Shown here: positions 1 through 38,042 of the stretch, in pieces
Layout of the letters: every line of letters starts with the position of its first letter
Numbering within the stretch: the stretch's first letter is position 1
NCBI GenBank assembly: GCA_014762645.1
Contig: JABURP010000040.1
Coordinates: forward strand, 1-38,042
Length of the DNA stretch: 38,042 nt
Reading direction: 5' to 3'
DNA from: Crocinitomicaceae bacterium
GTDB taxonomy: Bacteria; Bacteroidota; Bacteroidia; Flavobacteriales_D; Crocinitomicaceae
Notes under the pieces: generated by a model
The model's input: the letters and a program-made list of their open reading frames with translations, nothing else
What the model was told of the DNA's origin: nothing
The model's database searches: none
Made by a program: the position numbers and the translations under genes

Positions 1-1
1 A

Positions 2-397
2 GATGTGTATAAGATACATATATTAAGTTGTTGTCTTCCTCAAATGCGAGAAAGAGGTTATGGAAGAATTGTACTGATCTCGTCCATTCTTGCTGAATCT
101 CCCGTAGTGAGTACAGGTATTTATGCTGGTTGTAAAGGTTTTCTTGACAGCATTGCTAAAACCGTTGCTCTTGAAAATGCCGGTAAAGGGGTAACATGTA
201 ATACCATCCAACTGGGATACTTTGATGGAGGATTGACTTATCGAATTCCGGAAAAAATTCTTGATCATATTGTAGGATCAATTCCTATGAAGCGAATTGG
301 AACTATAGATGAACTCAATGATTTAATACAGACATTAATCTCGGTGGAATATATTACCGGTACAAGTATAAAAATGAACGGTGGACTTGACTTCTAG
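2..397 (+). CDS. SDR-family oxidoreductase, C-terminal part (5' end outside window)
   Basis: This is the C-terminal half of a short-chain dehydrogenase/reductase, a Rossmann-fold NAD(P)-dependent enzyme. The visible part carries the family's RGYGRIVLISS strand, with the probable catalytic Ser exactly 13 residues before the Tyr of the YAGCK (YxxxK) motif, followed by the usual NTIQLGYFDGG region after the active site. The NAD-binding N-terminus with the TGxxxGxG motif is missing, because the frame stays open to the window edge. The GTG at 5 is therefore not taken as the start. The gene lies 12 bases upstream of the deacetylase-like gene in the same direction, in a polysaccharide locus. A role in making or modifying a nucleotide sugar or sugar precursor is inferred from that context. 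The substrate cannot be told. Confidence 0.85.
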   Translation, partial: DVYKIHILSCCLPQMRERGYGRIVLISSILAESPVVSTGIYAGCKGFLDSIAKTVALENAGKGVTCNTIQLGYFDGGLTYRIPEKILDHIVGSIPMKRIGTIDELNDLIQTLISVEYITGTSIKMNGGLDF

Positions 398-409
398 AAA
401 TAGTCTCAG

Positions 410-1426
410 ATGAAACCCGAAAAAAAACTCCTCATCACTTTTGATTACGAACTGTTCCTTGGAGAAAAGAGCGGGACTGTAAAGAATTGCCTTATATCTC
501 CCACAAATGAACTTTCACTGAAATTAAATGAATTTGGTATTAAAGGGATTTTTTTCGTCGATACGCTATTTCTTTGGGCGTTAAAATCAAAACTTAATGA
601 CTCAAAGGCCCGTCAGGATTTTGAAATGTTGAAAACCCAATTGTCTGGATTGTATCAGCAAGGACATTATATCTATCCTCATATTCATCCACATTGGTTA
701 GATGCCAAATATCAGACAGATTCAGGTATGTGGAAGCTATCTGATATTTCCAAATACCGATTTGAGGCTTTAAGTGACTCAGAAAAAAGCCAGGTATTTA
801 GCTATTCAGATGAAATTCTGAAAGAAGTTTTGGATGACAACGGTTATCGTATGGATGCTTATCGAGCCGGAGGATGGTCCATACAACCATTCAAAGATTT
901 TCAGCCGTTCTTTGAAAAATACAACATAAAGGCTGATTTTACAGTTTTAGGTAAAGCACACCGTAACACAAATGCTTCGGTCTATGATTTCAGAACTATA
1001 CCTGTAGCTGAGAATCCCTATCGATTCTCAAAAAGCGTAACTATAAAAGTACCTGAAGGTCAATACTGGGAATTTCCGATCAGCAGTATTGAATTTAACT
1101 CGGAAGCATTTACAAATAAACTAGTGCGCAAGGTGTTATGGAAAACCAAAGCAGGACAAAACCTTGGTGATGGAATTGGCGTACAATTTCAAGATATGGG
1201 TGAGGTTGAAAAAAGTGAATTTGAAATGGTGTCAATTGAACTTTTGACTACTAACAAATTGAAACTGTACCTTCACTATCTGGATCAGAATGAATATATG
1301 CAGTTCATTTGTCATCCAAAAATGGTCTCACCTCATAATTTAAAGATGTTTAGTAAGTTTTTAACTCGTGCATTTAAAAGATATGAAATCATATCCGACT
1401 GGAAGGAAATGATCAGAGAAAGTTAA
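410..1426 (+). CDS. Polysaccharide deacetylase-like (NodB/GH57-type barrel) protein
   Basis: The 338-aa product begins with a TFDYE motif (Asp12, Glu14 region), the first signature of NodB-type carbohydrate deacetylases, where an early Asp acts in metal binding or catalysis. A His cluster follows (HIHPHW, His91/93/95), which corresponds to the metal-binding HxxxH position, and then an AYRAGGW motif, where deacetylases keep an Arg. There is no signal peptide, so the enzyme should be cytoplasmic and act on a sugar nucleotide, lipid-linked sugar or similar intermediate rather than on a finished surface polymer. It sits between the SDR gene and wecB, 10 bases ahead of the latter. The fold call is good; deacetylation as the actual reaction is inference. 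Confidence 0.75.
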   Translation: MKPEKKLLITFDYELFLGEKSGTVKNCLISPTNELSLKLNEFGIKGIFFVDTLFLWALKSKLNDSKARQDFEMLKTQLSGLYQQGHYIYPHIHPHWLDAKYQTDSGMWKLSDISKYRFEALSDSEKSQVFSYSDEILKEVLDDNGYRMDAYRAGGWSIQPFKDFQPFFEKYNIKADFTVLGKAHRNTNASVYDFRTIPVAENPYRFSKSVTIKVPEGQYWEFPISSIEFNSEAFTNKLVRKVLWKTKAGQNLGDGIGVQFQDMGEVEKSEFEMVSIELLTTNKLKLYLHYLDQNEYMQFICHPKMVSPHNLKMFSKFLTRAFKRYEIISDWKEMIRES

Positions 1427-1436
1427 AGAAGATATT

Positions 1437-2534
1437 TTGAAAAAGAAGATACTCATAGTCGTCGGTACCCGTCCGAATTTCATTAAAATCACCCGATTTA
1501 AAGATATTGCACACCAGCATTATCCTAACCTTGAGATTAAAATTGTCCATACTGGCCAGCATTTCAATTATGAAATGGCGGATGTCTTTTTTCAACAATT
1601 ACATATACAACCTGATTTTTTCCTTGAGATCCCTCCTACTTCACCGGCCACGCAAATGGGTGAAATTATGATTCGTCTTGAAAAGTTAATAGATGAAACA
1701 TTTTATCCGGACCTCATGATTGTACCGGGTGATGTAAACTCAACTTTTGCAGCTGCACTTACTGCTAACAAAAAAGGAATTCTACTCGCGCACTTAGAAA
1801 GTGGGCTTAGAAGTTTTGATCGAAATATGCCAGAGGAGATTAATCGCATTTTGACAGATGAAATTACCGATCATTACTTCATTACCGAACCGAGTGGTGT
1901 AGAAAATCTCACAAAGGAAAACGCAAATGGGAAAATGCACTTTGTTGGAAATACCATGATTGATACACTGGTTCATTTTGACACGAATATCCGTAATAAC
2001 CAAATAGCCTCAGAATTAGCGTTGGTAAACGACCCTTTTATATTAATGACAATTCACCGGCCGTCTAATGTTGATGCAGAATCAGACTTAAAAAAACTCA
2101 TCCAGTTAATTGAAGATGTTAGCTCGCGATACAAGATTGTCTTTCCCGTGCATCCGCGAACTATTCAACGATTAGAAAAATTTAATTTAAAAGATCGCTT
2201 TGAAGCCATTAGTAATTTGATCATTACTGAATCCATGGGGTATTTCGAATTTCAGAATTTGGTATTGAATGCTTCTTTAATTATTACCGATAGCGGTGGA
2301 ATTCAGGAAGAATCGACATTCAGACAGGTGCCTTCCCTTACGTTGAGGCAAAACACGGAACGACCAGTAACGGTGGATTCAGGGACTAATCAACTCGTAA
2401 CTTTTTCCGTTAAAGAAATCCTCTCCCTCATTGATCAAATAGAGCAAGGATCATACAAAAAGGGTTCTATTCCAGAAAAGTGGGATGGTAAAGCGACAGA
2501 ACGCATCTTAAAAATCATATCAAACATCCTGTAA
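1437..2534 (+). CDS. wecB: UDP-N-acetylglucosamine 2-epimerase (non-hydrolysing)
   Basis: The 365-aa product is a GT-B-fold epimerase of the WecB/MnaA type, which interconverts UDP-GlcNAc and UDP-ManNAc (or a related 2-acetamido sugar). Visible family signatures in order are GTRPNFIKI at the N-terminus, HTGQH, PGDVNST, HLESGLRSFDRNMPEE (the catalytic acid region), HRPSNVD, and ITDSGGIQEES followed by RQNTERPVT near the C-terminus. The length is normal for the family. The start appears to be TTG at 1437, because no in-frame ATG precedes the conserved GTRPN strand. Its stop overlaps the ATG of the next glycosyltransferase by one base, so the two are probably co-translated. The product is likely cytoplasmic and feeds the surface glycan. 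Confidence 0.93.
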   Translation: MKKKILIVVGTRPNFIKITRFKDIAHQHYPNLEIKIVHTGQHFNYEMADVFFQQLHIQPDFFLEIPPTSPATQMGEIMIRLEKLIDETFYPDLMIVPGDVNSTFAAALTANKKGILLAHLESGLRSFDRNMPEEINRILTDEITDHYFITEPSGVENLTKENANGKMHFVGNTMIDTLVHFDTNIRNNQIASELALVNDPFILMTIHRPSNVDAESDLKKLIQLIEDVSSRYKIVFPVHPRTIQRLEKFNLKDRFEAISNLIITESMGYFEFQNLVLNASLIITDSGGIQEESTFRQVPSLTLRQNTERPVTVDSGTNQLVTFSVKEILSLIDQIEQGSYKKGSIPEKWDGKATERILKIISNIL

Positions 2535-3649
2535 TGAATGCTTTTTTGACCTTTAATGATTCACCCTCTGGCGTTTACAGAAGTCAGGTCATTGAGGTTC
2601 TTCGTATTTTAAACCAACTGCAAGATGAAGAATTTGTGTTGCTGGCATTTATACCGCGACAAAACTATAAAGCCAACAAAGAACAGATCAAACGTTGGTA
2701 TCCCCGTTCAAAAGTCTACCCTATTCTACCCGGCCTGCGGTATTGGAAGGCATCTAGATGGCTTTTTTCAAGGGTCAACCGTAAATTAAAACCTAAACTG
2801 ATCATTTCAAGAGGAGTGGTGGCCGCTCATTTCGCCTTATATGCAAAAAATAAGGAACAAAAAATAATTTATGATGGGCGCGGTGCCATTAAGGCAGAAC
2901 AAGAAGAGTTTGCGGTTTATTCGGGTTCGTTAGGAAGCAGTATCTCTGAAATGGAAAAAGATGCCGTATTAAACACCGATTTCCGCATTTCAGTAACCGA
3001 AGCACTCGTAAAATACTGGCAAGATACGTTTGGATACAACAATGACGCACATGTTGTTATTCCATGTTTGTCTTCGGCAGCCCAGACTGATGCCCACAAA
3101 TCAGCAATAAAGGACAGTTTCTTCGATACACAAGCACCCATATTGGTGTATAGTGGCTCAACATCCCCGTGGCAATCTTTTCCATTACTGATAGACAAAG
3201 TTAGTTCCTGGTTAAGACAAACCGAAGGTAAGGTCTTGTTCCTAACCCGGCCTCATGAAGACATCAAAGCACTGGTTGTTGAATTTGGTGACAGGGTGAA
3301 GAATCTTTTTGTAGCTCCGGAAAGGGTATCTGACTATTTGTTAGCTTGCGACTACGGACTTTTGATACGGGAGGATAAAGTCACCAATCAAGTGGCGAGT
3401 CCGGTAAAGTATGCTGAATATCTATCCGCTGGCCTTGAAGTAATTATTTCAGATTGCATTGAGGATTACGCAACGTTCACTAAAGAGTATAATACAGGGT
3501 TGGTCATTAAAAATAGTGACCAGATCTCAACTACACTTTCCAAAAGAACCGGAGAAGCTAAAAAAGAAATAAAGGAAATATATCGTGAGCACCTTAGTGC
3601 TGAAAATTATTATGGCACTTACAGGCATCTACTTCAATGTGCGACTTAA
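2534..3649 (+). CDS. Glycosyltransferase, GT4-like (GT-B fold)
   Basis: The 371-aa protein has no signal peptide. Its C-terminal half resembles GT4 enzymes: a strand-turn reading YSGSTSPWQSF at the start of the second Rossmann domain, then a nucleotide-sugar site of the form PVKYAEYLSAGLEVI, which matches the usual P-K-x-x-E-Y-L-A-x-G-x-P-V-I motif of group 1 glycosyltransferases. The N-terminal half has an acceptor-side Rossmann pattern with SPSGVYRSQV, which replaces the more usual glycine loop. It starts in a one-base overlap with the wecB stop. Its own TAA stop interlocks with the stop of the convergent glycosyltransferase inside one TTAA. Donor and acceptor are not predictable. Confidence 0.8.
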   Translation: MNAFLTFNDSPSGVYRSQVIEVLRILNQLQDEEFVLLAFIPRQNYKANKEQIKRWYPRSKVYPILPGLRYWKASRWLFSRVNRKLKPKLIISRGVVAAHFALYAKNKEQKIIYDGRGAIKAEQEEFAVYSGSLGSSISEMEKDAVLNTDFRISVTEALVKYWQDTFGYNNDAHVVIPCLSSAAQTDAHKSAIKDSFFDTQAPILVYSGSTSPWQSFPLLIDKVSSWLRQTEGKVLFLTRPHEDIKALVVEFGDRVKNLFVAPERVSDYLLACDYGLLIREDKVTNQVASPVKYAEYLSAGLEVIISDCIEDYATFTKEYNTGLVIKNSDQISTTLSKRTGEAKKEIKEIYREHLSAENYYGTYRHLLQCAT

Positions 3650-4911
3650 TTTTCTGCAACTAATTCAGTTAATAACTGCCACACTTTTTCAGTTATCTTC
3701 TCAAGATCAAAATCACGGGCATCATAAGATTTGTATGCCTCAGCAAAATTTACTTCAATTAACTTTCGAAAAAAGGATTCACCATCTCCAACATGATAGG
3801 TCAATCCAATATTATTCTCTTTTATATATCGGGCACATTCACCTTCATAACCTACTTGTACAATAAAATTCTCATTGGCCACATAATCACTGAACTTGGT
3901 GATAAACGCGTCCGAATACACGGAACTCAAAAAGAATACCCCAATATCAGTAGATCGTAATAACTTGTAGTACTCATCCTTTTCAAGAAAGTGATTATTG
4001 ACTTCAAGCCCCTCATCTGATTGTGACTGTACATACTTTAAAAAATCTGGCGCATTTGTATGGATAAACAACTTTAATTTAAACTTTGTATAAATTTCAG
4101 GTGCGGATTCCTTTAAAGCCTTAAATGACTTTATAAAATCCGTCACGATATCCACCAGATTGATATCAATATTACCTGCAAAAACCATTGTAATTTTATC
4201 GCTGGTTGATTTCGGTATCTCCATGTGAAAATCGTCTGGATCGAAGCCATTGTATATGGTTTGAAACTTCTCCGGATTATTTCCTTCATTCAGGTTGATC
4301 AGGGCTTGTTTCAATCCGTTATTTACCGCAAAAATCCTATCGGCATTTGCCAAAGCTTCCTTTTCCTGTTGCAGTGAATAATCCAATTGCTTTTTCGTTT
4401 TTTTCTGGTACACGGAATAAGTAGGATGTCCATTCCAAAGATCTCGGTAGTCCAGTACTAATTTAACGCCTGTTTTCTTTTTGAGTTGTGAGGCAATGTG
4501 TAGCATATTATGCGGCGGAGCAGTAACTACAATAACATCAATCCCTTCTTTTTGAATTATTCTGGAGCCCAATTTTACCACTCTCTTTTCTGAAAAAGCA
4601 GCATTATCAAAGGGGTTGTATTTTGAACGACGGGCCCAAAACATCACTACCCGATATAGCACCTTTTGAATCAGATTTGGATTATCTGCGGCCAAAATCT
4701 TATTAAACCTAAAGTTTATCGGGTAGGTTTTGACTGATGGATTATCTTTTACATCATCCGACCAGAAATCTCCATGCACCAATGAACTTTTAGAATGAAT
4801 CACATGAAATGTGACGTCCTTTCCTTTAAGAAATTTGGCAAATTTGGCCCATCTTCTTCCACCAATACCAGGCGTTGGAGGAAATGTATATGAAAGGAGC
4901 AGTACTTTCAA
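3646..4911 (-). CDS. Glycosyltransferase family 4-like protein
   Basis: The 421-aa protein begins MKVLLLSYTFPPTPGIGGRRW, the typical N-terminal strand and glycine-rich loop of GT4 enzymes that bind the acceptor side. DYRDLW and VTAPPHN lie in the N-terminal domain, as in WbuB-like enzymes. NADRIFAVNNGLK and TIYNGFDPDDF mark the hinge before the second Rossmann domain (VFAGNIDINL). The usual Glu-x7-Glu motif is degenerate (KFSDYVANENFIVQVG), which is common in divergent capsule enzymes. It is the second gene of a two-gene reverse unit with the methyltransferase at 4921, nine bases apart. No signal peptide is seen, so it should be cytoplasmic or membrane-associated. The substrate is unknown. 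Confidence 0.8.
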   Translation of the reverse strand: MKVLLLSYTFPPTPGIGGRRWAKFAKFLKGKDVTFHVIHSKSSLVHGDFWSDDVKDNPSVKTYPINFRFNKILAADNPNLIQKVLYRVVMFWARRSKYNPFDNAAFSEKRVVKLGSRIIQKEGIDVIVVTAPPHNMLHIASQLKKKTGVKLVLDYRDLWNGHPTYSVYQKKTKKQLDYSLQQEKEALANADRIFAVNNGLKQALINLNEGNNPEKFQTIYNGFDPDDFHMEIPKSTSDKITMVFAGNIDINLVDIVTDFIKSFKALKESAPEIYTKFKLKLFIHTNAPDFLKYVQSQSDEGLEVNNHFLEKDEYYKLLRSTDIGVFFLSSVYSDAFITKFSDYVANENFIVQVGYEGECARYIKENNIGLTYHVGDGESFFRKLIEVNFAEAYKSYDARDFDLEKITEKVWQLLTELVAEN

Positions 4912-4920
4912 TGAAACGTA

Positions 4921-5607
4921 TTATTTCTGAGCAATAATTATTATTTCTTCGGATAGGCTTTTACGATAAGCGCTCGCTAATCTTTGCTTCCAGTGTTTAA
5001 AATTATTTCTCCAAACAGACTTGTATATCTTGAAACCTTCTGATTTCAACATTTCTTCCAATTCGGGTTTGGTATATTCTTTAATGTGCATCCAATCACT
5101 GTAAGTCATGTGTCTGTCTATTCCTAAAATTCTGGATAAATACACATTAGTAGGATTATGAGAAGCAGGTTCTTTTGTTACTTTTCCGGTAATCGGTTCA
5201 CCCCTGAATAATTTCATTACCCGTGATAAGGAACTCCCATTGACGGTTGAAATATAAAAGAACCCTCCTTCAGGTAACTTCTTATACACCTTCTCAAAAA
5301 GCAAATGTGGCGGTAAGTGAAAATGTGCGATACAATGAACCAAACTAAAGCAGTCAATATCGTCATCCATATCATCAAAATCGTCCAATAAGAAGTCTTT
5401 AATGTAGTATTTAAACTTGTGATCTGTTGGCCAGTCTTTTATCAGGTGTTCATTCCAAACAGATTCAATAAAACTAACATCTTTCCCTTTTTCATGAAGC
5501 ATGATGGGTATCTCTCCATATCCAGGTCCCAGGTCGCAATATTTTTTTGCATCTAACTCCAGGAGATCGTTAAGTGTATTCTGTAGGCGAACTTCCTCTA
5601 CTGTCAT
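4921..5607 (-). CDS. Class I SAM-dependent methyltransferase
   Basis: The 228-aa protein has a class I SAM-binding motif I, KYCDLGPGYGEIP, at about residues 22-34. Motif IV (DIDCFSLVHCIAHF) and the post-motif strand LPEGGFFYIST follow. Such proteins in surface-glycan loci methylate sugars or lipid-linked intermediates. A second possibility is a small-molecule methyltransferase, since the sequence does not show the acceptor. The gene is divergent from the glycosyltransferase at 5694, with about 86 bases between. It leads a two-gene reverse unit with the GT4 gene at 3646. No signal peptide or membrane segment is seen. Confidence 0.78.
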   Translation of the reverse strand: MTVEEVRLQNTLNDLLELDAKKYCDLGPGYGEIPIMLHEKGKDVSFIESVWNEHLIKDWPTDHKFKYYIKDFLLDDFDDMDDDIDCFSLVHCIAHFHLPPHLLFEKVYKKLPEGGFFYISTVNGSSLSRVMKLFRGEPITGKVTKEPASHNPTNVYLSRILGIDRHMTYSDWMHIKEYTKPELEEMLKSEGFKIYKSVWRNNFKHWKQRLASAYRKSLSEEIIIIAQK

Positions 5608-5676
5608 AGATTTGATTTTTGGCTAAATTAATATTTTGTGCCCAGCTGAAGGGGTTAACTCCGCTTTAAATTTCTC

Positions 5677-5684
5677 TATATTTG
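5677..5684 (+). promoter_or_regulatory. Candidate Bacteroidetes -7 element (TATATTTG)
   Basis: TATATTTG fits the Bacteroidetes sigma-ABfr consensus TAnnTTTG exactly and lies 9 bases before the ATG at 5694. No convincing -33 TTG element is visible at the expected distance. If it is used, the transcript would be nearly leaderless. It also argues against the TTG at 5682 as the start, since that codon lies inside the element. Confidence 0.45.
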
Positions 5685-5693
5685 GATGCATTC

Positions 5694-6941
5694 ATGTCTG
5701 CCAAACATTTATATATCGTCACTATGGAGTTTCCCTTTGGAAAAGGTGAAGCGTTTATGGAAGATGAGCTTTATGAATTAACCCGATATTATGATAAGGT
5801 ATTCATTATACCTTATTTCGGGAAAGGCGAACCCCGGAAAATTGAATCTGAGAAGATAGAAGTTGCCAATATCCTTGAGGAGGATGAAACAATTATTAAG
5901 TATACCGGATTAGAATTTATCCAGAAACAATTTGGATTGACCCTATCTGTACTGGGAAGTGAAATGTTTACTAAGCGAGGTCTCAATTTATCAATTCGAA
6001 AACTACGAATGAGCTTAATTCATTTAAAGAATTCCACTTCACGAATGAAAAGTTTGTCAGAATTTATTTCGAAAACAGAAGGCGCAGAGAATCATTTTTA
6101 TGCCATGTGGATGTCAGCACCAGCCAGTCTTTTAGCTGTGTTAAAGAAAAAGGGAGTGATTAACTCGTTCATTGCCAGGGCACACGGTTATGACATTGTG
6201 AAGGAACGGCATCCAAACAATTATATACCGCTTTTGCAATTCAATATTGACCAGGTTAATCATGTGTTTGCAAATTCACTTTTCTCAAGAAAATTACTGC
6301 TCAGGCTAACCCGAGAAAAGAAAAAAGTATCGGTCAATTACTTATCACTAAAAGACAGGGCTAAAGCAATATCACCAGTACAAGCAGATAACAACATATT
6401 TACCGTGGCTTCCGTTTCGAATGTTTACGATTTTAAACGGGTGGATAAGATTTATGAAGTGCTAAATCGTGTAGCAAATAAACATGAAGTACAATGGGTA
6501 CATTTCGGTGACGGTCCCAAAATGGATGATTTACAGCAACTGATAGCGAACAAAGACCACATGCTCCATATCAACCTTAAAGGAAATGTACCACGGGAAG
6601 AAATCTTCGAATATTACAGAGAATCTGCTCCTGATTTATTCATACACTTAAGCCTTTATGAAGGATTTGGTGTTTCATTAGTAGAAGCTCAAAGTTTTGG
6701 AATTCCGGTTTTAGTAGCTAATACAGGTGGGACTTCAGAGGCTGTATCAGAAATTTCTGGAGTTCTCGTAGAGCATAACGATACAGCTCTACAAATTGCC
6801 GAAATTATCATAAAGCATATTGAAAATAAGCAATGGAAAGAGAAAAGAACTGCCGCCAGACAATTCTTTCTGGACAAGTTTGAAGCTCGTTCGGCGGTGG
6901 AGCGTTTCCAGCAACTTATTGAGCAGAATCACGTATCTTAA
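5694..6941 (+). CDS. Glycosyltransferase family 4 (group 1)
   Basis: Taking ATG 5694 as the start, the protein is 415 aa. An upstream TTG at 5682 would add four residues but falls in the promoter. The C-terminal domain is classic GT4: [17 protein letters not shown] (start of the second Rossmann domain), [11 protein letters not shown] (nucleotide-sugar strand), [10 protein letters not shown], and [18 protein letters not shown], the Glu-x7-Glu motif that binds the donor. The N-terminal domain shows RAHGYDI, typical of acceptor-binding loops. It is followed after four bases by an acetyltransferase gene, so the pair probably forms a small operon inserted between two reverse blocks. Donor sugar unknown. 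Confidence 0.88.
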
Positions 6942-6945
6942 GACA

Positions 6946-7605
6946 ATGAGTAAGGTAGAATTTTTCATAAAAGCTAATCGTGAGCGTCTTCTGACGAAGG
7001 TTTCTGATTTAAGGCGAAAGGGGTTGTTGGAATTATCTCCTGAACTCAGCAAGCGGTTTTCTTTTTGCCTGTACAAAGGTTCAATTCTTGAAATAAACAA
7101 GAAGGCTAGAATTAGTTTGAATACTGCTGAAAGTTATTTTGAGTTTAATAAACACTGGACCGAAAAACTTTATTTTCAATCGCTTTTATTGATGCGTGAA
7201 GACAGTCGACTGATTGTTGAAAAGAAGTTTCAGATTTACGAAGGAGCACGTATTTATATTAACCATGGAGCAAAGTTGACCCTAGGTTCCGGTTATATCA
7301 ACACAAATTGCAATATTTCTTGTTTTAAAGAGATTAAAATAGGTCACGGAGTTGTTATTTCGGAGAACCTTACGCTCAGAGATTCAGACAATCACCGGAT
7401 TGGCGGCAAGGAAAATGAGCCTGCACCTATTACCATTGGAGATCACGTGTGGATTGGAATTAACGCAACTATTCTCAAGGGAGTGACGGTTGGTGATGGC
7501 GCCATCATTGCTGCAAATTCTGTAGTGACAAAAGATGTGCCTCCAAAGACAATGGTGGCTGGAGTTCCGGCAAAAGTAATCAAAGAAGATATTAGCTGGA
7601 GTTAA
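6946..7605 (+). CDS. Hexapeptide-repeat acyltransferase (maltose/galactoside acetyltransferase-like)
   Basis: Starting at ATG 6946, four bases after the glycosyltransferase stop, the product is 219 aa. The reading frame is open further upstream but only as a shadow of that gene. The C-terminal half is a left-handed beta-helix of isoleucine-led hexapeptide turns. It includes LRDSDNHRI with the likely catalytic His, [33 protein letters not shown] (given here only as the family pattern from about residue 160 to 192), and the closing VPAKVIKE. This pattern is diagnostic of LbH O-acetyltransferases that use acetyl-CoA to modify sugars. It likely acetylates a sugar of the surface glycan. Its stop interlocks with the convergent GT10 stop in one TTAA. 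Confidence 0.88.
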
Positions 7606-8534
7606 GATTTTTTCCCAAACAAACGCTTAAAGAATGATGGTGGTGGATCTCCTATATAATGAGGAATGGTCACTTTATGAAATTCATCACCGGGTGGGTG
7701 TTCACGTATAAATTTGGTGACAAAAGGAAAGAACTGGTATTCATCCAGAATTTTTTCCCTGGCATGGGTAATAGCCTCCTGATTCTTTTCCCACTTTTGA
7801 TTGGCAATGGCCTCTTCTATTATTTCCAGTGCAGATTTCGGATCATTGATATCAATTTCAATCAGGCTTTCTTTTGGGAAGTAATCCGTGATGTTAGGAC
7901 ATCCGTGATATATCGGCATGGTGTGCGATAAAAAACAATCTACGATCTTCTCTGTCCAGTAATTTTCTGCTTTGTAATTCTCAATTGCAATGGTGTATTT
8001 GTACGGAGCCACTCCATCAAATTTATCAGCTATAGGTTGAAAACCTCTCCCCATCAAGTCAAAGTCAAACTCCTGCTTATTCAGATAATCCAGGAAATCC
8101 AGGCGTGGCTTATGCCCAGGGTTCATATTACTGTTACTCGTGACGCAGCTCACCAATTTATCTTTAGAAAGATCCTCAACCTTCAGGGCTTTTAATTCAT
8201 CATACGATTTTCCAATATGCCATGGCAATGCCGCAGGTTTTCTAAAATTCCCCGGATGATCTGTTTCAAAGTCAGAAAACACATAATCGTATAGCGGGAT
8301 AAAACGTTTGAACTTAGCCAGTCTCTCGTAAGGCGGTTCCTGAATCAGTAATAACGTTCCACCTTTACGCACATTCACTGTAAAATCTTCTTTAGGATGG
8401 TTAAACACCACCAGGTAATCACATTTTTCAACTGGTTCTTCCGTAAATTGAATGCCATCCCATTCAAAAGAATTTCCTGGCGTTTGCTTTCTAATATCCG
8501 GAGTATCGTAATTTCTGGCTATTCGGACAATCAT
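7602..8534 (-). CDS. Glycosyltransferase family 10 (alpha-1,3-fucosyltransferase-like)
   Basis: The 310-aa protein carries the GT10 C-terminal signature: [20 protein letters not shown], then [20 protein letters not shown] and [10 protein letters not shown]. These blocks bind GDP-fucose in bacterial and animal alpha-1,3/1,4-fucosyltransferases. The N-terminal half is acceptor-binding and less conserved, with [10 protein letters not shown] and [12 protein letters not shown]. The length is that of the short bacterial enzymes, without a C-terminal heptad repeat tail. No membrane segment is seen; it ends in a Lys-rich FKRLFGKKS. It is the last gene of the long reverse operon that starts at the Wzc-like gene. 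A fucose (or related GDP-deoxyhexose) in the glycan is inferred. The GDP-fucose synthesis genes are not in this window. Confidence 0.85.
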
Positions 8535-8566
8535 AATTTATACTGCTCCTCGGTGCTACAATTTAT

Positions 8567-9349
8567 CTAGTCCTGTGGATACGCAATAAAGGTATCGCTT
8601 TCCCTAATGTGCTCTATTATTTTTGATGGGTTCACTTTTTCTTCCTTCAAGGTCACTAAATCGTAATTAAACTCATCCAGAAGTGAAAGGAGGTCAGAAA
8701 TTTCATAGGGATAATTTTTAATATTCTTATCGTTAATTTCAAGAAAGAGTATTGGTCTACAGGTTGATATAAATTCCTTTGCACCTTCTAAAATCCACTT
8801 TTCTGAACCTTCTGTATCCATCTTCACAAACTTAATTTGTGGCTTGCCCTGGGCTGTCCACCAATTGTCCAGTGTATCTGTCTCAACTTTAATTCTTCTT
8901 GTTTTACCGGCTCTTTGCGTATCTACAAAGCCATCTCCCGATACATCTTCACTGCTGTGCACATTGAAGTAGTCAACTCCTTTTTCGTTTTTCAGTGCAA
9001 TTCGTGAAAGTTCAATTTTATCCCCAAGATTGTTTTTGGTAATTGTTTTCTCAAATAGGTCTGCCTGATGAGGCCCGGGTTCAAAAGCATAGATTTTTAT
9101 TTCCGGATGCGCATGCAGAACAGAAAGAGAGATCATTCCAATATTTGCTCCTACATCAATAAATTCAGAGCTACCAGCTAATTTGGCCACCAATACTTCT
9201 ACAAAATCCTGCTCGTAATGCCCTTGTTTCTTATAGCGTTCAACAATAGACGTCCCTTCCGAATAACAAAGTTCGAAACCTTCAAAAGGGATGTACAATT
9301 CTTCTGTCTTTTGGGATTTGGATTTAAAAATATCAAAGATACCTGCCAT
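8567..9349 (-). CDS. FkbM-family methyltransferase
   Basis: The 260-aa protein shows the FkbM-type SAM-binding fold: FIDVGANIGMISL (motif I), IYAFEPGPHQADLF with the Glu that binds the SAM ribose, then VKMDTEGSEKWILEGA, the hallmark FkbM motif, and PILFLEIND. Members O-methylate sugars, polyketides or lipids. In a glycan locus, sugar O-methylation is the simplest reading. The gene lies between the GT2 and GT10 genes in the same direction, six bases after the former. No signal peptide is seen. It is the second methyltransferase of the locus, which suggests a capped or decorated polymer. Confidence 0.88.
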   Translation of the reverse strand: MAGIFDIFKSKSQKTEELYIPFEGFELCYSEGTSIVERYKKQGHYEQDFVEVLVAKLAGSSEFIDVGANIGMISLSVLHAHPEIKIYAFEPGPHQADLFEKTITKNNLGDKIELSRIALKNEKGVDYFNVHSSEDVSGDGFVDTQRAGKTRRIKVETDTLDNWWTAQGKPQIKFVKMDTEGSEKWILEGAKEFISTCRPILFLEINDKNIKNYPYEISDLLSLLDEFNYDLVTLKEEKVNPSKIIEHIRESDTFIAYPQD

Positions 9350-9355
9350 AATCTA

Positions 9356-10312
9356 TCAGAACTTTGAACGAAGATAATATTTAAAAAGCTTAGGTTTAGC
9401 TAAAGCGTGTTTCAATCCTAGTTGGCCTTGATCTATTAGTCGAAAACGAATACGATCAAGAGCTTTTCCCAGTTTTTCTGTGAGTTGATCCTGCGGGAAC
9501 AATTGGGTTGCGCTATTGGCATTCATTATTCTCTGACAATGATCTTTGAATTCAGAGTACTTATAGGTTACCGGAGTTTCTTTAGCCAATTGAAAGTGCA
9601 ATTCGGCATTCTTTTCAAGACCACTATTGAATTTAGCCAATAGCATTTTGTAAAAGCTTATGTAAATTGGTTTCCGTTCTTCCGGCACTTTCATTGGTAA
9701 ATGTGCTTCCGTTTGTCGATAAAAATAAAGGATCTCGTCTAGTGTGGTGTATTTGGCATCCTCCATCATATCTAACAAAAGATGATAATCCTCCATGTAC
9801 TTAAAATCATTCGAATACCGATATCCTTTTTCCGTAAACAGGTGTGATCTAAAGATGAGCGTTGCATGCCCGACAGAATGATTAAAGATCATGTTGGCAT
9901 TATTTTTTACCCAATCCTTTTCAAACCTCACTGTTTGTTCATGCTCTCCAAACATCTGCAAGCCACTCCCACACACATCATATTCCGGATGATTTTCCAT
10001 GAAATTCACCAAAATCTCCAATCGATCTTCGGTCATGTAATCATCTCCATCCAGGCGAATCATGTATTTGGTGTCAAGGTGATCCAGGCCGACATTCAGA
10101 CTATCTACAATCCCTGAATTCATTTCCTTTTCAATCAAAACAAACTTGTCATTTTGATACGATTTGAAGATTTCAACGCTATTGTCTGTTGAACCATCAT
10201 CTACCATAAGCAATTTATAATCCTGAAAGGTTTGATTGACCACAGAATCAAGACACTCTCTTAAATAAGGTCCATTGTTATAATTAGGTAATAGGATGGT
10301 AACTATTGGCAC
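9356..10312 (-). CDS. Glycosyltransferase family 2
   Basis: The 318-aa protein begins with the GT-A-fold start VTILLPNYNNGPYLRECLDS. VDDGSTDNS (nucleotide-binding Asp pair) and IRLDGDDYM (DxD-like metal site) follow, and later VGHATLIFR and YMEDYHLLL, which contains the catalytic-base Glu-Asp region of GT2 enzymes. No membrane segments are visible, so it should act at the inner face of the inner membrane on lipid-linked sugars. It sits between the second S74 protein gene (upstream) and the FkbM methyltransferase (downstream) in one reverse operon. The substrate is not predictable. Confidence 0.9.
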   Translation of the reverse strand: MPIVTILLPNYNNGPYLRECLDSVVNQTFQDYKLLMVDDGSTDNSVEIFKSYQNDKFVLIEKEMNSGIVDSLNVGLDHLDTKYMIRLDGDDYMTEDRLEILVNFMENHPEYDVCGSGLQMFGEHEQTVRFEKDWVKNNANMIFNHSVGHATLIFRSHLFTEKGYRYSNDFKYMEDYHLLLDMMEDAKYTTLDEILYFYRQTEAHLPMKVPEERKPIYISFYKMLLAKFNSGLEKNAELHFQLAKETPVTYKYSEFKDHCQRIMNANSATQLFPQDQLTEKLGKALDRIRFRLIDQGQLGLKHALAKPKLFKYYLRSKF

Positions 10313-10323
10313 AAATAAAAACT

Positions 10324-12309
10324 TTATTCGGAAGAAACATTTTCCGTTGTAACTGATTCCTGTTCATTCTCCACTTCCTGGAGTTTTTCTTCAATTTCGG
10401 CAATCATCTCCCATAACTTCAAACGTTCTTGCTTAATCTCTTCAAGATCTTTGTTTAATTCCTCATACCGGTTTATGGCTTCTTCAAGTTCTATGGATTT
10501 TTGATACAGTGCTTTGAGCAGGATCATGTTAACACCGTCAAAATCAATCGTATTTATCATGGTCGAATCTTCTCCCACACCAAAAACTGCGTAAAAATCC
10601 TGCGCCATTGGTCCAATATGCTGCACACTTGAATCCTGAGTAATATAGTTCCAGCGATATACGTCGATAGAGTCTAGTTTATCTATAAATGAATCGGCTT
10701 CAAGTTCAACGATATTTTCTTTAGAATTACGATCTGAAAGTGATGACCAGGCACCTCCTCCAGCCGGTAACGTAACACCCGTAGACAAATTTGAACTGGT
10801 GTAAAAAATTGCTCCACCTGAAGATTTTACCATAAACTGGTTGGGAGCATTTGTGTAGGTCCATCCAGCTGATGTTTGATCGGCATATAAAAATGCTCCA
10901 TCATGATCACACTGTGCTCTGTATCCCATGGCTACACCATTTGTACCATAAACACGGACAAAATTCCCAAATCCAAGTCCGTAGTCTGCGTATACTTCAG
11001 GATGATAACCTATAGCCACTGCACCGGTTGCGTTGGCAAAACATCCTCTTCCAATGGCAACTCCGTTTAATCCTGAAGCCTGCGAGTTTTGCCCAAGGGC
11101 AATAGAGTAGTCTCCTGTAGCGAGACATACAAATCCTCCTGAGAAACTTCCTTCTCCAGATGATGTACATGAATGACCAAATGCTGATGAATAATCACCA
11201 CTCGCTGTAGTGTTATAGCCTGTAGCCAATGAGTATTGACCAATGTTAACATCATTCCATACAGTTCCAGTAACATGTCCTGCCCTGAAAGATGCCTTAC
11301 CGGGATACCACATCATTCTGGTTCCGGCACCCTCTATTGGAATTGTTCCGGTACCAAAAGTTCCTGTATAAAGCACACCATTGGTATTATTTACATGAAA
11401 GTCCGCATTTGGATTTAAGGTTCCAATTCCAATTTGCCCATTGGCTTTGAATCGCATCCGCTCTGTATTGTCTGTTCTAATTACAAAATCAACTGAATCA
11501 ATGGTTCCTAGGAAATTAGTGACACCATCTGTATTGTCATTTCCAAGAATTCCCCAGTTGTTGATCGCATAATTGGCCACCGCAGCAGAATCTGCATAAC
11601 CTGCGGAATCTGCATACAATGCATTGAATGCTGTTAAACTATGGTTTGCCGTATCTGCATCATACGCGAAAAAAGCAGTATCTGCCGGAGCTACGGCGAT
11701 ACAGTTACTTGCATAACCGGCGGTATCTGCATAAGTAGATGAATCAGCCAACAATGCATATTGAGCAGTATCAGAATTAGTTGTAAAATCGTCCTGTCCA
11801 GGCACCCATTGTGTTCCGTTCCATTCCAAAATATCACCTACAGAAAGACCCGTTGTATCTACATCAAGCAATTCAGAAAGTTGAAATTCCTGTGAAGTAG
11901 TTTTAGCATGAAAAGCAAACGGAACCGCCATTAGCTGCTGCGTCATGGCCGATACAAATAGCCCTATATTGTTTTCATCCACCAACATTTCTAAAAAGTA
12001 AGTGTCATCCGCCCATGGAATATCAGAAAATTGTGCCACGGTACCTGTTCCCGTAGGTGTTCCCTGTCCTATCACCAAAGCAATGTGCCCCAATTCATTG
12101 GTGGTGACAACGTGGGTTTCCTGCCAAACAATTGTACCATTCATATTCGTTTGTCGAATATTAAACTCAACACCTATAGTGGCGTTAGATAAAAATTGTC
12201 CGGAAGATCCAAACACCTGCGACTGATATGCAATACCCTCTGGAAATGTCTGTGACCAGCCCATTATTCCACTGAGGCAGAGTATGCAACTAATTATCCA
12301 ATTTTTCAT
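10324..12309 (-). CDS. Tail-fiber/S74 (endosialidase chaperone) surface protein with YadA-like head repeats
   Basis: This 661-aa protein starts with a signal peptide (MKNWIISCILCLSGIMGWSQ). A domain typical of Bacteroidetes 'tail fiber' proteins follows (about 20-140), then degenerate YADTAGYA / YADSAGYADSA repeats (about 180-250) and a QIGIGTLNP turn. Next come YadA-head-like repeats of the form SxAxG (about 355-470), and finally an intramolecular chaperone of endosialidase (peptidase S74) domain. The S74 self-cleavage site is recognisable at Ser525-Asp526 (SLSDRNSKENI), with GPMAQDFYAVFGVGED downstream and a C-terminal coiled coil (about 600-650). S74 domains drive trimerisation and cut themselves off; that this copy does so is inferred. 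No T9SS sorting domain is seen. The start overlaps the upstream paralogue's stop by 20 bases. Confidence 0.85.
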   Translation of the reverse strand: MKNWIISCILCLSGIMGWSQTFPEGIAYQSQVFGSSGQFLSNATIGVEFNIRQTNMNGTIVWQETHVVTTNELGHIALVIGQGTPTGTGTVAQFSDIPWADDTYFLEMLVDENNIGLFVSAMTQQLMAVPFAFHAKTTSQEFQLSELLDVDTTGLSVGDILEWNGTQWVPGQDDFTTNSDTAQYALLADSSTYADTAGYASNCIAVAPADTAFFAYDADTANHSLTAFNALYADSAGYADSAAVANYAINNWGILGNDNTDGVTNFLGTIDSVDFVIRTDNTERMRFKANGQIGIGTLNPNADFHVNNTNGVLYTGTFGTGTIPIEGAGTRMMWYPGKASFRAGHVTGTVWNDVNIGQYSLATGYNTTASGDYSSAFGHSCTSSGEGSFSGGFVCLATGDYSIALGQNSQASGLNGVAIGRGCFANATGAVAIGYHPEVYADYGLGFGNFVRVYGTNGVAMGYRAQCDHDGAFLYADQTSAGWTYTNAPNQFMVKSSGGAIFYTSSNLSTGVTLPAGGGAWSSLSDRNSKENIVELEADSFIDKLDSIDVYRWNYITQDSSVQHIGPMAQDFYAVFGVGEDSTMINTIDFDGVNMILLKALYQKSIELEEAINRYEELNKDLEEIKQERLKLWEMIAEIEEKLQEVENEQESVTTENVSSE

Positions 12310-14200
12310 AAATAGATTCTATTCGTTCAAATAATTTCTGATTCTCTTTTGACTCGTTGTTGATCTTTTCTTCAATAACTTCCTGTTCCTGCAAATCATC
12401 CTCTATGTTATCAAAACGCTTATTCACCAGTATAATACCGGCCAATATGATCCCGTCTGCATCTACCATACTGATGTACCTGGAAGACTCTCCAACACCG
12501 AAGAGTGCATAAAGATCTTGTGCCATTGGACCGTAATGCATGAGTGGTGTGCCAATGTAGTTCCAACGGTAAATACTCAGCTGATTAATAGATGATTCAA
12601 AATTTTTATAGCCAACAGGTGTAATATTGTTTTTCAGATTCCTGTCTGAAATCATAGTCCAGGCACCTCCACCGGCACTCACCTGAACACCTGTTAATAA
12701 ATTAGTATCGGAGTAAAAAATAACTCCACCTGCTGCCCGCACCATGAACTGATGATTGGTTGTGTTAAATACGGTATCTGAAGTAGAAGCATCCCCATAA
12801 ATAAAGCATCCCCAGTAGCCATCTGAGCTCGCATTTGTTCCTATAGCTGTAGAAAATGGGCCATTTGCTGATATATTATATCCCGCAGCCCAGGAAGTGG
12901 CTCCTGTGGAAATCACATTGGTGCCAATCCCAATTGCTGATGAGGCATCTGACGCATATACATTTTTTCCTATGGCAACATTACGGTAAAAAGAAGCAGT
13001 ACATGAATCTCCCATGGCTACACCATAGGGTGCCGCTTTGCAATATCTCCCTGCAATAAATACACTTGAAGGATCGGTACCATTACCTGTTGTATCACCA
13101 AAAGATTGATTGCCAAAAACGGTAGAATAGGTCCCATTAGAAGTTACATTTTTACCAAAATGAAAACTGTACAATGCCTGGGTGGTATCTAAATTAGTAG
13201 TGCCGTCCCGATATCCCATTGCCAAACTTCTCCTTCCACCATTCATATAAAAATACGCGTCTTGTACCACTTGATTCTGAATAGCATTTTGCATGATATG
13301 CGTGACACCCTGATAGCCTGAAATATGAAAGGAGTTGGAAGGAAACACGCCGTTTTTGACAGTATTCCCGTCAAATATTAATCGTTGTGTATTGTTGGTT
13401 CCGAAAGCAAATGAGGTGTCAGTTGTTGTACCTGCAAAATGGAATGGTGTTAGCCCTGAATTCCCATTAATATTCCAATTATTTGGTGTAGACAACACAT
13501 AGTTTGCCGTATCCGTAATGCTTGTTGAATCAGAATTAAAAGCTGTAGATGTTGTGAATGCGTAATTCGCCGAATCAGTATAATCGGCAAATTGTACCGT
13601 ATCTACTAACGGGGTATTATAGATGACAACTGCTGCTGTATCTGAATAATTTGTTTGTAAGCTCTGCCACGTAAAAACCACCGTATCTGCCACAAGATCA
13701 ACTCCATTTACAAAGCCAGTTCCATCATACTTCAACACGGCTTGAGACGTCAACCCACTAATAGTGACGTCTAATAATTCAGCTGTTGAAGGAACATACT
13801 CGGTATGTAAACTATGGAAAGCATAAGGGTGCGAGAAATTTTGAAATTCACCAATCACATAGGGTGAGCCAGTAATATTGATAACCTCAATCGCGTCTAC
13901 CAGCTTCCAGTCAATTTCTGCAAAATCCGAATAGATACCACTTATATAAGTACCCAGACCAATAGGAAGTGTAAATACATTTTCAGCAGATACATTGACA
14001 GCAAGATGTTGCTCATACCAAATGGTATCATTCACCGAATCAACAATCAGCACGCCAATATCTGTAGTAGATCCTGAGTAATTATCGAGTTGAAACTGGG
14101 TATTAATACTTTTGAAGTTATACTGCTGTGACCATAGGTTGCCTGTAAAACTAAAACCAACAAAGAATAGGGCAATATGTAAGACGATACCTATCCGCAC
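12290..14200 (-). CDS. Tail-fiber/S74 surface protein, paralogue of the next gene
   Basis: The 636-aa protein is a diverged paralogue of the gene at 10324-12309 with the same plan. A signal peptide ends near NLWSQ at about residue 25, and an N-terminal domain of about 130 residues follows. Then come TADSA-like repeats (YTDSANYA, SITDTANYV; about 180-245), head-like repeats (VAMGDSCTAS, VAIGKNVYAS, SAIGIGTNV), and an S74 domain with the probable cleavage site at Ser518-Asp519 (MISDRNLKNNI). GPMAQDLYALFGVGES and a C-terminal coiled coil close it. It begins in a one-base overlap with the T9SS cargo gene and ends 20 bases inside the next S74 gene, so the three should be co-translated. A heterotypic or homotypic trimeric fibre at the cell surface is inferred. 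Confidence 0.85.
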   Translation of the reverse strand: MRIGIVLHIALFFVGFSFTGNLWSQQYNFKSINTQFQLDNYSGSTTDIGVLIVDSVNDTIWYEQHLAVNVSAENVFTLPIGLGTYISGIYSDFAEIDWKLVDAIEVINITGSPYVIGEFQNFSHPYAFHSLHTEYVPSTAELLDVTISGLTSQAVLKYDGTGFVNGVDLVADTVVFTWQSLQTNYSDTAAVVIYNTPLVDTVQFADYTDSANYAFTTSTAFNSDSTSITDTANYVLSTPNNWNINGNSGLTPFHFAGTTTDTSFAFGTNNTQRLIFDGNTVKNGVFPSNSFHISGYQGVTHIMQNAIQNQVVQDAYFYMNGGRRSLAMGYRDGTTNLDTTQALYSFHFGKNVTSNGTYSTVFGNQSFGDTTGNGTDPSSVFIAGRYCKAAPYGVAMGDSCTASFYRNVAIGKNVYASDASSAIGIGTNVISTGATSWAAGYNISANGPFSTAIGTNASSDGYWGCFIYGDASTSDTVFNTTNHQFMVRAAGGVIFYSDTNLLTGVQVSAGGGAWTMISDRNLKNNITPVGYKNFESSINQLSIYRWNYIGTPLMHYGPMAQDLYALFGVGESSRYISMVDADGIILAGIILVNKRFDNIEDDLQEQEVIEEKINNESKENQKLFERIESIYEKLDN

Positions 14201-14670
14201 TAGTTCTTGATTATTTTTTCTCTGAATGACCTTCCGTCAGTGAGCAAAACTTCCACAATATAAATTCCATCACTTATTCCTTCTAAAGTCAGACTATAAT
14301 TTTCACTATCCACCCACTCTACTCGAATCTTTTTTCCACTGATATCATACAGATATAGTTCTTTTATTACGGCAGCAGATGTGGTCACGTACAACACACT
14401 TTGCACCGGATTTGGATAGAGGGATAAACCTACTGGTGTATTCTCCGGTACTGAAAGTTGGGAATATTGTAATGGTAGGTAACCATGTAATATTTGGGGA
14501 GATAAACTTTCACCACTCATACTCTGTCCAGCCACTACGATCAACGAATCATTAGGTGAAACAGATTGAAAAGAAGTAATTGTGCTTTTTTGAACGGACT
14601 GGCAATAGGACACATTTACCGTGCCCAACAGGACTAGAAATGTACTCCAAAAGCGTATTCCGTTTTTCAT
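14200..14670 (-). CDS. Short secreted protein with T9SS type A sorting domain
   Basis: ATG 14670 forms an ATGA overlap with the wzt stop, so it is preferred over the ATG at 14682, which only adds MGNK. The product is 156 aa: a signal peptide ending near VSYCQ, about 50 residues including SFQSVSPNDSLIVVAGQS and a GYLPLQY segment, and then a C-terminal domain. That domain reads GLSLYPNPVQSVLYV, LYDISGKKI, ISDGIYIVEVL and FREKIIKN, the known Por/T9SS type A sorting pattern. T9SS removes this domain and links the cargo to A-LPS in Porphyromonas. The remaining mature part is very small. Its place directly behind the ABC exporter and ahead of two S74 fibre genes suggests that it nucleates or anchors them (inference). 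Confidence 0.85.
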   Translation of the reverse strand: MKNGIRFWSTFLVLLGTVNVSYCQSVQKSTITSFQSVSPNDSLIVVAGQSMSGESLSPQILHGYLPLQYSQLSVPENTPVGLSLYPNPVQSVLYVTTSAAVIKELYLYDISGKKIRVEWVDSENYSLTLEGISDGIYIVEVLLTDGRSFREKIIKN

Positions 14671-15941
14671 TTTATTTCCCATTCTGGTTGATAGTAGATC
14701 ACACCACTGCTTAATGGAAGAGGTCTGTTGACTTTGGTTGATCCATCTTCAACCTCAAACTGTCCACAAAATCGCAACATATCAATATGTTGACCGGAAA
14801 TTGCATCCCCTATCCACAAACCAATTTTATAGGTACTGGGATATAAGTTAAAATCTTTAAACGTTACTTCAAAAACGCGTTCACCTCTAAAGGCCTCCAA
14901 TTCAAAATTGGAGTCACCATTTTCTATATTTGAAAGTAAGGTTTCATCATACTTATAGAGATGAATGGCCATTCTAAAATTGATTTCTTTCTTTGAACGA
15001 ATTTTAATTCTTAAACCAAGATCATCTCCAATACATACACTTTTTGACAACTCACCATTTTTCAGAAAACTAAGTTCGGCAAACTGCATATCCCCGGTAC
15101 CTTCCCTTTCCTCATAACGCGTCAAGTCATACGTAAGTTGGTTTTCAAAAGATTTATTGCTCAAATAATGACCGACTGTCTCCTTTATATTTCCTTTAAA
15201 TTTTAATTCACCTGATTCGAGTAAAATTCCGGATTCGCACAAATTACTTACGGAGCTTAAATTATGACTTACAAAAAGGACCGCTCTTCCGCCCCTGGAA
15301 ATGTCTTTCATTTTACCGACACATTTCTTTTGAAATGCCTGGTCACCAACTGCCAGCACCTCATCAACCACCAGGATTTCTGATTCAAGGTGTGCTGCAA
15401 CCGCAAACCCTAATCTTACAACCATTCCTGAAGAGTATCTTTTTACCGGTGTATCCACATAATTTTCACATCCTGAAAAATCAACAATCTCATCCAATTT
15501 TTGACTAATCTCCTTTCGGGTCATTCCTAAAATAGCACCATTGAGATAGATATTTTCCCTGCCTGTTAGTTCGGGATGAAACCCAGTTCCTACTTCAAGT
15601 AAAGAAGAAATACGCCCTTTCATTTTGATTGATCCGGTGGTTGGGCTTGTGATCCGGGACAATAATTTCAATAAGGTTGATTTTCCTGCACCATTGGTAC
15701 CAACAACACCCATTACTTCCCCTTCACGAAGTTGAAAAGAGACATCTTTTAATGCCCATACATAGCTGCTCTGTTCTTTACTGTCTCTTACATTTGTTTC
15801 TGTAACCTTGAGGTATGGATCTTCTTTTCCCCTTACTTTATGCCAAAACCTGTTGAGATCATGTGATAATGAACCTGTACCGAATTGTCCCAGTCGATAC
15901 TGTTTGGATAGGTTATTTACTTCAACAATTACTTTTGACAT
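14667..15941 (-). CDS. wzt: Polysaccharide ABC exporter ATP-binding protein with C-terminal Wzt-like domain
   Basis: The 424-aa protein has a complete ABC ATPase: Walker A GTNGAGKST (81-89), LLEVGTGFHPELTG before the signature, signature YSSGM (169-173), Walker B ILVVDE (189-194) and switch His226 in VSHN. The FHPELTG stretch is characteristic of O-antigen/teichoic acid exporters. From about residue 255 to the end there is an extra beta-rich domain, as in Wzt proteins, where it binds the modified end of the glycan and couples chain termination to export. With Wzm it should move an undecaprenyl-linked polysaccharide across the inner membrane. It follows wzm after eight bases and overlaps the T9SS cargo gene by four. 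Confidence 0.92.
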   Translation of the reverse strand: MSKVIVEVNNLSKQYRLGQFGTGSLSHDLNRFWHKVRGKEDPYLKVTETNVRDSKEQSSYVWALKDVSFQLREGEVMGVVGTNGAGKSTLLKLLSRITSPTTGSIKMKGRISSLLEVGTGFHPELTGRENIYLNGAILGMTRKEISQKLDEIVDFSGCENYVDTPVKRYSSGMVVRLGFAVAAHLESEILVVDEVLAVGDQAFQKKCVGKMKDISRGGRAVLFVSHNLSSVSNLCESGILLESGELKFKGNIKETVGHYLSNKSFENQLTYDLTRYEEREGTGDMQFAELSFLKNGELSKSVCIGDDLGLRIKIRSKKEINFRMAIHLYKYDETLLSNIENGDSNFELEAFRGERVFEVTFKDFNLYPSTYKIGLWIGDAISGQHIDMLRFCGQFEVEDGSTKVNRPLPLSSGVIYYQPEWEIK

Positions 15942-15949
15942 AATTCGTA

Positions 15950-16858
15950 CTAAATGGTATCCATAAAGGACTTTTCAATTCGGTTAAACAAAACGATCCC
16001 CAGGAACAAAACTGCCATGGCAAACCCGGCACTATACGCAAGATGCCACCACTCAAATATTGCGATAGGTGTATCGGGGTCTCCTTTGGCATATGGACCA
16101 AAAAATCCATATTTAAAGGTTTCTATAACAGATGTCATTGGGTTCAGGACCATAAGCCACTGGTACTTTTCCGGAACTTTTGATAAGGGATACACAATTG
16201 GTGAGGCATACATGGCCAGTGAAATTCCAAACTGAATAAGAAAGCGTAAATCCCTGTACTTGGTTGTTAGAGAAGAAATAATCAAACCAAAACCAAGCCC
16301 TAATCCTGCCATAATAATTATAATAACTGGTAGTAATGACAATTGCCAGGTAAGTTGAACACCTGTATTGGTATCCCATAGCGTGACATACAGCACGTAT
16401 ACCATGATAAAAAGGACCAGTTGAATCAGAAACTTGATAAAGTTGGTAATCACAATGGACAAAGGCACTACCAGTCTGGGAAAGTAAACCTTTCCGAAAA
16501 TATTTTGATTGGCTATAAATGTATCAGATGTCTTGGTCACACAATCTGCAAAATAACTCCAGACAGTGACACCAGCGAGCATAAATAGTATGGTAGGTGC
16601 TCCGGTCTTAATTCCGGCGATCATTCCAAAAACTACCGTAAGTGTAATAGAGGTTAGCAATGGTTGTAGGATGATCCATAAAGGCCCAAGGATGGTTTGT
16701 TTATAGATCGAAATAAAATCACGCTTTACGAACAACATTATGAGGTCCTTAAACCTCAACAGTTCCCTAATGTTAAAGGAGAGTAACTTTCTTTTGGGAG
16801 TTAATATAATATCCCAGTCGTTCATAGTCGTATCAGTATGTGAAGTTAGATCGGACAA
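15950..16858 (-). CDS. wzm: Polysaccharide ABC exporter permease (ABC-2 type)
   Basis: The 302-aa protein has about six hydrophobic segments and the ABC-2 exporter landmarks: a cytoplasmic N-terminus with LRFKDLIMLFVKRDF, then YKQTILGPLWIILQP, and a late LRFLIQFGISLAMYASPIVYPLS followed by LNPMTSVIETFKYGFFG. It is the inner-membrane channel for an O-antigen, capsule or A-LPS-type polymer, paired with the ATPase gene eight bases downstream. ATG 16858 is the first start; an inner ATG at residue 12 is possible. A TAnnTTTG element on the same strand lies just upstream (16891-16898), so the exporter may be made independently of the Wzc-like gene. Confidence 0.92.
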   Translation of the reverse strand: MSDLTSHTDTTMNDWDIILTPKRKLLSFNIRELLRFKDLIMLFVKRDFISIYKQTILGPLWIILQPLLTSITLTVVFGMIAGIKTGAPTILFMLAGVTVWSYFADCVTKTSDTFIANQNIFGKVYFPRLVVPLSIVITNFIKFLIQLVLFIMVYVLYVTLWDTNTGVQLTWQLSLLPVIIIIMAGLGLGFGLIISSLTTKYRDLRFLIQFGISLAMYASPIVYPLSKVPEKYQWLMVLNPMTSVIETFKYGFFGPYAKGDPDTPIAIFEWWHLAYSAGFAMAVLFLGIVLFNRIEKSFMDTI

Positions 16859-16890
16859 TTGTTATTAATGCGTTTGAGAAAACGAATGAT

Positions 16891-16898
16891 CAAAGATA
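16891..16898 (-). promoter_or_regulatory. Candidate -7 element for wzm (TATCTTTG on the minus strand)
   Basis: The plus-strand CAAAGATA reads TATCTTTG on the minus strand, a full match to TAnnTTTG. It lies in the 59-base gap between the Wzc-like gene and wzm, 32 bases before the wzm start. No -33 TTG was found at the usual distance. It would give the exporter, adhesin and glycosyltransferase part of the operon its own promoter. Confidence 0.4.
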
Positions 16899-16917
16899 AT
16901 GTAAATCCATAAGGACA

Positions 16918-19299
16918 CTAGTCTGATTCCTGGTTAGTATATCCCTCGCCATATCCATAACCATATCCGTAACCATAACCATAGTTGTATGTATAGCTAT
17001 AACCGTATTTTGAATAATAGTATTGGAACTTATTCTGTTTGATTCCATTAAGCACCAATGCCGTACTTATCTGCTCATTTCTTTCCAGAAGGCCTTTAAT
17101 ATGATCCAATCCCCTTTTGTTAATTTGATGTGCCCTAACAACGACCAGCAGATTATCTACCCGTTTCATTAGTTCAAACGAGTCATTGAGTACCCCAAAC
17201 GGAGGTGTATCAACTATAATATAATCATATTTACCTTCGCCGTATTCAAAGATAGCATCTACCTTGTCTGAAAGCACCAATTCTGAAGGGTTAGGTGATA
17301 TCGGTCCAGAAGTAATGATATCCATATTCGGCAGAACATCTTTTTGTAGAATCTCTTCCATTGAAGATTTACCAATAATATATGTTGACACCCCTTTGTC
17401 ATTTGGAAGATCAAATACTTTATGAATCTTAGGTCGGTGCAGGTCAAAATCTATGAACAAAATCTTTTTTTCTCCTTTTGCTATTAAGGCTCCCAGGTTG
17501 GTTGAGCAAAATGTTTTTCCTTCTCCGGGATGAAATGAAGACACAAGCACTTTTCTCGTATCACTTTGTTTTGCCATGAAGGAAAGATTAGTTCTGATCG
17601 TTCGGAAACTTTCTGTTCCATGAGATTTTGGATTATCTTCAATTAAAAGATGATAGTTTTTGTTTTTATTCAATTGAATACCTCCGGCAATTGGAATATC
17701 GGTAGCCTGAGCAAGCGCAGCAACACTTCCAATTCGTTCAAAGAACAGGTTTCGAATCAGTGCAATAAGTAAAGCCAGAATTACACCTCCCATTAAGAAC
17801 AATCTTTTGATTTTCGTTTTATCTGGTGATACTACACCCAATCCAACAGTTTGCTCAATTAATCTTACCTGAGGAACAATACCTGCTCGAGCAATTAAGG
17901 TATTTGTCTTTTTCTCCAAAAGGAATAAGTACATTTTATTGTTAACATCCAATTCCCTTTGAATATTCATTATTCCCTGAGCAGATCGTGGCAAAAACTT
18001 TATTTCTTTCTCGTATTTACCTATCAATCTGTTGAGCACGCCAAGTTCAACATTCAACGCTTCTTCAAGATTATTCAGGTAACTAACAATATCCTTTTTC
18101 AGATAAGAAATTTCATTCTTAAGATTTTGAATGAGTAAATGACCTTCCTTTACCTGAGTTCGTTTTATTTCAAGTTCAATTTGCTTTTCACGCACTTTTT
18201 CAATGGCATCTCCAAGGTAAATGTCATTTTTTTCAATAAAAAAGGATGGTGGAAGAACGCGATCATCATAGTCTGATTTCAAATAATTTTGTAGTGATTT
18301 TATAGAACTGATCTTACGCTCTATCTCTCTTTTGTCCTTTCCGTAAGCTATATATTCTTCAAAGTATTGATCACCTTCCTTTTCAACATCAAGAATTGCG
18401 TTAACATCCTTATATCTAAGTAACTCGGTCTCTTTTTCTTTTATAAAATTACTGACCGTATCAATCTGTTTTTCAATGTTTTCAAGTGTATTCTGATTTA
18501 CTTCCAACTGTATTCTTTCTGATCGCTTTATATAGCTATGCGTCAATGTATCAAGAAACACCTTAGCGCGAGGTTGTAATTCATCCGTCACAGATAAACT
18601 AAGGATACTGGTATATTCAATATTTTCTACATTTAATCGGGATCGAAACTTGCCAATCAAATTTTTTCTTGAGTGAAAAACCAACTCATAATCAGGTTGT
18701 AGAATAGACTCCATACTTTCATCCAGAAAGGTGTAGTTTTTATCCAACGTTAGTCTGAAATCATCTGTAACAAGCTCTTTATCAAATTCATGACGCATGG
18801 TGATTTCCTTGTCATTGGATAAATAAGATATTTCAAATTCGTTTTTGTTTAAAATACTAATTGAAACGGGTTGCTCATACAACATTGGGTTGGTTACAAC
18901 TACACTAGAACGAAAAGGAAGCGTACCAAAAACTTCTTGCTTTTTTAACCGACCGACAATGTAATAGGATGTTTCAATGTTAATCTTGTCAATCACCTCT
19001 CCTATTAGGTCATGAGACGTAAGGATTCGAATTTGATTTTGTACATCCATATACATACCGTAGGCTCCTAAACCTTTGTATATAGGATCTTGGTAATTAT
19101 ATGTTTCGTTTGATTTTAGTAAAATTTCGGCTTTTGCACCATATATGTTTGGTAAACGATACGAATAAATGTACCCAACACCGTACGCTATAATAGGGAG
19201 TAGAATTATTACCATTATATTTCGAAGGAATAACCTCCAAACAAACAGTAAATCTTTAACGTCAATTAAATTGTTAGATGTTTCTTTTGTTTTGCTCAT
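16918..19299 (-). CDS. wzc: Wzc-like chain-length regulator and tyrosine autokinase (PCP/BY-kinase)
   Basis: The 793-aa protein has an N-terminal Wzz domain with a first membrane segment at about 28-50. A long coiled-coil periplasmic part follows (about 250-480), then a second membrane segment at about 500-520. The cytoplasmic BY-kinase domain shows Walker A SSFHPGEGKTF (about 590), Walker A' ILFIDFDLHRP (about 613-623) and Walker B YIIVDTPPFG (about 697). The tail from about residue 755 is extremely tyrosine-rich, with 14 Tyr in 28 residues and a run of Tyr-Gly repeats, the expected autophosphorylation cluster. It controls chain length and assembly of exported polysaccharide. It is the first gene of the long reverse operon, with a promoter-like element at 19360. 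Confidence 0.92.
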   Translation of the reverse strand: MSKTKETSNNLIDVKDLLFVWRLFLRNIMVIILLPIIAYGVGYIYSYRLPNIYGAKAEILLKSNETYNYQDPIYKGLGAYGMYMDVQNQIRILTSHDLIGEVIDKINIETSYYIVGRLKKQEVFGTLPFRSSVVVTNPMLYEQPVSISILNKNEFEISYLSNDKEITMRHEFDKELVTDDFRLTLDKNYTFLDESMESILQPDYELVFHSRKNLIGKFRSRLNVENIEYTSILSLSVTDELQPRAKVFLDTLTHSYIKRSERIQLEVNQNTLENIEKQIDTVSNFIKEKETELLRYKDVNAILDVEKEGDQYFEEYIAYGKDKREIERKISSIKSLQNYLKSDYDDRVLPPSFFIEKNDIYLGDAIEKVREKQIELEIKRTQVKEGHLLIQNLKNEISYLKKDIVSYLNNLEEALNVELGVLNRLIGKYEKEIKFLPRSAQGIMNIQRELDVNNKMYLFLLEKKTNTLIARAGIVPQVRLIEQTVGLGVVSPDKTKIKRLFLMGGVILALLIALIRNLFFERIGSVAALAQATDIPIAGGIQLNKNKNYHLLIEDNPKSHGTESFRTIRTNLSFMAKQSDTRKVLVSSFHPGEGKTFCSTNLGALIAKGEKKILFIDFDLHRPKIHKVFDLPNDKGVSTYIIGKSSMEEILQKDVLPNMDIITSGPISPNPSELVLSDKVDAIFEYGEGKYDYIIVDTPPFGVLNDSFELMKRVDNLLVVVRAHQINKRGLDHIKGLLERNEQISTALVLNGIKQNKFQYYYSKYGYSYTYNYGYGYGYGYGYGEGYTNQESD
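16949..16984 (-). repeat. Tyr-Gly codon repeat in the Wzc-like tail
   Basis: Six-base units of the type CCATAT / CCATAA / CCGTAA (plus strand) repeat in tandem and encode alternating Tyr and Gly. The third codon positions vary between units, so selection on the protein rather than fresh DNA slippage probably keeps the repeat. Unit number may still vary between strains. Confidence 0.8.
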
Positions 19300-19359
19300 A
19301 AACCCTAAACTTCCCTGGCCTTATCGGGAAGTATTTTCCCTGACATTATACATACGCTG

Positions 19360-19367
19360 CAAAGTTA
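19360..19367 (-). promoter_or_regulatory. Candidate -7 element for the polysaccharide operon (TAACTTTG, minus strand)
   Basis: The plus-strand CAAAGTTA reads TAACTTTG on the minus strand, an exact TAnnTTTG match, 61 bases before the Wzc-like start codon. It lies in the 173-base divergent gap at 19300-19472, which also holds a plus-strand element at 19446. Apart from a short inverted repeat (19326-19340, 5-bp stem) in the predicted leader, I see nothing else in this gap. Confidence 0.5.
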
Positions 19368-19445
19368 ATTAAGTTTCATTCAACGAGTATAACTGCGATT
19401 AATCGATTATACAACTGATAATTAGACTTTCTCACTATTTATAAA

Positions 19446-19453
19446 TATATTTG
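19446..19453 (+). promoter_or_regulatory. Candidate -7 element for the LamG-like protein/exosortase unit (TATATTTG)
   Basis: TATATTTG matches TAnnTTTG exactly and lies 20 bases before the ATG at 19473. No clear -33 TTG is seen. Together with the minus-strand element at 19360 it makes this the divergent control region between the glycan operon and the surface-protein/exosortase genes. Confidence 0.5.
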
Positions 19454-19472
19454 GATCCTCCTAAAACTCTAT

Positions 19473-22400
19473 ATGATGAATTGCAAATCCGTTCTCTCCT
19501 TTTCCCTCTTAACTTTTTTCGTCACGCTAACCTCAACTGCTCAAACCGGAGCGGGTGGTGTTGGAACAACTGGAACAAACCCAATGTGGTATGATGCCAA
19601 TGAGCTAAACCTTGTAAATGGAAATAAAGTTTCGAACTGGCAGGACATGTCAGGGAACGGAAATGATCTATCACAAACAAATGCTACAAAACAACCCATT
19701 TATACAGATGGTGCCCTCAATGGATTGCCAGTTGTAACTTTTGATGGTGCTGATGATTTTTTAACCCGAGGAGCTACAAGTGGCCTTGGCGGAGGCGAAA
19801 TTACTGTCTTCATTGTGTTTCAACGTTCAAGTGCTACAGCTCAGTGTTTGATCAACGCAGGTTATTCAGCAGAACTTGATAAATGGATGATATACGACCC
19901 CGGAAATGACCGCCTGGTATGTAAGCACAAAAGCCCTACTAACAAGTATGCCATGTGGATTGGCGGAACCGGAACTCCTACTTTTACATCAACTCACTAT
20001 AGAGGTGCAGGAACACAGGTATACAGTCAGGGAAATTTAATGGGAACCAATTCGACACCCTATACAGCTCAGTCTGGTCACAATCTAATTCGTGTTGGCA
20101 CGTACAATTATAATGTAACCAATTACCTTCTTGATGGATTTATTGCAGAAATTGTTGTATTCAACACAGACTTGAATATACTGGAGAGAAGGATTGTAGA
20201 AAATTATCTTGGTGCAAAATACGGACTTTCAATTCCAGTTGATCGTTACGCGTATGAAGCTACGCACAATGTAGGAGTTATTGGAATCGGAGATAACGGC
20301 TTTGATACGCATACGGATTCAAAAGGCGCAGGCGTATTGCAAATTTCAAATCCTACAGCACTTACAACCGGTGATCACCTTTTTTGTGGCCATACAAATG
20401 ATGCTTTGAGTTCATTTACCACTGCTGATATTCCAGCTTCATTGTCAGGTTCAAAGAGATGGACTAGAACATGGAGAGCAGGAGAAACCAATGATGTAGG
20501 AACGGTCAATGTAACGTATCATTTAACCGGAGGAAATAATTTTGCTGCTGGTGCTACTTATAGACTACTCGTTGATACGGATGGTAACTTTTCAGATGCA
20601 ACAATAGTTTCAGGGACTTATGACGGTGGTACGCAAACTGTGAGTTTTACGTATGACTTTTCTGATGGAGATTACTTTACGCTTTGTGGAGTTGAACAAA
20701 CCTTGGATATTCACTCCATTACTTCTGGTAACTGGAGTAACACTGCAACCTGGGACTGCACATGTATCCCTACCTCCAATGATGATGTTTTTATAGATCC
20801 AGGACATACAGTAACGGTTGATGTTAATGCTGAGTGTGATTCACTTTACATTGATCCAACAAGTACTTTAGCCATGAATTCTACTGTGAATATTGATATC
20901 CTGGGATCGTTTGACAATGATGGTACTGCCAATTTTACCGACGGTAGTGTTTCACTAATAGGAACACAGGAGCAAACAGTTGATGCCGGGGCTAATGGTA
21001 TAACTTTTAATGATCTTATAATTAACAATACTGTTCCGAGTGATGTCAATTTTGTTAATGGCACATTTACACTAAATGGGTTGATGACACCAACATCCGG
21101 AAATGTAATTGTATCAAGTCCGTTTATTATTAATTCAACCTCTGCGACAACTGGTGGTAGAGTTGGTATGACTGGTGGTGGATGTTCTTTCACTGGAGAA
21201 TTTACAGTACGAAGATTTTTAGAAGGCGGAAATTCTGACTGGAGAAATATAGCATCACCTGTTATGGGGGCTGATTTTAATGACTGGGATCCAGATCTTT
21301 CCATTAGCTGTACAGACTGCCCTGATGGATGTGCTTATGGAAGTAACGGTTGCTTTGTTTCAATTAGGAGGTATAAAAACAATACTACGCTGGATATTTC
21401 ATCAATTAATGATCCAATAACAAATGCCACTGGATACGAAGTATATTGTGGTGATGATCTTTCAACTTTTACAGGTACAACCTTGAACACAACTGGGACT
21501 TTACGAACCGGAACACTGGATGAATCAGTTTCAGGTAACTGGGAAATTAAGGGTAATCCTTACGCTTGCCCAATTGATTTTGACGATTTAACCTTTTCAG
21601 GAGTAGGACAGTACTACTATGTATATGATGCTGCTATAGGTGGATACCAATGGTACGACAGAGCTTCAGGTAGTGCAAGTACACCTGAACTGGCTGATGG
21701 CTACGTTGCAATGGGTCAGGCTATTTGGATGATGGGACCAGGTACCATATCCTTTACTGAAGGAATGAAGGTGGAAAATGCAGATGCAACATTCAAAACT
21801 CAGGAAAAGCCAGACTATTCACTTTATTTAACACTGAAAGAAAATAGTAGTTTATATTCTTGTATTGCAAATATTGATGCATCTGTTTCAACTTTGGATG
21901 GATTGGATGAATTGGATGTCATGCATTTAGAACTACCTGATCAAAAAGCGCCATCAATTGCATTCAAAACTTCAGGAGAACTCGTTAGAAAAAGTTACCT
22001 GGAACAAAATCGACTTGACAAAGCTGTGCCAGTGTATATAAACATTTTAAATGAAGGGTATTATACGATTGAAGCGAGTAACATAGCCAACTTTAATGAT
22101 TATAGTTATGTTTACCTATATGACAGTGAGACTGGAGATATGATTGATCTCAAAGACGAAAACTACGTTTTCTACAGTGAAGTAGGTGTTCATGATTCAA
22201 GACTGACCTTGATTTTATCCAACTCAGAGGTTTCTGATAGTGAAGATACAGGATACCTGAATATTTCAGATGACAATAATGGCATTTCATTTGTACAAAT
22301 GGATCATGTAGTTGACATACGTATAACAGATTCAGGCATTGAAAATGCAGAGATCACATTAATTAATGCCCTTGGTCAAGTTGAGAGATATTTTGAATTA

Positions 22401-22514
22401 ACCAGTCTGGTTGAGGGAAGTAATTTAATCACGATTCCTGCTGATGTGAAAGGTGTAAGAATTTTATGCGTCAACATTAATGGGCAAAGAATTACGAAAA
22501 AACTCGTATTTTAG
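19473..22514 (+). CDS. Large secreted LamG-like protein with T9SS type A-like C-terminus
   Basis: The 1013-aa protein (ATG 19473 or 19476) has a signal peptide ending near TSTAQ at about residue 24. A LamG/concanavalin-like jelly roll (about 35-255) follows, recognisable by NKVSNWQDMSGNGNDL, PVVTFDGADDFL and the closing VENYLGAKYGLSI. A second beta domain follows (about 260-410: GVIGIGDNGFDTHT, RWTRTWRAGE). Then comes a beta-helix-like stretch (about 415-560: DDVFIDPGHTVTVD), a Cys cluster at about 612-628 (CTDCPDGCAYGSNGC), and a C-terminal domain with INALGQVERYF and ending KKLVF. The last domain resembles, but is weaker than, T9SS type A signals. It is probably surface-exposed and may bind polysaccharide. 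It is co-directional with the PID mini-protein, 21 bases upstream of its ATG. Confidence 0.85.
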   Translation: MMNCKSVLSFSLLTFFVTLTSTAQTGAGGVGTTGTNPMWYDANELNLVNGNKVSNWQDMSGNGNDLSQTNATKQPIYTDGALNGLPVVTFDGADDFLTRGATSGLGGGEITVFIVFQRSSATAQCLINAGYSAELDKWMIYDPGNDRLVCKHKSPTNKYAMWIGGTGTPTFTSTHYRGAGTQVYSQGNLMGTNSTPYTAQSGHNLIRVGTYNYNVTNYLLDGFIAEIVVFNTDLNILERRIVENYLGAKYGLSIPVDRYAYEATHNVGVIGIGDNGFDTHTDSKGAGVLQISNPTALTTGDHLFCGHTNDALSSFTTADIPASLSGSKRWTRTWRAGETNDVGTVNVTYHLTGGNNFAAGATYRLLVDTDGNFSDATIVSGTYDGGTQTVSFTYDFSDGDYFTLCGVEQTLDIHSITSGNWSNTATWDCTCIPTSNDDVFIDPGHTVTVDVNAECDSLYIDPTSTLAMNSTVNIDILGSFDNDGTANFTDGSVSLIGTQEQTVDAGANGITFNDLIINNTVPSDVNFVNGTFTLNGLMTPTSGNVIVSSPFIINSTSATTGGRVGMTGGGCSFTGEFTVRRFLEGGNSDWRNIASPVMGADFNDWDPDLSISCTDCPDGCAYGSNGCFVSIRRYKNNTTLDISSINDPITNATGYEVYCGDDLSTFTGTTLNTTGTLRTGTLDESVSGNWEIKGNPYACPIDFDDLTFSGVGQYYYVYDAAIGGYQWYDRASGSASTPELADGYVAMGQAIWMMGPGTISFTEGMKVENADATFKTQEKPDYSLYLTLKENSSLYSCIANIDASVSTLDGLDELDVMHLELPDQKAPSIAFKTSGELVRKSYLEQNRLDKAVPVYINILNEGYYTIEASNIANFNDYSYVYLYDSETGDMIDLKDENYVFYSEVGVHDSRLTLILSNSEVSDSEDTGYLNISDDNNGISFVQMDHVVDIRITDSGIENAEITLINALGQVERYFELTSLVEGSNLITIPADVKGVRILCVNINGQRITKKLVF

Positions 22515-22535
22515 CCGTAATTATAGCGTTGATTG

Positions 22536-22787
22536 ATGAGAGAAAGAAATTTAAAAAATAACGTAATGGTGTTGATACTATCAGCACTATTCACAATGTT
22601 AAGTGCAGTTGTATTTGCACAACCGCCGGGTGGCGGACCACCGGGTGGCGGAGGTGGTGGTGACCCCCCTTGCTGGGATCCAGAGTGTATTCCGATTGAC
22701 GGGGGTATTGTATTCCTAATAGCCGCCGGTACTTTATTGGGAATTAGGATGATTTATAATCACAGAATTGAGAGTAGAACAGAATAG
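22536..22787 (+). CDS. Mini-protein with PID-type exosortase sorting signal
   Basis: ATG 22536 gives 83 aa; the TTG just before it is not needed. Residues 1-29 form a signal peptide ending VVFAQ. Residues 30-45 are a Pro/Gly run (PPGGGPPGGGGGGDPP). C46WDPEC51 is a CX4C pair. Residues 53-57 are PIDGG, followed by a membrane segment (about 58-74) and a basic tail (NHRIESR). Signal peptide plus short motif, membrane helix and basic end is the layout of PEP-CTERM-like exosortase substrates; the PID version is, to my recollection, the Bacteroidetes one. The predicted mature part is only about 20-25 residues. The exosortase gene follows at once. The function is unknown: a surface peptide, glycan carrier or redox pair are possibilities. 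The stop codon lies inside a terminator hairpin. Confidence 0.8.
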   Translation: MRERNLKNNVMVLILSALFTMLSAVVFAQPPGGGPPGGGGGGDPPCWDPECIPIDGGIVFLIAAGTLLGIRMIYNHRIESRTE

Positions 22788-22801
22788 TTCTACTTTTTTT
22801 T
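22773..22801 (+). terminator. Intrinsic terminator/attenuator between sorting substrate and exosortase
   Basis: AGTAGAAC (22773-22780) and GTTCTACT (22787-22794) form a perfect 8-bp stem around the loop AGAATA, followed by an unbroken run of eight T (22794-22801). The TAG stop of the mini-protein is at 22785-22787, within the hairpin, and the exosortase ATG follows the T run after one A. This is a textbook rho-independent terminator on the coding strand, expected to lower exosortase transcription relative to its substrate. Confidence 0.8.
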
Positions 22802-22802
22802 A

Positions 22803-23336
22803 ATGCGGAAACTTCTTGATAGTAAAATAGTACGATTTCTGCTCCTTGGAGGAGTGCTGTACGTCGTGTGGCTTCTCATTTACTATCTGCTCATCAAATC
22901 TTATACAAACTGGGACTACCTGCTGAACTACAACATTGTTTGGTTATCACAAAACTTTCTTGATTGGATCGGTTTTCAAACCATGATAGAAATAGAAAGT
23001 GACCACGTGGTGATTGTGATGGCCGAAGGTGACCTAAGGCCTATTTTACTCGGTGATGAGTGCAACGGATTCAAACTCTTTGCAATCTTCTCTATATTCA
23101 TACTGGTTTTCCCGGGGTCCTGGAAGAGCAAACTCTGGTTTATTCCATTAGGTCTTTTAATAGTACACTTGGCAAATGTTATACGTGTTTGCTCATTGAC
23201 CCTGATTAATAATTACCATCCTGATTACCTGGATTTTAACCATCTTTATACGTTCACCATATTTGTGTACGGAATTATTTTCGCACTGTGGTACTGGTAT
23301 GCCAAAAAATTCAGCCACTATGCCCAGAAAAAGTAA
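22803..23336 (+). CDS. Archaeosortase/exosortase family protein (Bacteroidetes XrtF/XrtX-like)
   Basis: The 177-aa membrane protein has about five to six hydrophobic segments and the exosortase triad in the right order: Cys87 in GDECNGFK, Arg128 in HLANVIRV and His147 in DFNHLYTF. This family is thought to cleave C-terminal sorting signals at the membrane and pass the cargo on, often in strains that make exopolysaccharide. The length fits the short Bacteroidetes types rather than the long EpsH form. The likely substrate lies directly upstream, and a small membrane partner overlaps its 3' end. Whether it belongs to XrtF, XrtX or another subtype cannot be decided from sequence reading. Its start codon sits right behind a terminator's T tract. 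Confidence 0.9.
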   Translation: MRKLLDSKIVRFLLLGGVLYVVWLLIYYLLIKSYTNWDYLLNYNIVWLSQNFLDWIGFQTMIEIESDHVVIVMAEGDLRPILLGDECNGFKLFAIFSIFILVFPGSWKSKLWFIPLGLLIVHLANVIRVCSLTLINNYHPDYLDFNHLYTFTIFVYGIIFALWYWYAKKFSHYAQKK

Positions 23337-23796
23337 AATCATATTTCTTTCAAGCATAATTGTACTTCTGGGATTTCTCAGGGAATATCTTTTTGTGAAT
23401 ATCAACTGGATTCATTTGACAAAAACAATTGCCCGTCGAAATGCAGCAAGGGACGAATTTAATTTCCTACTAGATTGGACAGTTGGCGAAATTGTAATAT
23501 TAAAATGGGTATTGACCATCATTTTCGTTGCCTTATTCACATCACTCACATGGATCATTATTCGTTTGGCATTTGGGAATAAACTCTATAATAAAATAAC
23601 GTTATTAGTTTTTGGTGCATTGCTGGTTATTTCTGGAATCCTGTATGTACCTTATGTGTTGGCCGGATATCCAATAGAATTATATGCAGTCATTCGAACA
23701 TTAATGGGATTAGCTCAATCCTTTATGCCGTTAATGCTTCTTGCTATTGTATTCAAATTTTTACCGCAAGTGTCAAAGAATGAGCAGGAATTATAA
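23320..23796 (+). CDS. Exosortase-associated small membrane protein
   Basis: From ATG 23320 the protein is 158 aa; ATG 23299 would add seven residues. It has four likely membrane segments: [14 protein letters not shown], a segment around [35 protein letters not shown], and [18 protein letters not shown]. An early [11 protein letters not shown] motif and a soluble loop with [12 protein letters not shown] lie after the first segment. It overlaps the exosortase gene by 17 bases, so the two are probably co-translated. Small membrane proteins next to Bacteroidetes exosortases are recognised as system-associated proteins of unknown role. This one fits by position, size and topology. No catalytic motif is seen. 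Its end overlaps the -7 element of glyA. Confidence 0.7.
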
Positions 23797-23801
23797 ATTT
23801 G
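23794..23801 (+). promoter_or_regulatory. Candidate -7 element for glyA (TAAATTTG)
   Basis: TAAATTTG fits TAnnTTTG and overlaps the stop codon of the exosortase-associated gene. The glyA ATG at 23817 lies 16 bases after it. This supports ATG 23817 over the upstream TTG at 23799, which is within the element. Confidence 0.5.
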
Positions 23802-23816
23802 TACAAAACTATAAAG

Positions 23817-25091
23817 ATGACGCCCGATCCTAAAATTTTCGATTTAATTGAACAAGAAAGAAAACGCCAGACTGATGGCATTGAGCTAATTGCTTCTGAG
23901 AACTATGTGAGCGACCAGGTTATGAAGGCCATGGGGTCCATCCTCACGAATAAATATGCTGAGGGATTACCACACAAACGTTATTACGGAGGGTGTGAAG
24001 TAGTAGATCAGGTAGAAGATTTAGCCATTGAGCGTCTTAAAAAATTATTTAATGCAACCTGGGCCAATGTGCAACCTCACGCAGGATCACAAGCTAATTA
24101 TGCCGTAACTCTGGCATGTTTAGATCCCGGAGATAAAATTTTAGGATTTGACCTTTCTCATGGTGGCCATCTTACACATGGATCACCAGTTAACTTCTCA
24201 GGAAAAAGATTTGAAAACTTCTTTTACGGTGTAAACAAAGAAACAGGGTTGGTTGATTACGACCAAATGGAGCAGATTGCAATGGCCGAAAAACCAAAGC
24301 TAATAATCGTAGGCGCATCAGCATACTCAAGAGATTGGGATTATGCAAGAGTCAGACAGATCGCAGATGCTTGTGGAGCTGTTATTCTAGCAGACATCTC
24401 TCACCCTGCAGGACTAATTGCAAAAGGACTGTTGAATGATCCGTTTGAACATTGCCATATCATTACAACCACTACCCACAAAACCTTGAGGGGACCAAGA
24501 GGTGGTGTTATCATGTTGCGACATGATTTTGAAAACCCGTTTGGAATAAAAACAAAAAAGGGTGACTTGAGAATGATGAGTTCGCTGTTGGATTCAGCTG
24601 TGTTCCCAGGAAGTCAGGGCGGTCCATTGGAACATATCATTGCAGCAAAAGCAGTGGCCTTTCAGGAAGCATTATCAGACGATTTCAAAAAATATGGTGA
24701 ACAGGTTATAGCCAATGCACGTCTCATGGCTGAAAAGCTTGTTGAAAAAGGCTATAAAATTATTTCTGGAGGTACCGATAACCACTCCATGCTTATTGAT
24801 CTACGATCTAAGAATATTACGGGGAAGGATGCTGAAAATGCTCTTGGTAAAGCAGATATTACCGTCAATAAAAATATGGTTCCCTTTGATGACAAATCAC
24901 CATTTGTAACTTCTGGAATTCGGATCGGAACCGCCGCGATCACGACGCGGGGTATTACTGAAGAACAGATTCCACAAATGGTTGAGTTTATTGACCGGGT
25001 TATTGAGAATGCAGAGAATGAATCTGTGTTACAGGAAATCAAATCTGATGTAAAGGATTTGATGGCTTCATTGCCATTGTTTGCCTGGTAA
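23817..25091 (+). CDS. glyA: Serine hydroxymethyltransferase
   Basis: The 424-aa PLP enzyme converts serine and tetrahydrofolate to glycine and 5,10-methylene-tetrahydrofolate, the main source of one-carbon units. It shows the family blocks in order: [52 protein letters not shown], the PLP-lysine site [14 protein letters not shown] (Lys222), [11 protein letters not shown], and [14 protein letters not shown] near the C-terminus. ATG 23817 is chosen because [14 protein letters not shown] is the usual family N-terminus and a promoter element lies just upstream. The length is normal. It is cytoplasmic, a dimer or tetramer, and converges on ald with only seven bases between. Confidence 0.97.
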
Positions 25092-25098
25092 GCAATAG

Positions 25099-26316
25099 CT
25101 ATAATGCTGCTAACAATAACTCAATATTCTTGTAAGGAATATCAAAGACTCTTCCGAGAATTTCTGAGGTTAGCTTTCCCTGATAGATATAAACGCCACT
25201 TCTGAAACCAGGATTTTTCTTGATCATATCCCTGCATCCACCCATTTCTCCCATTTCCAGTAACAATGGAGAAAAAATATTACTCAGGGCTATAGAGGCG
25301 GTCATTGAAACCCGGGATGCAATATTAGGCACACAATAGTGGATGACACCGTGTTTCACAAATGTTGGGGCATCATGATTGGTCAATCTGGAAGTTTCAA
25401 AACACCCTCCCTGATCTATGCTCACATCTACCACAACTGAACCGGCTTTCATGCCTTCTATCATATGTTCCGTAACAATGCATGGGGTTCGTCCCAAACT
25501 GGCGCGAACTGCACCAACAACGACATCTGCCCGCATAATTGCTTTTTCCAACAACTTTGGTTGAATCACTGAAGTATATACTCTAGTACCAAGATCATTG
25601 TGCATTCTCCGCAATTTGGATATGGAATTATCAAATACTTTTACGGATGCACCTAAACCTAATGCTGCTCTACACGCATATTCTCCTACCGTTCCGGCTC
25701 CAAGGATCACCACTTCAGTAGGTCGCACACCCGCTACACCACCTAGCATGATACCTTTACCGGTTTTATAATTTGATAACAGTTCGGATGCAATTAAAAT
25801 AGACGTGTTTCCAGCAATCTCACCCATAGCTCTAACCACAGTGTAAATACCATGTTCATCCTGAATATAATCCCATGCAATTGCTGTAATCTTCTTACTC
25901 ATCAAAGAAGTAAGTGTCTTTTTAGGATGTAACGTAAGTTGTAAAGCAGAGATAAGGGTTTGGTTACCCGGCATCATGTTGATTTCCTCCTCCGTTGGAG
26001 GTGCTACTTTTAGAATAATATTCGCTTTAAATACCTCTTCTTTATCATGAGCGATAATTGCACCTGCCTCCGAATAATCCACATCCTCGTAACTTGCCTG
26101 CTTACCTGCTTCTGTCTCTACCACAATTTGGTGACCATTGTTCACAAGAAACTGAACAGCATCCGGGTTAAGTGCCACCCGGTTTTCCTGGTACGTCGTT
26201 TCTTTTGGAATACCTATCATCAACTTGCCTTTTTTTCTCCCAATGGCCAACATCTCTTCTTGCGGTAAGAGGGCCCCTTCTTTCATGAGTGATTTCAGCG
26301 TCTCCGGATCTGTCAT
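25099..26316 (-). CDS. ald: Alanine dehydrogenase
   Basis: The 405-aa protein catalyses reversible NAD-dependent deamination of L-alanine to pyruvate and ammonia. The core starts at about residue 33 (MIGIPKETTYQENRVALNP, with the substrate-binding Arg). The NAD domain has GAGTVG at 206-211 and an Asp (229) at the end of the second strand, which favours NAD over NADP. GGVAGVRPTEVV and VDVSIDQGGCFETS are family motifs. A 32-residue N-terminal extension (containing LLPQEEML) is present; similar extensions are, to my recollection, usual in Bacteroidetes members. The start overlaps the tsaE stop as ATGA. It is the last gene of porX-tsaE-ald. The related transhydrogenase alpha subunit is an alternative, less likely because no beta subunit is near. 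Confidence 0.92.
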   Translation of the reverse strand: MTDPETLKSLMKEGALLPQEEMLAIGRKKGKLMIGIPKETTYQENRVALNPDAVQFLVNNGHQIVVETEAGKQASYEDVDYSEAGAIIAHDKEEVFKANIILKVAPPTEEEINMMPGNQTLISALQLTLHPKKTLTSLMSKKITAIAWDYIQDEHGIYTVVRAMGEIAGNTSILIASELLSNYKTGKGIMLGGVAGVRPTEVVILGAGTVGEYACRAALGLGASVKVFDNSISKLRRMHNDLGTRVYTSVIQPKLLEKAIMRADVVVGAVRASLGRTPCIVTEHMIEGMKAGSVVVDVSIDQGGCFETSRLTNHDAPTFVKHGVIHYCVPNIASRVSMTASIALSNIFSPLLLEMGEMGGCRDMIKKNPGFRSGVYIYQGKLTSEILGRVFDIPYKNIELLLAAL

Positions 26317-26735
26317 AGTACTTCTAATTCAAATATTCTTGTCTTCTCTTCAAGTCTTATTGTCAAACATACGATATCTGAAGATAGAAGGTTCTCAATT
26401 CTTTCTGGCCACTCAATAAAAATATATGCATCTTCTTCAAAAATCTCTTCAATACCAATATCATAAGCTTCTATTTCATCTTCAATACGATAGAAGTCAA
26501 AATGGAAAATGATTCCATAATTTACTGAAAAATATTCATTCAAAATAGAAAATGTGGGAGATGAACCCGCTTCCTCAACACCCATCTGCTTTAGCAGTTC
26601 GTTAATGAGCGTGGTTTTACCATATCCCATATCACCTCTGAAGATCACAAATTTTCTGTCGTGATCCTTTAAAAACTTAAGGACCGCTTCTGCTGCTGCA
26701 GGTAATTCAGAAAGCGAAGCTACGGTGATTTTCAT
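26313..26735 (-). CDS. tsaE: tRNA threonylcarbamoyladenosine biosynthesis ATPase
   Basis: Taking ATG 26735 (an upstream in-frame ATG at 26762 lies inside porX), the protein is 140 aa, the usual TsaE size. It is the small P-loop ATPase that works with TsaB and TsaD to make the t6A37 modification in tRNAs decoding ANN codons. Walker A is GDMGYGKTT (34-42). SSPTFSILNEY and FHFDFYRIEDEIE are the family's switch and Walker B-like blocks, and IFIEWPERI is the C-terminal signature. It starts two bases after the porX stop and overlaps ald by four bases. Confidence 0.95.
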   Translation of the reverse strand: MKITVASLSELPAAAEAVLKFLKDHDRKFVIFRGDMGYGKTTLINELLKQMGVEEAGSSPTFSILNEYFSVNYGIIFHFDFYRIEDEIEAYDIGIEEIFEEDAYIFIEWPERIENLLSSDIVCLTIRLEEKTRIFELEVL

Positions 26736-26737
26736 GT

Positions 26738-28285
26738 TTATTTTGGACTCAGTTCTACCCATGGAATAATCATTTCTTCTAGTGATACCCCGCCATGTTG
26801 AAAGGTATCCTTATAATAATTGACGTAGTAATTATAGTTATTCGGGTATGCAAAAAAGTCCGTTTCTTTGGAGAAAATAAACTGAGAACTTACATTTTCT
26901 TTTGGCAACATTATATCTTCCGGATTGCTGGAAATAATCACTTCTTTCTCATTGTAGTTGAGGTTTTTTCCCACCTTGTAACGAAGATTTGTGTTCGTAT
27001 TTTTATCTCCCTGAACTTTAACCGGGTTGTCAACCCGAATCGTACCGTGGTCAGTAGTTATGATGGTTTTAATACCCTGTTGCGCTATTTTTTTCAGTAA
27101 TTCTTTCAAAGGTGAGTGATTAAACCACGAAACCGTCAATGATCTGTATGCTGGCTCATCATCTGCTAATTCCTTGATAACCTCCATTTCTGTGCGTGCG
27201 TGAGATAACATATCCACAAAATTATACACCACAACGTTCAGATCATTTTTAGTTAACTCGTTAAATCGGTCAACGAGCCTTTTAGCAAAATCCAACTTGA
27301 TAACTTTGTTGTAAGACATTTTAATATCTCTCTTTCCGTGACGATCAAGATTAGCCTGTAAAAGCTCCTCTTCATGCATATTTTTCCCACCTTCTTCGTT
27401 TTCATTTAACCAAAGATTCGGGTGTTTTTTCTCTATTTCAAGCGGCATTAATCCTGCAAATAGAGCATTTCTGGCGTAGTGAGTAGCAGTGGGTAGAATC
27501 GAATAAAATAGCTCTTCCTTATCTACATTAAAAAATTCACTGATCATAGGTTGCAACACTTTCCACTGATCATACCGCAAATTGTCAATAACCAACAAAA
27601 AAATAGGTTCTTTCCCTAGTCTGGGCATTAAGCGTTCAGACAATAACTTATGAGAGAGTAACGGTGCAGCTTCATCTCCTTGCAACCACGCGCGATAATT
27701 GTTGTCTATATATCTGCAAAATTGAGTGTTTGCGTCTTTTTTTTGCATGGCAAACACTTCTTTCATTCCATCATCCCTGGAATCTTCCAATTTCAGTTCC
27801 CATTTCACGAGTTTGTCATAAACATCCGTCCACTCCTTGGCATTTAAGCGGTCATTTAGTTGCATTCCAATTTGGCGAAACTCCATCTGATAATCTGAAG
27901 TTGTTTTCTGACTTACCAAATCTTTTGAATCAAGATTTTTCTTTAAGGAAAGAAGAATCTGATTGGGGTTTACCGGTTTGATTAGATAATCAGATATTTG
28001 ACCACCAATCGCTTCTTCCATAATATGCTCCTCTTCACTTTTTGTGATCATAATAATCGGTACGGAGGAGTTGCTTTCTTTAATTTTAGATAATGTTTCA
28101 AGACCAGTTAACCCGGGCATATTTTCATCAAGAAAGATAATGTCATAGTGGTTTTCACGTGACATTTCCACAGCATCTGACCCATTATTTACGGTGTCAA
28201 TTGTAAACCCTTTCTCTTCAAGGAATAATATATGTGGTTTTAATAAGTCAATTTCGTCATCTGCCCAAAGTATTCTGGCTTCCAT
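26738..28285 (-). CDS. porX: PorX: response regulator with PglZ (alkaline phosphatase-like) output domain
   Basis: The 515-aa protein has an N-terminal receiver domain (about 1-120) with phosphoacceptor Asp53 in IIFLDENMPG and the conserved Lys in LIKPVNP. A helical linker and a C-terminal PglZ domain follow, with FLLVIDNLRYDQW at about 229-241, LPTATHYARNALFAG and TDHGTIRVDNP. This layout is that of PorX, the T9SS regulator known from Porphyromonas and Flavobacterium. There its output domain is a zinc-dependent phosphodiesterase and it works with PorY and sigma factor SigP. Here it heads porX-tsaE-ald and is divergent from the HD-domain gene. No PorY kinase is visible in the window. Surface-display genes nearby make its presence fitting, but linkage may be chance. 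Confidence 0.95.
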   Translation of the reverse strand: MEARILWADDEIDLLKPHILFLEEKGFTIDTVNNGSDAVEMSRENHYDIIFLDENMPGLTGLETLSKIKESNSSVPIIMITKSEEEHIMEEAIGGQISDYLIKPVNPNQILLSLKKNLDSKDLVSQKTTSDYQMEFRQIGMQLNDRLNAKEWTDVYDKLVKWELKLEDSRDDGMKEVFAMQKKDANTQFCRYIDNNYRAWLQGDEAAPLLSHKLLSERLMPRLGKEPIFLLVIDNLRYDQWKVLQPMISEFFNVDKEELFYSILPTATHYARNALFAGLMPLEIEKKHPNLWLNENEEGGKNMHEEELLQANLDRHGKRDIKMSYNKVIKLDFAKRLVDRFNELTKNDLNVVVYNFVDMLSHARTEMEVIKELADDEPAYRSLTVSWFNHSPLKELLKKIAQQGIKTIITTDHGTIRVDNPVKVQGDKNTNTNLRYKVGKNLNYNEKEVIISSNPEDIMLPKENVSSQFIFSKETDFFAYPNNYNYYVNYYKDTFQHGGVSLEEMIIPWVELSPK

Positions 28286-28317
28286 AATTTCTGTAATTTA
28301 GCTGTTAAATTAATCAA

Positions 28318-29562
28318 TTGAGTTTGCAAAGTCGTACTTCCAATAAAAGAAAAATCATTAACGACCCGGTTCATGGTTTTATTACAATTCCGCATGATCT
28401 TATTTACGACCTGATTCAACATCCTTATGTCCAGAGATTAAGGAGAATTAGTCAATTAGGAATGTCTCAGCTAGTGTACCCAGGTGCAAACCACACCCGG
28501 TTTCATCATGCACTGGGCGCCATGCATTTGATGTCACAAGCTATCAACGTGTTAACCAAGAAAGGTGTGGAGATAACTGAAGAGGAAAAGCTCGCCGCAC
28601 AAGTGGCTATACTGCTTCATGATATAGGCCACGGTCCTTTTTCACATACACTTGAACATTCGCTTCTCGAATCAGTGAACCACGAAGAAATGTCACTGAT
28701 GTTTATGCATAAACTCAACAAAGAATTTGACGGGCAGTTAGATTTGGCGATAAAAATCTTTACAAATAACTATTCAAAGAAGTTTTTGCATCAATTAGTG
28801 AGTAGCCAGTTAGATATGGACCGATTGGATTACCTGCAACGCGACAGTTTTTTTACAGGAGTATCTGAAGGTGTGGTGGGAAGCGACAGAATTATTACCA
28901 TGTTGAACGTAGTGGAGGAAAGACTTGTGGTGGAGGAAAAAGGTATTTATTCTATCGAAAATTTCATATCTGCCAGAAGGATTATGTATTGGCAGGTTTA
29001 CATGCATAAAACGGTAGTGTCTTCGGAGCATATGCTTATTAAAATTTTGAAGCGGGCTAATTTCTTGTTTGCTCAGGGTATCGAACTCTTTTCAAGCCCA
29101 TATTTAAAAGAATTTTTGGTCAAAAACTATAGGATTGACAATTTTAGGTCAGATCCTCAATTACTAGCAAAATTTGCCATGATTGACGATAGTGACCTGA
29201 TCTCTGCAATTAAAGTCTGGCAAAACTCAGAAGACAAGATCTTATCCATTCTTTGCAGGAATATCGTTTCAAGAAATCTGTTTAAAACAGAAATCACTAA
29301 AGAACCAGCAGATAACAAGCGGATTGAGGAAATAAAATTGGGTGTCATTAAAACCCTTGGTATATCTGAAGATGAGATTGATTATTTCGTAGAAAATGAG
29401 ATCTTGGTCAACAACGCCTACAACGAAAAATTTAAGCAAATTTTAATCCTGTCAAGAAACGGAAAACTTCAGGATATTGCAATGGCATCTGATAATTTGA
29501 ATATCTCAGCATTATCAAAGCCTGTAGAGAAATTTTGTCTATGTTATTACAACATTAACTAG
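28318..29562 (+). CDS. HD-domain phosphohydrolase (SAMHD1/dNTPase-like)
   Basis: The 414-aa protein begins close to KIINDPVHGFI, the family N-terminus. Its HD motif set is H64 in HTRFHH, H101-D102 in LLHDIGHGPFSH, and a later Asp in SSQLDMDRLDY. These residues bind metal in dNTP triphosphohydrolases and related HD enzymes. The substrate is not certain; dNTPs or other nucleotides are likely. There is no in-frame ATG: an in-frame stop lies at 28306-28308, and TTG 28318 or TTG 28324 is the best start, so initiation is non-AUG. It is divergent from porX with 32 bases between, and ends 95 bases before lpxD. Confidence 0.87.
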   Translation: MSLQSRTSNKRKIINDPVHGFITIPHDLIYDLIQHPYVQRLRRISQLGMSQLVYPGANHTRFHHALGAMHLMSQAINVLTKKGVEITEEEKLAAQVAILLHDIGHGPFSHTLEHSLLESVNHEEMSLMFMHKLNKEFDGQLDLAIKIFTNNYSKKFLHQLVSSQLDMDRLDYLQRDSFFTGVSEGVVGSDRIITMLNVVEERLVVEEKGIYSIENFISARRIMYWQVYMHKTVVSSEHMLIKILKRANFLFAQGIELFSSPYLKEFLVKNYRIDNFRSDPQLLAKFAMIDDSDLISAIKVWQNSEDKILSILCRNIVSRNLFKTEITKEPADNKRIEEIKLGVIKTLGISEDEIDYFVENEILVNNAYNEKFKQILILSRNGKLQDIAMASDNLNISALSKPVEKFCLCYYNIN

Positions 29563-29644
29563 CCCATAAGAATGATTCGTCTTTTTTTCAAACGATTTGT
29601 TGAAAACTTCGTTATTCTATGTAAACGCCCCGGTATTTAATTAC

Positions 29645-29652
29645 TATTTTTG
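29645..29652 (+). promoter_or_regulatory. Candidate -7 element for the lpx-efp operon (TATTTTTG)
   Basis: TATTTTTG fits TAnnTTTG and lies five bases before the lpxD ATG at 29658, which would make the lpxD transcript close to leaderless. The preceding 29563-29644 stretch has a T-rich run (29581-29590) without a convincing hairpin. No -33 element is clear. Confidence 0.4.
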
Positions 29653-29657
29653 ACACA

Positions 29658-30716
29658 ATGGAATTCTCTGCTCAACAAATTGCCGATCTCCTAAACGGCC
29701 AAATAGTCGGGGATGCAAGCGCAGCTGTTACTGGATTATCTAAAATTGAAGATGGTAAGCCCGGTACATTGTCTTTTCTTGCCAACCCGAAATATGAAGA
29801 GCATATCTATTCTACTGGTTCATCTATTGTGATTGTAAACTCAGATTTTACACCGCAACAACAATTACCTGAAAGCTGTACACTTATTAAGGTACCAGAA
29901 GCTTATTCGGCTTTTGCCAAGTTATTGGAGATGTATGATCAGGCGGTGACCAAAAAACCAAAAATTGAAGAGTTGGCGTACATTTCGCCAAACGCAAAAG
30001 TGGGCAAAGATTGTTACATAGGAGCATTTGCCTACATATCTGATGGTGCAGTAATTGGTGATAACGTACAGGTTTACCCTAATTCGTATATCGGTGATAA
30101 TGTAACCGTAGGTGACGGAACAACTATTTATAGTGGTGTTCATGTATACAGGGAATGTATAATCGGTAAGCACTGTACACTACATTCCGGAGCAATTATA
30201 GGAGCAGATGGCTTTGGATTTGCGCCGAATTCGGATAATAATTACGAGAAAGTTCCACAAATTGGAAATACGATACTTGAAGACCACGTAAGTGTTGGTG
30301 CTAATACTACTGTAGATAGAGCTACACTTGGTTCAACGGTTATTAAAAAAGGAGTAAAACTAGATAACCTGGTACAAATTGGACATAACGTAATCGTTGG
30401 AGAAAATACCGTTATGGCTGCCCAGGTAGGAATTGCAGGATCAACGAAGCTTGGAAAAAACATCATGATTGGTGGCCAGGTGGGCATTGTCGGGCATATT
30501 GAAATAGCGGATGAAGTTAAAATCGGAGCGCAATCGGGTGTAGGAAAAACCATCCGTAAAGAAGGTGAGATCGTTCTGGGATCACCTGCTTACGAAGCAG
30601 AAGATTATAAAAAAGCGTACATGGGATTCAGACGTCTCCCATTTATTCTGAATAAGCTAAGAGAGCTTGAAAACGAACTCAATCAATTAAAGGAAAAGAA
30701 CAAATCGAATGGCTGA
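29658..30716 (+). CDS. lpxD: UDP-3-O-acylglucosamine N-acyltransferase
   Basis: The 352-aa protein adds the N-linked hydroxyacyl chain in the third step of lipid A synthesis, using acyl-ACP. Residues 1-100 are the LpxD N-terminal uridine-binding domain ([10 protein letters not shown] region). Residues 105-330 are a left-handed beta-helix of hexapeptide turns, with the catalytic His243 in [12 protein letters not shown], followed by a C-terminal helix. The ADGFGFAPN segment is also typical of LpxD. It overlaps the lpxC/fabZ start by eight bases. It is cytoplasmic or peripheral, likely a trimer. A -7 element lies just upstream, so it is probably the first gene of the lpx-efp operon. Confidence 0.97.
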
Positions 30717-32112
30717 AAAGCAAAAAACCGTAAAAGGCCAGGTTAAACTCAGTGGTGTTGGGTTGCATACAGGTGAAAAGGTTAACCTAACCATCTTGCC
30801 GGCACCGGTGAAGCACGGATATAAATTTCAACGCGTCGACCTGGACGGCGAACCTGTTGTAAAGGCAGATCCCGATAATGTGGTTTCTACTGCAAGAGGT
30901 ACAACCCTTGAAGAAAATGGTGCCAAAGTTTACACTACTGAGCATGTTTTAGCCGCGCTTTACGCTTTACAGGTAGATAATGCTCTTATTCAATTGGATG
31001 GGCCTGAGGTTCCAATTATGGACGGAAGCTCTAAGTTGTTTATTGAAGCTATAAAAGCAACAGGACTGGAAGAGCAAGATGGTGAACGAGAATATTTTGA
31101 ACTCAGTGAGAATGTAAAATGGGAAGACACCGAAAAAGGTATCGAGTTTCTTGCTATTCCTGACGATAACTATAGGGTGACCGTAATGGTAGATTACAAT
31201 TCTCCAGTGCTGGGAACACAGCATGCAAGTATGCTGAGAATTGAGGATTTTGAAAAAGAAATTGCCGGCTGTCGTACTTTCTGTTTTTTAAGAGAACTTG
31301 AACATCTCGCTAACAACAACCTTATCAAAGGTGGAGATCTTGACAATGCAATTGTGCTTGTAGAGAGAGAAGATATTTCACCGGACGAATTAGGACAACT
31401 GGCGAAAAAATTAGGGAAAGAAAACCTGTCGGTAACTTACGAAGGTATAGGAACCTTGAATAATACGGCATTAGTGTATGAAAACGAACCTGCCCGACAC
31501 AAGTTACTGGATATTGTAGGTGACCTTGCACTGGTTGGCAGACCCATTAGAGCACACATTCTTGCTGCCCGCCCAGGACATAGTGGAAATGTCAGGTTTG
31601 CCAAGGTGCTGAAAGAACAAATAAAAAAACAGGAAACTCAAGGTAAAACATTTGATCTTGAAAAAGAACCACTTTACAATACTGTGGATATAGAAAAAAT
31701 GTTGCCGCACAGATATCCATTTTTATTAGTCGATAAGGTAATGGAAATCACAGATGATACCATAATTGGAGTCAAGAACATTACCATGAATGAACCTCAG
31801 TTCACCGGTCATTTCCCAGGGAACCCAATATTTCCGGGAGTACTGCAAATTGAGGCAATGGCGCAATGCGGTGGAGTATTTGCCCTAAGTAAAGTTGAAG
31901 ATCCCCACCTCTACTCTACGTATTTCATGAAAATCGACAACGTGAAATTTAAAAACATGGTTCGCCCTGGAGATACCGTCGTATTTGAATTAAAACTACT
32001 CTCTCCTATTCGTAGAGGATTGGTAAACATGGGAGGAACTGCCTACGTAAATGGAAAACCTGTCATGCAGGCAGATATGCTGGCGCAGATAGTAAAAGAT
32101 AGAACCGAATGA
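30709..32112 (+). CDS. lpxC: Bifunctional LpxC deacetylase / FabZ dehydratase fusion
   Basis: The 467-aa protein joins two enzymes, the normal state in Bacteroidetes. Residues 1-310 are LpxC, the zinc UDP-3-O-acyl-GlcNAc deacetylase that commits to lipid A synthesis. Zinc ligands His79 (TTEHVLAAL), His264 and Asp268 (HKLLDIVGD) and catalytic His291 (PGHSGN) keep the spacing of the E. coli enzyme. From about residue 320 it is FabZ, the 3-hydroxyacyl-ACP dehydratase, with His368 in HFPGNP and Glu382 in QIEAMAQ, 14 residues apart as in E. coli. The fusion places the two users of 3-hydroxyacyl-ACP under one expression level. It overlaps lpxA by four bases (ATGA). Confidence 0.97.
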
Positions 32113-32885
32113 TTAGCAATCTTGCACAAGTACATCCAAAAGCACAAATTGGAAATAATGTAACCATTGAAGGGTTTACAACTATCTATGAAGACGTTGT
32201 AATTGGAGACGATACACATATCGGACCTAATGTAACCATATATCCAGGTGCAAGGATTGGAAAAAATTGCAGGATTTTCCCAGGTGCGGTGATTTCTGCG
32301 GTTCCACAGGACCTGAAATTCAAAGGAGAATATACCACAACTGAAATCGGTGATAACACAGTCATTCGTGAATGTGTTACTATCCACCGGGGAACGGAAG
32401 ATAAAATGAAAACCACAGTTGGTAATAATTGTCTTCTAATGGGTTATGTACACGTAGCACATGACTGCCAGATAGGAAACCACTGTATTTTAGCTAATTA
32501 TACCGGATTATCAGGTCACAACATCCTGGAAGATTACGTAATTCTTGAAGGTAAAGTAGGTACACAACAATTTATTAGAATTGGTGAGAACGCATTTATA
32601 GCAGGAGGAACCCTGGTTAGGAAAAATGTGCCTCCATACATACGTGCAGCCAGAGAACCTATCACATTTGCAGGTGTTAATGCAATCGGATTGAGACGTA
32701 GAGGTTTCACAGATGATCAGATTAAGATTGTTGAAGATGCTTATCGACAGCTTTTCGTTATGAATAATACTATCTCCGCAGGTACAGCAGCTATAGAAGC
32801 TGAAGTTGAAGACGGAGAGATAAAAGAAAAAATCCTGAATTTTATAAAAATATCGGACCGCGGAATTATTAAAGGTCCTATGTAA
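32109..32885 (+). CDS. lpxA: UDP-N-acetylglucosamine O-acyltransferase
   Basis: The 258-aa protein performs the first step of lipid A synthesis, transfer of 3-hydroxyacyl from ACP to UDP-GlcNAc. It is a left-handed beta-helix of hexapeptide repeats with the catalytic His118 in YVHVAHDCQIGNH (His125 in E. coli), TIHRGT before it, and the LpxA-type C-terminal helical domain starting at GVNAIGLRRRGF. The length is normal for the family. It starts in an ATGA overlap with lpxC/fabZ, so the two are likely co-translated. It is cytoplasmic and a homotrimer in known members. efp follows after nine bases. Confidence 0.97.
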   Translation: MISNLAQVHPKAQIGNNVTIEGFTTIYEDVVIGDDTHIGPNVTIYPGARIGKNCRIFPGAVISAVPQDLKFKGEYTTTEIGDNTVIRECVTIHRGTEDKMKTTVGNNCLLMGYVHVAHDCQIGNHCILANYTGLSGHNILEDYVILEGKVGTQQFIRIGENAFIAGGTLVRKNVPPYIRAAREPITFAGVNAIGLRRRGFTDDQIKIVEDAYRQLFVMNNTISAGTAAIEAEVEDGEIKEKILNFIKISDRGIIKGPM

Positions 32886-32894
32886 AATAAACTT

Positions 32895-33461
32895 ATGGCT
32901 ACTACATCAGACATCAAAAACGGTTTGTGCCTGAATCTGAACGGAAAACTTTGTACTATAGTTGAATTCCAACATGTAAAACCAGGCAAAGGTCCTGCAT
33001 TTGTGCGATCTAAAGTAAGATTTATTGAATCAGGAAAGGTGATAGAACACACCTTCTCTGCCGGACATAAAATTGATGTAGTCCGAATCGAAACACGTTC
33101 ATATCAATACCTGTACCAGGAAGGCGAAGGATATCACTTCATGAATACCGAAAACTACGAACAGGTTTTCATCAATAAAAACATGATAGATAACCCTGAA
33201 TTCTTGAAAGAAGGTGTTATTTGTACCATTGTGTTCCAGGCTGACGAAGAATTGCCACTTACGGTTGAACTTCCGCCATTTATTGAGGCCGAAGTAACCT
33301 ACACTGAGCCAGGTGTGAAAGGAGATACTGCTACCAATACTTTAAAACCAGCTACCATAGATACAGGAGCAGAAATTCGCGTTCCTTTGTTCATTAACAC
33401 AGGTGATCAGATAAAAGTAGACACGCGAACTGGTGAATATTCTGAACGCCTGAAATCATAA
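32895..33461 (+). CDS. efp: Elongation factor P
   Basis: The 188-aa protein is EF-P, which binds between the P and E sites of stalled ribosomes and rescues polyproline synthesis. The three beta-barrel domains are visible, with the loop KPGKGPAFV whose Lys32 is the position modified in E. coli (Lys34). VDTRTGEYSERLK closes domain III. The Pro after the loop glycine motif does not point clearly to one type of modification, and no EpmA-like gene is in the window. It follows lpxA by nine bases, so it is likely part of the lpx operon. The polyproline mini-protein at 22536 would be a possible beneficiary. Confidence 0.97.
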   Translation: MATTSDIKNGLCLNLNGKLCTIVEFQHVKPGKGPAFVRSKVRFIESGKVIEHTFSAGHKIDVVRIETRSYQYLYQEGEGYHFMNTENYEQVFINKNMIDNPEFLKEGVICTIVFQADEELPLTVELPPFIEAEVTYTEPGVKGDTATNTLKPATIDTGAEIRVPLFINTGDQIKVDTRTGEYSERLKS

Positions 33462-33469
33462 CTGTACCC

Positions 33470-34204
33470 ATGGATCTCAATTGGGTAGAGGTCGGGGATC
33501 CTGATTCAGACCAGGTAGTTGTGTTCTTACATGAAGGCCTGGGATGTGTTGAAATGTGGAAAGACTACCCTGAAAAGCTTTGTAATCAGAATAATTTAAA
33601 GGGAGTTATTTATGATCGATCCGGCTACGGAAAATCTCCCGGTTCACTCTTAAATCGCGATAAAAATTATCTTCATCAGGCAGCTGAAGAGTTGGAGTAT
33701 CTTCTGAATCATCTTACTATTAACAACCCTATATTATATGGTCATTCAGATGGTGGTTCTATTGCCTTGATCCACGCTGGCCAAAATCCCGGTAAAGCAA
33801 AGATGGTTATTACAGAAGCAGCACACGTATTTAATGAAGCGGAAACCATACAGGGAGTGAAGGAAGCACGACCCTGGTTAAAGGAAGGTAAAATGGAAGG
33901 GTTAAAGAAATATCACGGCAACCGATACAAAGAAGTTTTTTACGCCTGGAACGACATTTGGTTAGATCCGTCCTTCAAAAACTGGGATATTACAAATCTA
34001 TTGACTAATATAAAGGTACCTGTTCTGGTTATTCAGGGTAAGAATGATAACTATGGTACGTTAAAACAGGTAAATGCAATAGTTTCGGGAGTCGAGGGTG
34101 CAGTAGAAACGTTGACCCCTGATAACTGCGGACATGCACCATTTAAAGAACAAACAGCGATCGTAATGAGTAAAGCGAGCGCATTTATAGATGAAAACAA
34201 GTGA
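33470..34204 (+). CDS. Alpha/beta hydrolase
   Basis: The 244-aa protein has a standard alpha/beta hydrolase fold. An oxyanion-region HEGLGCVEMW follows strand 3. The nucleophile elbow is GHSDGG with Ser93. A VIQGKNDNYGT strand carries the probable acid Asp, and NCGHAPF holds the His. It resembles small esterases and C-C bond hydrolases; the substrate is unknown. No signal peptide is present, so it should be cytoplasmic. It starts eight bases after efp and overlaps the next hydrolase gene by 14 bases, so two unrelated hydrolases are tied together in one transcript. Confidence 0.85.
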   Translation: MDLNWVEVGDPDSDQVVVFLHEGLGCVEMWKDYPEKLCNQNNLKGVIYDRSGYGKSPGSLLNRDKNYLHQAAEELEYLLNHLTINNPILYGHSDGGSIALIHAGQNPGKAKMVITEAAHVFNEAETIQGVKEARPWLKEGKMEGLKKYHGNRYKEVFYAWNDIWLDPSFKNWDITNLLTNIKVPVLVIQGKNDNYGTLKQVNAIVSGVEGAVETLTPDNCGHAPFKEQTAIVMSKASAFIDENK

Positions 34205-34832
34205 GACACATATTAGTTATCGAACCCGTGGCCGCTACTTCTCTTTAGGAGAACTGGAGGACGGTAAACACTTACTAATCGCTCTGCACGGTTATGGGTA
34301 CCTGGCTGAATATTTTATTCGGAAATTTCATGGTGTAGATACCGAAAAATACGTGGTGATTTGTCCGGAAGGTCCGCACCGTTTCTATCAATCCGGCACC
34401 AATGGACGCGTAGGTGCTTCCTGGATGACAAAAGAAGATAGGCTCACAGACATACAGAATTATGTGAATTTCCTCGATACATTATTGGAGAATTTAAAAG
34501 ATAAAACTCAGTTCAAAAGTATAACGTTGTTGGGATTTTCTCAGGGTGGTGCCACTGCTAGTAGATGGTTGGCATACGGAAAACACACTTTTGATCGTTT
34601 TATACTGTGGGCAACCGTTTTTCCACCAGACATGGACAGACAATATTGTGAAAAATTCAACAATTCTACCAATTACTTTGTTTTTGGCACGAAAGATGAG
34701 TATTACACTCCTGATAAAGTCCACGAGCATTTCCACGAGTTAAATCAAATGAATATACCGTTTGAAATGCTTAATTTTAATGGAAATCACGATATCCATG
34801 AAGAAACCTTATTAAGCATTTTACATGAATAA
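34191..34832 (+). CDS. Phospholipase/carboxylesterase-type alpha/beta hydrolase
   Basis: The 213-aa protein fits the small carboxylesterase/phospholipase group. LLIALHGYGY carries the oxyanion region, GFSQGGAT the nucleophile Ser117, FGTKDEYYTP the acid, and NGNHDIHEE the catalytic His (about 200). There is no signal peptide. It overlaps the previous hydrolase by 14 bases and the next outer-membrane-like gene by eight bases, showing tight translational coupling. The natural substrate is not visible; an acyl ester or thioester is likely. The family contains lysophospholipases, which would fit the envelope theme, but this is only a suggestion. Confidence 0.85.
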   Translation: MKTSETHISYRTRGRYFSLGELEDGKHLLIALHGYGYLAEYFIRKFHGVDTEKYVVICPEGPHRFYQSGTNGRVGASWMTKEDRLTDIQNYVNFLDTLLENLKDKTQFKSITLLGFSQGGATASRWLAYGKHTFDRFILWATVFPPDMDRQYCEKFNNSTNYFVFGTKDEYYTPDKVHEHFHELNQMNIPFEMLNFNGNHDIHEETLLSILHE

Positions 34833-35412
34833 ATTATTGTTTATACTATTTCTGATCGTCTCCACAATTAGTTTTGGCCAGTACGATATGGATGAGGCTT
34901 CAGACACAACAGAAAAGGAGCAGAAAGTTGATACCTATGAGCTTAAAAAGCACATCTATGTAGGTGGTGATCTTTCATTAAGCTTTGGTGCTCAAACCTA
35001 TCTTTATATTGCACCACTGGCAGGATATGAGATCTGGCAGGGAATTTCAGCAGGTGTATCCACCATGTACCAGTTATATCGCGTGAATTTCACCAATGGC
35101 AGCAGTTTATCTTCTCATTCATTTGGAGGCGGTATTTTTGCACGTTGGCGTCCACCGGTATTTCCTTACATCCTTTTACAAACCGAATTTGATGTTTATA
35201 ATGCGGAAGATTTCACGACACTTTACTCAGGTGACCGGGCAAACGTTCCGGCATTTATGTCGGGCTTGGGCTATGCCGGTGGAATGGGTAAAGCATACTA
35301 TCAGATATTATTGATGTATGATTTTGTAAATGATGTCAATAATCCGTTGCCAAAATTATTCGGAAATATTCCTTTATATCTGCGTTACGGAATGGTATTC
35401 TATCTGGGGTAA
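34825..35412 (+). CDS. Small outer-membrane beta-barrel-like protein
   Basis: I do not recognise a named family. The 195-aa protein has a signal peptide (MNKLLFILFLIVSTISFGQ) and a short acidic linker (DMDEASDTTEKEQK). It then has alternating hydrophobic strands with many Gly and aromatic residues: VGGDLSLSFG, YLYIAPLAGYEI, ISAGVSTMYQLY, FGGGIFARWRPP, and a C-terminal LYLRYGMVFYLG. That composition and the end on an aromatic/hydrophobic strand are typical of small Bacteroidetes outer-membrane barrels. It overlaps the esterase gene by eight bases and the convergent CtlX-like gene by 13 bases. Confidence 0.7.
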   Translation: MNKLLFILFLIVSTISFGQYDMDEASDTTEKEQKVDTYELKKHIYVGGDLSLSFGAQTYLYIAPLAGYEIWQGISAGVSTMYQLYRVNFTNGSSLSSHSFGGGIFARWRPPVFPYILLQTEFDVYNAEDFTTLYSGDRANVPAFMSGLGYAGGMGKAYYQILLMYDFVNDVNNPLPKLFGNIPLYLRYGMVFYLG

Positions 35413-36326
35413 TTAAAAAACCCGGCCATCATACAACGGGCACTACCACCACCAACTTGTTCAATTGTTGGAATTTTGACATTTAGAATTTCAGATTTTT
35501 GGGAAATTGTATCCTTCTGATTCGGTGTTAGCACTGCAAAAGCGGTTTCACTCATTACATAGTAATAATTCCCATTTTTACTTAAAACTTCAAAAGCATT
35601 ACCGGCAAACGCATTCATTTGCTGATAGGATAATTCAATTATTTCCTTTCCGGACTTCTCAAGAGTCTCTTTTAACATAGATCGTTCAAGAATATTTTCA
35701 ACAGAATCCAGGCAAATCAACACCAGGTTTCTACCCATGCTCATCATTACATTGGTGTGATAAATTCTTTCACCATACTGATCAACGCTTTCAAAGCTAA
35801 TAGTTTTATATCCTACTCTATTCATCAATTCTGATAACAATTTCAAATTGGTCCTGGGAGATATACAGGCATACGCCGTTTTGTGTATGTGATCAAATAC
35901 TATTGATCCCGTTCCTTCTAAAAAGGCATCATCACCTACGTTTGGAGTTAAATCAATTAATTCAGATGGATGAAGTGTGTTGACACACCAGTCAATAATA
36001 TCCGACCTTACTTCTGCCCTTCTGTTAGGTGTCAGCATTGGATAAACAATCAGTTTGCCATCAGGTTGGTGCGAAATCCAGTTATTTGGAAATACAGCAT
36101 CCGGAACCACTATTTCCTGGTCTTCAAATACCTTTACCTCAATATGCTTTGATCGCAAGACGTTCACCATTTCGTCAAATTCCCCCTGGGCCTTTGACAC
36201 AACATCCTTTACATCAATTTTTTGCTGAAAACTATTTGACTGAGCCGTTTCAGGATTAAATCCAAAATGTTTTGGACGAACCATCATAATCAAATTCGGT
36301 ATATTTGAATTTTCAGCTCCAGGCAT
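35400..36326 (-). CDS. ctlX: CtlX-like amidinohydrolase (citrulline/arginine-type)
   Basis: The 308-aa frame starts at ATG 36326, but the family N-terminus is near LIMMVRPKHFGFN, so a start at 36287 or 36284 (Met14/15) is as likely. The protein has the pentein fold of arginine deiminase-like enzymes: VFPNNWISHQ, GTGSIVFDH, IYHTNVMMSMG with the catalytic His, and GGGSARCMMAG with the nucleophile Cys near the C-terminus. CtlX is described as a citrulline-utilisation hydrolase; the substrate here is inferred from that. It is divergent from the VanX-like gene, and the two first ATGs share one CATG (36324-36327). No signal peptide is seen. Confidence 0.82.
   Translation of the reverse strand: MPGAENSNIPNLIMMVRPKHFGFNPETAQSNSFQQKIDVKDVVSKAQGEFDEMVNVLRSKHIEVKVFEDQEIVVPDAVFPNNWISHQPDGKLIVYPMLTPNRRAEVRSDIIDWCVNTLHPSELIDLTPNVGDDAFLEGTGSIVFDHIHKTAYACISPRTNLKLLSELMNRVGYKTISFESVDQYGERIYHTNVMMSMGRNLVLICLDSVENILERSMLKETLEKSGKEIIELSYQQMNAFAGNAFEVLSKNGNYYYVMSETAFAVLTPNQKDTISQKSEILNVKIPTIEQVGGGSARCMMAGFFNYPR
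36300..36307 (+). promoter_or_regulatory. Candidate -7 element for the VanX-like gene (TATATTTG)
   Basis: TATATTTG fits TAnnTTTG and lies 17 bases before the ATG at 36325. A TTTTG at 36270-36274 could be a -33 element, though the 25-base spacing is slightly long. The element lies inside the 5' end of the longest CtlX-like frame, which favours one of the shorter CtlX starts. Confidence 0.45.
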
Positions 36327-37086
36327 GAAACATCTTTTTTATATCTCAGCTATTATACTGATAAGTTGTCAGGGAAGTGAAAGTAGTGAAAATACTGTAG
36401 AGCAGACGGAAGAATTAGTAGATACTTCTACTGTCATAGAAGAAGACACAATCGTTGCAGTAGAAGAATATATTGTGGATACACTGGAACAAAATATAAT
36501 CGACGCAGGTTTAGTCAATATTCAGGACATTGATTCCTCCATTTTGGTAGAATTAAAATATACCACTACGGATAATTTCATGGAAAAAGATGTTTACGGA
36601 CACATGACGCGTGCCTACTTACAACCTTCAGTAGCCGAAGACTTATCAAAGTGTCAGGCCTATCTAAAAGAAAAAGATTCAAGTTTAACCTTATTGGTAT
36701 ATGATGCGGTACGTCCCAGGTCTGTTCAACAATACATGTGGGACATTTTGGATATGCCAATTGGTGAAAAGGTTAAGTTTGTATCAAATCCTGCCAATGG
36801 ATCTTTACACAACTACGGTTGTGCCGTAGACCTCACCATTGCTTATCTGGATGGAACACCACTTGACATGGGTGCCGGTTATGATGATATAAGAAAAATA
36901 GCCTATCCGCGATACGAACAGGCATATTTAGATTCCGGTATGCTTAGTCTCCAACAAATTGAAAATCGGCAATTATTGCGGGAAACTATGCGCGCCGGTG
37001 GTTTCTGGAATATCCAGACAGAATGGTGGCACTTTAACCGATATAATCGATCAACCGCCAAATCCATGTTTGAAATTATTGAATAG
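36325..37086 (+). CDS. D-alanyl-D-alanine dipeptidase lipoprotein (VanX/DdpX-like, peptidase M15)
   Basis: The 253-aa protein has a lipoprotein signal (ILISC, Cys15) and a Thr/Glu/Asp-rich spacer (about 20-60). An M15D zinc peptidase domain follows. VYDAVRPR carries Arg130; SLHNYGCAVDLTI gives zinc ligands His162 and Asp169; EWWHFN gives the catalytic base Glu233 and zinc ligand His236. The spacings match VanX (H116/D123 and E181/H184). It should cut D-Ala-D-Ala from peptidoglycan turnover in the periplasm or envelope. A role in vancomycin resistance is not implied: no vanH or vanA-like genes are present. The start shares a CATG with the divergent CtlX-like gene. Confidence 0.9.
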   Translation: MKHLFYISAIILISCQGSESSENTVEQTEELVDTSTVIEEDTIVAVEEYIVDTLEQNIIDAGLVNIQDIDSSILVELKYTTTDNFMEKDVYGHMTRAYLQPSVAEDLSKCQAYLKEKDSSLTLLVYDAVRPRSVQQYMWDILDMPIGEKVKFVSNPANGSLHNYGCAVDLTIAYLDGTPLDMGAGYDDIRKIAYPRYEQAYLDSGMLSLQQIENRQLLRETMRAGGFWNIQTEWWHFNRYNRSTAKSMFEIIE

Positions 37087-37088
37087 GT

Positions 37089-37328
37089 TTACTCTGAAAC
37101 TTCGTTTTCAATAATATCTTCAACTTCTGTAGAGTCTGTAGTATCAACTGAATCTACAGGTTCTTCTATCACAGTAGTTGAATCCGTTTCAATCTTTGGA
37201 TCATTTTCTGTGGTGTCCTCATCTTCAGAAGTTGAGTTACATGCTGTGAAAAATGACATTCCAACAAGCATTACTGCGGCAAACATCATTGTCTGCACAT
37301 TTTTTCTTTTCTGATTTTCTGTTTTCAT
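37089..37328 (-). CDS. Small acidic lipoprotein
   Basis: The 79-aa protein has a lipoprotein signal (MMFAAVMLVGMSFFTAC, with a Ser after the Cys-Asn) and a mature part of about 48 residues made almost wholly of Asp, Glu, Thr, Ser and Val. It has no domain that I recognise. Its TTVIEE segment resembles the spacer of the neighbouring VanX-like lipoprotein (STVIEED), with which it converges at a distance of two bases. It might be a detached spacer, a small metal- or polymer-binding surface peptide, or only a fragment; no function is shown by the sequence. Low codon complexity and length keep confidence modest. Confidence 0.6.
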   Translation of the reverse strand: MKTENQKRKNVQTMMFAAVMLVGMSFFTACNSTSEDEDTTENDPKIETDSTTVIEEPVDSVDTTDSTEVEDIIENEVSE

Positions 37329-37354
37329 AATCTGAATTTTGATTATGTATCCCT

Positions 37355-37390
37355 AAAAAAAGAAAAGGTCACCCATTTGAGTAACCTTTT
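37355..37390 (-). terminator. Intrinsic terminator after the Cys-cluster membrane protein gene
   Basis: On the minus strand AAAAGGTTAC pairs with GTGACCTTTT (one U-G pair) around an 8-nt loop and is followed by C and a run of seven T (plus strand A 37355-37361). It lies 21 bases beyond the stop of the gene at 37411-37866. Its left arm and loop share AAAAGGTCACCCAT with the terminator at 37899. Confidence 0.75.
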
Positions 37391-37410
37391 ATTAATTATG
37401 TACATTTTTC

Positions 37411-37866
37411 TTATTCTACTTCGACATCCATCATACCATCAATCAGATCATCATCACACTGCACGGTAGTATCTTCTTCAATATATTCTACATCTCCTAC
37501 TTCAAATTCTTCAACCATACCAACCTTTTCTTCTTCGTCAGCAGCAGAAGAACCACAACCAGTAAATAAAGAAAATCCAAATACCATTAAGCATGCGTAT
37601 AGAAATTTACTTCGAAAAATACTCACCGGTTGATTTTCCCAGACATGGAAATTGGTATTGACCATTTCCAGTTGAGTTTTAGATATATGCGCACAGGTTT
37701 TACTTCCTATTCGAGATTTGAGCGTTGCTCTTATTTCTTCAGGGGTTTGCTCTGTAAAATCAATGACCTCAAAGGCACATTTGTCACAGTACGCTCCTTT
37801 TTTTGTAGGTGTCATTTTGTTCCAGTCCTCAGAGCAGGGCGAGGGTATACTGATCTTTGTTTCCAT
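37411..37866 (-). CDS. Membrane protein with N-terminal Cys cluster and acidic tail
   Basis: The 151-aa protein starts with IPSPCSEDWNKMTPTKKGAYC, a Cys-rich head seen in many Bacteroidetes membrane proteins (Cys11, Cys27, Cys30, Cys58, with His60 close by), which looks like a zinc- or iron-sulfur-binding module. I recognise the head but not a named function. A hydrophobic segment (about 84-104: FLYACLMVFGFSLFTGC) follows, then an acidic tail (about 108-151) rich in Asp, Glu and Val. Cys104 after LFTG could be a lipobox, but the segment is internal, so a single-pass protein with the head inside the cell is more likely. It may be a small sensor or chaperone. It has its own terminator. Confidence 0.65.
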   Translation of the reverse strand: METKISIPSPCSEDWNKMTPTKKGAYCDKCAFEVIDFTEQTPEEIRATLKSRIGSKTCAHISKTQLEMVNTNFHVWENQPVSIFRSKFLYACLMVFGFSLFTGCGSSAADEEEKVGMVEEFEVGDVEYIEEDTTVQCDDDLIDGMMDVEVE

Positions 37867-37898
37867 AGTTTTTGCGTTTTATGGTATATCCAATATAT

Positions 37899-37926
37899 AA
37901 AAAAAGGTCACCCATAGGTGACCTTT
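37899..37926 (-). terminator. Intrinsic terminator after the T9SS type B gene
   Basis: AAAGGTCACC (37903-37912) and GGTGACCTTT (37917-37926) form a perfect 10-bp stem around CATA. On the minus strand the hairpin is followed by seven T (plus strand A 37899-37905). It lies 24 bases beyond the stop codon at 37951 and ends the truncated gene at the window edge. Confidence 0.85.
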
Positions 37927-37950
37927 CAACTCATATATTTCTTATTAATC

Positions 37951-38042
37951 TTACTTCAACACAGTAACATGCCCTCTGTAGGTATAGCGTTTATCTGTCG
38001 TATTTGACTTGAATTCTATTTGCCATACATAGACACCATCCT
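37951..38042 (-). CDS. C-terminal end of a T9SS type B (CHU_C/gliding-type) sorted protein
   Basis: Only the last 29 residues and the TAA stop (37951-37953) are in the window, continuing beyond its right edge. They read DGVYVWQIEF, then a short variable loop, and YRGHVTVLK. This is the ending of the CHU_C/gliding-motility-associated C-terminal domain used as T9SS type B sorting signal, where DGxYxWxxxx and GxVTxxx are typical. The main part of the protein is not visible, so its function cannot be given. The gene has a perfect terminator 24 bases downstream. Confidence 0.75.
   Translation of the reverse strand, partial: DGVYVWQIEFKSNTTDKRYTYRGHVTVLK

Follow-up and report, generated by a model that had tools for sequence, protein, structure and literature searches.

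A tiny PID-CTERM precursor of a Crocinitomicaceae bacterium, conserved beside exosortase X, and a candidate parallel in the XrtF system of Flavobacterium johnsoniae

Several bacterial systems combine a tripartite C-terminal sorting signal with a membrane protease. In the PEP-CTERM/EpsH (XrtA) system, the signal is paired with an exosortase and the genes lie in a polysaccharide neighbourhood. In Aquincola, overexpression of the PEP-CTERM protein PepA increased bound exopolysaccharide and decreased the soluble fraction (PMC9850573). Rhombosortase/GlyGly-CTERM and myxosortase/MYXO-CTERM have the same kind of signal and also a membrane protease (PMC11980579), but their enzymes are unrelated to exosortases. 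Transfer of the new C-terminus to something else by the exosortase is a proposal from the literature (PMC7468200, PMC11980579), and the attachment at the C-terminus of an exosortase product has been called an 'unidentified compound' (PMC7468200). Within the Bacteroidota, the XrtF system of Flavobacterium johnsoniae (Fjoh_1448/Fjoh_1449; TIGR04128/TIGR04127) comprises a small exosortase and a small membrane partner; the targets of XrtF were stated in 2025 to be not yet known (PMC12188702). A further system is named in NCBIfam by three models: exosortase X (XrtX, NF046081), the sorting signal PID_CTERM (NF046080) and an XrtX-associated membrane protein (NF046082).

The DNA analysed here, referred to as the window, is a stretch of 38,042 nucleotides from a Crocinitomicaceae bacterium (GCA_014762645.1, contig JABURP010000040.1). 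It contains a pair of precursor and exosortase genes which belongs to the system named in NCBIfam, since enzyme, tail and partner all have a model there; tail and enzyme score above the cut-offs and the partner just under its own. A PEP-CTERM label for the pair was rejected because PIDGG stands in place of the PEP motif, and the locus also differs from PEP-CTERM/EpsH in that almost no mature protein is encoded. Compared with the rhombosortase and myxosortase systems, the Cys residues here belong to the cargo and precede the signal; they are missing from 29 of 29 PID proteins of other families. XrtX and XrtF are both small exosortases of the same superfamily, but the enzyme of the window is not an XrtF, as it reaches only 67.2 bits with TIGR04128 (cut-off 90). 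In the open-licence literature searched, the term 'PID-CTERM' is not mentioned, and neither a rule of very small cargo, nor a conserved loop, nor an XrtF substrate was found. The small size may already have come to the notice of the NCBIfam curators; what the present analysis contributes is the rule of tiny cargo, the Cys loop, the selection acting on the mature peptide and the link to XrtF. The positions of all features are collected in Table 1.

Table 1. Features of the exosortase locus and of the polysaccharide genes beside it, with positions in the window.
Feature	Position	Strand	Evidence
Wzm/Wzt-like polysaccharide ABC exporter genes	15950-16858 and 14667-15941	-	named by sequence inspection
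Wzc-like polysaccharide chain-length/tyrosine autokinase protein, divergent	16918-19299	-	TIGR01007, Pfam Wzz, GNVR
Secreted protein, 1013 aa, T9SS type A-like tail	19473-22514	+	TIGR04183; homologue cluster in 37/81 loci
PID-CTERM pre-pro-peptide, 83 aa	22536-22787	+	NF046080 match; upstream of XrtX in 75/80 loci
N-terminal signal peptide, residues 1-28	22536-22619	+	hydrophobic stretch, mean Kyte-Doolittle 2.49
Mature Gly/Pro peptide Q29-I52, 24 residues	22620-22691	+	lowest dN/dS, 0.054 pooled, 70 pairs
C46-W-D-P-E-C51 loop (CX4C)	22671-22688	+	Cys pair kept in homologues
PID-CTERM sorting signal P53-E83: PIDGG, hydrophobic helix, basic tail	22692-22784	+	NF046080 over residues 53-74
Exosortase X (XrtX), 177 aa, with C87, R128 and H147	22803-23336	+	NF046081
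XrtX-associated membrane protein homologue	23320-23796	+	NF046082, 70.5 bits; homologue in 78/81 loci

The precursor gene starts with the ATG at 22536 and ends with the stop codon at 22785-22787. Its product can be written as MRERNLKNNVMVLILSALFTMLSAVVFA/QPPGGGPPGGGGGGDPPCWDPECI/PIDGGIVFLIAAGTLLGIRMIYNHRIESRTE, where the two slashes mark boundaries set by inspection. The predicted signal peptidase I cut (..VVFA/Q29) lies before Gln, as it does in 66 of the 75 xrtX-adjacent homologues when the Gln is assigned by rule. By inspection, Q29 directly follows the signal peptide, which is the arrangement of the Bacteroidetes Q-rule (PMC5837995), and its cyclisation is predicted. The mature part contains the 16-residue Gly/Pro run PPGGGPPGGGGGGDPP, one residue of which is Asp. 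The tail matches PID_CTERM with 34 bits (cut-off 26), the only NCBIfam model matched by the protein. Thus the signal peptide, Pro/Gly run, CX4C pair and PIDGG-helix-basic tail that had been read from the sequence alone are all present, and the expectation of about 20-25 residues left after removal of both signals agrees with the 24 residues found.

XrtX exceeds its NCBIfam cut-off (184.8 bits, cut-off 170), and C87, R128 and H147 are invariant in 30 aligned XrtX sequences. We take these Cys, Arg and His residues to be the putative catalytic triad of the exosortase. For ArtA, an active-site Cys and an SrtA-like triad have been described (PMC11980579). A search of the XrtX sequence against solved structures returned just four matches (E 0.13-0.29), which were taken as chance, and the AlphaFold model of XrtX (mean pLDDT 86.2, pTM 0.80) gave no PDB match at E ≤0.001. 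The partner gene begins inside xrtX, the overlap being 17 bp. As the partner scores just below the NF046082 cut-off of 75 bits for curated membership and a homologous gene occurs in 78 of 81 loci, it is termed a homologue here. The gene for the secreted protein ends 21 bp before the precursor gene, which in turn ends 15 bp before xrtX, and its T9SS-like tail just misses the TIGR04183 cut-off (22.2 bits, cut-off 23). Secreted protein, tiny precursor, exosortase and membrane partner look like one transcription unit, and the secreted protein is a possible functional partner of the peptide.

In a scan of named genomes, 104 places were confirmed and 80 XrtX loci kept, one of which (L170) is from Crocinitomix catalasitica ATCC 23190. 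A tiny gene lies directly upstream of xrtX on the same strand in 75 of the 80. Among these is L203 (JAHECK010000196.1, 261-482), in which PVSDH (PVSDHIGW) replaces PIDGG while CFPPPC is retained, so that the loop may persist where the signal diverges. Of the five remaining loci, L210 and L213 carry the tiny gene about 600 bp downstream of xrtX on the opposite strand. The pattern search detected no PID gene in L185 or L195; downstream in L195 there may be a variant, its tail bearing PLTG. L200 has only 205 bp of sequence ahead of xrtX before the contig breaks off. The sequence-only reading had proposed a dedicated pair of neighbouring substrate and exosortase with almost no mature protein, and had regarded the ORF as doubtful if relatives did not conserve it at this place. 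The conserved adjacency and the small cargo give this proposal strong support.

A Cys pair was found by pattern in all 75 adjacent genes, as CWPPPC in 42, as CWEPEC in seven and with a different sequence or spacing in the remainder; in L205 and L206 the pattern match begins at a Cys of the signal peptide, and the mature part of each has a pair of its own. From Gln to PID, the mature part has a median length of 20 residues (range 11-27; 66 of the 75 genes with a rule-based Gln). For the analysis of selection, the 74 loci with P[IV]D[GS]G (without L203) and the window provided 75 genes, of which the 68 with a rule-based Gln start were used. Over 70 pairs at 65-97% identity, the pooled Nei-Gojobori dN/dS was 0.054 for the mature part, 0.337 for the signal peptide and 0.143 for the tail, whereby the pairs are not independent and gapped columns are uncounted, leaving out length changes in the Gly/Pro linker. 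Ranked in this way, the values suggest that the mature peptide is the target of selection. In the alignment of the 68 homologues the first Cys is conserved in 100%, the second in 93% and the Trp in 82%; the high percentages of Gln, Pro, Asp and the last Gly are not used as evidence, because they result in part from the choice of genes by the motif and the Gln start.

Co-occurrence of PID_CTERM with XrtX, a criterion of this analysis, was found both in relatives and in the phylum. Among 99 relatives including the own genome, 37 have an XrtX match, 29 of these over the cut-off. With the own genome left out, PID_CTERM is matched in 33 of 36 XrtX-bearing relatives versus 2 of 62 without XrtX. The two exceptions without XrtX are G018 (79% complete, match over the cut-off) and G086, whose match is below the cut-off and lies in a 1434-codon frame. 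XrtX without a PID match was found in G065 and G085, where XrtX itself is below the cut-off, and in G074 (taken as L203), which has the adjacent tiny gene with the altered signal. In a sample of 395 genomes from the phylum, a PID match is present in 44 of 46 genomes with XrtX over the cut-off (exceptions: G243 and G476) versus 2 of 279 genomes without XrtX (Fisher p 1.8e-49, kinship of the genomes ignored), and both matches among the latter are marginal (E 0.005-0.006). Another 70 genomes have a below-cut-off match to the XrtX model, and 27 of these have a PID match.

The small size of the cargo had been regarded as odd for a dedicated sortase, but it is not peculiar to this genome. For 150 PID matches over the cut-off listed from the phylum, the open frames, whose size is an upper bound on protein length, have a median of 80.5 codons; 129 have ≤120 codons, 149 have ≤200 codons and one has 995. 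Tiny cargo is the rule for PID-CTERM among the matches listed. The 995-codon frame (L157, G262), with the PID-like tail VPIDGEVW..., is the only long protein among the 150. In 29 PID proteins from other families (L065-L093), the part from Gln to PID is often only 11-16 residues long (e.g. QPGLPSAPSQA) and contains no Cys in any of the 29. Processing in general therefore does not depend on the Cys loop, and a role of the Cys residues as part of the sorting signal was rejected. Cys pairs outside this order occur in some proteins which are below the cut-off or of the XrtF type (L152, L285, L289).

The assembly of the own genome (4.23 Mb, 99% complete) was searched for many longer PID-type proteins, which would have made the tiny precursor only one of several cargoes. 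It has two PID_CTERM matches over the cut-off, the window gene and a gene on contig G000:C38 (L098, ~2100-2380), both of them tiny; a third match remains under the cut-off with 13.6 bits. The longer profile A2, built with both genes, detected no third PID gene at E ≤0.01, the next matches (E 0.04 and 0.13) lying within frames of >800 codons. By these two profile searches, many long PID cargoes in this genome were rejected. The general exosortase model has one match over the cut-off and three others below. The second PID gene is a 90-codon ORF, the mature part of which ends with ..SPCWDTECI before PIDGG. It comes after genes for a DegT-type aminotransferase and a sugar transferase (labels by inspection), the latter with a homologue in L244 that matches Pfam Bac_transf; further on, past the PID gene, lies a groEL-like gene, also labelled by inspection. 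In G001, which is of the same genus, the xrtX locus is without a PID gene, and the PID gene found elsewhere adjoins a homologue of the C38 sugar transferase (277 bits). Both arrangements indicate that the cargo gene can sit away from xrtX, next to a polysaccharide gene.

Polysaccharide genes are also frequent around xrtX. Clustering of the neighbours in 81 loci (the 80 and the window) yielded the partner in 78, a Wzc-containing cluster in 68 and SHMT in 44 loci, besides the cluster of the T9SS-tailed protein. The Wzc-like protein of the window scores 164.7 bits with TIGR01007 (cut-off 108.05) and matches Pfam Wzz and GNVR; its C-terminus, encoded at 16918-17000 (-), is rich in Tyr and Gly (GYGYGYGYGYGEGY). 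A Wzc homologue aligned over ≥400 residues is present in 56 of the 80 loci. Among the 24 loci without it, 16 have <4 kb of upstream sequence, and the others with ≥4 kb are L165, L177, L185, L189, L195, L213, L216 and L239, three of them with <4.6 kb. Homologues of the two exporter genes were found in 27 (15950-16858) and 25 (14667-15941) of the 80 loci. More distant XrtX loci (L240-L257) were probed with a narrow set, and 7 of the 18 (L244, L246, L248, L253, L254, L256 and L257) have homologues of polysaccharide genes from the window or C38; two of the 18 are cut by contig ends, and the XrtX of L257 is below the cut-off. In L244, xrtX closes, on the downstream side, a series of genes on one strand which encode an aminotransferase, a hexapeptide transferase, an oxidoreductase, a UDP-sugar dehydrogenase and a sugar transferase. 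The gene order of the window is repeated in L310 (G578, genus g52), starting with a LamG protein bearing a T9SS tail, followed by a 61-aa PID_CTERM protein (39.3 bits), an XrtX-like exosortase (122 bits, below the cut-off) and a small ORF. A role of the peptide as a handle for glycan or lipid attachment, one of the functions considered for it at the outset, would fit this gene neighbourhood.

Like the XrtX system, the XrtF system has a tiny Pro-rich candidate substrate, detected by a profile named A3. Weak PID_CTERM matches in family f17 turned out to be tiny Pro-rich precursors, e.g. with QGGTPPPPMPPPPPG before LPIDGG. Thirty f17 genomes were taken as XrtF-bearing, as their exosortase reaches ~96-120 bits on the XrtX model; the XrtF identity was upheld by TIGR04128 in five of them (G322, G119, G123, G314 and G318). 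A3 was built from eight tiny f17 proteins and has matches at E ≤0.01 in all 30 genomes (weakest 6e-4). Leaving out the eight source genomes, it matches 22 of 22 f17 genomes taken as XrtF-bearing versus 0 of 19 genomes without XrtF, and also 5 of 8 similar f16 genomes. In 150 genomes of the genus g52, a set with no A3 source genome and four genomes present in the earlier set, 120 have both XrtF and an A3 match, 10 XrtF only, 7 A3 only and 13 neither (Fisher p 2.9e-8), with three A3-negative genomes inferred by elimination and G578 scored as XrtF-positive despite a below-cut-off match. All seven genomes with A3 only are assemblies of at least 130 contigs, and A3 had no match in the 11 XrtF-less g52 genomes that are at least 98% complete. 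Two XrtF-type tiny proteins, L285 and L289, have a Cys pair before PID (CEDFGC and CEDPELPSC); the remaining ones examined differ from these two in the Cys pair.

For F. johnsoniae, the A3 match can be related to published phenotypes. Genome G622 (one contig, 6,096,872 bp) has a PorZ ORF of 2283 bp (NF052228, 910.9 bits) and an XrtF-partner ORF of 447 bp (TIGR04127, 155.5 bits). As these lengths equal those given for the fjoh_0707 and fjoh_1449 fragments in PMC10936215, we infer that G622 is strain UW101. Its sole A3 match is an 80-aa ORF at 710504-710794 (-) with E 1.7e-12. Between this match and porZ, 61 ORFs of ≥70 codons were counted, and 55 after dropping six which were judged dubious by eye with the expected gene number in mind. 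Since 55 is the number of genes from Fjoh_0652 to Fjoh_0706, gene counting indicates that the match is probably Fjoh_0651. The complementing fragment of 434 bp, which covers fjoh_0651 and its presumed promoter (PMC10936215), is compatible with a gene of 243 bp. Of the other small ORFs listed nearby, those of 405 and 417 bp are closer to porZ by three to five genes, and another four, of ~100 codons each, are more distant by about seven or more genes.

According to the results given in PMC10936215, deletion of fjoh_0651, xrtF or fjoh_1449 in each case lowered sand colonisation, strongly reduced biofilm and abolished zorbs. The zorb-abolished class is common to 8 of 9 mutants in that report, T9SS mutants included, so that the phenotype shared by Fjoh_0651 and xrtF is not very specific. 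In its discussion, the substrates of the exosortase are deferred to later work. In F. johnsoniae, the candidate differs from the precursor of the window in being unlinked to xrtF and in having no Cys pair, and no polysaccharide locus was seen among the neighbours of Fjoh_0651 that were examined. From the A3 profile we predict that Fjoh_0651 is a substrate of XrtF. The pairing of XrtX with a tiny peptide recurs across the Bacteroidota, and by this inference the related XrtF pair would include a tiny protein required for biofilm formation.

Taken together, we propose with a probability of about 0.6 that the precursor is the cognate micro-substrate of the neighbouring XrtX and that its mature peptide works at the cell surface. 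To judge from its sequence, the precursor would be exported by Sec and signal peptidase I would remove residues 1-28, exposing Q29, which would be converted to pyroglutamate according to the Bacteroidetes Q-rule. From family knowledge and co-occurrence, XrtX would recognise the PIDGG-helix-basic signal and cut at or near PIDGG. The resulting peptide of ~24 residues, probably closed by a C46-C51 disulfide, may then be released or handed to a lipid or glycan acceptor and shown on the surface. Gene neighbourhood and the XrtF parallel in F. johnsoniae point to a role in tying exopolysaccharide or biofilm matrix to the cell, a matrix-binding function for which analogies are found in PMC9850573 and PMC12188702. 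Only tentatively do we consider that XrtX and XrtF of the Bacteroidota could be peptide conjugases rather than general sorters of proteins. Each would join a conserved peptide of ~11-27 residues to a glycan or lipid of the surface, and the resulting polysaccharide, capped with a ribosomally encoded peptide, would anchor the biofilm matrix.

Other readings of the tiny protein were weighed against this proposal. As a sacrificial or regulatory substrate, it would only occupy or sense XrtX, and the mature peptide would be waste. Such a signal controlling the sortase had been suggested from the sequence alone, and it would suit the very short mature part, the position directly before xrtX and the presence of exactly one PID match in 31 of the 33 PID-bearing XrtX relatives. 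It is disfavoured, because purifying selection is stronger on the mature peptide than on either signal and this peptide keeps, in this order, a Cys loop of its own, present in all 75 adjacent genes. Also, a PID gene can be located away from xrtX beside a sugar transferase, and the inferred counterpart in F. johnsoniae is itself needed for biofilm in the experiments of PMC10936215; we therefore regard waste as an improbable fate of the peptide. The chances of a secreted signalling or antimicrobial peptide, freed by XrtX and leaving the cell as a short Pro-rich molecule, are similarly small. Its size, Pro/Gly composition and leader-core-follower layout would agree with this, as would mature parts of down to 11 residues before PID in other families, but the core is conserved and not diversified, and only the partner, Wzc and SHMT clusters occur in a majority of the 81 loci; among the rarer, unannotated clusters there may be a receptor or immunity gene.

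It also seems unlikely that XrtX mainly handles longer proteins missed by the PID_CTERM model, with the tiny protein as just one member of its cargo. The 995-codon frame of G262 does bear the signal, and divergent tails could escape an HMM; against this stand the A2 search, which yielded no third gene in this genome at E ≤0.01, and the frames of ≤200 codons for 149 of the 150 listed phylum matches. Only 83 aa long and of low complexity, the ORF might finally be spurious or a degenerate remnant of a larger exosortase substrate. We consider this next to impossible and rejected a spurious ORF in view of its conservation beside XrtX in 75 of 80 loci and of purifying selection, dN/dS being <1 in all three regions; the close co-occurrence with XrtX argues likewise against a remnant.

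For the proposed micro-substrate, mass spectrometry can read all 24 residues of the cargo along with anything joined to it. These pairs are therefore an unusually clean way to the questions of the acceptor and of the XrtF targets. Should Fjoh_0651 prove to be the substrate of XrtF, this would account for a biofilm gene that carries no annotation beyond 'hypothetical protein'; if XrtX and XrtF do act as conjugases, Fjoh_0651 would be the first of their substrates for which a phenotype is known.

On the minus strand of the window, two large ORFs are located at 10324-14200. Presumably, both of them end in a tail resembling the chaperone of endosialidase (peptidase S74).
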